Of a DNA stretch of 44,404 nt, positions 1 through 44,404 are shown in pieces. Every line of letters begins with the position of its first letter. Within the stretch, counting starts at the first letter, position 1. The position numbers and the translations under genes are program-made. The notes beneath the pieces were generated by a model that was not told the origin of the DNA, made no database searches, and worked only from the letters and a program-made list of their open reading frames with translations. The stretch comes from Deltaproteobacteria bacterium (GTDB taxonomy: Bacteria; Desulfobacterota_D; UBA1144; Nemesobacterales; Nemesobacteraceae). Location of the stretch: NCBI GenBank assembly GCA_029262295.1, contig JAJCZR010000010.1, positions 1 through 44,404 of the forward strand, given 5' to 3'.

Positions 1-821
1 CGTGTAAATCCCGGCATCTCGGCAATTTTCTTCCAGGTTCTGTTTTCAAGATCAACTTCTGCAAGGCTTCCCATACCTGATTCGAGAACCCAGAGTTTAT
101 CCTGATATACTCTAGGCGAGTGAGGCATTGAAAGGCCACGAAGAAGTATTTCATTGGTTTCAATGTCCATCAATATTCCGCCGTTTCTCTTGTTATTTCT
201 CCAGCCTCCCTGAGTGTTTGTCTCACCAAGAGCGGTCACGTACTTTGGTTTTCCATCTACAATTGCGAGACCATTTAAATGGCATCTATCTTCCGGGGCA
301 TAAGCACTTACAAAAGGTGGACGCCAAACCGGTGTAAAGCTATGATGTTCATCAATCTTGCATAAGCAGCAAAACCTGGTGTTTACTATCCAAAGTTCAC
401 CATCAGCATCATAAGACATTTCATGAATATCAATATCGCCAGTCACATGAACATGCCTTGGTATATAACATGAATCATGCTTGTCCTTTGGTTCAAGTTT
501 GGGGGCAACTGCGGGCACATTTCGGTAATACCAGATCATGTTTGCACCGCCGATCGTAAGGCGGTTGTCTTTCACGGCAATACCCATTGGTTTACCAAAT
601 GTTTTGAAATGTGTGTTTAAGGCAGCCCCATCATTTCTAACAATAATAAGTTTTCCTGCCTGATAAGTTGATACTGCAAGACTAATGTTAAGCTGTTTAA
701 AAATCCCGGGAAGGTTGGAAGTATGAACGCTTTTTAATGGTTCAGCCTGCAGCTTTGCGTCATTACCTTTGTTTTCAATACCTTTACTTTCGAGCTTTTG
801 ATCTGTCTTTTCTTCAGCCAT
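1..821 (-). CDS. TIGR03032 family protein, 3' end cut by window edge
   Basis: The minus strand is open without a stop from an ATG at 819-821 to the window edge, giving about 273 residues of an incomplete protein. After a charged, low-complexity N-terminus of about 30 residues, the reading matches my memory of the TIGR03032 family: LPGIFKQLNISLAVSTYQAG, then HVTGDIDIHEMSYDADGELW, APEDRCHLNGLAIVDGKP, and GLSMPHSPRVYQDKLWVLES. The family looks like a beta-propeller-type fold of unknown function. There is no signal peptide, so it is probably cytoplasmic. The Doc toxin gene lies 21 bp upstream on the same strand. Family assignment is fairly firm; biochemical role is unknown. Confidence 0.8.
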   Translation of the reverse strand, partial: MAEEKTDQKLESKGIENKGNDAKLQAEPLKSVHTSNLPGIFKQLNISLAVSTYQAGKLIIVRNDGAALNTHFKTFGKPMGIAVKDNRLTIGGANMIWYYRNVPAVAPKLEPKDKHDSCYIPRHVHVTGDIDIHEMSYDADGELWIVNTRFCCLCKIDEHHSFTPVWRPPFVSAYAPEDRCHLNGLAIVDGKPKYVTALGETNTQGGWRNNKRNGGILMDIETNEILLRGLSMPHSPRVYQDKLWVLESGMGSLAEVDLENRTWKKIAEMPGFT

Positions 822-842
822 TTTATAATTATCCGGTTGTTT

Positions 843-1217
843 TTAAACTTTCTCAGTGTTTTCACGAAGCCAGTTTTCAAGTTTATCATACTCAAAAGTA
901 TGGCTTTCTATTGAACCATTAATAAATTTCCATGTATTTTTTGGTGATGCAGTAATTTTATATCCATTTACTCTCAGAAAAGTGTCGGTTGCTGCAAATC
1001 CAATACGTTTATTGCCATCAACAAATGGATGATTATTGGTCAGGCTCTCCCAAAGAGCTGAAGCCTGCTGAAGAATATCATCATAGTAGCCACTCTGGGG
1101 TCTGTGCAATGCTGAATCTAGAGCGCCAAAATCTCTAAGCCCTTCACTTCCTCCAAATCGTTTGATGAGTATGTAATGCATCGAAAGAATTTCAAGAGCA
1201 TTAAGATAGATAATCAC
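843..1217 (-). CDS. doc: Doc-type (death-on-curing) Fic-fold toxin
   Basis: This is a 124-residue protein with the Fic/Doc core motif HPFVDGNKR at residues 63-71. The Lys in GNKR, rather than the Gly seen in AMPylating Fic proteins (GNGR), is typical of Doc. Known Doc toxins are kinases that inactivate elongation factor Tu. The length matches the family (about 125 aa) and no part looks missing. The start codon overlaps the stop of the upstream antitoxin gene by 4 bases (1214-1217), so translation is probably coupled. Activity is inferred from the motif. Confidence 0.85.
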   Translation of the reverse strand: MIIYLNALEILSMHYILIKRFGGSEGLRDFGALDSALHRPQSGYYDDILQQASALWESLTNNHPFVDGNKRIGFAATDTFLRVNGYKITASPKNTWKFINGSIESHTFEYDKLENWLRENTEKV

Positions 1218-1435
1218 TTAGCCAGTTTTTCATATAAATAATGATACTCTTTTATACTTGCCTCAAACTGCTCAATTACTGCTCCCCTTGGTTTTGTATG
1301 TTTTCTTTTCTCAAGAAGAGCTTCAAAAGCCTCATTTACAAGTGCATAAAACTTAGTGCCCTCATCATCGGCAAGACTTCTAACCTCTTTTAACAAATCC
1401 TTTTCAGCCTGTGCTGAAAATTTTTCAAGTTTCAT
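1214..1435 (-). CDS. Antitoxin partner of Doc
   Basis: This is a 73-residue protein upstream of and overlapping the Doc gene, the usual antitoxin-first order. Its start, MKLEKFSAQAEKDLLKEVRS, with following 'LADDEGTKFYALVNEAFEALLEK', resembles a short beta-strand followed by helices, as in ribbon-helix-helix antitoxins. The charged C-terminal stretch (about residues 45-73) would be the toxin-binding tail. A good AGGAG ribosome-binding site lies at 1443-1447. A perfect inverted repeat just upstream (1469-1506) is a likely site for autoregulation. The role is inferred mainly from position and size; I do not recognise the exact family. Confidence 0.7.
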   Translation of the reverse strand: MKLEKFSAQAEKDLLKEVRSLADDEGTKFYALVNEAFEALLEKRKHTKPRGAVIEQFEASIKEYHYLYEKLAK

Positions 1436-1468
1436 TGTTTATCTCCTAAACATGAAATTATATAAGAA

Positions 1469-1506
1469 TTCAAGAAAAATCAAGAAAATTCATGATTTTT
1501 CTTGAA
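1469..1506 (-). promoter_or_regulatory. Probable operator of the toxin-antitoxin operon
   Basis: There is a perfect 14-bp inverted repeat: TTCAAGAAAAATCA at 1469-1482 and its complement at 1493-1506, separated by 10 bases. Within it CAAGAAAAAT (1471-1480) is followed exactly 10 bp later by CAAGAAAATT (1481-1490), giving three half-site copies on the same helical face. It lies 34 bp upstream of the antitoxin start, where toxin-antitoxin operators usually sit. There is no U-run, so a terminator is less likely. Confidence 0.6.
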
Positions 1507-1557
1507 AATAGGCTGGGGAAGTGAGTTTAATTACTTTAGATATTTTTATATTTATTT

Positions 1558-1725
1558 GTCATCCCATACTACAATCTGGGATCCAGAATTTTGGATGGGA
1601 TTTTATTAAATCTCAAGCATCATATCACTGCTACAAAACTAAATATTAGCTACTACTTTTTCTTTTCCATCACTCTGGATTCCGCATTACTTCGACAAGC
1701 TCAGCACAGGCAAGTGCGGAATTAC
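1558..1725. repeat. BIME-like pair of REP palindromes
   Basis: A plus-oriented unit (1558-1586, GTCATCCC...GGGATCCAG) faces a minus-oriented unit (1675-1725, CTGGATTCCG...GCGGAATTAC) across about 90 bp of AT-rich DNA. The right unit has a perfect 8-bp stem, ATTCCGCA at 1679-1686 with TGCGGAAT at 1715-1722. The same arrangement occurs at 22614-22783, including the shared TTTTCCAYCAYTCTGGATTCC flank. These are REP-like extragenic palindromes in a non-coding gap of about 450 bp between the toxin-antitoxin pair and nuoN. Confidence 0.7.
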
Positions 1726-1738
1726 AATGCTTTAAAGG

Positions 1739-1825
1739 ATTAGATGCTTCGCCTGGCGGCTCGAGTATGACAAATTATTTAATAAAAAATTATTTTCTGT
1801 CATCCTAGAGTGAAACGAAGGATCT
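1739..1825. repeat. Two further degenerate REP-like units
   Basis: On the minus strand 1771-1739 reads GTCATACTCGAGCCGCC and on to GGCGAAGCATCTAA. On the plus strand 1799-1825 reads GTCATCCTAGAGTGAAACG then AAGGATCT. Both keep the GTCATNCT...AKGATCT ends of the family at 1558-1725 but differ in the middle. The rest of the gap up to nuoN (1826-1954) shows nothing I can name. Confidence 0.5.
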
Positions 1826-1954
1826 AAAAAATAGCTTTCTTATATCCTGGATCATCTATACTGTATCATGTTATAGACAACCCATCTTGACTTATTATCA
1901 CCATTCAACATACTTGATAGCTTTATAAACAGCACTCATTTTTGGAACCAATAA

Positions 1955-3409
1955 ATGGATTTAAGCACCGTCTTTCAAAGCACATCTTTAATCGTACCAG
2001 AAATTGTTTTAATGCTATTTGGAATGGTAATATTAATATTATCTCCAATAGTAAAAAACCAGAAAAATGACTATTTTCTCTATGTTGGTATAGCCGGGGT
2101 TGTTCTATCGTTTGTTCTCAATCTTGGAAGGTTTAATTCAGAGGCAATTGCATTTTCAGGCACGCTCAGGATTGACAATTTTTCTGCCTATTTCAACTCC
2201 CTTTTTCTTTTCTCTTCTTTGGTTACCGTGTTAATTGCTAAAGACTATCTAAAGAAAAATACACCTTATATAAATGAATTTTACGCCCTTATCTTGTTTT
2301 GCACAAGCGGCATGATGATACTTGCAAGCTCTGTTGAGTTTATGACTCTTTTTGTGGGCTTTGAGATAATGTCAATCGCCGTCTACATACTCTCGGGTTT
2401 TGATAACACTTCCACAAAATCAACAGAATCAGGAATTAAATACCTTGTGCTTGGCGGTTTTTCTTCTGGCATCCTACTTTATGGAATAGCTCTTTTGTAT
2501 GGAGCAACAGGTTCTCTTTACTTCACGGAAATTATATCAAACTTTAGTGCCTCACCAATGTATATTGCAGGAATATCCCTTGTATTGGCGGGATTTGTAT
2601 TCAAGATTGGAGCTGTGCCACTTCACCAATGGGTGCCTGATATTTATCAGGGTGCACCACTACCTGTGACAGGGTATATGTCTGTTGCGGTAAAAGCAGC
2701 AGCTTTTGCAGTGCTGCTCAGGATTGTGCTTGATCTGGCAATACTACCTTCCGGGTATCTATTGATAGCAGTACAGGTTGTGGCAGTGTTGACAATGGTG
2801 ATTGGAAATATTGCAGCAATATATCAAAGCAGTGTTAAAAGGATGCTGGCTTACTCAAGTGTGGCACATGCAGGTTACATTCTTGTAGGAGTTGCAGCCC
2901 TTATAGCAGATAGGTCAGTTGGCGGACAGGGAATTTTATACTACCTATTCGCATATACCTTTATGAACCTCGGTGCCTTTGCGATACTTGCTTATCTTAG
3001 CAGGGAAGACAGGGACTGTGATACTTTTGACCATATTGCTGGAATCTGGAAAAGAAAACCAATGACTGCTGTGGCACTTGGAGTGTTTATGTTTTCACTG
3101 GCTGGTATTCCTCCAACAATCGGTTTTTTCAGTAAATACAGGATATTTCTCTCAGCAGTTGAATCCGGGCAAAGTTTCATTGCAGTGATTGGAATTGTTG
3201 CAAGTGTGGTATCTGCTTATTATTATCTCAAAGTGCTTGTTTACGCATTTATGAAACAGGATGAATATGGCTTTGGATCACATAAACCTGTATCAAGCGT
3301 GGCAATTACAGTACTGGCTATTGCAACTGTTTTCTTTGGAATTATTCCTGCGTTTTCTTGGGAGTTAGCTGTTGAGGCGTCAAAGAACCTCCTTGCCATT
3401 GTTTATTAA
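1955..3409 (+). CDS. nuoN: NADH-quinone oxidoreductase subunit N
   Basis: This 484-residue, very hydrophobic protein is an antiporter-like proton-pumping subunit of respiratory complex I in the inner membrane. FVGFEIMSIAVYILSG carries the conserved Glu (E137), and GFVFKIGAVPLHQWVPDIYQ carries the transmembrane Lys (K217) of the pump channel. MLAYSSVAHAGYILVG and LAGIPPTIGFFSKYRIF follow as in NuoN/NuoM-type proteins. Length is normal. The PDIYQGAP motif and short C-terminus favour NuoN over NuoM. It stands alone, separate from the nuoABCD operon at 7.2-9.8 kb, so the complex I genes are scattered. A hairpin terminator follows at 3448. Confidence 0.93.
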   Translation: MDLSTVFQSTSLIVPEIVLMLFGMVILILSPIVKNQKNDYFLYVGIAGVVLSFVLNLGRFNSEAIAFSGTLRIDNFSAYFNSLFLFSSLVTVLIAKDYLKKNTPYINEFYALILFCTSGMMILASSVEFMTLFVGFEIMSIAVYILSGFDNTSTKSTESGIKYLVLGGFSSGILLYGIALLYGATGSLYFTEIISNFSASPMYIAGISLVLAGFVFKIGAVPLHQWVPDIYQGAPLPVTGYMSVAVKAAAFAVLLRIVLDLAILPSGYLLIAVQVVAVLTMVIGNIAAIYQSSVKRMLAYSSVAHAGYILVGVAALIADRSVGGQGILYYLFAYTFMNLGAFAILAYLSREDRDCDTFDHIAGIWKRKPMTAVALGVFMFSLAGIPPTIGFFSKYRIFLSAVESGQSFIAVIGIVASVVSAYYYLKVLVYAFMKQDEYGFGSHKPVSSVAITVLAIATVFFGIIPAFSWELAVEASKNLLAIVY

Positions 3410-3447
3410 CTAACCTAATTATCCAACCATATAAGCATTTTCAGGAA

Positions 3448-3479
3448 AAAACTTAAACTATTGGTTTAAGTTTTGTTTT
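3448..3479 (+). terminator. Intrinsic terminator after nuoN
   Basis: A perfect 11-bp stem (AAAACTTAAAC at 3448-3458 with GTTTAAGTTTT at 3464-3474) with a 5-base loop is followed by a T-rich tail. It sits between the nuoN stop and the ftsK start, so ftsK probably has its own promoter or is expressed by readthrough. Confidence 0.65.
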
Positions 3480-3497
3480 GTAGTATAATAAATTTCG

Positions 3498-5741
3498 ATG
3501 GGAATGAAGAAAGGTAAAAATACCTCTTCTTTTGATGAAAGTGTGTTAAAAGAAGTGATTGCAACTTTATTATTCACACTCGGGCTTTTTTCTGCTTTGA
3601 GCCTCATTTTCTTTAGTGCCAACCTTGGACTTGACCTGAAAGGCACTATGGGAAATATAGGGCTTTTTATATCTCAAATTCTTGGTTATTCATTTGGTGT
3701 TTGTTCCTTTGTCTTTCCAATACTGATGTTTTACCTTGCTTATAGAACGTATAAGGATGAACTTGATTCCAATATCTATGGGAAACTTGTTGCTGGATTT
3801 GTTTTCCTTCTTTCTACTACAACTTTATTAGGTCTAATATTTAAAGAAAGCTCTTTGATGGGGTACAGCCCTGCGGGTGGGTGGATTGGCACCATCATAT
3901 CCCGGCAGCTTGCCGGAAATGTTTCGGGAACAGTTGGATCATATGTTCTTGTAACAATTTTATCTGTCCTGAGTTTAATTATTTTGACGAGTGTTAAACT
4001 CAGGACGATTTTTAATATTACAAATTATATTGCAGCCAGCACTATCGCTAAATTTAAAATGCTTATAGAAAAAATTAAAAATATAGAGTTTAGAAAAGAA
4101 GAAGCTGAGATTTTAGAATCTTCTGACACTAATTTACTGGATATTGAAGAAGACAATAAAGTAATCAGCTTTCAAAATTTCAAACGTACTCCCGAACCAA
4201 TTCTCGAAGATAACCGGGATGAGCCAGAGATAGTGTTTGAAAAACATGATCCAGGAAAGAGTGGCTCAAAAATACAGAACGCAAAACAAAGGGCAAATAT
4301 TAATTTTCAAAATCCTCCGGTGAACCTTCTTGATCCAAAAATAGACAGTGGGATTGAAGTTGATAAAAACGATGTTTATGAGAAAGCCAGGTTAATTGAA
4401 AGTAAACTTGAAGATTTCGGTGTGAGTGGAAAAGTAACCCAAATCAGGCCAGGCCCGGTAATTACAATGTTTGAATATAAACCCGCACCAGGAATAAAGA
4501 TCAACAAAATATCTGCACTTGAGAATGACCTTGCAATGGGCCTAAGTGCTGTAAGTATTAGAATTATTGCCCCTATCCCTGGAAAAGATGTAATAGGGAT
4601 TGAGGTTCCAAATGCTAAAAGGGAAATAGTTGTTTTGAGGGAACTTATTGAGGACTCTGAATTTAACAGAAGAGAATCAATACTCACTCTCGCCCTTGGA
4701 AAAGACATTGCCGGTAAACCTTATTATATGAACCTTAGAACTGCGCCGCACTTAATGATTGCTGGCACAACTGGTTCAGGAAAAAGTGTTTTACTAAATG
4801 CTGTGCTCACAAGTCTTCTCTATAAAGCAAGCCCCCATGAACTAAAATTTATAATGATCGATCCAAAGATGCTTGAGCTATCAATCTACGAGGATATTCC
4901 ACATCTTCTTCATCCTGTTGTAACAGAACCAAGAAAAGCTGCCGCTGCACTAAAATGGGCAGTAGATGAGATGGAATCAAGATACAAGCTTCTCTCTGAG
5001 CAGGGAGTTAGGGATATTGAAACCCACAATAAAAGCCTTGAAGGACTTAGCGATGAAGAAAAATGGGCAAGCTGGATTCCCTATATTGTAATTGTTGTTG
5101 ATGAACTTGCAGACCTAATGATGGTTGCACCCACAGAAATAAAAGAATCGGTAACAAGGCTTTCTCAAAAAGCACGTGCTGCAGGCATTCATATCATAGT
5201 TGCAACGCAAAGGCCATCTGTGGATGTGGTAGCAGGTATTCTTAAAGCAAACTTTCCTGCAAGAATCTCATTTCTTGTTTCAACCAAGGTTGATTCAAGG
5301 GTAATCCTGGACACAGGCGGTGCAGAATCTCTTCTTGGAAAAGGGGATATGTTATTTTTGCAGCCTGGCACTTCATCATTGGTTAGACTACAGGGAGCAC
5401 TTATCTCAGATAAAGAACGAGAACTTATAACAAATTATCTAAGGGAGCAGGGAAAACCTCAATATATAGAAGAAATTACTTTTATTGAAGACACCGATGA
5501 AGATGGGTCATTAGATGATGAAAAAGATGAGCTTTATGATACCGCTCTTCGGATAATAGCTGAAACAAAACAGGCATCTATATCAATGCTTCAGCGACGC
5601 CTTAAGATCGGCTATAACAGATCGGCAAGAATTGTTGAAATAATGGAAAAAGAAGGTGTGATTGGGCCTCAGGAATCGGCAGGAAAACCAAGGGATGTTT
5701 ATATTGATTTAAACCAGATAAAGGAGACACAAACAAATTGA
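3498..5741 (+). CDS. ftsK: DNA translocase FtsK
   Basis: This is a 747-residue septal DNA pump that moves chromosome termini during division. The N-terminal part (about residues 15-170) has roughly four membrane segments. A short charged linker follows (about 190-290), then the RecA-like motor with Walker A GTTGSGKS at residues 423-430 and Walker B IVIVVDELADLMM. Upstream of the motor, ARLIESKLEDFGVSGKVTQI is the usual alpha-domain sequence. The C-terminus (LRIIAETKQASISMLQRRLK ... YNRSARIVEIMEKEGVIGP) is the winged-helix gamma domain that reads KOPS. The linker is short compared with E. coli. Its stop codon overlaps the lolA start, so the two are probably co-translated. Confidence 0.95.
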   Translation: MGMKKGKNTSSFDESVLKEVIATLLFTLGLFSALSLIFFSANLGLDLKGTMGNIGLFISQILGYSFGVCSFVFPILMFYLAYRTYKDELDSNIYGKLVAGFVFLLSTTTLLGLIFKESSLMGYSPAGGWIGTIISRQLAGNVSGTVGSYVLVTILSVLSLIILTSVKLRTIFNITNYIAASTIAKFKMLIEKIKNIEFRKEEAEILESSDTNLLDIEEDNKVISFQNFKRTPEPILEDNRDEPEIVFEKHDPGKSGSKIQNAKQRANINFQNPPVNLLDPKIDSGIEVDKNDVYEKARLIESKLEDFGVSGKVTQIRPGPVITMFEYKPAPGIKINKISALENDLAMGLSAVSIRIIAPIPGKDVIGIEVPNAKREIVVLRELIEDSEFNRRESILTLALGKDIAGKPYYMNLRTAPHLMIAGTTGSGKSVLLNAVLTSLLYKASPHELKFIMIDPKMLELSIYEDIPHLLHPVVTEPRKAAAALKWAVDEMESRYKLLSEQGVRDIETHNKSLEGLSDEEKWASWIPYIVIVVDELADLMMVAPTEIKESVTRLSQKARAAGIHIIVATQRPSVDVVAGILKANFPARISFLVSTKVDSRVILDTGGAESLLGKGDMLFLQPGTSSLVRLQGALISDKERELITNYLREQGKPQYIEEITFIEDTDEDGSLDDEKDELYDTALRIIAETKQASISMLQRRLKIGYNRSARIVEIMEKEGVIGPQESAGKPRDVYIDLNQIKETQTN

Positions 5742-6409
5742 GAAAACTAACAATACTTTCAACATTATTTTTACTAATTGGTATTACTGTAGCATTTGCC
5801 AAAACCCCTGATATTGAATCAGTTGTAGAAAAGGTGCAGAACAACTATGAAAAAATAAGTAGCTACCATGCTGATTTTTCTCAGGAAGCAGAAGTAAAAG
5901 CACTTAACACTGTTCAAAAAGCAAACGGTGAAGTGTGGTTTAAAAAACCAGGCATGATGAGATGGAACTACTACAAACCCAATAAAGACGAGATCGTATC
6001 TGATGGAAACTCAATCTGGTATTACAGCCAGGATGAAAACCAAGTCATCGAATCCCCTCTTGCAAATATGTCTAATAGTGATAGTTCAACAACCCTTCTA
6101 TCTGGACTTGGAAATATAAAGAAACTTTTTAATTACAAATTCCCTTCTACAGGCCCTACAGATGCTAGCGGAAATTACCTTATTGAGCTTTCTCCCAGAG
6201 AAAAAGATGTTGAAAACTTCAGCAAAGTTACAATAACTGTAGACAAATCAAGCTACATGGTAAACAGGATATTTCTTTTCGATCCATTTGGTAATGTTAC
6301 AACCATTAACCTTAACAATCTTGAGACCAATAAAAAGATTTCAGACTCAACTTTTAAATTCAAAAAACCCAAAGGTGCAGAAATAGTAAAAGTGCCACTT
6401 AAGAAGTAA
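5738..6409 (+). CDS. lolA: Outer-membrane lipoprotein carrier protein LolA
   Basis: This 223-residue periplasmic protein carries lipoproteins from the LolCDE transporter to the outer membrane. A signal peptide (about residues 1-21, ending ...ITVAFA) is followed by the LolA pattern: YEKISSYHADFSQEAEVKAL, then GEVWFKKPGMMRWNYYKP, and a C-terminal FDPFGNVTTINLNNLETNKK. The start is a TTG at 5738 sharing TTGA with the ftsK stop. A strong AAGGAG at 5721-5726 supports this start. Placement directly behind ftsK is common. Its presence implies an outer membrane. Confidence 0.9.
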   Translation: MRKLTILSTLFLLIGITVAFAKTPDIESVVEKVQNNYEKISSYHADFSQEAEVKALNTVQKANGEVWFKKPGMMRWNYYKPNKDEIVSDGNSIWYYSQDENQVIESPLANMSNSDSSTTLLSGLGNIKKLFNYKFPSTGPTDASGNYLIELSPREKDVENFSKVTITVDKSSYMVNRIFLFDPFGNVTTINLNNLETNKKISDSTFKFKKPKGAEIVKVPLKK

Positions 6410-6437
6410 GACCATTTATAAAAAAGAATCTCTTCCA

Positions 6438-6462
6438 CCCATACTTTATGGGAGTTTTATTA
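6438..6462 (+). terminator. Probable terminator after lolA
   Basis: A short stem (CCCATA at 6438-6443 with TATGGG at 6447-6452, 3-base loop) is followed by AGTTTTATTATTT. It lies 29 bp past the lolA stop. The stem is only 6 bp, so support is moderate. Confidence 0.45.
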
Positions 6463-6589
6463 TTTGCCAATTATTACTTACCCTAAATATAAATTTGAAT
6501 TTAAGTTTATAGTAGTTGATCTGTTTTCCCTTAGTTAGAATAAAAGTTGTAAAAGTTTCGATTCAGATTTATTATGACAATTGTCCTTT

Positions 6590-7198
6590 ATGAAAAAAGC
6601 GATCAAATACTTTTTCATATCTATCTTCCTTGTTTTCTTACTCTGGCTTTTTTTACTGGGAGGAATCTATTCAAATTCCTTTATTGATGAAACGAGAAAA
6701 GTCGATGCAATAGTAGTATTGGGTGCAAGCCAGTGGAATGGAAAACCTTCCCCAGCATTAAAATCCCGTCTAAATCATGCCCTAAAAATTTACAATGAAG
6801 GATATGCTGATTTTATTATCCTTACTGGTGGCATTGCCAAAGGTGATGTAATTTCAGAATCGCGGGTTGGGAAAAAATATCTCAATAAAAATGGAGTTCC
6901 TAACAAAAAAATACTCATTGAAGAGCATGGACTCACTACTTCTGAAAGTTTAAACAAAGCTGCCGAAATAATCAGAGAAAGAAATTTCGAAAATATTCTT
7001 GTTGTAAGCCATGGATATCATATTTTGCGGGTAAAAGAGATAGCAAGAGGACTTAAGATAGAAAATGTCTACGCTTCACCTGTAAAAGTGAAAGACAACT
7101 GGAAGAAACTCAGATTTATGCTTAAAGAAAGCATTATCCTTCCAATTTATATAATAAATCCAAATTATGGTTCAAGGTTTAGGGATGCAGAGGCTTAA
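6590..7198 (+). CDS. YdcF/DUF218 family membrane-anchored protein
   Basis: This is a 202-residue protein with one N-terminal membrane segment (FFISIFLVFLLWLFLLGGIY). The DUF218 domain follows: VDAIVVLGASQWNGKPSPAL, then YADFIILTGG, then LTTSESLNKA and ILVVSHGYHILRV. Members of the family (YdcF, SanA, ElyC) are linked to cell-envelope processes; the exact reaction is not known. I chose the ATG at 6590. A TTG three codons upstream (6581) is in frame, and neither has a clear ribosome-binding site. It ends 8 bp from the convergent nuoD stop. Confidence 0.8.
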   Translation: MKKAIKYFFISIFLVFLLWLFLLGGIYSNSFIDETRKVDAIVVLGASQWNGKPSPALKSRLNHALKIYNEGYADFIILTGGIAKGDVISESRVGKKYLNKNGVPNKKILIEEHGLTTSESLNKAAEIIRERNFENILVVSHGYHILRVKEIARGLKIENVYASPVKVKDNWKKLRFMLKESIILPIYIINPNYGSRFRDAEA

Positions 7199-7206
7199 AG
7201 GTAAAG

Positions 7207-8433
7207 CTATCTATCAATCTCACCGAGCACAATATCAAGACTACCAATTGCAGCTACAACATCAGACACAAACGCCCCTTTAACCATAACAGGCAGTGCC
7301 TGCATATTTACAAAGGAAGGGCCTCTGACATGTATTCTATAAGGTTTTCCTGATCCGTCACTCACGATATAGTACCCTAGCTCACCTTTAGGATTTTCAA
7401 CCGCATGATAAATCTCACCTTCGGGAGCTTTAAATCCATTATAAACAATCACAAAATGCCTTATGAGAGACTCCATCTTGGTATAAACATCTTCTTTTTC
7501 AGGTAGCACAATCTCTGGAAGATCAGCTATAAACGGGCCATCTGGCAGATTATCTAATGCCTGTTCAATAATCCTGAGGCTCTGCCACATCTCTTCAAGT
7601 CTGCAAAGATATCTAGAATAAGCATCGCCTTCAGAAGCAACCGGCACATCAAAATCATAATTTTCATAACCAAGATAGGGATTAGATTTTCTAAGGTCAA
7701 AAGGAACACCACTTGCCCTCAAGATTGGCCCTGTAAGACCAAGATCGATTGCCTGTTCAGAAGTTACTATTGCCACACCCTTTGTTCTGTCTCTCCATAT
7801 CTTGTTTCTTGTGAGAAGATTATCTACTTCTTTTAATGTCTTTGGAAAAATTTTTAAAAAGTTTTTAACAGTGTCTTTAAACTCAGGTGGCAGGTCTTTA
7901 GGAAGTCCACCTACCCTTGGATAGGAAGTTGTAAGACGTGCACCGCAAACCATTTCAAGTATTTCATATATTCTTTCTCGCTCTTTAAAACAGAATAGAA
8001 AAGCGCTCATTGCGCCAAGATCCATTGCATTAGCGCCAACACCAAGCAGATGAGACTCAATCCTTCCAAGCTCAAACATTATTACTTCAGCCACTTTTGC
8101 CCTTTCAGGAATTTCATCTTCTATCCCGAGTAGCTTTTCAACAGCAAGAATGAATCCTATATTGCTACATATTGCAGCAAGATAATCCATTCTGTCTGTG
8201 TAAGGAAGACATTGTTGATAGGTAATATTTTCACAGAGTTTTTCAATACCCCTATGAAGATATCCAATATGAGGAACTGCCTCTACAACCACTTCACCAT
8301 CAAGATGAAGCACAACCCTGAGCACTCCATGTGTGGAAGGATGCTGCGGGCCCATATTAAGCATCATGGTCTCTTTTTTATTACCGTGCTTATCAACACC
8401 TGCTTCTTCTGTAATAAATTCAACTCTTTCCAT
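7207..8433 (-). CDS. nuoD: NADH-quinone oxidoreductase subunit D
   Basis: This 408-residue subunit is the 49-kDa homologue of complex I, which forms the quinone-reduction site with NuoB. The family signatures are present: MLNMGPQHPSTHGVLRVVLH near the N-terminus, then HIGYLHRGIEKLCENITYQQ, and the C-terminus ending GSLDIVLGEIDR, the usual last residues. Length is typical. The start shares one base with the nuoC stop (TAATG), after an AAGGAT ribosome-binding site. It is the last gene of the nuoABCD run; no nuoE follows, and transcription converges with the YdcF-like gene. Confidence 0.95.
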   Translation of the reverse strand: MERVEFITEEAGVDKHGNKKETMMLNMGPQHPSTHGVLRVVLHLDGEVVVEAVPHIGYLHRGIEKLCENITYQQCLPYTDRMDYLAAICSNIGFILAVEKLLGIEDEIPERAKVAEVIMFELGRIESHLLGVGANAMDLGAMSAFLFCFKERERIYEILEMVCGARLTTSYPRVGGLPKDLPPEFKDTVKNFLKIFPKTLKEVDNLLTRNKIWRDRTKGVAIVTSEQAIDLGLTGPILRASGVPFDLRKSNPYLGYENYDFDVPVASEGDAYSRYLCRLEEMWQSLRIIEQALDNLPDGPFIADLPEIVLPEKEDVYTKMESLIRHFVIVYNGFKAPEGEIYHAVENPKGELGYYIVSDGSGKPYRIHVRGPSFVNMQALPVMVKGAFVSDVVAAIGSLDIVLGEIDR

Positions 8434-8954
8434 TACTGATCCTTTCCTTCATCAAGTGCTTTTTCAAAAGATATTTTGGAAGGTTCTCTATTTCTTACAT
8501 CAAAATCTTTTCTGAGTGGAAACTCCGTATAATCATCTGGCATAAGAATTCTTCTTGGATCGGGATGCCCTTTAAATTCAACACCGAACATATCGTATGC
8601 CTCTCTTTCAAGCCAATTTGCACCCGACCACACTGAAGTGACCGAGTCGATTGAAGCATCATTATCTTCAAGTGGCACTTTTATTCTGATCCTTGAGTTA
8701 TCTTCGTAGTCCTCACCGAATCTGTGTAGAAGATAAACTACTTCATATCTTGGAAATTTTACTTCCAGGTAATCAACAACCGTAAGGTCAACCAGATATA
8801 AAAACCTTAATTCGTCTTTCAGGGTCTTGCAAATTTGTAAAATATTTTCCCTGTTTGCACTAAAGGTTAATTCATCCCTGTAATCACTCAGGAAAGTCAG
8901 CTTGTCTTGGAATGTAGCACTTATTTCGGAGATCAGATCAATATTGGAACTCAT
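8433..8954 (-). CDS. nuoC: NADH-quinone oxidoreductase subunit C
   Basis: This 173-residue protein is the 30-kDa peripheral-arm subunit of complex I. The conserved C-terminal segment [20 protein letters not shown] followed by [17 protein letters not shown] is diagnostic. It is separate from NuoD, unlike the fused NuoCD of E. coli. Its start overlaps the nuoB stop by 4 bases and its stop overlaps the nuoD start, so this is a tightly coupled operon. Confidence 0.94.
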
Positions 8955-9436
8955 ACAATCGGGGCCCCAACATTATCTATTTTTTGCTGGATTTTCATTA
9001 CTGCGTCAATTAAAGCTTCAGGCCTTGGAGGACATCCGCCCACATAAACATCTACTGGTAAAAATTCGTCTATTCCCTGCACAACTGCATAGCTGTCAAA
9101 AGGGCCGCCTCCGCAAGTGCATGAACCCATTGCAATTACCCATTTTGGCTCGGGCATCTGCTCATAAATTCTTCTGCATACAGAAGCCATCTTATATGTG
9201 ATTGTTCCCGAAACTATCATAAGATCAGCCTGACGTGGTGAAAACCTTGCAGCTTCAGCGCCAAACCTTGCAATATCAAACCTTGATGAGAAAACACCCA
9301 TCATCTCAATGGCACAACATGCTGTTCCAAAAGGCATAGGCCAAAGGCTGTTTTTTCTTCCCCAGTTTGCAAGCTCTGAGACTTTGGTGGTTAAAAAACC
9401 ATCTCCACCCAGAAGTGATCCGACATTTACTCCCAT
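8951..9436 (-). CDS. nuoB: NADH-quinone oxidoreductase subunit B
   Basis: This 161-residue subunit carries iron-sulfur cluster N2, the last electron carrier before quinone. The four ligands are visible: the paired Cys40-Cys41 in [12 protein letters not shown], Cys106 in [11 protein letters not shown], and Cys135 in [31 protein letters not shown] is also typical. It overlaps nuoA by 10 bases and nuoC by 4. Confidence 0.95.
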
Positions 9437-9786
9437 TCAAGTGCTCCTTTTTTTAGTACGTAAAAATATCCACCTACAACAATCAATAAAAATGCTAATA
9501 TTTCGATAAGTGCTAGTATGCCAAGATCCTTGAATACTACAGCCCAAACAATCAGGAATACAGATTCAATATCAAAAAGAATGAACAAAGCCCCAATAAG
9601 GTAGTATCTGAGTGAGAATTTCTCTCTTGCATCTCCAGTTGGAAACATTCCAGACTCATAGGGAGTAAGTTTTCTCCAGGTTCCCTCTCTTTTTGGACCG
9701 AGAAGATAAGACACGGTCAGCAAGGCTGCTGCAAGCCCCGTACCCATAATAATTATTAGTAAAATCGGGATATATTGTTCAAGCAC
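9427..9786 (-). CDS. nuoA: NADH-quinone oxidoreductase subunit A
   Basis: This 119-residue membrane subunit of complex I has three predicted helices. The conserved loop [20 protein letters not shown] and the following [20 protein letters not shown] are characteristic. The start is a GTG at 9784-9786 preceded only by a weak TAGG. A candidate promoter places the transcript start within a few bases of this codon, so the mRNA may be nearly leaderless. It is first in the nuoABCD operon and diverges from the sirtuin gene. Confidence 0.92.
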
Positions 9787-9822
9787 AGCCTATAAGATTA
9801 GTAGCCAGAGTATAATTGTCAA
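9787..9822 (-). promoter_or_regulatory. Candidate sigma-70 promoter of nuoABCD
   Basis: On the minus strand TTGACA (9822-9817) is followed after 16 bases by TAATCT (9800-9795). Transcription would begin around 9788, next to the GTG start of nuoA. The -35 is perfect and the -10 is poor. Confidence 0.35.
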
Positions 9823-9882
9823 GAATGTTGTTAACTAAATTTCTGTGTATTATTATCTGGCCCGACTTTAAGGAATAATTTC

Positions 9883-10626
9883 ATGGAAAATGACATAAAT
9901 AAAGCCTACGAACTGATAAATGAGGCTTCTATTATTACAGTTTTAACAGGTGCCGGAATATCTTCTGAAAGCGGCGTGCCAATCTTCAGGGGAAGTGAAG
10001 GCCTGTGGAATAACTACCGCCCTGAAGAGCTTGCTACTCCAAAAGCATTTTTTGAAAACCCGGGAATTGTGTGGGAATGGTATGACTGGCGAAGATCAGT
10101 AATGAAAAAGGCTGAACCAAATCATGGGCACTATGCTCTTAGTGAACTTGAAAGACAAAAGGACAAATTCACTCTTATCACTCAAAATGTGGACGGGCTT
10201 CACCAACTTGCAGGCTCAGACAATATTATAGAGATGCATGGCAACCTTTGGGAAATAAGATGTACAAAATGTAACAACCTTGAAAAAAACTATCAGGTAC
10301 CAATACCTGAACTTCCTCCCAAGTGCAGCAAGTGCAGTGAAATTATGAGGCCAAACATAGTCTGGTTTGGAGAAATTATACCTATGCAAAAGATAGACAG
10401 GTGTATTTTTGCAATCGAAGAGTCCGATCTTTTCATGATTATTGGCACATCAGGGCTTGTTGAACCGGCAGCATCTTTTGGATTTGTGGCTAAAGAGCAT
10501 AATAAAACCGTAATTGAAATTAATTTGGATGAAACTCCTGGCACAGGACTTTATGACCTCAGTATCAAAGCAAAATCAGGAGAAGTCTTACCACTCTTGG
10601 TAGACTCGGGCAATACTTTGAACTAG
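9883..10626 (+). CDS. cobB: Sirtuin-type NAD-dependent protein deacylase
   Basis: This 247-residue enzyme removes acyl groups from protein lysines using NAD. It has the NAD-binding GAGISSESGVPIFRG (residues 23-37), TQNVDGLHQLAG (100-111), catalytic His119, and a Cys4 zinc site (C127, C130, C148, C151). Tyr67 and Arg70 form the YxxR motif that, in class III sirtuins such as SIRT5 and E. coli CobB, recognises succinyl or malonyl groups. Desuccinylase/demalonylase activity is therefore likely. An AAGGAA site precedes the ATG. It is divergent from nuoA, and the broken GH18 gene follows 11 bp later. Confidence 0.92.
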   Translation: MENDINKAYELINEASIITVLTGAGISSESGVPIFRGSEGLWNNYRPEELATPKAFFENPGIVWEWYDWRRSVMKKAEPNHGHYALSELERQKDKFTLITQNVDGLHQLAGSDNIIEMHGNLWEIRCTKCNNLEKNYQVPIPELPPKCSKCSEIMRPNIVWFGEIIPMQKIDRCIFAIEESDLFMIIGTSGLVEPAASFGFVAKEHNKTVIEINLDETPGTGLYDLSIKAKSGEVLPLLVDSGNTLN

Positions 10627-10637
10627 TAGAGTAAGTT

Positions 10638-11755
10638 ATGATGAAAGTTTTGATTAAATTCGCTCTGATTATTTTTTTATCTTCATCATTTTTTTTAAAT
10701 GCTTCTTTTTCTTTAGATAAACATCACTCAAATCATATTTCTAAGCATAAAACAGAGGAACCAAAAACTGAAGTAGGTTATGACTTGCATAATAATATTG
10801 TTAGCACTAGACCTGTAAATATTGATCCAGAATGCAAATTAAATAAAAAAGTTTATGGATGGCATCCATACTGGTATGGAACTTCATATAAAAGTTACGA
10901 CTATAATCTTCTATCCAGAATTTCATACTTCTCGTTAAAAGTAGATCCTAAAACCGGAAATTTTGAAGATATTCACTTTTGGAAAACCACTCCGCTAATA
11001 GATATGGCAAAGTCGGGCGGAACTAGGATTGACCTTACAATCACAAATTTTGGAGCAAAAAATAATGCAGAGTTCCTGCAAAGCAAAAAAGCCCAATCAA
11101 AACTGATTAAGAATACTATAAAGCTTCTTAAACTCAGAGGTGCAGACGGGGTTTGTATTGATTTTGAATCGGTTCCAGGAAGCATGAGAGATGAATTTAG
11201 TAGTTTTATAAACAAATTTTCAAAAGAGATGAAGGGAAAACTTCCCGAGGCAACTTTATCTCTAGCCCTTTATGCTGTGGATTGGCACAATGTGTTCAAC
11301 ATTAAGGAAATTAATCCCGCTGTAGATCAATTTATCCTTATGGCTTATGATTATCACACTGCATCAAGTAAGAAAGCAGGGCCTGTTGCGCCAATAAACA
11401 GTGGAAAAATCTGGTCTCCCTTTAATGTTAAAAAATCGATTGAAAACTATCTTAAAAAAGGTGTTCCGGCATCAAAATTATTGCTATCAGTTCCATATTA
11501 TGGGCAAGAGTGGAAAACTGCTAAATCCAAATTTCCATCAAAGAACATAGATCACATAACAGCAAAACCCCGGTAATTATAAATAAAAAAGAAAGTAAAA
11601 ATTACCAAACGTGGTTTGATGATAAAAAAAGCCTTGATGCTAAATACAAATTAGTAAACGAGCTAGGTCTTGGTGGGATTGGAATCTTCGCTCTTGGCTA
11701 TGATAATGGACACGAAGACCTCTGGGAAGCTATTGCAGACAACTTCTGTGAGTAG
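10638..11755 (+). pseudogene. Secreted glycosyl hydrolase family 18 protein, frameshifted near the 3' end
   Basis: The first frame (10638-11576, 312 aa) has a signal peptide (about residues 1-25) and a GH18 barrel. KVYGWHPYWYGTSYKSYDYN is strand 1 and GADGVCIDFE (168-177) is the DxxDxDxE-type active site with catalytic Glu177. It ends early at ...HITAKPR. The missing end continues in another frame from about 11573 to the TAG at 11753-11755 (TWFDDKKSLDAKYKLVNELG, then GGIGIFALGYDNGHEDLWEA), which is the last barrel strand. Adding one base to the AAAACCCC run at 11564-11571 restores a protein of about 372 residues. This is either a real lesion or a sequencing error. The likely substrate is peptidoglycan or chitin-type glycan. 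Confidence 0.8.
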
Positions 11756-11761
11756 CAAACA

Positions 11762-11850
11762 CCAATCTGGCACAATAAGCAAAAATAAGTGGCGCGACAA
11801 TCGTTGCATCAGATTCAGTAATCAATCTTAGTTCCAACTCCACATTTTTC
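11762..11850 (-). pseudogene. Relic of the 3' end of a second deoxyhypusine synthase-like gene
   Basis: Read on the minus strand this stretch gives ELRLITESDATIVAPLIFAY. The intact DHS-like gene at 16569-17546 ends KFIIESDATIVAPLIFAYLL. Nucleotides 11775-11820 also match 16582-16627 closely, whereas sequence further upstream (above about 11830) does not. After the matching part the relic reads into a different tail without the normal ...DW end. It lies between the broken GH18 gene and the promoter of the RTX gene. No start or complete domain remains. Confidence 0.75.
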
Positions 11851-11872
11851 GATTTTATAAATTTATTGTTAG

Positions 11873-11901
11873 TTGACAATTTAATTATAGTTTTGTAATA
11901 A
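11873..11901 (+). promoter_or_regulatory. Sigma-70-like promoter of the RTX-repeat gene
   Basis: A perfect -35 TTGACA (11873-11878), a 17-bp spacer and TAATAA (11896-11901) lie about 40 bp upstream of the ATG. The strong AAGGGGG ribosome-binding site at 11926-11932 completes a well-formed leader. Confidence 0.6.
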
Positions 11902-11939
11902 TTAATTATAGTTGTTTAAAAATTTAAGGGGGATTCATT

Positions 11940-13427
11940 ATGAATAATTTAAGACTTATATTCAGATTTAAACTATTTTTTCTCACCGTTTTATTCTTTA
12001 CATTAGGATCAATAAATTCTATTTCTCAGGTAATTAAGCCATCCGGAGAATCAGATAGACCATCAAGCCAGCTTGTCCTTTGGTATGATCAGGATATTGA
12101 TCTTAGTGGAAGAACAAGCGTGATTCAGGTTACCAATACAAGCCAAACTGATTCAATTGTTATCCATGTCCAGATTTTTTCTAACGATCCTGGTGCTGCT
12201 TGTCTTGAAAGTGATTTTGTTGACATATTAACACCAAGTGACACACACACCTACAATTTTTCAAATATTTTTCTTAATGATGGATCACCTTCTATTTTTC
12301 CTGAAGGAACTTTTGATAATTCCAAAGGATTCGTTGTAATTACCCCTGTTGCAGGCATTGCAGATCTTTCAGCAGTTTCGTTTCAGCACTTAACTGGAAA
12401 CACAGTTGTATTTGAAAGTAATTCTTCACCACTAAGTACTAGGGCCTTTAAGATTAATTCAATGGGAAGGGATGCTGTAAATTTTACCGACGGTGAAGTG
12501 GCACCAGATGGAACTGTGCTTGATGGTATTAATAATGGTTTCGTTTTAATTCAACCGGAAGAAGTCGTTTTTAATATCAATAACTTTGATTTCTCATTTG
12601 GTGGAACAAATTTTTTTGGCACAGTGGATGTTATTGGAATTTCTTTTCGTGATTCTTATTCAGATCCTGGTTTAGTAGGTTATCTAGCACAACCTATTTT
12701 TAACCTTGAGATTGACCCATTCTTATTTGATTTTGAGGAAGACCCTGCTTCTTGCCCCTCAAGATTTCCAGGATGTTTTATGAATATCGGTATAAGTGAA
12801 CAATTTCCAGGATCTAATTTATTATTAAGTGAAGAAAACCTTTGTGATCCTATTACTCTTCCAAATCTTCCAACTGATCCCACAAGAGTTATAGGCTGGT
12901 CTATAATATTTGTGTCTGATTATGAAGAATTTGATAATTTTATTGGACTATATACATCTAACTATAATCAGACAAGCAGTTTTGGCGGAGGGACGGTTAA
13001 TCTATCTTTTGGAGGAGCAGACTGGATGTTTGCTAAAGGCGATGAAACAATAGTTGAAAGACCTGCATCAAGCCCTTGCGGAACAGAAGGTGCAATAATT
13101 GGAACTCCCGGAGATGATGTTTTAAATGGAACTGACGGAAATGATATTATTATTGGTTTAGGCGGCAATGATACGATCAATGGTTTAAAAGGTGATGATT
13201 GTATCGATGCAGGAAGTGGTAATGACACTGTGTTTGGAAATAAAGGAGATGATAACATTTTTGGTGGGGATGGTGACGATACTCTCGATGGTGGTAAGCA
13301 GAATGATGTGATTAACGGGAATGATGGAGATGATGAAATTAACGGTGGGAACGGTACTGACAATGTGAATGGAGGAAACGGTACTGATTCATGTGTAAAT
13401 TCTGAGACGACTGTTAACTGTGAATAA
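11940..13427 (+). CDS. Secreted protein with C-terminal RTX calcium-binding repeats
   Basis: This is a 495-residue protein with an N-terminal signal peptide (about residues 1-30; hydrophobic LFFLTVLFFTLGSINSIS). A middle region (30-380) resembles no family I know; it has many beta-prone stretches and paired Cys (PASCPSRFPGCF). From about residue 387 there are some ten RTX nonapeptide-type repeats, for example GTPGDDVLNGTDGNDIIIG and GGNDTINGLKGDDCIDAG, ending in a small Cys-containing tail. RTX repeats bind calcium and fold outside the cell. An N-terminal signal peptide points to Sec export rather than the type I route of classical RTX proteins. Strong promoter, ribosome-binding site and terminator suggest high expression as a single gene. 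Confidence 0.85.
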   Translation: MNNLRLIFRFKLFFLTVLFFTLGSINSISQVIKPSGESDRPSSQLVLWYDQDIDLSGRTSVIQVTNTSQTDSIVIHVQIFSNDPGAACLESDFVDILTPSDTHTYNFSNIFLNDGSPSIFPEGTFDNSKGFVVITPVAGIADLSAVSFQHLTGNTVVFESNSSPLSTRAFKINSMGRDAVNFTDGEVAPDGTVLDGINNGFVLIQPEEVVFNINNFDFSFGGTNFFGTVDVIGISFRDSYSDPGLVGYLAQPIFNLEIDPFLFDFEEDPASCPSRFPGCFMNIGISEQFPGSNLLLSEENLCDPITLPNLPTDPTRVIGWSIIFVSDYEEFDNFIGLYTSNYNQTSSFGGGTVNLSFGGADWMFAKGDETIVERPASSPCGTEGAIIGTPGDDVLNGTDGNDIIIGLGGNDTINGLKGDDCIDAGSGNDTVFGNKGDDNIFGGDGDDTLDGGKQNDVINGNDGDDEINGGNGTDNVNGGNGTDSCVNSETTVNCE

Positions 13428-13441
13428 AACATATATACTCA

Positions 13442-13472
13442 GGGGCAGTCTTAATGACTGCCCTATTTTTTT
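13442..13472 (+). terminator. Intrinsic terminator after the RTX gene
   Basis: The stem GGGCAGTC (13443-13450) pairs with GACTGCCC (13456-13463) around a 5-base loop and is followed by ATTTTTTT. This is a textbook rho-independent terminator 14 bp after the stop. Confidence 0.9.
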
Positions 13473-13573
13473 ATTCCAACTGTAATGTCAATTTCTCATT
13501 CCATAGAGATTTCCCCAAAATATTTTGCTGAGTTACAATAAACTTCTAACTAAATCATCAAATAAAAATCATA

Positions 13574-14032
13574 ATGTTTCTGAAGAATTTTATAAACTTT
13601 CTATTCTCAAATCGAAAAAATATAGATTTTAATCCTATAAGAAAAGATGTTCATAGGATAGATATTCAAGAATATGTTTATTTTAATGTCTATTGGAAAG
13701 TCTTAAAAATTGGCAAAGGCCCAGCTGCCACATTAAACATACATAATAAAGAAATCCTTAAATTTGACTGTTTTGGTAAAGATGATGGACACTTTCACGT
13801 CTCCCCAAACTACAACAAGAGAATATTTTTCGAAGAGAATTCAGCACGTGAACAGATTAATAGAACATCCTCTGAGCTAAAAAACAATTTAAACAAGTAT
13901 TTGGATATGAACAATGACAAGAAAGTTGGGGAAATAGAAATTAATAATAACAATTTAGAATTAGCCGTTGATGAAATGCAGGAAAAAATGATCCGCTTTT
14001 TAGAAACTGTTCCCGAGATTCGGGGAATTTGA
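13574..14032 (+). CDS. Hypothetical protein, 152 aa
   Basis: I do not recognise this protein. It has no signal peptide or membrane segment. An aromatic, strand-rich N-terminal half (IDIQEYVYFNVYWKVLKIGK, then LKFDCFGKDDGHFHV) is followed by a charged, helix-prone C-terminal half (about residues 90-145) that could form a coiled coil. There is no clear ribosome-binding site before the ATG. It stands alone between the RTX terminator and the cupin gene. Coding is supported by length and balanced composition only. Confidence 0.6.
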   Translation: MFLKNFINFLFSNRKNIDFNPIRKDVHRIDIQEYVYFNVYWKVLKIGKGPAATLNIHNKEILKFDCFGKDDGHFHVSPNYNKRIFFEENSAREQINRTSSELKNNLNKYLDMNNDKKVGEIEINNNNLELAVDEMQEKMIRFLETVPEIRGI

Positions 14033-14145
14033 AAAATTAAAATATAATACGTCAGATACTAAATGAAATTTGCTAAGTACAAATAAGTTATAATAAAATG
14101 TAGTAGTTATTCTGAATTTCTCCAAGTTACCAAAGGGGGCAACCA

Positions 14146-14493
14146 TTGGATCTTTTCAAGTTATTAAAAGACATTGAATTTAAGGATGGAGAGAACGGAC
14201 ATGCACAAGTACTTTACGCAGATTTCGATAGCAGGGTACTCCGTTTTGCATTACAGAAAGGACAAAGAGTGAGTCACCTAAATCCTCATTCACCGGCACA
14301 AATAATAGTTGTAAGAGGTAAAGGTGTTTTTGAGGGGAATAATGGTTATCAAACAGCCGCCTCAAATTCATTACTTCTTTTTTCAAAGGGAGAAGAATTT
14401 TCAGTGAGAGCAGAAAGTGAAGAAATTGTTTTTCTTGCCCTTTTTCATGGTGCAGAAAGAGCCGATCCTGAACATGCTCCGATTAGATCATAG
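14146..14493 (+). CDS. Small single-domain cupin protein
   Basis: This 115-residue protein has a cupin-like pattern: GQRVSHLNPHSPAQIIVVRG (motif 1, with two His but Gln in place of the usual Glu) and a second motif around AASNSLLLFSKGEEF. Such small cupins bind a metal or small ligand; the substrate cannot be predicted. The start is a TTG at 14146, chosen because AAAGGGGG (14132-14139) lies just 6 bases before it and no ATG follows in frame nearby. A TATAAT at 14089-14094 may be its -10. It could sense a metabolite for the reductase gene downstream, but that is a guess. Confidence 0.7.
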   Translation: MDLFKLLKDIEFKDGENGHAQVLYADFDSRVLRFALQKGQRVSHLNPHSPAQIIVVRGKGVFEGNNGYQTAASNSLLLFSKGEEFSVRAESEEIVFLALFHGAERADPEHAPIRS

Positions 14494-14708
14494 ATTATTT
14501 TTAAAAAGTTATAGTCAACACAGAAAAATTATATTAATAAAAACTTTATCATTTGTTAATAAGACCTTTCAAACATAACTCTATTTTAGACATGTTGTTT
14601 TAATCTATAATGTGTTCTGATAATCTAACTATATTGGACAATAAGAAAGTTATGTCATTAAAAATAATTTCGTTTATAGCATAGCTATTAAAAAGTGAGT
14701 GAATATTT

Positions 14709-16433
14709 ATGTCAGCAAAAAAGGACAAATCAAAAGTCGAGATAATTAAAGAAAATAGCAAAAATCTAAGAGGTTCAATAGCAGACCAACTGGCTGAAAA
14801 CAATGACAGTTTTGATCGTGAGGGATATGAAATTCTCAAATTCCATGGGATATACCAACAGGATGACAGAGATGTACGGCAGGAGCGCAAAAAGGAAGGG
14901 AAAGGGAAAAAATATATTTTCATGTTGAGAACAAAAAATTCCGGTGGTGGAGAGTTAACTGCCCGCCAGTGGCTTGCCCATGATGAAATTGCCGACAAAT
15001 ATGGAAATGGCACTTTTAGGATTACAACCAGACAGGATATTCAGTTTCATGGTGTTGGAAAAGAAAACCTCAAAAATACAATTAAATATTTGAATAGAAA
15101 TTTGATTCCGACATATGGTGCATGTGGAGATTCAAACAGGAACACAGTTGCCGATCCAATTTCCAATATAAGAAAAGGATCCAAGTTCGACTCACAAAAA
15201 TGGGCAAAACTCATTTCCGAACACTTTAATTATAAAAGCAATGCCTACTATGACATCTGGCTCGATGGGGAACGATACCTAGAAACCAATCCCAACAAAG
15301 ATGAAACAGAGAATATATATGGAAATGCATATCTTCCAAGAAAATTCAAAATAGGGATAGCACAACCAATTGATAATAGCGTGGATGTGCACACAAATGA
15401 TATTGGTTTAGTGGCAATAATTAACGATAAACTTAATGGTTTTAATGTACTTGTTGGTGGAGGTCTGGGAAGTCATCACCGCCAGCCCAAAACTTACCCT
15501 CGTCATGCTACACCACTTGCTTTTGTTACAGAAGACAAACTGTTAGATGTTGTAACAAGGATAGTGGAATTTCAACGTGATAATGGAGATAGAAAAGATA
15601 GAAAGCATGCAAGGCTTAAATACATAGTTGAAGAATGGGGAATTGATAAAGTAAGAAATGAAATAGAAAAAAGGCTGGGTTACAAACTGGATCCACCTTT
15701 AGAAGAAATAGAGCTTAAGCAGCCGACTGATCACTACGGTTGGCATAAGCAAAATAGTCCAGGACTTTTGTATCTCGGGCTTTTTATTGAAAATGGAAGA
15801 ATTAAAGATACTGAGGATACAAAACTAAAATCTGGATTAAGAGATATAATCACAAAATACAATTTAGGAGTACGTTTAAGTCCACTGCAAGATATAATTC
15901 TTACAAATGTAAAAGAGGAAAATAAAGAAAATATTAATTCCATGCTCTCTGAATATGGAATTAAAACTCATGAAGCTTATTCAATTTTACGGCTCAACTC
16001 AATGTCCTGCCCTGCTCTTCCCACATGTGGATTGGCACTTGCAGAATCTGAAAGATATATGCCGTCAATATTAAAGGAGCTCGAAAAAAGGGGTTATGGG
16101 AAAGAAGATATTAAAATTCGAATGAGTGGCTGCCCTAATGCATGTTCCAGACCCACAACTTCAGAAATAGGGATAATGGGCACTTCTCCCGGCAAATATA
16201 ATGTCTATCTGGGTGGGGATTATGAAGGCACAAGGCTCAATACTATTTATGAAGAACTAGTAGAGGACAATGAACTTCCAACTTTGATTGGTAATCTAAT
16301 TGATATATTTAGAGAAAATAAAGTAAGAAAGGAAAACTTTGGGGATTTTTGTAAAAGAGTTGGTAATGAAAAACTGAAGTTGCTTGTAAAAAACAACGCT
16401 TCATCAAATTCTTCAGCACCAATGAACAGTTAA
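14709..16433 (+). CDS. Siroheme sulfite/nitrite reductase (assimilatory hemoprotein)
   Basis: This 574-residue enzyme carries out six-electron reduction of sulfite (or nitrite) with a siroheme coupled to a 4Fe-4S cluster. The cluster ligands are visible as Cys434 and Cys440 (SCPALPTC) and Cys475 and Cys479 (SGCPNAC). TFRITTRQDIQFHGVGKENL and GACGDSNRNTVADP are the substrate-side arginine motifs. The stretch PGKYNVYLGGDYEGTRLNTI matches the CysI/ferredoxin sulfite reductase type better than NirA. No flavoprotein (cysJ) or cysH lies next to it, so ferredoxin is the likely donor. A TATAAT at 14606-14611 in the 215-bp upstream gap is a possible -10. The gene runs convergent to the DHS-like gene. 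Confidence 0.88.
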   Translation: MSAKKDKSKVEIIKENSKNLRGSIADQLAENNDSFDREGYEILKFHGIYQQDDRDVRQERKKEGKGKKYIFMLRTKNSGGGELTARQWLAHDEIADKYGNGTFRITTRQDIQFHGVGKENLKNTIKYLNRNLIPTYGACGDSNRNTVADPISNIRKGSKFDSQKWAKLISEHFNYKSNAYYDIWLDGERYLETNPNKDETENIYGNAYLPRKFKIGIAQPIDNSVDVHTNDIGLVAIINDKLNGFNVLVGGGLGSHHRQPKTYPRHATPLAFVTEDKLLDVVTRIVEFQRDNGDRKDRKHARLKYIVEEWGIDKVRNEIEKRLGYKLDPPLEEIELKQPTDHYGWHKQNSPGLLYLGLFIENGRIKDTEDTKLKSGLRDIITKYNLGVRLSPLQDIILTNVKEENKENINSMLSEYGIKTHEAYSILRLNSMSCPALPTCGLALAESERYMPSILKELEKRGYGKEDIKIRMSGCPNACSRPTTSEIGIMGTSPGKYNVYLGGDYEGTRLNTIYEELVEDNELPTLIGNLIDIFRENKVRKENFGDFCKRVGNEKLKLLVKNNASSNSSAPMNS

Positions 16434-16568
16434 AAACAATTAATTATATTAAACTCAACAAAGCTTGTTTTAAAAATACGTGAAAAAAGTTAACCCTAAT
16501 ATTTATGTCAACGAATTTTGAAAGGATGACAATTCTCAAACGCTTTAATCAGAAAAATATTTTTTTTC

Positions 16569-17546
16569 TTACCAATCCAGCAAATAAGCAAAAATAAGTG
16601 GCGCAACAATTGTAGCATCAGACTCAATAATAAATTTTGGTGTGTCTATACTGAGCTTGCCCCATGTGATTTTTTCATTGGGAACCGCACCCGAATATGA
16701 TCCATAGCTCGTTGTTGAATCCGATATCTGACAGAAATAGCTCCAGAGCGGAGTATCCAGTATTTTCAAATCCTGAATTAACATAGGAACAACACATATT
16801 GGAAAATCGCCTGCAATGCCCCCTCCGATCTGAAAAAAACCAACTCCTTCATCCCCCGCATTTTCTCTATACCAGTTTGAAAGATATATAAGGTATTCAA
16901 TTCCCGACTTCATTGTTGATGGTTGGAGTTCTTCGTTAATACAGTGTGCAGCAAAAATATTTCCTAATGTTGAATCTTCCCATCCAGGCACAACAATAGG
17001 AAGATTTTTTTCAGCCGCCGCAAGTACCCAACTGTCTTTTGGATCAATTTCATAAAACTCTTTCAAAACACCCGATAATAAAAGTTCATACATATATTCA
17101 TGAGGAAATTTACGCTCATTATTTTCTTCCGAGCTTTTCCATATTTTATAAATAAGTCTTTCTATTCTTCTAAATGCTTCTTCTTCCGGAATGCATGTGT
17201 CGGTAACACGATTAAGCCCTCTTTTCATTAGTTCCAATTCGTCTTTAGGAGTAAGATCACGATAATTAGGAACTCTTTCATAATAAGAATGTGCTACAAG
17301 GTTCATTATATCTTCTTCAAGATTAGCGGCAGTGCATGATATAATATGCACTTTATCCTTGCGTATCATCTCAGCAAGTGACTTTCCAAGCTCAGCAGTG
17401 CTCATAGCCCCGGCAAGAGTAATCATCATCTTCTTACCTTCCTCAAGATGTTTTTCATAGGCTCTTGCGGCATCAACAACAGTTGCAGAGTTAAAATGCT
17501 TAAAGTGCTCAGTGATAAACTTTTTTATGTTCCCGTTTTTACCCAT
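16569..17546 (-). CDS. Deoxyhypusine synthase family protein
   Basis: This 325-residue protein has the DHS fold with NAD-binding elements. LAGAMSTAELGKSLAEMIRK and VVPGWEDSTLGNIFAAHC are family hallmarks. NEKITWGKLSI holds Lys297, which aligns with the catalytic lysine that carries the aminobutyl group in true DHS. Bacteria lack the eIF5A substrate; characterised bacterial DHS-like enzymes make homospermidine or related polyamines, which is the best guess here. The ATG at 17544-17546 has the conserved leader shared with the relic at 20.6 kb. It is divergent from UPF0182 and convergent with the reductase gene. Partial copies of its two ends lie elsewhere in the window. Confidence 0.9.
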   Translation of the reverse strand: MGKNGNIKKFITEHFKHFNSATVVDAARAYEKHLEEGKKMMITLAGAMSTAELGKSLAEMIRKDKVHIISCTAANLEEDIMNLVAHSYYERVPNYRDLTPKDELELMKRGLNRVTDTCIPEEEAFRRIERLIYKIWKSSEENNERKFPHEYMYELLLSGVLKEFYEIDPKDSWVLAAAEKNLPIVVPGWEDSTLGNIFAAHCINEELQPSTMKSGIEYLIYLSNWYRENAGDEGVGFFQIGGGIAGDFPICVVPMLIQDLKILDTPLWSYFCQISDSTTSYGSYSGAVPNEKITWGKLSIDTPKFIIESDATIVAPLIFAYLLDW

Positions 17547-17748
17547 AATTTAAGAGAATACATTATCACACGTAAACGTAATCTTTCAAAAAACCTATCC
17601 ATAATTAATCTCTACTTTTTTATTGATACATTCAATATGTGCTGCCAAAGAATACTTTATTAATTACGAAAAGGTTTATTTCTGTTATGCTTATAGAAGA
17701 ATAATTGACGATACTTATGAAAACCGTAACAATTTCCATCTAACATTT

Positions 17749-20529
17749 ATGAGAAAAAAACATATATTTTTTGCAGTTTTATTTTTTATTTTCTTTATTT
17801 TACCCATCTCAGTTGTACTGCTGACAGACTGGCTTTGGTTTAAACAAACAGGTTATGGATCTGTTTTTTCCACAATAGTTTTAACAAAACTAATGTTAGG
17901 TGTCGGAGTAGGTTTAATTGCATTTTTTATTCTATTTCTGAATTTAAAAATAGCGAGCAATCTCACAAAGGGCAAACCTGTTTATATAAACCTTGAACCC
18001 GGAAGACAATCAATTAATCTTGGCGGGCATATTGGCAAGATTGTACTACTTTTCTCTGTTTTTATCGGCTTTTCTGCAGGACTCACTCAATCGGGCAACT
18101 GGGACACCATACTAATGTATCTTAATAGTACGGCTTTTGGTATCTTGGATCCTGTTTTCAATAGGGATATTTCTTTTTACTTTTTCACACTGCCATTTTT
18201 GAAAATGTCACTTGGTTTTCTAAGCTGGATTGTTGTTATCTCTTTGGGCGGATCATTTTTAATTTATTTCACTCGGGGTGCACTTACCTCTCTTCTAAGA
18301 AAATTCAGGATAATGCGCCGTAGTGATGATATATTGGCAATTGGAAAAAATACAGAAAAGAGAATCAAAGTTCATTTGTTACTTCTTTTTTTCTTTTTGT
18401 TTCTCATACTTGCAGCTAAAACTTATTTTATAAAAATACCAGAACTTTTATATTCAACTACAGGCCCTTTTACAGGGGCAAGCTATACTGATATTTATGC
18501 TAATCTTCCGATATTAAAGTTATCAAGTATTGCATTACTTTTTCTTGCTATTGTTTTTCTGATAAATATTTTCAAGGAAAGCAAAAGACTACTGTTCGCT
18601 GCTTTTGGCCTTTATGTTCTTATAGCAATTATAGCTTTGTGGCTCTACCCTTCTTTACTTCAAAATTTTGTTGTTGAACCTAATGAACTTGTTAAGGAAA
18701 CTCCATACATAAAACATAATATTGCAGGCACCCAAAAGGCATTTAAGCTCAATAACATTAGTGAATACAATCTTCAGGGAGAGACTACTTCACTTACAAT
18801 GTCTGATATTGAGAACAATGAAACAACGATTAAAAATATCCGGTTGTGGGATAGAGAGCCCTTACTTGACACTTTCGGCCAACTTCAGGAAATACGTACA
18901 TACTACGACTTTGTTTCAATTGACAATGACCGTTACCAGATAGATGGTGAATATAGACAAACGCTTCTCTCTGCCAGAGAACTGAATCCTGCATCACTTC
19001 CTCAAAAAAACTTTATTAACGAACGGCTGACATTCACACATGGTTATGGTGCGACTGTTACACCTGTAAATGAGGTAACAGATGAAGGACTGCCTGTGCT
19101 GTTTGTGAAAGACCTACCACCTGCTTCAACTAAAGAGTCCCTCGAAATTAGAAGACCCGAAATATACTATGGAGAGCTCACCAACAATTATGTTATAGCA
19201 AATACAGTTGCTAAAGAATTTGATTATCCCTCAGGTGAGAAAAACGTTTATAACGATTATGAAGGGAGTGGCGGGGTTGAGATAGGATCGTTCTTTAAGA
19301 AAGTGCTAATGTCGCTCAGGTTTAAGGAAACAAAGCTGTTTTTATCAGACGACATTACCTCTGAAAGCAGGATTATGTATTATCGAAATATTAAAGAAAG
19401 GGTTAAAAAGGTATTCCCTTTTCTCGAACTGGATGATGATCCATATATGGTAATTGCAGAAGATGGATCCCTTCAATGGATTCAGGATGCTTACACTGTA
19501 AGCGACCGTTATCCATATTCCGAAAGAATCCGAAGAAGAAACCCTATTAATTACATTCGCAACTCGGTAAAAGTTGTCGTTTCGGCTTATGATGGCAATA
19601 TGAAGTTTTACATTTCAGACCCTTCCGATCCTGTTATTAAGACTTATGAAAAAATATTTGAGGGCTCTTTTCTACCAATAAGTAAAATGCCAGAGGACCT
19701 TAAAAGTCACATTCGTTATCCCGAAGATATCTTCATTTATCAGACTGCTCTTTACTCCATATACCACATGGAAGAACCTCAGATTTTCTATAACAAAGAA
19801 GATAAGTGGCAGATTCCGGTTATTTCAGAAGGAAGCACCGACCCGATGATCAGGCATATAATAATGAAACTACCTAATGAAGAAAAAGAAGAATATATAT
19901 TGATGATACCTTTTACTCCTCAGGGAAAAGATAATATGGCTGCATGGATGGTTGCAAGATCTGATGGTGAAAACTACGGGAGTATGGCAGTTTACAGATT
20001 CCCAAAACAGTCACTCGTTTACGGCCCTCAACAGATAATCAACAGAATTAATCAGAATCCTGAAATCTCAAGGCAGATATCTCTTTGGGATCAGCGAGGA
20101 TCTGAAGTAAACCAGGGTTCACTTCTTGTTATTCCAATAGAAGAATCTCTTTTGTATGTTAGGCCTTTATATATTCGATCTCAAGGGGGGAAGATACCTG
20201 AGCTAAAAAGAGTGATAATTGCTTATGAAAACACAATAGTAATGGAAGAAACTCTGGATAAGGCGATCAGGAAAATTTTTGGAATGAGAGTAAGTGATGA
20301 GAAAATAAAACCAGAAGAAACAGAATTAAAAGAGAAGCCCCAACAACTAAGAATTCCAGAAGATGACATTCTCTCAAACGCTCGCATGCACTATGAAACT
20401 GCCATACAGGCACAAAAGGATGGCAACTGGGCCCTTTACGGAGAAGAGATTAAAAAACTTGGCAGGATTTTAAACAGTATTAAACAAGAGAAAGATCAAA
20501 TAGAAGAGGAAATTCAGCAGCCGCAATAA
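17749..20529 (+). CDS. UPF0182 family large membrane protein
   Basis: This 926-residue protein has about seven membrane segments in its N-terminal third, including the family motif TDWLWFKQTGYGSVF. A large extracytoplasmic domain follows with RPEIYYGELTNNYVI, GYGATVTPVNEVTDEGLPVL and VYGPQQIINRINQNPEISRQ, all typical of UPF0182 (COG1615). Function is unknown across the family. I chose the ATG at 17749 because the family usually starts with a short basic stretch just before the first helix. The open frame extends to a TTG at 17623 but that extra segment is not family-like. No good ribosome-binding site is seen. A charged C-terminal tail (about 60 residues) is helical. Confidence 0.88.
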   Translation: MRKKHIFFAVLFFIFFILPISVVLLTDWLWFKQTGYGSVFSTIVLTKLMLGVGVGLIAFFILFLNLKIASNLTKGKPVYINLEPGRQSINLGGHIGKIVLLFSVFIGFSAGLTQSGNWDTILMYLNSTAFGILDPVFNRDISFYFFTLPFLKMSLGFLSWIVVISLGGSFLIYFTRGALTSLLRKFRIMRRSDDILAIGKNTEKRIKVHLLLLFFFLFLILAAKTYFIKIPELLYSTTGPFTGASYTDIYANLPILKLSSIALLFLAIVFLINIFKESKRLLFAAFGLYVLIAIIALWLYPSLLQNFVVEPNELVKETPYIKHNIAGTQKAFKLNNISEYNLQGETTSLTMSDIENNETTIKNIRLWDREPLLDTFGQLQEIRTYYDFVSIDNDRYQIDGEYRQTLLSARELNPASLPQKNFINERLTFTHGYGATVTPVNEVTDEGLPVLFVKDLPPASTKESLEIRRPEIYYGELTNNYVIANTVAKEFDYPSGEKNVYNDYEGSGGVEIGSFFKKVLMSLRFKETKLFLSDDITSESRIMYYRNIKERVKKVFPFLELDDDPYMVIAEDGSLQWIQDAYTVSDRYPYSERIRRRNPINYIRNSVKVVVSAYDGNMKFYISDPSDPVIKTYEKIFEGSFLPISKMPEDLKSHIRYPEDIFIYQTALYSIYHMEEPQIFYNKEDKWQIPVISEGSTDPMIRHIIMKLPNEEKEEYILMIPFTPQGKDNMAAWMVARSDGENYGSMAVYRFPKQSLVYGPQQIINRINQNPEISRQISLWDQRGSEVNQGSLLVIPIEESLLYVRPLYIRSQGGKIPELKRVIIAYENTIVMEETLDKAIRKIFGMRVSDEKIKPEETELKEKPQQLRIPEDDILSNARMHYETAIQAQKDGNWALYGEEIKKLGRILNSIKQEKDQIEEEIQQPQ

Positions 20530-20537
20530 TCATTTTC

Positions 20538-20620
20538 TTACCTAACATAATGTTCTGTAATAAACTTTTTTATGTTTCCAGTTTTTCTCATAATTTAGGA
20601 GATAAATTATTACATGTAAG
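20538..20620 (-). pseudogene. Relic of the 5' end of a second deoxyhypusine synthase-like gene
   Basis: An ATG at 20589-20591 starts MRKTGNIKKFITEHYVR and then stops (TAA, 20538-20540). The intact DHS-like protein begins MGKNGNIKKFITEHFKHF: twelve of the first fifteen residues agree. The roughly 30 bases upstream of the ATG also match the intact gene's leader, including ATAAT and a purine-rich site that reads CTCCTAAATT here. It therefore preserves promoter region plus fifteen codons of a second copy. It sits just behind UPF0182, in the same orientation as the intact gene. Confidence 0.8.
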
Positions 20621-20640
20621 TCAGTTCTTTGAAAGTCAAA

Positions 20641-21558
20641 TTAAAGATAAATATTTGGGTCTTGGTCATTTTTGAAACCAATATTATAACAATTTTCTAA
20701 TTTATAATACTCTATTAATCTATATAAATTAGATCGAAAGCTGCCAATAAAAATTTTGGATTCTCTTGCAATCTCAATTTCAGTTAAAAGATTAATAATC
20801 TCAACCTTTTTTTGGGATTTTTTCATCTGGTTAAAATCAGAATTTTTATACCCTTTCTTTGAATCAGAAATTAAAGTGATAAATTCGTAATCTAAAAATT
20901 TGTTTTTCAGCTCAGTATATACACTAAAATCATCACTCATAACAAAAACAGTTTTGATTGAAGAATTTATTGATTTTAGTTTGTTCATATAATCTTCTAC
21001 AGGATAAAAATTATCTTCACCAGTTTTTATCTTGTCACCCCTTCGTATATGAAATACCGCATAGTCATGATCGATGGAAATTTTTGCATTTTTAATATCT
21101 GATAAAATTTCAGGCTTAATTTTCCAAATATTTTTAAGAATTCTATTAATTGATGATATAAATTCGTCTTTGTTTTGAAGTCTTTGATGATTATTAAATT
21201 CTCGAACCTTATGAAAACCTTCAAAAATAGTTTCTGTATCTTTTTTTAAGCTAAAATTTAATAATAAGAAAACAAGTTTTCTTCTACTAATTGCCAACTT
21301 TGAAACGCTAACAAATCTACTAATAAATTGAAGGGTTTTTACAAGAATTTTATGTTTTAGTGCTTGTGCATCATTGCTTTGCAGAGCAATAAAATAATCA
21401 GTCCATCCATCTTTATAATTATAGTTCCAAAATGTTGTATCAAGTACTAGACTATAGTCATTTTTTTTGCAATAATTAATGGCATATAACAAATTATTTA
21501 TCTCTGATCCGAATCCTCTGGACGTTAGGAACCATGTCAACTTTTTATCTTTTTTCAT
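20641..21558 (-). CDS. GT23-like (alpha-1,6-fucosyltransferase fold) glycosyltransferase
   Basis: This is a 305-residue protein without membrane segments. HIRRGDK (170-176) followed by FYPVEDYMNKL strongly resembles the FUT8/NodZ signature HVRRTDK...FHPIEEYM. VFVMSDD (204-210) and KIFIGSFRSNLYRLIEY (268-284) match the other two conserved peptides of the fucosyltransferase superfamily. The donor would be GDP-fucose, the acceptor a surface or secreted glycan or a Nod-like oligosaccharide. No other sugar genes are nearby. The N-terminal Rossmann half (WFLTSRGFGSEINNLLYAIN) is also consistent. Codon use is especially AT-rich, so recent acquisition is possible. Confidence 0.75.
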   Translation of the reverse strand: MKKDKKLTWFLTSRGFGSEINNLLYAINYCKKNDYSLVLDTTFWNYNYKDGWTDYFIALQSNDAQALKHKILVKTLQFISRFVSVSKLAISRRKLVFLLLNFSLKKDTETIFEGFHKVREFNNHQRLQNKDEFISSINRILKNIWKIKPEILSDIKNAKISIDHDYAVFHIRRGDKIKTGEDNFYPVEDYMNKLKSINSSIKTVFVMSDDFSVYTELKNKFLDYEFITLISDSKKGYKNSDFNQMKKSQKKVEIINLLTEIEIARESKIFIGSFRSNLYRLIEYYKLENCYNIGFKNDQDPNIYL

Positions 21559-21609
21559 ACTAATAACAATTAATATTCACGAGTTTAGTCATAGATATTT
21601 AATAAGAGT

Positions 21610-22551
21610 TTATGCTAATTTCAAAGCAACTTTAATTGCTTCTATCATACTTGAAGGATTAGCAACTCCTTTCCATGCAATATCAAATGCTGTTCCGTGG
21701 TCGGGAGATGTTCTGATTATTGGTAATCCAATTGTTACATTCACTCCGGTATCAAATAAAAGCATCTTAAATGGAATCAACCCCTGATCATGATACATAG
21801 ATATGACAAGATCCCATTTTCCCTGAAGGGCATTATAGAATAGTGTGTCGGCCGGTAAAGGGCCTTCAACATTAATCCCTTCACCTTTTGCTTTATCTAT
21901 AGCTGGAATAATTTCTTCAATTTCCTCTTTGCCAAATGCACCTGCCTCACCTGCATGAGGGTTAAGACCACAAACAACAATTTTAGGATCAGGAATTCCA
22001 AACTTGCCTTTTAGTTCCGAGTTACAAATAGAAATGTATTTATATACTCTTTCTTTTGTAATAAGTTTTGGTACTTCAGATAGAGCAACATGAATTGTCA
22101 TAAGTGCAACTCGAAACTTCCCACCCTCAAAAAGCATAATTGCATTATCTGATTCGGTAAGATCCTGAAGCATTTCAGTGTGCCCCGGATATTTTGAGCC
22201 TGCGAGATGAATAGACTCTTTACTTATTGGAGCAGTAACGATAGCATCAATCTCTTTATCCATTATCATCTCAACTGCCTTTTCGATACAATCAAGAGAA
22301 GCTTGGCCTGCTTTTTCCGAAACCACTTCAGGGGTCAAGTCTTTTTCTGCAAAATTTGTAGGATCAATAATGTTTAACGAATTATTACTACCAAATTCTT
22401 TGTTTGCCTTTTTAAGAACATCTTCACTTCCAATAAGTATAAAGTTAGAAAGCTCAGATATAGATGAGTCAGATATAGCTTTAATTGCTACTTCGGGTCC
22501 AATTCCATTTGGATCACCCATTGTTATTCCGATCTTCAGTTTATTCGGCAT
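21610..22551 (-). CDS. pdxA: 4-hydroxythreonine-4-phosphate dehydrogenase
   Basis: This 313-residue enzyme of pyridoxal 5'-phosphate synthesis (DXP-dependent route) oxidises 4-phosphohydroxythreonine with NAD. GITMGDPNGIGPEVAIKA opens the protein. Metal-binding histidines lie in SKYPGHTEMLQDL, GLNPHAGEAGAFGKEE and MYHDQGLIPFKMLLFD, and PIIRTSPDHGTAFDIAWKG closes the site. Length is typical. It lies 51 bp upstream of the GT23-like gene on the same strand; the two need not be functionally related. Confidence 0.93.
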   Translation of the reverse strand: MPNKLKIGITMGDPNGIGPEVAIKAISDSSISELSNFILIGSEDVLKKANKEFGSNNSLNIIDPTNFAEKDLTPEVVSEKAGQASLDCIEKAVEMIMDKEIDAIVTAPISKESIHLAGSKYPGHTEMLQDLTESDNAIMLFEGGKFRVALMTIHVALSEVPKLITKERVYKYISICNSELKGKFGIPDPKIVVCGLNPHAGEAGAFGKEEIEEIIPAIDKAKGEGINVEGPLPADTLFYNALQGKWDLVISMYHDQGLIPFKMLLFDTGVNVTIGLPIIRTSPDHGTAFDIAWKGVANPSSMIEAIKVALKLA

Positions 22552-22613
22552 AGCAAATTATGATAATTGAAAATAAGTAGTTGTACATGATCAAGAATTT
22601 GTTTTTTAGTAAT

Positions 22614-22783
22614 GTCATCCCGTACTTGCTTGTACTGAGCTTGCCGAATGTGATGCGGGATCCAGGATATTGACTAGAATTATAAATACAAATCAGAATT
22701 CACTAGACTATTACAATACTAATAATTGCTGATTAATTATCCTTTTCCACCATTCTGGATTCCGGCTCGAAGGCCGGAATGAC
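22614..22783. repeat. BIME-like pair of REP palindromes
   Basis: A plus unit (22614-22666, GTCATCCCG...GCGGGATCCAGG) faces a minus unit (22755-22783) across about 90 bp. The right unit forms a perfect 8-bp stem, ATTCCGGC (22759-22766) with GCCGGAAT (22773-22780). The whole block resembles 1558-1725 in layout and in the flank TTTTCCACCATTCTGGATTCC. It fills the 240-bp gap between tatD and pdxA, where the right-hand hairpin could also stop tatD transcription. Confidence 0.75.
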
Positions 22784-22792
22784 TGGCAGATG

Positions 22793-23575
22793 CTAAATAA
22801 GAGAAGTCTTATCTTTTGGTATCTTATGAAAAAGAGTGCATACATTTTCAAGTATCTGATCATTAAGTTCATCAAGACTTAAATCTTTTATTTCTGCGAG
22901 AAGAGTCGCAACATATTCAACATAACAGGGTTCATTATCTTTTCCTCTTTTTGGAACCGGTGCAAGATATGGCGAATCTGTTTCATAAAGAACTCTATCA
23001 ATTGGTGATTTCTTTGCAACATCCCTAATTTCCTCAGCCCTCTTGAAAGTCAATATTCCTGAGAATGAAATAAAAAAGCCAAGATCAAGATATTTCTTAG
23101 CATAGTCCCAGTTACTTGAAAAACAGTGAATAACTCCGGGATTTTCATTAAGATTTTTTGTTTTTAAAATTTCAATAAGATCATCATCTGCATCCCTTAT
23201 ATGAATTACAAATGGTAGAGAATGCTTTGTGGCAAGATAAATATGGGCTTCACAGGACCTTATTTGCTCTTCTTTGGTAGAGTTCATGTAGTGATAATCA
23301 AGCCCTGTCTCACCTAATCCAACAACTTTCGGATCATCAAGCAGTTTCTCAAACTCGCTCATTACCTCGTCTGTATAACTTGATGCAGTATGAGGATGAA
23401 TCCCTATTGAAGAATAAATCCCATTGTACTTCTTTGTTAGCTCAACAGTATTAATTGAAGACTCTAAACCTGTACCAATCGAGATTATTTTACCAACTCC
23501 AACCTCACTTGCTCTTTCAACTGCTGCTTCAGGGTCTTCAAGGCTTAGAATATGTGCATGGGAATCAATCAGCAT
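22793..23575 (-). CDS. tatD: TatD family metal-dependent deoxyribonuclease
   Basis: This 260-residue hydrolase has a TIM barrel with a two-metal site: MLIDSHAHI (the N-terminal HxH), VVGLGETGLDYHY, LPFVIHIRDADDD, PGVIHCFSS, and VLYETDSPYLAPVPKRGK. Members degrade DNA 3'-5' and act in repair of oxidative damage. Length is normal. Its start is 1 bp after the nrdR stop, so it is probably the last gene of a glyA-nrdR-tatD operon. Confidence 0.92.
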   Translation of the reverse strand: MLIDSHAHILSLEDPEAAVERASEVGVGKIISIGTGLESSINTVELTKKYNGIYSSIGIHPHTASSYTDEVMSEFEKLLDDPKVVGLGETGLDYHYMNSTKEEQIRSCEAHIYLATKHSLPFVIHIRDADDDLIEILKTKNLNENPGVIHCFSSNWDYAKKYLDLGFFISFSGILTFKRAEEIRDVAKKSPIDRVLYETDSPYLAPVPKRGKDNEPCYVEYVATLLAEIKDLSLDELNDQILENVCTLFHKIPKDKTSLI

Positions 23576-23576
23576 A

Positions 23577-24035
23577 CTACTTTTTTTCCTTCAGAAGATC
23601 AGTAAGCTCATCCATAAATTGATTTACATCTTTAAATGATCTGTATACTGAAGCAAATCTCACATATGCAACTTCGTCAATTTCGTAAAGTTTTTTTATT
23701 AACCTTTCACCTATTTCTTCACTTTGCACTTCCCTTTCGCCCCTTTCCTGAAATTCGCGTTCAAGTTTAGTAACAAAGTCTTCAATCACATCAAAGCTTA
23801 TAGGCCTTTTCTCACATGCCCTGAGCATTCCGTTAATTATTTTGTTTCTGTCAAACTCTTCACGTCTTCCATCTTTCTTTACAACAAGAAACTCAACCTG
23901 CTCCACCCTTTCATAGGTTGTATATCTCTTTGTGCAATCGTTGCATTCCCTTCTTCTTCTTATAGAAGACCCATCACCACCTACTCTGGAATCTACAACT
24001 TTACTATCATTACTTGAACAAAATGGACACTTCAT
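23577..24035 (-). CDS. nrdR: Transcriptional repressor NrdR
   Basis: This 152-residue ATP/dATP-sensing repressor acts on ribonucleotide reductase genes. Zinc ligands C3, C6, C31 and C34 form the N-terminal ribbon ([17 protein letters not shown], then [19 protein letters not shown]), followed by the ATP-cone starting [20 protein letters not shown]. Its targets would be NrdR boxes near nrd genes, none of which are in this window. It lies between glyA and tatD on the same strand. Confidence 0.95.
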
Positions 24036-24054
24036 ATTTTGGCTCGCTTACTTA

Positions 24055-25302
24055 TCATACAAGTTTGTGGCTATAAATAGGGAATTTTTTGCAAAGCTCT
24101 TTTACATCATTCTTAATATTCGTAAGTAACTTTTCATCTTCATGATTGTTAAGCGCTTTAATTATAAAATCTGAAACTGAATCAATCTCATCTTCTTTAA
24201 ACCCTCTTGTTGTGAGAGCCGGAGTACCAATTCTTATACCACTTGTAACCATTGGTGGCTTGGGATCAAAAGGAATTGCATTTTTATTTACAGTAATACC
24301 CGCTTTATCAAGAGCTTCTTCTGCCATCTGTCCGGTCAAATCAGTCTCAGTAAGATCAACTAATACAAGATGGTTATCTGTGCCGCCGGAAACGAGTTTA
24401 AATCCGTTTTTTAAAAGATTTTCTCCAAGCCTTTTAGAATTATTAACAGTCTGCTGCTGATACTGTTTAAATTCAGGTTGCAAAGCTTCTTTAAATGCAA
24501 CTGCCTTAGCTGCAATTACATGCATTAATGGCCCGCCCTGTGTTCCAGGAAAAACCCTGCTGTTTACAACTTTTGCATGCTCCTGCTTCATCATTATCAT
24601 ACCGCCCCTGGGGCCTCTAAGAGTTTTATGAGTTGTGGTTGTAACAAAATCACAGTGAGGAACAGGATCAGAGTAAAGCCCCGTGCAAACAAGACCAGAA
24701 GGATGTGCAATATCGGCCATTAGTAAAGCACCACATTCATCTGCAATCTCCCTGAATTTCCCGAAATCTATATCCCTCGGATATGCACTCCAGCCGACAA
24801 CTATAATCTTTGGGCTGCTTTGCAAAGCAAGTTTTTTTACTTCATCATAATCAATAAGATTTGTTTCTTGACTAACGCCATAAGCTACAACATTATAGAG
24901 CCGACCTGAAAAATTAACTGGGCTACCATGAGTTAGATGGCCACCGTGATCGAGGCTCATTCCGAGAATTGTGTCTCCAGGTTTTAATGCTGCAAAGTAA
25001 ACTGCCATATTTGCCTGAGCTCCTGAATGAGGCTGCACATTTACGGCATCTGCTCCAAAAAGCTCAAGTGCCCTGTCTCTAGCCAGGTCTTCTGCAATAT
25101 CTACAAACTCACATCCGCCATAATATCTTTTTCCAGGAAGACCTTCGGCATATTTATTGGTTAAAACCGATCCCTGAGCTTCCATCACAGCTTCGCTGAC
25201 ATAATTTTCAGAAGCAATCATTTCAAGCTTCCATTCCTGGCGCTCTATTTCAGATTTTATAACCTTAGCAATTTCAGGATCTATTTTTTCTATTTCCTGC
25301 AT
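24055..25302 (-). CDS. glyA: Serine hydroxymethyltransferase
   Basis: This 415-residue PLP enzyme converts serine and tetrahydrofolate to glycine and methylene-THF. [18 protein letters not shown] and [20 protein letters not shown] are typical, and the PLP lysine lies in [18 protein letters not shown] start at the ATG at 25300-25302 ([10 protein letters not shown]): GGAGG at 25311-25315 is 8 bases before it. The in-frame ATG at 25317 would put that ribosome-binding site inside the gene. It is first in the glyA-nrdR-tatD run, a frequent bacterial pairing of glyA and nrdR. Confidence 0.95.
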
Positions 25303-25420
25303 TAATTTCTCCTCCATAATGTCATCGAAATGGTATCTAAAATTGGAAAAGTTAGCAAGATTACGTACCTTAACTAAACTGAATTCTGATTAAAAACTTT
25401 TTCAAATACTCTTTAATATA

Positions 25421-26125
25421 ATGATAAATATTGATAACAAAAAAGCTGTTTTCTTTGATTTTGGGGATACGCTTGTTACCACGGTTGAAACTTACCCAAA
25501 AAGGATTGAACTAGCCTTTATTGAAAATGGTTATTCATTTGGAGAAAACGAATTTATAAAAGCCTACCTTAAAAGCGATTATGAGATTTTTAAGCTCTAC
25601 AAAAAAAATGAAAAGATTCATCAAAAAGATCATCAAGACATACTGTTTAAACTTTTAATAAAAAACCTCAAACTTAATGAGGATTTCAAAGAGATTAAAT
25701 CCAAGATAAAGAAGTCGGTTGCAAAGATAGATTACAAAAGAGTAAAAATTGCGGGATGTGATCAACTTTTAAAAAAGCTGAGGGAAAGAAACTTTACGCT
25801 TGCGGTTATCTCTAATAATGATGGAAAAACTGTTGAAAAATGCAAAGATACAGAAATTGAACATTACTTTGATATTATTATTGATTCCACTCAGGTAAAG
25901 ATGGTAAAACCCGATATCGCTATTTTTAATTATACTCTTGATAAGCTCAGCCTTAAAAAAGAGGAAGTTATACATACTGGTGATCTTTATGGCTCAGATA
26001 TACTTGGAGCAATGAATGCTGGTATTGATCCTGTTTGGATAAACCATAGAAATGGTGAAAATTTTGAGAATCTGGATATAACCACTGTAAGCGACCTTTC
26101 GGAACTTAGCTCTCTTTTTAGTTAA
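25421..26125 (+). CDS. HAD-superfamily hydrolase
   Basis: This 234-residue phosphatase-type protein has motif I FFDFGDTLVT (residues 11-20, Asp nucleophile and +2-turn DxxD variant), motif II VISNND, a lysine in VKMVKPD, and motif IV HTGDLYGSDILGAMNAG. The helical cap between motif I and II places it in the haloacid dehalogenase-like subfamily with YjjG-type pyrophosphatases and phosphoglycolate phosphatases; substrate is unknown. It ends exactly where uvrA begins, so both are probably co-transcribed. Confidence 0.82.
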   Translation: MINIDNKKAVFFDFGDTLVTTVETYPKRIELAFIENGYSFGENEFIKAYLKSDYEIFKLYKKNEKIHQKDHQDILFKLLIKNLKLNEDFKEIKSKIKKSVAKIDYKRVKIAGCDQLLKKLRERNFTLAVISNNDGKTVEKCKDTEIEHYFDIIIDSTQVKMVKPDIAIFNYTLDKLSLKKEEVIHTGDLYGSDILGAMNAGIDPVWINHRNGENFENLDITTVSDLSELSSLFS

Positions 26126-28876
26126 ATGCCAAAAACAAAAAACCAGGATGGATTTATAGAAGTAAAGGGTGCAAGGGAAAACAACCTCAAAAACATTGAT
26201 GTTTCAATACCCAGAAACAAATTTACAGTTGTAACCGGACTGAGCGGCTCAGGTAAATCTTCACTCGCACTTGATACCATTTACAAGGAAGGGCTTCGAC
26301 GATATATTGACTGCCTTTCCACCTACGCACGGCAGTTTCTAGACAGAGTTGAACGCCCTGATATGGACGATATAGAAGGGCTTCCAACACCCATAGCTAT
26401 TGAAAGTAGAAACAATATAAGAAACTCAAGATCAACCGTTGGCACCACAACCGAGATATATGATTACGTAAGGCTCTTGTTTGCAAAGATTGGAAAAACC
26501 TTTTGCCCCGAGTGCGGACAAGAGATAATTGAACATTCAGCTCAATCAATTACAGAACTTATCCTAAAAGAATATCCGAATGAAAGAGCCATTATCAGCT
26601 TTCCTATGGATAAAGAGTTGAACCTTGAAGTTTATATGAGAAAAGGTTTTACACGAGCTTTCCAAAGTAAAGAAACTGTTGAAATTGAGACATTAAAGAA
26701 AGATGAAAAAGATCTTGAAATCATAAGCGATAGAATAGCTATAAAAAAAGAAAACAAATCCAGGTTAACAGAATCTATAGAGACTTCGTTTAGGGAAAAT
26801 AAGACTGTTTATATCCATATTACAGGAAAAAAAGATCTTAACTTTTCAAAAGAGCCAAGATGCCATAAATGTGATATTTCATTTAGAAAACCTACACCCA
26901 ACCTCTTTTCTTTTAATAGCCCTTATGGTGCTTGTGATGAATGTAAAGGCTTTGGAAACAATCTTGAGATTGACCCAGCCCTCGTAATCCAGAATGAAGA
27001 ACTAAGTGTCTCGAAAGGTGTTGTAGAACCTTTTGAGAAACCTTCATACAAACATGAAAAAAGAAAACTGATTTCATTCTGTGAAGAAGCAGGAATTGAT
27101 ATAGAGACACCATTTTCTAAACTCTCAGCAAAACAAAGGGATATTATAGTAAATGGTAACTCTTCATACTACGGGGTAAAAGGTTATTTCAAAAGGCTCG
27201 AAAGAAAAAGTTACAAAATGCACATCAGGGTCTTTCTTTCCAGATATAGGTCTGCTTTTGAATGCAAAAGTTGTAGTGGTAGCAGGTTAAAAGAAGAAGC
27301 ACTTTGGGTAAAAATCAATAAAAAAAATATATATGAGATATGCAATCTCTCTATAAAAAATCTCGACAATTTCTTTAGTAAGATAAAACTATCAAAAAAT
27401 GAAAAAGACATTGCCTCAGAAATTTTAAAGGAAATCCATTCAAGAACCAGCTTTCTCTTAAGAGTTGGGCTTGAATATCTCACTCTCGCAAGGTTATCAC
27501 GAACTTTATCTGGTGGAGAAGCACAGCGAATTAATCTTGCCTGCCAACTTGGCTCAAGGCTCACCGAAACTTTATATGTTCTGGATGAACCTTCCATTGG
27601 TCTTCACCCCCGTGATATAGATCAGCTCAACAAACTTATTAAAGAATTAAAATCAAGAAATAACACAGTACTGCTAATTGAACACGATCTTGATACAATC
27701 AAATCTGCCGACTATATAGTAGAGCTTGGCCCTAAATCCGGCCAGCATGGTGGAGAAGTAATCTACCAGGGGACAACAAAAAAATTTGGAAGCTCAAAAA
27801 CAGGTTCAATTACCCAAGAATATATAAGTAATGAGAAATCAATCACACTTCCTTTAAAACGAAGGAAATCGAGTCAAACAAAGTCGCTGTATATAATAAA
27901 AGCTTCGGAAAACAACTTAAAGAATATAGATGTAAAAATACCTTTAAATTCTTTTGTTTGTGTTAGCGGAGTGTCAGGTTCCGGTAAGAGTTCTCTGATT
28001 AATGATGTTTTATATAATGCACTTTCAAGAAAGTTTGGGGCCTCAACTTCTGAAAAAATTGGTGAGCACAAAGAGATTAAAGGTGCGGAACATATTAACG
28101 ATGTGGTAATACTTGATCAGGCACCGATTGGAAAGAGTTCCAGGTCAAACCCGGCCACATATATAAAAGCCTATGATGATATTAGAAAAATACTTTCAGA
28201 TACTATACAGGCAAAACTCAAAGGACTTACCGCTTCACATTTCTCTTTTAATGTTGAAGGTGGGAGATGTGAGAAATGTAAAGGAGATGGGAGCCAAAAA
28301 GTAGAGATGCATTTTCTGGCAGATGTGTCTGTAACATGCGACAGTTGTAACGGAAAAAGGTTTAAAAAAGAAGTTCTCGACTACAATTACAAAAAGAAAA
28401 ATATTGATGAAATACTTGGTATGACAGTGAATGAGGCAGTCGTATTTTTTTCTGACAACCCTAAACTTGGAACAAAGCTTAAAGTGCTCCAGGATGTAGG
28501 TCTTGGATATTTATCGATTGGCCAGCCCGCAACAACTCTTTCCGGTGGCGAAGCCCAGAGGATGAAAATTGCAAGAGAACTTAGCAAGAAGAAAGGGAGT
28601 AAGACGCTTTACATACTAGATGAACCGACAGTCGGCCTTCATATTGATGATGTAAATAATCTTCTTAGAGTATTAAATAAACTTGTGGATGCAGGCAACT
28701 CAATTATTGTAATTGAGCATAACCTTGAAGTAGTAAAATGTGCAGATCATATTATTGACCTTGGCCCAGAGGGTGGAGAGCATGGTGGGGAAATTGTTGC
28801 CGAGGGAAGCCCCGAAGAAATAACCAAAGTTGAAAATTCTTATACAGGAAAATTTCTGGCACCATACCTTAATTAA
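26126..28876 (+). CDS. uvrA: Excinuclease ABC subunit A (divergent UvrA)
   Basis: This 916-residue ATPase recognises damaged DNA in nucleotide excision repair. It has two ABC modules: Walker A GLSGSGKSS (38-46) and a second GVSGSGKSS near residue 615, each with a signature LSGGEAQR and Walker B LYVLDEPSIGLH or LYILDEPTVGLH. Zinc-type Cys pairs occur as CPECGQEI, CHKC...CDEC and CEKC...CDSC. SFNVEGGRCEKCKGDG is diagnostic. Residues around LSTYARQFLDRVERPDMDDI and PTPIAIESRNNIRNSRSTVG differ from the usual UvrA, so it may be a divergent lineage or UvrA2-like. The start abuts the HAD stop; no clear ribosome-binding site is seen. Confidence 0.93.
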   Translation: MPKTKNQDGFIEVKGARENNLKNIDVSIPRNKFTVVTGLSGSGKSSLALDTIYKEGLRRYIDCLSTYARQFLDRVERPDMDDIEGLPTPIAIESRNNIRNSRSTVGTTTEIYDYVRLLFAKIGKTFCPECGQEIIEHSAQSITELILKEYPNERAIISFPMDKELNLEVYMRKGFTRAFQSKETVEIETLKKDEKDLEIISDRIAIKKENKSRLTESIETSFRENKTVYIHITGKKDLNFSKEPRCHKCDISFRKPTPNLFSFNSPYGACDECKGFGNNLEIDPALVIQNEELSVSKGVVEPFEKPSYKHEKRKLISFCEEAGIDIETPFSKLSAKQRDIIVNGNSSYYGVKGYFKRLERKSYKMHIRVFLSRYRSAFECKSCSGSRLKEEALWVKINKKNIYEICNLSIKNLDNFFSKIKLSKNEKDIASEILKEIHSRTSFLLRVGLEYLTLARLSRTLSGGEAQRINLACQLGSRLTETLYVLDEPSIGLHPRDIDQLNKLIKELKSRNNTVLLIEHDLDTIKSADYIVELGPKSGQHGGEVIYQGTTKKFGSSKTGSITQEYISNEKSITLPLKRRKSSQTKSLYIIKASENNLKNIDVKIPLNSFVCVSGVSGSGKSSLINDVLYNALSRKFGASTSEKIGEHKEIKGAEHINDVVILDQAPIGKSSRSNPATYIKAYDDIRKILSDTIQAKLKGLTASHFSFNVEGGRCEKCKGDGSQKVEMHFLADVSVTCDSCNGKRFKKEVLDYNYKKKNIDEILGMTVNEAVVFFSDNPKLGTKLKVLQDVGLGYLSIGQPATTLSGGEAQRMKIARELSKKKGSKTLYILDEPTVGLHIDDVNNLLRVLNKLVDAGNSIIVIEHNLEVVKCADHIIDLGPEGGEHGGEIVAEGSPEEITKVENSYTGKFLAPYLN

Positions 28877-28942
28877 AAGATAGTACATATTTAGTTAAAA
28901 TTCGTTACACTATACGATTAAAATTTACCAGGGAGTTAGATA

Positions 28943-29290
28943 ATGCTTGCAGACAGAAAAATAGATTTCAGTGAATCATATGAAAAAGAATGGGAAATTC
29001 TCAAAGAAAAGTGCGATGGCGGAATTGAACTTATGCTTGAAGATTCAGAGCGTTGGTTTCTGGCAAAAACAGAAGCAGATGGAATTAGGATTACTGGGGC
29101 AGAGAAAAATGTGCGCCCACTTGTGATTCACGAGCCACCAGTTGTTGAATTTGATGAATTTAAAGTAGTAGCAAAAGTTTACAATGATGCTTTCTTTGGT
29201 GGCATTGGAGATCTTTCCTCTAGACTTCATGCAAATAATACAGCCGCTAATATGAAGTTTATATTTTCACTTATATATTTTCTACTATAG
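28943..29290 (+). CDS. Hypothetical protein, 115 aa
   Basis: I do not recognise this protein. It is preceded by a good GGGAG ribosome-binding site (28931-28935) and starts MLADRKIDFSESYEKEWEIL. The N-terminal 90 residues are soluble and acidic; residues 104-115 (MKFIFSLIYFLL) are hydrophobic and end abruptly. That end, after an N-rich stretch (RLHANNTAANM), may be a frame-altered C-terminus. It runs convergent to the TPR gene with a 9-bp gap. Coding is supported by the ribosome-binding site and composition. Confidence 0.6.
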   Translation: MLADRKIDFSESYEKEWEILKEKCDGGIELMLEDSERWFLAKTEADGIRITGAEKNVRPLVIHEPPVVEFDEFKVVAKVYNDAFFGGIGDLSSRLHANNTAANMKFIFSLIYFLL

Positions 29291-29299
29291 AAAATTTGA

Positions 29300-30301
29300 T
29301 TAGTGGGAATGACTGTGGGTGTGTAGTTCTTCAAAACCAAGATCTTTATAATCCCGGGCCATTTCTTTTGCTTTAATACTATGTTTTTCTGCAAGTGCTT
29401 TTTTTCCTGATTTTTCATACAAATGGCTTAATGCATGATGAACTTCCGGCCTTGAATTTAACTCAAGCACTTTTAAATAAAGTTTTTCAGCTTCTTTATA
29501 ATTGTTTTCTTCTTCATGGAATTCAGCAAGTTTTTTAAGTGCTAAATAATAATCATCCATAATTTCAAGCGACTTTTCATAGTGAACTTTGGCCTGACCT
29601 GGTTTTCCACTATCAAAATATATTGAACCTATCATTGCCTGGGCCCATGCAAGGTTTTCTTTTGGATTAGAATTTTTCGCACCAAGATCATAAGCATTTT
29701 GCATTTCTGATAAAGCACCATCAAAATCCTTTTTTTCCATCTTTAAATTTGACAACCTTCCAAAGGATTCAAGAGAGGGTTTAATCTTGTGCATTCTTTT
29801 ATACATTTCTGTTGCTTTACTCAGATCTCCAATCTCAAGATATGCATCACCTAATACACCATACGCATAATTTTCTTTGGGATTTACCTGAATTGATTTT
29901 TCAACATACTGAATTGAAGACTTAAAATCATGTTTTGCCTGCTTTATTAGGCCTATATACAAATTTCCTGAATAGTTTTCAGAGTTGAGTTGAAGAGATT
30001 TTTCGAGAAGGGTTTCAGCCTTAATATAGTAATTCAAATCCCCTGTTTCCCTTGCTTTTGCAATGTAGACACGGGCAAGCTCATTATAGTTTGAATAATC
30101 TGAAGGACGCCTTTTAATTCTTAGCTGATGGTAATCAATAATTCTTTTAAACTGTTTTTCAGGATTATCAGCCAATTCTTCTATGACACTGGGTTCTTGA
30201 GCACCAACTTTAGGGCCTTCTTTACTACCCTGGCTCAAATAAACAAGTGAAAAGGAAATTCCTACTATAATTAAAAAAAATGTAATGTTTAATTTTGTCA
30301 T
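29300..30301 (-). CDS. Membrane-anchored or exported TPR-repeat protein
   Basis: This 333-residue protein starts with a hydrophobic segment (LNITFFLIIVGISFSLVYLS), followed by about seven to eight tetratricopeptide repeats (for example KAETLLEKSLQLNSENYSGN and LAKATE-type helices such as GDLSKATEMYKRMHKIKPSL). It ends with a histidine-rich tail, ELHTHSHSH, that could bind metal. TPR domains hold proteins together. I chose the ATG at 30301; an in-frame TTG at 30322 falls inside the terminator hairpin of the upstream gene. No ribosome-binding site is apparent. It lies downstream of the DUF4331 gene and probably belongs to the same sigma-factor-controlled module. Confidence 0.78.
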   Translation of the reverse strand: MTKLNITFFLIIVGISFSLVYLSQGSKEGPKVGAQEPSVIEELADNPEKQFKRIIDYHQLRIKRRPSDYSNYNELARVYIAKARETGDLNYYIKAETLLEKSLQLNSENYSGNLYIGLIKQAKHDFKSSIQYVEKSIQVNPKENYAYGVLGDAYLEIGDLSKATEMYKRMHKIKPSLESFGRLSNLKMEKKDFDGALSEMQNAYDLGAKNSNPKENLAWAQAMIGSIYFDSGKPGQAKVHYEKSLEIMDDYYLALKKLAEFHEEENNYKEAEKLYLKVLELNSRPEVHHALSHLYEKSGKKALAEKHSIKAKEMARDYKDLGFEELHTHSHSH

Positions 30302-30303
30302 TT

Positions 30304-30334
30304 TTATAAAAAAAGGCGGCAATAGTTGCCGCCT
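30304..30334 (-). terminator. Intrinsic terminator between DUF4331 and the TPR gene
   Basis: On the minus strand a perfect 9-bp stem (AGGCGGCAA at 30334-30326 and TTGCCGCCT at 30322-30314, 3-base loop) is followed by seven T's. It stops DUF4331 transcription 38 bp after its stop codon. The TPR ATG begins only about 6 bases past the T-run, so this hairpin sits where the TPR ribosome-binding site should be. A second small palindrome, CTCAATAATTGAG, is at 30335-30347. Confidence 0.88.
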
Positions 30335-30371
30335 CTCAATAATTGAGATTACTCTATTTTATATCCATATT

Positions 30372-32144
30372 CTATCTTTCTTTTCTGGCAAATCTTCTGC
30401 CAAAAAGAAATATCATAGCGAATCCGGGAAGTAAAAGAGATGCAATAGCGCTTTTTGTGTTAGTATTTGAAGTGCCAGCAATTGAACAATCACCACCACC
30501 ATCACCATCACCGTCTCCGTCTCCACTTCCGCCAGCTGAGGATACAGATTCACCTCTATCTACATGGCGACTGTCAAGTCCACTCTGTGCAAAACCAACA
30601 TAAGGGAACACAGACTGATAAGGAACATCATTTGCATTTACACCATCACCAAGAAGATTATTAGGGGCAACATTGAATTCAGGGTTAAGAATTCCTGCTC
30701 CAACCCTTAGAAAAATATCAGTAACATCTTCAAACACCCTTCTTCCATTTGGATGCCCTACTCCGTCAACTATAAAACCCAATCTGCTTGAATTAGCTTC
30801 GGTTATAGGTGCTATACCAAGATTTACCCTTAGCAAATCTGCTAAAGCTCCTTCACCAAGTCCACCATTTGCACTGGCATCACAACCAGGGCATATTGGG
30901 GCTGCATAAAACACAAGCGGTGCAAGATCAGTACGTGGAGGATTGGGAACTGGTAGTCCAAACACTGCATTCAATGCACGCACTGCTAACGGATCGAGTA
31001 GAAAATTTGGAATAGCCGGGTCACCACCAGCAAACTGTACATCATCAGAAGGTGAACTCATGCTCCACAGGTCTTTAAATCCTGTGCCAATAAGAAGTTC
31101 ATTTATAAGTGGATTTCCCATTCTCTGAATCTGAACAAGATCACCTGAAAGGCTTGAAGCTTCGCCTGGTGCATTTAGAGTAGTAGTCTCAGAACGGAAA
31201 GTAGCACCGTAAGTGCCCACCACAGCATCTGCTGAACTTGCAGCAGGAATACCATCACCAACTGTTACAGCATCTATTGGTACTTCAAATGCAATTACAT
31301 TTACATTAAAACCTGACACATCATCCCTTGCCCCGCCGACTGTCAGAGTATCATCAGCATCCTGTTCCGGTGTAAGTATTGGAATTATAGGGAAATTAAA
31401 TGAATCAAAAGCTGCTCCAAGATCAATATAAAAAGGATCATCTACAGTTCCTGCAAACACCCTTGAGCCACTTGAAAGTTCAAAAACACCTTGCGCAGAA
31501 AGAGCCGGATAATTAGGCATAGTCCTTGAGCCGACATTTGAAGGTACAGCTATTAATGGATTACCGCCAGCATCTTCATCAGCAAAAAATAACTGAGAAC
31601 CACTGCCGTCAAGCACAGTCACAGTAAAAGTTTGACGAAGATTTAATCCTGCAGAACCAGGTCCATCAAGAGCTGTGATTGCAGGTGGAATTACAGGTGA
31701 ACCAACAGTAGAACTACCATCTAGTGCAGTTGGGGCATTCGCTGGGGCATTAATTCCAGCTCCAGCACCTACAAATCCTGTAAAAACACCGGGTGCCCTT
31801 ATCTCTGTTTCAAAACGAAATTCCCATATAATATCAGCTACACCGTCACGATCATTGTCTAGATTATGTGTGTAAACTATATTTGGATCAAACGGAAAAT
31901 AATTCGGTCCGTTTGATGGCTCTAAAAGCGGATCAACAGCCAGGATCATTGTGAGAGTATCTTCACTTCCCGATTCATAACTTCTGAACGCAAACCAATC
32001 AGTTACATCAGCAGTGCGATCTAAAGCAGTTATTGGCGCTTCCCTGTGGCTTGCAGCATTCGCATCTGAAAACAGACCAAAGCCAGCAATAAAAACAAGT
32101 ATTGCCATCATAAAATTTGTACTAAAAATTTTCTTAAAATGCAT
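30372..32144 (-). CDS. DUF4331 family secreted protein with Cys-type C-terminal anchor
   Basis: This 590-residue protein has a signal peptide (about 1-30, ending ...SDANA) followed by the DUF4331 opening SHREAPITALDRTADVTDWF and FDPNIVYTHNLDNDRDGVAD. The rest is a beta-rich domain of unknown function. Near the end a Gly-Asp-rich linker leads to Cys553, a hydrophobic segment (SAIASLLLPGFAMIFLFG) and the basic tail RRFARKER. This layout is that of MYXO-CTERM/GlyGly-CTERM-like sorting signals cleaved by intramembrane proteases. A perfect AGGAGG precedes the ATG. It follows the ECF sigma gene, and DUF4331, TPR and ECF/anti-sigma genes commonly occur together. Confidence 0.85.
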   Translation of the reverse strand: MHFKKIFSTNFMMAILVFIAGFGLFSDANAASHREAPITALDRTADVTDWFAFRSYESGSEDTLTMILAVDPLLEPSNGPNYFPFDPNIVYTHNLDNDRDGVADIIWEFRFETEIRAPGVFTGFVGAGAGINAPANAPTALDGSSTVGSPVIPPAITALDGPGSAGLNLRQTFTVTVLDGSGSQLFFADEDAGGNPLIAVPSNVGSRTMPNYPALSAQGVFELSSGSRVFAGTVDDPFYIDLGAAFDSFNFPIIPILTPEQDADDTLTVGGARDDVSGFNVNVIAFEVPIDAVTVGDGIPAASSADAVVGTYGATFRSETTTLNAPGEASSLSGDLVQIQRMGNPLINELLIGTGFKDLWSMSSPSDDVQFAGGDPAIPNFLLDPLAVRALNAVFGLPVPNPPRTDLAPLVFYAAPICPGCDASANGGLGEGALADLLRVNLGIAPITEANSSRLGFIVDGVGHPNGRRVFEDVTDIFLRVGAGILNPEFNVAPNNLLGDGVNANDVPYQSVFPYVGFAQSGLDSRHVDRGESVSSAGGSGDGDGDGDGGGDCSIAGTSNTNTKSAIASLLLPGFAMIFLFGRRFARKER

Positions 32145-32243
32145 TAAGAATTCCTCCTATTATTATTTTTTAAGAAATTACATGAAGATATACGTAAGAA
32201 ACTGTAAAATTGGATTAATATAAGAACTAAATTGGAGGATTAA

Positions 32244-32846
32244 TTATGTGTTTGGTTCTTTGACAACATCTCTAAGCTTTATCATACCAAGCCTTGCCCA
32301 ACTTTTGATTGTACCAAGCGGGTGGCCTAGTTCATCAGCAATCTCGCTCTGGGTGTATCCCTGAAAATAGGCTAGTTCAATTGTTCGGCGCTGGTTATCA
32401 CTTAGTTCTGAAAGTGCTGAATTAATAATTTTTCGTTTTTCGGCCTGATCAGATATCTGCTCCGGCCCAGTTTCTGATGATTCCACACTTGAGAAAAACC
32501 CTTCATCTTTTGTGAACTCAGTGGAAAAACGTTTCGATTTTGATCTTATTCTATCAATGCAGCGACTTCTCGTTAAAAGCAAAAGCCATGTAATAGGGGC
32601 ACTTCTATCTGGATTATATTTCTCAGAATTCTCCCAAACATAGGTATATATGTCCATTACAAGCTCTTCGGCTTCTTCTCTCACTGGGAGCATTTTTAGG
32701 GCAAGACCAAAAACCAGACCATTAGTTAAGTTATAAAACTCATTTAAGGCATTTTGGTTGTTATTGGATATCTGGAAAAGGAAACCGATTAGTTCCTTAT
32801 CTTTTTCAGAAAATTTCGCTAAATCATAATTTTGATTGGAAGACAT
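32244..32846 (-). CDS. ECF-type RNA polymerase sigma factor (SigK-like)
   Basis: This 200-residue protein has sigma region 2 (LYNL-like NEFYNLTNGLVFGLALKMLP, then AEELVMDIYTYVWENSEKYN and APITWLLLLTRSRCIDRIRS) and region 4 with the helix-turn-helix GYTQSEIADELGHPLGTIKS. These features match the SigK/RskA-controlled ECF group. An AGGGAA site lies before the ATG. It is divergent from its probable anti-sigma factor at 33061 and lies 99 bp upstream of DUF4331, which it likely activates. Confidence 0.88.
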   Translation of the reverse strand: MSSNQNYDLAKFSEKDKELIGFLFQISNNNQNALNEFYNLTNGLVFGLALKMLPVREEAEELVMDIYTYVWENSEKYNPDRSAPITWLLLLTRSRCIDRIRSKSKRFSTEFTKDEGFFSSVESSETGPEQISDQAEKRKIINSALSELSDNQRRTIELAYFQGYTQSEIADELGHPLGTIKSWARLGMIKLRDVVKEPNT

Positions 32847-33060
32847 ATTCCCTAACTTGGTCTTACGACAAATTATTAAATAAAAGTTTGCTTTGCAAGA
32901 AAATTAATATGATATTAATGATAAACCTGCTGAATTATAACACAGAAAATTATTACACAACAATTAAATTTGGCTAAATTTTAAACTGGAATTTTTTTTT
33001 CCTCGTATTATCTTATAAATACTTTATTTGTTTGGATTATTATAAAGAGATTGAACTAAA

Positions 33061-33924
33061 ATGAGTGAACAGGAAAGAATACAAGAATTAATTGCACTTA
33101 AATCCTTAGGGTTGCTTGAAGGTGAAGATTCTGCCAAACTTGAAGCTTCCATTAAAAGCAATGGTAGTGATATTGAGAAGGGATTACGTGAATTTGATGA
33201 GATAACAGATTTTCTTCTTTATTCAACCGAAGAAATACCTGCGCCTGAAAACCTGAAACAGAAGCTTTTTAATAGAATTGAATTTGTTGATAAAACTATT
33301 GAGATGCCAAAGGAAAAGGTTTCGTTTTTAGAAAAGCTTAGGCCATTATGGTATGGACTTGGGCCCGCATTTGCTGCAGTTGCTCTGTTTTTTTACTTTT
33401 CAAATCAGTCGCTCAACGAAGAAATTAATGAATTAAACCAAAAGGTGAGTACTTTTCAAGAACAGACACTGGAAAAGACACAAAAAATAGCCTCCCTTGA
33501 AAATGAACTTTTAAGCAAAGAGGCCATGGTGGCCAAACTTGAGCAAAACATTTCCAAAAGGGCTGACCTTGTCGGTTACCTCGGAAATCCAAATGTAATT
33601 GTTATAGACCTTGGAAATCTCAAAACTGACATTAACTCTCTCGGAAGGGTAATGTGGAACAAGAATGAAGATTCAGCCTTGTTTTATGGGATAAACCTTC
33701 CTCAAACAACTCAAGAGAAGATCTATCAACTTTGGGCTATAATAGACTCCAAGCCTAAAAGCTATGGAATTTTCAGCGTAGATGAAGAAGGAAATGGAGT
33801 TGTAAAAATAAACTATGATGATAGTTATGATAGTATTCAGCAATTTGCAGTAACTCTTGAACCTGCTGGCGGTGTTCCTCAACCCACTGGTGAAATGTAT
33901 CTGGCCGGTAGTTCAAAACTATAA
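33061..33924 (+). CDS. RskA-like anti-sigma factor
   Basis: This 287-residue protein has an N-terminal cytoplasmic anti-sigma part (about 1-90) without the HxxxCxxC zinc motif. One membrane helix follows near residue 100 (GPAFAAVALFFYFSN), then a coiled-coil stretch (110-170), and the RskA C-terminal domain: YQLWAIIDSKPKSYGIFSVD and QFAVTLEPAGGVPQPTGEMY. In the related RskA system the protein holds SigK at the membrane until cleaved. Here it lies divergent from the ECF gene, with a 214-bp shared upstream region, instead of following it as usual. Confidence 0.85.
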   Translation: MSEQERIQELIALKSLGLLEGEDSAKLEASIKSNGSDIEKGLREFDEITDFLLYSTEEIPAPENLKQKLFNRIEFVDKTIEMPKEKVSFLEKLRPLWYGLGPAFAAVALFFYFSNQSLNEEINELNQKVSTFQEQTLEKTQKIASLENELLSKEAMVAKLEQNISKRADLVGYLGNPNVIVIDLGNLKTDINSLGRVMWNKNEDSALFYGINLPQTTQEKIYQLWAIIDSKPKSYGIFSVDEEGNGVVKINYDDSYDSIQQFAVTLEPAGGVPQPTGEMYLAGSSKL

Positions 33925-34009
33925 TTTTTATTCCGAAGAAATAAACTGAAGAGTTTAGCACTATTTCTGCATCAAAATATTTAAACATACAAAAATTTAG
34001 GAGTTGGTA

Positions 34010-34369
34010 ATGGATATAAGAGAAGAAAGAAAGTCATTAGTTAAAAGTGCAGAAACGTACCTTGAAGCAGGTCGCAAAGGAGACATTGAGCTCATGAAAT
34101 CCGTCTTTCATGATGATGCTACTATATTTGGATATTTTGAAGGTGAGTTTTTAGGTGGCCCAATACAGCTGCTTTACGATTGGATGAAAAATTTTGGTGC
34201 TGCAACTGACATTGATGGCCAGGTCGTGTCTGCCGATTTTGAAGGAACCGTAGGGAATGTAAAAGTGCAGGCAAAAAACTGGTGTGGTTACAATTTTACA
34301 GATTATCTGAATTATCTAAAAGTTGATGGGGAATGGGTAATCATCAACAAAATGTTTTTTCATAATTGA
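34010..34369 (+). CDS. NTF2-like (SnoaL/lumazine-binding type) protein
   Basis: This 119-residue protein has an alpha+beta cone fold: SAETYLEAGRKGDIELMKSV, then FHDDATIFGYFEGEFLGGPI, and the closing YLKVDGEWVIINKMFFH. Members bind small hydrophobic ligands or act as enzymes of diverse function; none can be assigned here. I chose the ATG at 34010 because AGGAG (33999-34003) lies 6 bases upstream; a TTG two codons earlier is in frame. It stands alone downstream of the anti-sigma gene. Confidence 0.8.
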   Translation: MDIREERKSLVKSAETYLEAGRKGDIELMKSVFHDDATIFGYFEGEFLGGPIQLLYDWMKNFGAATDIDGQVVSADFEGTVGNVKVQAKNWCGYNFTDYLNYLKVDGEWVIINKMFFHN

Positions 34370-34380
34370 TTTTTGTAAGC

Positions 34381-34412
34381 AAAAAAAAGACCTCAAGTAG
34401 AAACTGAGGTCT
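34381..34412 (-). terminator. Intrinsic terminator of the broken Gly/Arg/Phe-rich gene
   Basis: On the minus strand AGACCTCA pairs with TGAGGTCT (34405-34412 and 34388-34395) and is followed by eight T's. It sits 33 bp past the stop at 34445-34447. On the plus strand it lacks a T-run, so it serves the minus-strand gene. Confidence 0.8.
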
Positions 34413-34444
34413 AATAAGTGTCTTATTTAATTTTTATATTCTGA

Positions 34445-34772
34445 TTAATGGTGAAAGCCCCCTCTGAACCCACCATGGTGAAATCCTCTACTAAAACCAC
34501 GATGATGAAACCCCTTTCCAAACCCACGGTGAAAACCCCTTCTAAAACCGAATCCTCTATTAAAATCTCCTCGCCTAAATCCACTATTAAAGCCCCTATT
34601 AAAACCCCGACTACGGAATCCACGCCTAAATCCCCTTCTATAGAAAGCTATTTCCATGATGAGAACCGCCTCTATTGAATGCGATAGCTGATTCTGTTGC
34701 TATTGTTGTAATAGTTGGAAGCGCTATGCCAAAAGTGGTGAATATTGCTATAAATAGTATTAGTTTTTTCAT
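34445..34772 (-). pseudogene. Small secreted Gly/Arg/Phe/His-rich peptide, split by a frameshift
   Basis: An ATG at 34770-34772, after an excellent GAGGAG, encodes a signal peptide (MKKLILFIAIFTTFGIALPT...) and GGSHHGN, then hits a TAG at 34638-34640 (44 residues). A second frame on the same strand, 34445-34657, encodes RGF-type repeats: SRGFNRGFNSGFRRG, then GFGKGFHHRGF, ending FRGGFHH. Removing one A from the AAA just after GGSHHG (about 34655) joins both parts into a peptide of about 107 residues. No such start signal exists for the second frame by itself. It could be a real lesion, a sequencing error, or recoding. Related repeat peptides are secreted and of unknown use. Confidence 0.7.
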
Positions 34773-34876
34773 TATTATTGCTCCTCAAATATAAGCTGTT
34801 ACATACTTACTCAGACTCATAGAAGCAAGAAAAGATTCAGCGCAACGCCGTAAGCTACTGAATTAAAACAACTTTT

Positions 34877-35917
34877 TTAGTTTGTATCAGGATGATTTTT
34901 TGGTTTTGGCCTGGGATTTTTCTTGTCGTACCATTTAAAGTATTTTTTGGTGCCTTCAATCCCTCTCTCAATAAGAAGTTCCTTGCTTTGGTCATCAAGA
35001 TCAAAATCGAGCCATGAGACACCCTTAGTGTTTATATATATTGTTCTGTGCCAATCATCAGTGTGAAGGTGCTGGTTATTTTGCACATTCATCACTGTTT
35101 TAAAAAGTGCCATTATGTAATCAAAGAAATCATCAATTTCAGTCGATTGGGGCACTGCACCATCTCGAAACATCAATATTTCTTCCTCTTTATCCAATCT
35201 GAATCCAAGAGTTTCTTTATTATAAACACATTTATCTTTTTTCTTTGTTATATCAAGGGCCTCATTAGTTTCTTCATAATATGAAGTTTCCCTGCAATTT
35301 TTATCCTTATTGCCATCTACATACTTATTTCTATCAAAAAGTTTTACTGGATAGTTGTCGAGAAGCCCCCCATCCACAAACACATCTTGCCTGAAATCCC
35401 TCATAGCCTGAAAAAAAAGTGGGATCGACATAGATATACGAACAGCATCAGCAACCCTGGTTGTAGGTGTGTGTTCATGAGAAAATATCTCACTATAACC
35501 AGTGGATAAATTCGAACCTATTAAAAATAGTTCTTTAAAACCCGCATCCTTAAAGTCTTTGAAAGTTGAATGTTTATTACCTGTTTTTGCTTCAATCAAG
35601 TCTCTGATCCAGTTTCTGAAAAAATTCCCTTTATACCATCCAAACTTATCAACCAGCCTTTTTGAATCTCTCACAATACCCCACGAATCATCAAGGAAAT
35701 TATTAAAGTTAAGGTTTATAAGAATTTCTTTTAGATCAGAATTGCTGTAGCCAAGGGAGAGAAGAAGTGCATTTATTGCACCTGCCGATGCCCCACCAAT
35801 TCTCTTTACATCTTTTAAGATATCTTTTTCTTCAAGCACGTCGAGTGCGCCAACATAAGCAAGGCCAAGCACCCCACCACCTTCAAAAATGAGGTTTTTA
35901 AAATGATAATCAGCCAT
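34877..35917 (-). CDS. Patatin-like phospholipase
   Basis: This 346-residue lipid acyl hydrolase has oxyanion loop EGGGVLG (12-18), nucleophile Ser44 in GGASAGAINALL and catalytic Asp182 in VFVDGGLLDNYPV, a complete patatin dyad. No signal peptide is present, so it acts in the cytoplasm or is injected. The C-terminal 120 residues are less conserved and lysine-rich. It forms a lipid-related group with the SGNH hydrolase and acyltransferase on the same strand, though 137 bp separate it from the SGNH gene. Confidence 0.9.
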   Translation of the reverse strand: MADYHFKNLIFEGGGVLGLAYVGALDVLEEKDILKDVKRIGGASAGAINALLLSLGYSNSDLKEILINLNFNNFLDDSWGIVRDSKRLVDKFGWYKGNFFRNWIRDLIEAKTGNKHSTFKDFKDAGFKELFLIGSNLSTGYSEIFSHEHTPTTRVADAVRISMSIPLFFQAMRDFRQDVFVDGGLLDNYPVKLFDRNKYVDGNKDKNCRETSYYEETNEALDITKKKDKCVYNKETLGFRLDKEEEILMFRDGAVPQSTEIDDFFDYIMALFKTVMNVQNNQHLHTDDWHRTIYINTKGVSWLDFDLDDQSKELLIERGIEGTKKYFKWYDKKNPRPKPKNHPDTN

Positions 35918-36054
35918 CTCCAGATACCTCCATCTTTCATTTTAGGATTAAAGATATTTCAATATATAAAATATAACTGTATCAGTGACAAACAATACAA
36001 TATCATAGTTATTTTAAATGGAGCAAATGGAAAAATCTTTAAAAAACCGGGGGG

Positions 36055-36654
36055 TTAGAATATCTTATCAGAATGGCATTCTATAATTTTTTTCCAAAGA
36101 CGGTAGCCATTGGAATTCATGTGAAGTTTGTCGAGCGTATACAGATCTTTTCTAACTTTCATATTTTCATCAAGCATTTCATCAAATACATTAAGGAAAT
36201 AACAGTTTCGTTCTTGCGATAAAAATTCTTTGATTGATCTGTTCACATCAACTATACACTCCAACCTGTGCATCCTGCTTTCACTCGGTTTAATAGATAA
36301 GTAGGTAAACCTTACATCCGGGAAATGTTCTCGAAACTTTTGATAAAATATTTTAAAAGTTTCAATAACCTCATCTGCTTCCCTGCCTTCACCTATGTCG
36401 TTATCTCCCGCATAGAAAACAAACGATTTAATACGAAGGGGCTTTATTAGCCTGTCAAAATAGTAAATGCAAAGATCGAGAGTCGAACCGCCAAACCCAA
36501 GATTTATAACATCGTATTCAGGAAAATCTTCTGAAAGGGTTTTCCACAAACGAATTGATGAACTTCCGTAAAAAACCACAGGTGACTCATATTTTGGGAG
36601 AACTTCCCTTTCAAGCAATCTTATATCCCGCTCATATAAATTTTCATTTATCAT
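36055..36654 (-). CDS. SGNH/GDSL-type hydrolase
   Basis: This 199-residue protein has block I FYGSSSIRLWKTL (Ser at 31-32 region), block II NLGFGGSTLD, block III GDND (83-86) and block V Asp175-xx-His178 (LDKLHMNSNGY). Members are esterases or acetylhydrolases of lipids and polysaccharides. No signal peptide is seen. It starts 17 bp after the stop of the acyltransferase gene, so the two are probably one operon and may act on the same lipid pool. Confidence 0.85.
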   Translation of the reverse strand: MINENLYERDIRLLEREVLPKYESPVVFYGSSSIRLWKTLSEDFPEYDVINLGFGGSTLDLCIYYFDRLIKPLRIKSFVFYAGDNDIGEGREADEVIETFKIFYQKFREHFPDVRFTYLSIKPSESRMHRLECIVDVNRSIKEFLSQERNCYFLNVFDEMLDENMKVRKDLYTLDKLHMNSNGYRLWKKIIECHSDKIF

Positions 36655-36671
36655 ATTCAGCTATTTCCTGA

Positions 36672-38723
36672 TTAGTTGTTTGTCACTTTTTCAAAATGTT
36701 TGAGATTTATGCTTGATTTTGCAGATTTGTTTGCAATTTCCACAGCCTCTTCCACATAATTTCTGTAAGTCTTTCTGTATTCAGCAAGAAACTCAAACAA
36801 ACTCTTTTTGTTTTCATTTGGCTTTTCAACAAAATCAGATATTCGGAAAGGTTTTTTTATAATTGCAACAAACACATTGCGGTTAACCCTTTTATCAAAG
36901 TTGGCAAGTGCAATTGGAACAATTACTGGCTCAGGATCAATCGATGAGGCCAAAAGAAAAGCCCCTCCCTTAAACTCGCCGGGAGAATCTTCAGTTTTAT
37001 AACTTGTTCCTTCAGGGTTTATTATAAGGTTAGTTCCCCTTTTTAAATGACTGGCAGCAGTTCTGTAAAATTTTTTCTTTTGGGCTTTTAGTTCTTCAGC
37101 GGATTCTTCCATAATGTCCGACTCATTTGTAAAAACATTTATATGACCCAATCTGCCATAATAGTTTTGATGGCCATATTCATCTGCCCTTGGCAAACGA
37201 ACAACCCTGATCCCCGAATCTCCATACTTTTTATAAAGAATAATTGAGCTAACAAAATGAGAATCGAGAGTGATCTGAAAATTGTTTGGAAGAGTGTTAT
37301 AAGGATGATTAACAAAATGGTTGAAAATAAATATATTCCCGCCTTCTTCAGGAAGATTTTCCAAGCCTGTCAGTACATAAGGGATATCTTTAAAAACCTC
37401 TATAAACTTTTCAGCTGCGAGCTGCCTCAACTCACCGGGTTTTTTTGATCCTGGTGCACTTGCAACTGCTTTATATGTGTTTTGAAGTCCAACATAAAAT
37501 CTGTGTTCTTTGTACACCCTTCCCAGTATATCAAGACAAGCCCTTGAAAGTGATTTTTCAAACCTGTTTCCTGAATTCTCGATATCAAATAAAAGATCAA
37601 AAGCATCTTCAAGAGTAACGACATTGTCCAAAAGAAAAGGCAATTTGTGAAGTTGTGAATCGACTGAAAGTTGTGTTGAATTTTGTTCTATGATACTGTT
37701 TACGGCCACTATTTCAAGTTCAAATTGCTCTGAAATCATCCTCGCTCTGTTGTTACGAAGAAGATTTGAGATAAGCCACAAAAGTCTCTTTGCAAACATA
37801 AGTGTATATTTGGGACTTTCATTTAAAACTTTATCCACATCTTCTCTATTAAAGTGATAGACAACTGAGTTTCTGGTAGCAACTGCGGTGGTATCGCATG
37901 TGAGTTCCTTATCCGCGCCGGCCCATCCAATCACATATCCCGGATAATTTATTGATCTTAGTGCTACGGATTCAGAACAATTCTCGTCAAGAGGTTTACC
38001 AACTGCATCAGGACTGAAGAACCTCACAACATTTCCATTTGCCAAAAGATCAATTCCATCAGATTTTTCACCCTGGGTAAAAATCCTGTCGCCATTCAAA
38101 TAAGATCTTGATTGTGCAATCCTGGAAAGTTTTTTTAATATTTTTTCAGGAAATATCTCAAAAAAGGGAGACTGTCTTAAAAGGTCAAGAGGTTCATGTG
38201 AACTTACAATTTGAGAATCTTCTTCGTAATCAGAATCTTTTCCAAGATTAATGTTTGGATCATTTTTGCTGTTTTCGGCAATTTGAGATCTTATTTGATT
38301 GAGAAGTATCAGGCTCTTTTTAAATACAAAATTTAAGAAACCGCAGCCAAGTTTTGGGTTTTTCTTAAAATATTTTTCGAGATCACTATGAAGCCATTTC
38401 ACTAAAACTGATTTTTCACTGCAAGTAACTGTTGTTGCATATCTATTGGGGGCCCTGAACCCAGACCACCCAACTGGAGTAAGTATCTCACTGCTATTTC
38501 CAACAGAAAATAGTTCAGCACTATTTTCAAGGGCAATTGCAAAATTCACCTGGCCTTCAACAAGAAAATAAAAAGAGTGGCTCTGTTCAAACTGTTTGGA
38601 TAGTGTAAATCCTTTTTCTTTCTCAACAACTTCAGCAATATCAAGTAATTCAGTTGCCACTTTCTTATTGTGCTGTTTTAAGAAAGAAAGTTTTTTGAGA
38701 AAATCGGATTTGTTAATTTTCAT
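36672..38723 (-). CDS. Acyltransferase with two N-terminal cyclic-nucleotide-binding-like domains
   Basis: This is a 683-residue fusion. The first CNB-like domain (about 25-125) keeps a phosphate-loop-like NRYATTVTC; the second (about 185-310; SYLNGDRIFTQGEKSDGIDL then LANGNVVRF) is more divergent. After a linker (310-440) comes a PlsC-type acyltransferase: NHFVNHPYNTLPN (about 467), where the canonical His-x4-Asp lacks the Asp, and NPEGTSYKTEDSPGEFKGGA (about 567). It may be a lysophospholipid acyltransferase switched by a nucleotide. I start at the ATG at 38723; the TTG at 38765 upstream gives an unlikely extension. The SGNH gene follows. Confidence 0.83.
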   Translation of the reverse strand: MKINKSDFLKKLSFLKQHNKKVATELLDIAEVVEKEKGFTLSKQFEQSHSFYFLVEGQVNFAIALENSAELFSVGNSSEILTPVGWSGFRAPNRYATTVTCSEKSVLVKWLHSDLEKYFKKNPKLGCGFLNFVFKKSLILLNQIRSQIAENSKNDPNINLGKDSDYEEDSQIVSSHEPLDLLRQSPFFEIFPEKILKKLSRIAQSRSYLNGDRIFTQGEKSDGIDLLANGNVVRFFSPDAVGKPLDENCSESVALRSINYPGYVIGWAGADKELTCDTTAVATRNSVVYHFNREDVDKVLNESPKYTLMFAKRLLWLISNLLRNNRARMISEQFELEIVAVNSIIEQNSTQLSVDSQLHKLPFLLDNVVTLEDAFDLLFDIENSGNRFEKSLSRACLDILGRVYKEHRFYVGLQNTYKAVASAPGSKKPGELRQLAAEKFIEVFKDIPYVLTGLENLPEEGGNIFIFNHFVNHPYNTLPNNFQITLDSHFVSSIILYKKYGDSGIRVVRLPRADEYGHQNYYGRLGHINVFTNESDIMEESAEELKAQKKKFYRTAASHLKRGTNLIINPEGTSYKTEDSPGEFKGGAFLLASSIDPEPVIVPIALANFDKRVNRNVFVAIIKKPFRISDFVEKPNENKKSLFEFLAEYRKTYRNYVEEAVEIANKSAKSSINLKHFEKVTNN

Positions 38724-38826
38724 TAAACTTTTGCAAATCGCCTTTGTTATTAAAGGGCCTGGCAAATAATAAATACTGAATTTGGCTCTTTGTAAATTAA
38801 AAAAGGATTTGTAGCTTGGAAGTAAA

Positions 38827-38902
38827 TGGCTCCGGCGGCAGGGCTCGAACCTGCGACCTAATGATTAACAGTCATCCGCTCTGCCAACTGAGCTACACCG
38901 GA
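38827..38902 (-). tRNA. tRNA-Asn (GTT)
   Basis: A 76-base cloverleaf on the minus strand has acceptor stem TCCGGTG paired with CGCCGGA, D-arm AGCTCAGTTGGCAGAGC, anticodon loop CTGTTAA with anticodon GTT, T-arm GCAGGTTCGAGCCCTGC, discriminator G and an encoded CCA. It lies between the acyltransferase and rpoH-like genes. No attachment-site repeat is seen beside it. Confidence 0.95.
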
Positions 38903-39056
38903 ACCGAAATATAGATCCATTTAAGAGAGTACTAAATTTATACTGAATAGTATTAACAGTCAAGCAGGTAAACATCTCGATTTCAATTGACTTTTTGGTA
39001 TTAGAACATACTTTAAACACTGTGTTTTTCTAGTAATTTCATGGTGAAAATTAGCA

Positions 39057-39959
39057 ATGTCTGAAGATAAATCAAAACATAAAAAGAATGAAGAGATAAA
39101 GAAAAGCTCCTTACCGGCACTTACCAATTCATTTCAAAGATACCTTGCAGAAATAAGCAACAATGCGGTCTTGAGTAGAGAAGAAGAGTACAAGCTGGCT
39201 ATGAGATATAAAGAAGATGGTGACCTTGAGGCAGCAAAAATGCTGATCAGTTCTAATCTAAAATTTGTGGCCCATATTGCAAACGAATATAAAAACTACG
39301 GCTTAAATATGATGGATATAATCCAGGAAGGAAACCTTGGCCTCATGAAAGCTGTAAGGGGATTTGATCCGACAAAGGGCTACAAGCTTATCTCTTATGC
39401 TGTTTGGTGGATCAGGGCTTACATTCAAAACCACATTATGAAAAGCTGGAGCCTTGTAAAAGTGGGCACAAATCAATCCCAAAGAAAACTTTTTTATAAA
39501 CTTAGATCAACAAAAAATAAAATTGATATGGAAGATGACACGCCCAGTGCTGAAATATATTCAGAAATTGCCAAGGAACTCAATGTATCAACCAAACATG
39601 TAAAAGAAATGGATCAAATAATGACATCTAAAGATTTTTCACTGGATTCTAAACTGGCAGAAACAGGGAATGAAACCCATCTCGATTACCTGAGTGATCA
39701 ATCATTCAATCAGGAAAAAGTTGTAGAAGACAACCAGGTGCAAACTATTGTAAGTGATAATATGAAACAAGCACTTGAGATCTTAAAGGATAGGGAAAGA
39801 TACATTATTGAAAAAAGGGTCCTTACAGATCAGCCACAAACACTTGAAGAGCTAGGGCAAAAATTTAATATTTCAAGGGAGAGAGTCCGTCAGATTGAAA
39901 GCGCAGCACTCAAAAAAATCAAGAAAGTTTTTAAGGAAGAAGGAGTCAGTTTAGAATAA
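39057..39959 (+). CDS. rpoH: RNA polymerase sigma-32-like factor
   Basis: This 300-residue protein belongs to the sigma-70 family, group 3. Region 1.2/2: FQRYLAEISNNAVLSREEEY, then ISSNLKFVAHIANEYKNYGL, GNLGLMKAVRGFDPTKGYKL and YAVWWIRAYIQNHIMKSWS. The RpoH-box QRKLFYKLR follows SLVKVGTNQS, which separates heat-shock sigma factors from RpoD. Region 4 ends with TLEELGQKFNISRERVRQIE. It is likely used for heat-shock genes. Regulation is not visible; it lies 154 bp from the tRNA gene and has only a weak GGTGAA ribosome-binding site. Confidence 0.9.
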   Translation: MSEDKSKHKKNEEIKKSSLPALTNSFQRYLAEISNNAVLSREEEYKLAMRYKEDGDLEAAKMLISSNLKFVAHIANEYKNYGLNMMDIIQEGNLGLMKAVRGFDPTKGYKLISYAVWWIRAYIQNHIMKSWSLVKVGTNQSQRKLFYKLRSTKNKIDMEDDTPSAEIYSEIAKELNVSTKHVKEMDQIMTSKDFSLDSKLAETGNETHLDYLSDQSFNQEKVVEDNQVQTIVSDNMKQALEILKDRERYIIEKRVLTDQPQTLEELGQKFNISRERVRQIESAALKKIKKVFKEEGVSLE

Positions 39960-39993
39960 AAATTTATTTTTTTTATATGCAGGCAAGAACAAA

Positions 39994-40019
39994 GTCATCC
40001 TGAACTTGTTTCAGAATCT
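39994..40019 (+). repeat. REP-like unit, left flank of interrupted ORF
   Basis: GTCATCCTGAACTTGTTTC followed by AGAATCT matches the REP family described at 1558 and 22614. CTGAA and TTCAG form a short stem. It overlaps the last bases of the interrupted ORF and faces an inverted copy at 40731-40756. Confidence 0.65.
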
Positions 40020-40680
40020 ACTTTTTATTATTTTGATCCAACTTTAGCCGCTCAGAACATTTACCCATAATAGCTATATCAGAAATATCACCTACCTGAA
40101 CCAATAAGGGTTCACCCGTGCCTGGGATAATTGCCAACCTGAATTCCTCTTCCTCAGAATAATTATTAAATTTACTAAAAATTCCCATAGCTCCAGAATA
40201 ATTTTGCATATCAAAATAATTTACAAGTCCTGACCTAACTTCAAAACCTAGCAATTTAACTGCTGATTCAAATCTACGAAAAAACTCATCCTAATCTTTA
40301 AAAAGTACATAATAATCGCCTAAATTAAGCTGCTCTAATTGGAAAACGTTACCATAGTTATTTTGGAACTTTGCGTGTAGAGAATAGATATTAGAATCCA
40401 TAAGACTTCCATCTTTATATCTTATGCCACCTTTAAGTGTTCCTAGAGTTTGCCATTCGTTACTTTTTTGTACTTTCAGAACTGCTCCTTCAGCATTAAA
40501 GCAATATGCTGTACCTTCTTCTGGATCCACCTTGGGGGAATTTCTTTCAAGTTCAGAGAAATACGTAAGTGTGTTCATATATACATCACCTCGATGAACA
40601 AGATTACTCATATATTCTTTTTGACCTAGTTTGAAAATTGCAACTGGAGAACTAGATTTTTGGCTAAAGTTAGAGATCAT
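40018..40680 (-). pseudogene. Hypothetical protein ORF with an in-frame TAG
   Basis: Two same-frame segments are separated by one amber codon at 40291-40293. The first gives 129 residues (MISNFSQKSSSPVAIFKLGQ, then GDVYMNTLTYFSELERNSPK, ending NLGDYYVLFKD). The reading continues DEFFRRFESAVKLLGFEVRS to IAIMGKCSERLKLDQNNKK. Without the stop the protein would have 221 residues, with no membrane segment or signal peptide. The pattern of a short strand followed by RGDVYMNTLTYF is seen in small phage-defence-like or toxin-like families, but I cannot name one. It is flanked by inverted REP units. TAG is an ordinary stop elsewhere in the window (for example cobB). Confidence 0.6.
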
Positions 40681-40730
40681 TTATTAAAATAATTTTAATA
40701 TTCAATACAGATTTTATCAAAAGACAAATA

Positions 40731-40756
40731 AGATCCTGAAATAAATTCAAGATGAC
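40731..40756 (-). repeat. REP-like unit, right flank of interrupted ORF
   Basis: On the minus strand this reads GTCATCTTGAATTTATTTC followed by AGGATCT, an inverted copy of 39994-40019 with a few differences. It sits just beyond the alaS stop. Confidence 0.6.
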
Positions 40757-40765
40757 GGAAATAAA

Positions 40766-43393
40766 CTAAATCAGCTCTCTTGATCTATTCAAAAGCTTCT
40801 CAATATTTTCGGGTTTACTTCCACCTGCCTGCGCCATATCCGGCCTGCCGCCACCTTTTCCACCAATAATCTCGGCAAGTTCTTTTACCATATTCCCCGC
40901 GTGATACTTATCAGTAAGATCTTTAGTAACACCTACAAGTAATAAAGCTTTATTTACATCTTTAGCTGCAAATACCACAACACCGGATTTTATTTTTTGC
41001 TTCAGATCATCCCATATTGACCTTAGTTCATTTGCATTTGTTACAGAAACTACAGTAGCTAAAAAATTTATACCGTTTATTTCTTCAATATCATCAGTCA
41101 ATTTACCCGTCTCATTATGAAGTTCTTTACTCTTAAATGATTCAAGCTCTTTTTGAAGAAATGCATTCTCATCAAGGAGTTTATTCAGTCTTGTAACAAG
41201 GTCTGACTGCGGCACTTTTAATGAACTCGATACCTGTTTTAATATAAAATTTTGGTCTTTTACAAAATTCCAGGCTGCCTCTCCACAAAGGGCCTCTATC
41301 CTTCTAACTCCTGCAGAAGAAGCAGTTTCAGTCGCAATTTTAAGAAGACCTATCTCTCCGGTTGAATCCACATGAGTGCCTCCACAGAGTTCCTTACTGT
41401 AATCACCAATGCTTACAACTCTGACGCTATCTCCGTACTTTTCTTCAAAAATTGCGGTTGCACCATCTTTAACTGCTTCATCGTATGGCACATCATATTT
41501 AATTTCAAGCTTATCATCTCTTCTTATTCGCTCATTGGCTATATCTTCAATATTTGATATATCCTTTTCAGGAATTGCAGAATAATGGCTAAAATCAAAT
41601 CTGAGTTTATCAGAAGTAACAAGTGAACCTGCCTGATTCACATGAGTACCAAGAATTTCTTTTAAAACTGCATGCAGAATATGCGTCGAAGTATGGTGCG
41701 CTATAACATTTTTCCTAAACTCGGGATCAACTTTCATTTTTACTTTATCCCCAACCCACATTGAACCTTTATCAACAACACATCTATGCACAAACAAAGT
41801 AGGAAAAGGCTTTTTCGTATCCACAACCTGGGCTTCAAAGCCCGGTCCAACAATATTGCCCCTATCTCCTATTTGCCCACCTGATTCGCCGTAAAATGGT
41901 GTAACATCTACAAGTACTTCAACTTCCTCACCTTTATCGGCGCTATCAACTGGCAAGCCATTTTTAATTATTGCAGTTATCACTGAATCAGACTCAAGTT
42001 TAGAGTAACCAACAAAATCAGTGATGAGTCCACCTGAAATAAACTCATTATAAATCTGTATAAAATCTTCTTCGCCTGAGCCTTTCCAGGCTTTTCTCGA
42101 CTTAGTCTTTTGTTTCTCCATCTCCTCTTCAAAACCTTCAAAATCAATTTTTATACTTTTGTTTTTTGTAAGGTCTTCTGTAAGATCAACTGGAAAGCCG
42201 TATGTATCATAAAGCTTGAATACAACATCTCCCGAAAGAATTTTGTTTTTTTTATCAAGTTTTTCAACTTCTTCATTTAATAGATCAAGCCCTCTGTCTA
42301 TTGTTTCAAGAAATCTCACCTCTTCATTTTTTACAACTTCAGCTGCAAAATCTGCCCTTTCAACAAGCTCTGGATACACTTCACCCATAACCTTGTTTAC
42401 ATACGGAAGCACTTTGTAGAGAAAAGGATCATTTATACCAAGAAACTTTGAATGCCTAACAGCTCTTCTTAGAATTCTTCTGAGCACATAGCCCCTTCCT
42501 TCATTAGATGGAAAGACACCATCTGAGATCAGAAAGGCAACAGCCCTTGAGTGATCTGCAATCACTCTCATCGATACTTTTGTTGATTCATCAGATAAAT
42601 ATTCTTTTGAGGAAAGCTCTTCTATACCGCTAATAATGTCCCTTAGAAGATCAGTTTCATAGTTGCTTTTTACACCCTGAAGGATAGCAGAGACTCTCTC
42701 AAGCCCCATACCTGTATCAATACTCGGATTTGGAAGAGGGTTCATATTACCAGATGCATCTTTTTCATACTGCATAAAAACAAGGTTCCAAAGCTCAAGG
42801 TATCTATCGCAATCACACCCCACAGCACAATCTGCTTTCCCGCATCCAAACTCCTCACCCTGATCTATAAGAATCTCTGAGCATGGCCCACATGGTCCGG
42901 TGTCACCCATTTGCCAAAAGTTATCTTTTTCTCCAAGCCTTTTAATTCTTGACTCCGGCACTCCAATTTTTTTCTTCCAAATGTTAAAAGCCTCATTATC
43001 ATCTTTATAGACAGTAACAAAAAGTTTTTCAGAGGTAATTCCATAACCATTTGTTAAAAGATCCCAGCCAAAATTGATTGCATCTTCTTTAAAATAATCT
43101 CCAAAGGAAAAGTTGCCCAGCATCTCAAAAAATGTGTGATGCCTTGCTGTGTATCCAACATTATCAAGATCGTTATGTTTTCCACCTGCCCTCACACATT
43201 TCTGTGATGACGTCGCCCTTTTATAATCCCTTTTTTCTGTCCCGGTAAACACGTTTTTAAACTGCACCATTCCAGCGTTTGTAAAAAGAAGAGTTGGATC
43301 ACTTTTGGGAATTAATGAGGAGCTTTTAACGGGACTATGCCCATGACTTTTAAAATATTCTATAAACTTTTTTCTTACTTCTGATCCTTTCAT
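40766..43393 (-). CDS. alaS: Alanine--tRNA ligase
   Basis: This 875-residue class II synthetase charges tRNA-Ala. FTNAGMVQFKNVFTGTEKRD and RVIADHSRAVAFLISDGVFP are in the catalytic core. The editing domain has the zinc-type motif HHTSTHILHAVLKEILGTHV and CGGTHVDSTGEIG. The C-Ala domain ends with the glycine-rich GGKGGGRPDMAQAGG. A Cys-rich insert EFGCGKADCAVGCDCDRY follows the CGPCSE motif in the aminoacylation domain, as in many bacterial AlaRS. Length is normal. It lies 9 bp downstream of rlmN on the same strand. Confidence 0.96.
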   Translation of the reverse strand: MKGSEVRKKFIEYFKSHGHSPVKSSSLIPKSDPTLLFTNAGMVQFKNVFTGTEKRDYKRATSSQKCVRAGGKHNDLDNVGYTARHHTFFEMLGNFSFGDYFKEDAINFGWDLLTNGYGITSEKLFVTVYKDDNEAFNIWKKKIGVPESRIKRLGEKDNFWQMGDTGPCGPCSEILIDQGEEFGCGKADCAVGCDCDRYLELWNLVFMQYEKDASGNMNPLPNPSIDTGMGLERVSAILQGVKSNYETDLLRDIISGIEELSSKEYLSDESTKVSMRVIADHSRAVAFLISDGVFPSNEGRGYVLRRILRRAVRHSKFLGINDPFLYKVLPYVNKVMGEVYPELVERADFAAEVVKNEEVRFLETIDRGLDLLNEEVEKLDKKNKILSGDVVFKLYDTYGFPVDLTEDLTKNKSIKIDFEGFEEEMEKQKTKSRKAWKGSGEEDFIQIYNEFISGGLITDFVGYSKLESDSVITAIIKNGLPVDSADKGEEVEVLVDVTPFYGESGGQIGDRGNIVGPGFEAQVVDTKKPFPTLFVHRCVVDKGSMWVGDKVKMKVDPEFRKNVIAHHTSTHILHAVLKEILGTHVNQAGSLVTSDKLRFDFSHYSAIPEKDISNIEDIANERIRRDDKLEIKYDVPYDEAVKDGATAIFEEKYGDSVRVVSIGDYSKELCGGTHVDSTGEIGLLKIATETASSAGVRRIEALCGEAAWNFVKDQNFILKQVSSSLKVPQSDLVTRLNKLLDENAFLQKELESFKSKELHNETGKLTDDIEEINGINFLATVVSVTNANELRSIWDDLKQKIKSGVVVFAAKDVNKALLLVGVTKDLTDKYHAGNMVKELAEIIGGKGGGRPDMAQAGGSKPENIEKLLNRSRELI

Positions 43394-43402
43394 TTTATTT
43401 CA

Positions 43403-44404
43403 CTAATGAGCACTTTTTTGAGGATAGCCTGCAGCCAATTGACCACATGCACCAAGTATATCCCGGCCCCTGTTTTTTCTTATTCTTGTATTTAAGCCGT
43501 ATGATTCAAGTATTTCCTGAAACTTGTAAATAACTTCTTTTGAAGGGGTTTCATATTCAAGCGGATATGCTTCATTAAATGGAATAAGATTAATCTTACA
43601 CCTTATTTTTTTAAGAAGGTTTCCAAGCTCATGTGCATTTTCCGCACTATCATTAATTTTAGAAAGCAGTACATACTCAAATGTAATAAGTTTACGGTTG
43701 GGCAGCGGAAAATCCTTTATTGAATCAAGCAGCATTGAAATTGGATACCTTTTATTAATGGGCATTATTTCATCTCTTATTCTGTCGTTTGGTGCATTAA
43801 GAGATATTGAAAGGTTAACAACCAGCCTTTCAGAAAGCTCATTTATCTTAGGAACTAGCCCGGAGGTGGAAACAGTAATTCGTTTTTTAGACATACCTAT
43901 AAAATTCTCATTTGTAAGTATTTCGATAGCACTTACAAGATTATCTAGATTATCTAAAGGCTCGCCCATTCCCATGAAAACAATATTTGTTATTCTATCT
44001 TCATTGAGTGTGTTCACAGTAAGGTATTGATCCACAATTTCAGAAGTTCTCAGGTTTCTGATCTTTCCAAGAGTTGCAGTCAGGCAAAATTTACATCCAA
44101 GTGCACAACCAACCTGTGATGAAACACAAAGCGTGTTTCTGTTTTTATCCGGGATCAAAACACTTTCTATTTTCTTTCCGTCTTCAAGCTCGAAAAGATA
44201 TTTCTTTGTGCCATCCACTGAAATACTTTCTTTATCAAGTTGAATAGAATTGTATACAGGAAAACTGTTTTCAAGTTCTGTCCTGAAATCTTTTGAAAGA
44301 TTTGTCATCTCATCAAAAGATTTTGCACCCTTCTGGTATAACCACTCGGCTATCTGTTTTGACCGGTAAGGTTTTTCACCTGAATTCATAATATGGTTTT
44401 CAAG
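43403..44404 (-). CDS. rlmN: Dual-specificity 23S rRNA/tRNA adenine C2-methyltransferase, 5' end beyond window
   Basis: This radical-SAM enzyme methylates A2503 of 23S rRNA and A37 of some tRNAs. The CxxxCxxC iron-sulfur motif is in SQVGCALGCKFCLTATLGKI, followed by VFMGMGEPLDN and STSGLVPKINELSERLVVNL. The C-terminal Cys of CGQLAAGY is the usual methyl-transfer partner. An internal ATG at 44389 exists, but the frame is open to the window edge and LENHIMNSGEKPYRSKQI looks like the interior of the family's N-terminal domain, so the true start lies outside. At least 333 residues are visible. Confidence 0.93.
   Translation of the reverse strand, partial: LENHIMNSGEKPYRSKQIAEWLYQKGAKSFDEMTNLSKDFRTELENSFPVYNSIQLDKESISVDGTKKYLFELEDGKKIESVLIPDKNRNTLCVSSQVGCALGCKFCLTATLGKIRNLRTSEIVDQYLTVNTLNEDRITNIVFMGMGEPLDNLDNLVSAIEILTNENFIGMSKKRITVSTSGLVPKINELSERLVVNLSISLNAPNDRIRDEIMPINKRYPISMLLDSIKDFPLPNRKLITFEYVLLSKINDSAENAHELGNLLKKIRCKINLIPFNEAYPLEYETPSKEVIYKFQEILESYGLNTRIRKNRGRDILGACGQLAAGYPQKSAH

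Follow-up and report, generated by a model that had tools for sequence, protein, structure and literature searches.

Genes gained by bacterial genomes can concentrate in hotspots between core genes, many of which lack recognisable mobile elements (Oliveira et al. 2017, PMC5635113). Homology-facilitated illegitimate recombination was shown in Escherichia coli conjugation (PMC3240628) and has been proposed for gene remnants in Vibrio T6SS gene arrays (PMC5361080). The term xenologous gene displacement in situ (PMC1274311, PMC9425974) describes a homologue of another lineage that takes the place of the resident gene.

We analysed a window of 44,404 nucleotides, the whole of the stretch of contig JAJCZR010000010.1 under study, in which two end relics of a deoxyhypusine-synthase-like (DHS-like) gene lie on either side of a block that carries an intact copy (Table 1). 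The locus resembles the core-gene hotspots in its conserved flanking core genes, the turnover of its cargo and the lack of recognised mobile-element genes, but we compare a handful of genomes across families of a sparsely sampled lineage, whereas the hotspots were described within one species. As in the Vibrio arrays and in E. coli, a new homologous module would have come in and left parts of an older gene beside it. There, however, homology anchors one side and the remnants are one-sided, whereas here the new copy is flanked by remnants on either side and we infer the mechanism. The likeness to xenologous displacement in situ is that a homologue of another lineage would hold the resident gene's place; the difference is that the resident's ends persist as relics and that several unrelated genes lie beside the new copy. 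Ordinary partial pseudogenes, e.g., an S41-protease relic at the same site in a relative (G013), also leave a gene end beside an intact paralogue, but in our case the two ends of the gene survive, separated by 8.7 kb. The event belongs to an ordinary class for which the general processes are known; its footprint is unusually clear.

Table 1. Features of the SIR2/pdxA region (window positions).
Feature	Position	Strand	Basis or remark
SIR2 gene	9883-10626	+	core gene
Whole accessory insertion	10627-21609		between SIR2 and pdxA; 10.98 kb
GH18 gene	10638-11576	+	frameshifted at about 11571; other frame runs to 11755
C relic	11761-11832	-	in-frame codons 304-321, then frameshifted tail
Block between the relics	11857-20524		RTX, DUF7700, cupin-like, sulfite reductase, intact DHS-like gene, UPF0182; ORFs, Pfam and NCBIfam
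Promoter-like site upstream of RTX gene	11873-11902		11/12 match (promoter scan)
RTX-repeat protein gene	11940-13427	+	HemolysinCabind repeats (Pfam)
DUF7700 protein gene	13574-14032	+	Pfam
Small protein gene, "cupin" of the sequence-only reading	14146-14493	+	without Pfam or NCBIfam match
Assimilatory sulfite reductase hemoprotein gene	14709-16433	+	NF010029, 692 bits (cut-off 457)
Intact DHS-like gene	16569-17546	-	PF01916, 325 aa; Pfam E 4e-43
Promoter-like site of intact DHS-like gene	17562-17589		TTGAAA-16-GATAAT
UPF0182 membrane protein gene	17746-20529	+	Pfam; stop codon inside relic DNA
Third relic piece	20525-20543	-	codons 36-42; overlaps UPF0182 stop codon
N relic	20551-20619	-	leader and codons 1-14
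Promoter-like site in N relic	20606-20633	-	TTCAAA-16-AATAAT, TG before second hexamer; promoter scan
FUT8/GT23-like gene	20641-21558	-	about 25% GC
pdxA gene	21610-22551	-	core gene

Gene content of the SIR2/pdxA junction

SIR2 and pdxA are convergent core genes that flank accessory DNA made up of GH18, the C relic, the block, the N relic and GT23. In five relatives (G016, G018, G020, G024, G027), no more than about 60 bp separate them. In the sister genus (G001, G010, G013), the gap is 2-3.6 kb and is filled by S41-protease genes: G010 has two in tandem, and G013 has one, its other being cut down to the final 140 codons (98.6% identical to the whole gene of G010). The gap of G015 is about 3.1 kb and holds a DUF11/HYR protein, and that of G002 is interrupted by contig ends. 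The junction is a gene-acquisition hotspot, with conserved core neighbours and variable content. The protease remnant of G013 shows that in relatives, too, truncation leaves relics at this site; the sister-genus gaps examined contain neither a DHS gene nor a DHS relic. The G010 gap (L112) has a low-complexity stretch (~1.8-2.2 kb).

Of the genes at the two edges of the insertion, GH18 was found in none of 12 relatives searched and GT23 in none of 57. The GH18 frameshift adjoins a CCCC run, and the other frame adds about 60 codons before its stop; this may be a pseudogene or an assembly error. The GC content of the FUT8/GT23-like gene is clearly below that of its surroundings, and with its absence from the relatives this gene is probably a separate foreign acquisition. 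Beyond pdxA, an intergenic repeat of about 190 bp (22600-22790, and again at 1632-1726) has ends that resemble imperfect inverted repeats; it has 24 matches in its own genome including itself, the others at 71-91% identity, and could be a MITE-like or palindromic intergenic family.

The borders of the block can be placed closely. On the RTX side, the edge falls at about 11833-11856, past the end of the C relic and just before the RTX gene's promoter-like site. On the UPF0182 side, it falls at about 20524/20525 and is fixed within a few bases by the third relic piece, which overlaps the UPF0182 stop codon (20527-20529). The resulting size of about 8.69 kb agrees with the 8.7 kb read from the sequence alone. 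Both ends coincide with gene borders (the RTX promoter region and the UPF0182 stop), which we counted in favour of a displacement.

Two other genes of the block were searched for in relatives. For the sulfite reductase, G015 alone of 10 relatives yielded a close homologue, which has other neighbours on its contig, and UPF0182 was not found in any of the 57 relatives searched. The available flanks of the 80 closest DHS-like loci of other genomes (mostly Bacteroidota) contain no other gene of the block, no GH18 and no GT23. Judged by these 80 loci, the block matches no known linked module, and no candidate donor with the whole block was seen among them. Signs of mobility were also sought: the ORFs examined include no recognised integrase or transposase, the block has no notable inverted repeat from edge to edge, and the one tRNA, a tRNA-Asn, is distant and none lies near the block. 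A search of positions 9000-24000 gave no RNA family.

Two relics and one intact gene of the same family

In a BLAST of the window against itself, the only DHS-like matches outside the intact gene are the two relics. The C relic matches the 3' end of the gene (16571-16641) over 61 of 72 nt (84.7%, E 1.3e-14), and the N relic its 5' end and leader (17506-17575) over 57 of 70 nt (81.4%, E 8e-11). Their local alignment scores, 87 and 78 respectively, far exceed the maxima of 34 and 33 obtained in 300 dinucleotide shuffles. The sequence-only reading had placed two DHS-like end relics around the block, which these scores bear out, and had proposed aligning them to check the family: in its own genome and 25 relatives, each relic matches otherwise only the intact gene and its orthologue in G020, i.e., both belong to the same DHS-like family. 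The order and orientation of the relics are those expected from one DHS-like gene. With homology above chance and a complete reading frame missing, they are pseudogene relics.

One could still suspect chance similarity or an assembly artefact, because the relics are short and the source is a 2.2-Mb draft genome (98.8% complete) in 83 contigs. The shuffle controls and E-values exclude chance, and copies that differ by 15-19% within one contig do not come from a collapsed or duplicated repeat; we regard this explanation as extremely improbable.

The extents of the relics differ somewhat from those first described. The C relic had been given as about 20 codons on the minus strand; homology and strand hold, but the frame is kept over 18 codons (304-321, RLITESDATIVAPLIFAY), after which an extra base throws the tail out of frame, and the stop codon has been lost. 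For the N relic, described as a leader and 15 codons, we recovered the leader and codons 1-14 and, in addition, an overlooked third piece. The latter is colinear and matches at 17 of 19 positions, a value equalled by 1 of 3732 control 19-mers; an internal deletion of about 66 bp (about codons 15-35) separates it from the N relic. The promoter-like site of the N relic matches that of the intact gene in place and spacing, and it rests on this homology, since the counts of the promoter and terminator scan were no higher than in shuffles. It faces the UPF0182 3' end, which is encoded on the other strand, and might still drive an antisense transcript.

The intact gene is the only member of the DHS family in its genome (a single hit). 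Its protein passes the PF01916 cut-off over the full fold (148 bits vs 27, residues 18-321) and keeps the active-site lysine motif WGK (its ITWGKLS lines up with VSWGKIS of 8qzw, one of the solved DHS structures), but misses the NCBIfam equivalog cut-offs for true deoxyhypusine synthase (107.8 vs 434 bits) and homospermidine synthase (106.6 vs 450 bits). Judged by these profiles, the product is best described only as a DHS-like protein. In the protein tree, G020 and G024 are sister to it (support 100/99) inside a family dominated by Bacteroidota, and the G020 orthologue is 81% identical. This position suggests that the gene came into the lineage from the Bacteroidota-dominated group, or that there was a common origin. 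In G020 the gene lies among unrelated neighbours on one contig (C42), and SIR2/pdxA on another (C9). The literature search on Bacteroidota DHS-like proteins found nothing specific. A Bacteroidota-type DHS-like gene also occurs in a record titled Bifidobacterium breve MAG (L045), whose contig is probably mis-binned or mislabelled.

Divergence of the relics and origin of the two ends

The surviving relic sequence amounts to about 160 nt, and since some 32 codons are too few for a tree, we compared distances. Over the 32 alignable codons, the differences between the relics and the intact gene affect 10.5 of the 20 synonymous and 5.5 of the 76 nonsynonymous sites (Fisher p 7e-5; pS 0.52, pN 0.07). 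The relics thus bear the mark of past purifying selection. Over 96 positions, they are as close to G020, a relative at the level of the order (80/96), as to the intact gene (80/96), with 71/96 for relic-G024 and 72/96 for intact-G020. A gene inactivated soon after a local duplication is not expected to diverge mostly at synonymous sites. The excess of synonymous change, together with the equal distance to the intact gene and G020, indicates that the lost copy was a functional, long-diverged DHS-like homologue, and the relics do not appear to be a recent local duplicate.

These distances bear directly on the possibility that the ends of the intact gene were recently duplicated, e.g., by duplication of a repeat or attachment site by an integrating element. 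The ends do form direct repeats, and the leader of the N relic (about 45 bp) is closest to the local intact gene. Yet a divergence of 15-19% with a synonymous bias is far too high for a recent event, the examined ORFs showed no recognised integrase or transposase, a tRNA is lacking nearby, and an integrating element normally copies one end of its target gene, whereas here both are present. We consider this origin very unlikely. More generally, the synonymous divergence disfavours a recent duplication with decay of a tandem array; duplication and the decay of a tandem family had been put forward from the sequence alone.

Integration of a Campbell type, in which a circle with a DHS-like gene enters an old DHS-like gene, would also yield two homologous gene parts around new DNA. 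It predicts that the two edges carry hybrid genes and that a separate intact copy is missing from the middle; the gene order (old 5' part, UPF0182, intact gene, RTX to sulfite reductase set, old 3' part) does not fit this, and we regard such an origin as extremely improbable.

We think it probable that the block, together with its intact gene, took the place of the central part of an older DHS-like copy at the insertion hotspot. The sequence-only reading had listed among its options a second copy split by the block with loss of its middle. This is the best-supported option, as it fits the single family, the order, the orientation and the diverged functional copy; what had been missed is that the whole is nested in an 11-kb insertion between SIR2 and pdxA. 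The uninterrupted gene that this reading proposed to look for at a GH18/GT23 junction was seen in none of the relatives searched, all of them from outside the genus, which leaves its interpretation supported in part. On the simplest account, GH18, the older DHS-like gene and GT23 would have gathered first at the hotspot, with the older gene facing GH18 and lying behind GT23. DNA of 8.7 kb, with a diverged working homologue and five other genes, would then have split the older gene or replaced its central part, about codons 43-303, so that the junctions fall near codons 42 and 304. The incoming gene would have taken over the function while the ends of the older one decayed. Which copy was the newcomer is suggested by position alone.

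Entry may have been by illegitimate or homology-assisted recombination and not by a mobile element. Because the incoming DNA would have carried a homologue of its target, a joining that was homology-assisted but illegitimate is attractive. In its specific form, which combines one exchange with two illegitimate joins, the DNA would have been guided to the resident by the homologue that it carried, both joins would have fallen in the non-homologous flanks, and the resident's ends would have been left as bookends; we put this forward only tentatively, as a rather doubtful variant.

The displacement supposes that both ends stem from one copy, of which some 160 nt would be left, and that the block arrived in one piece. 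Two separate events, although unlikely, have a real chance of being the correct account: UPF0182 would have been added at the 5' side and the set from RTX through DUF7700 and cupin to sulfite reductase at the 3' side; each addition would have come with, or lain beside, a partial DHS copy of its own, in a decayed array of up to three copies. Indeed, the layout can also be read as two pairs of direct repeats around cassettes, one (17506-17575/20551-20619) bracketing UPF0182 and the other (16571-16641/11761-11832) the RTX to sulfite reductase set, and G013 has tandem paralogues, one of them truncated, at the same SIR2/pdxA site. The ends also differ somewhat in divergence: synonymous change relative to the intact gene is 6.5/7.2 in the N relic and 4/13.2 in the C relic (p 0.06), and the comparison with G020 shows the reverse (0.28 and 0.53), a pattern that could reflect two sources. 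Against this, the gene ends are exactly complementary and in order, which would need a coincidence, a recent local tandem array would lack near-saturated synonymous change, and both a further relic and a recognised mobile-element gene are absent.

Under the displacement that we favour, the relics would be its footprint, recording that two diverged DHS-like genes, both of them working, came together in a single genome, which then lost one. Beyond this case, the recognition of SIR2/pdxA as an insertion hotspot of the lineage helps the reading of other foreign genes found there.
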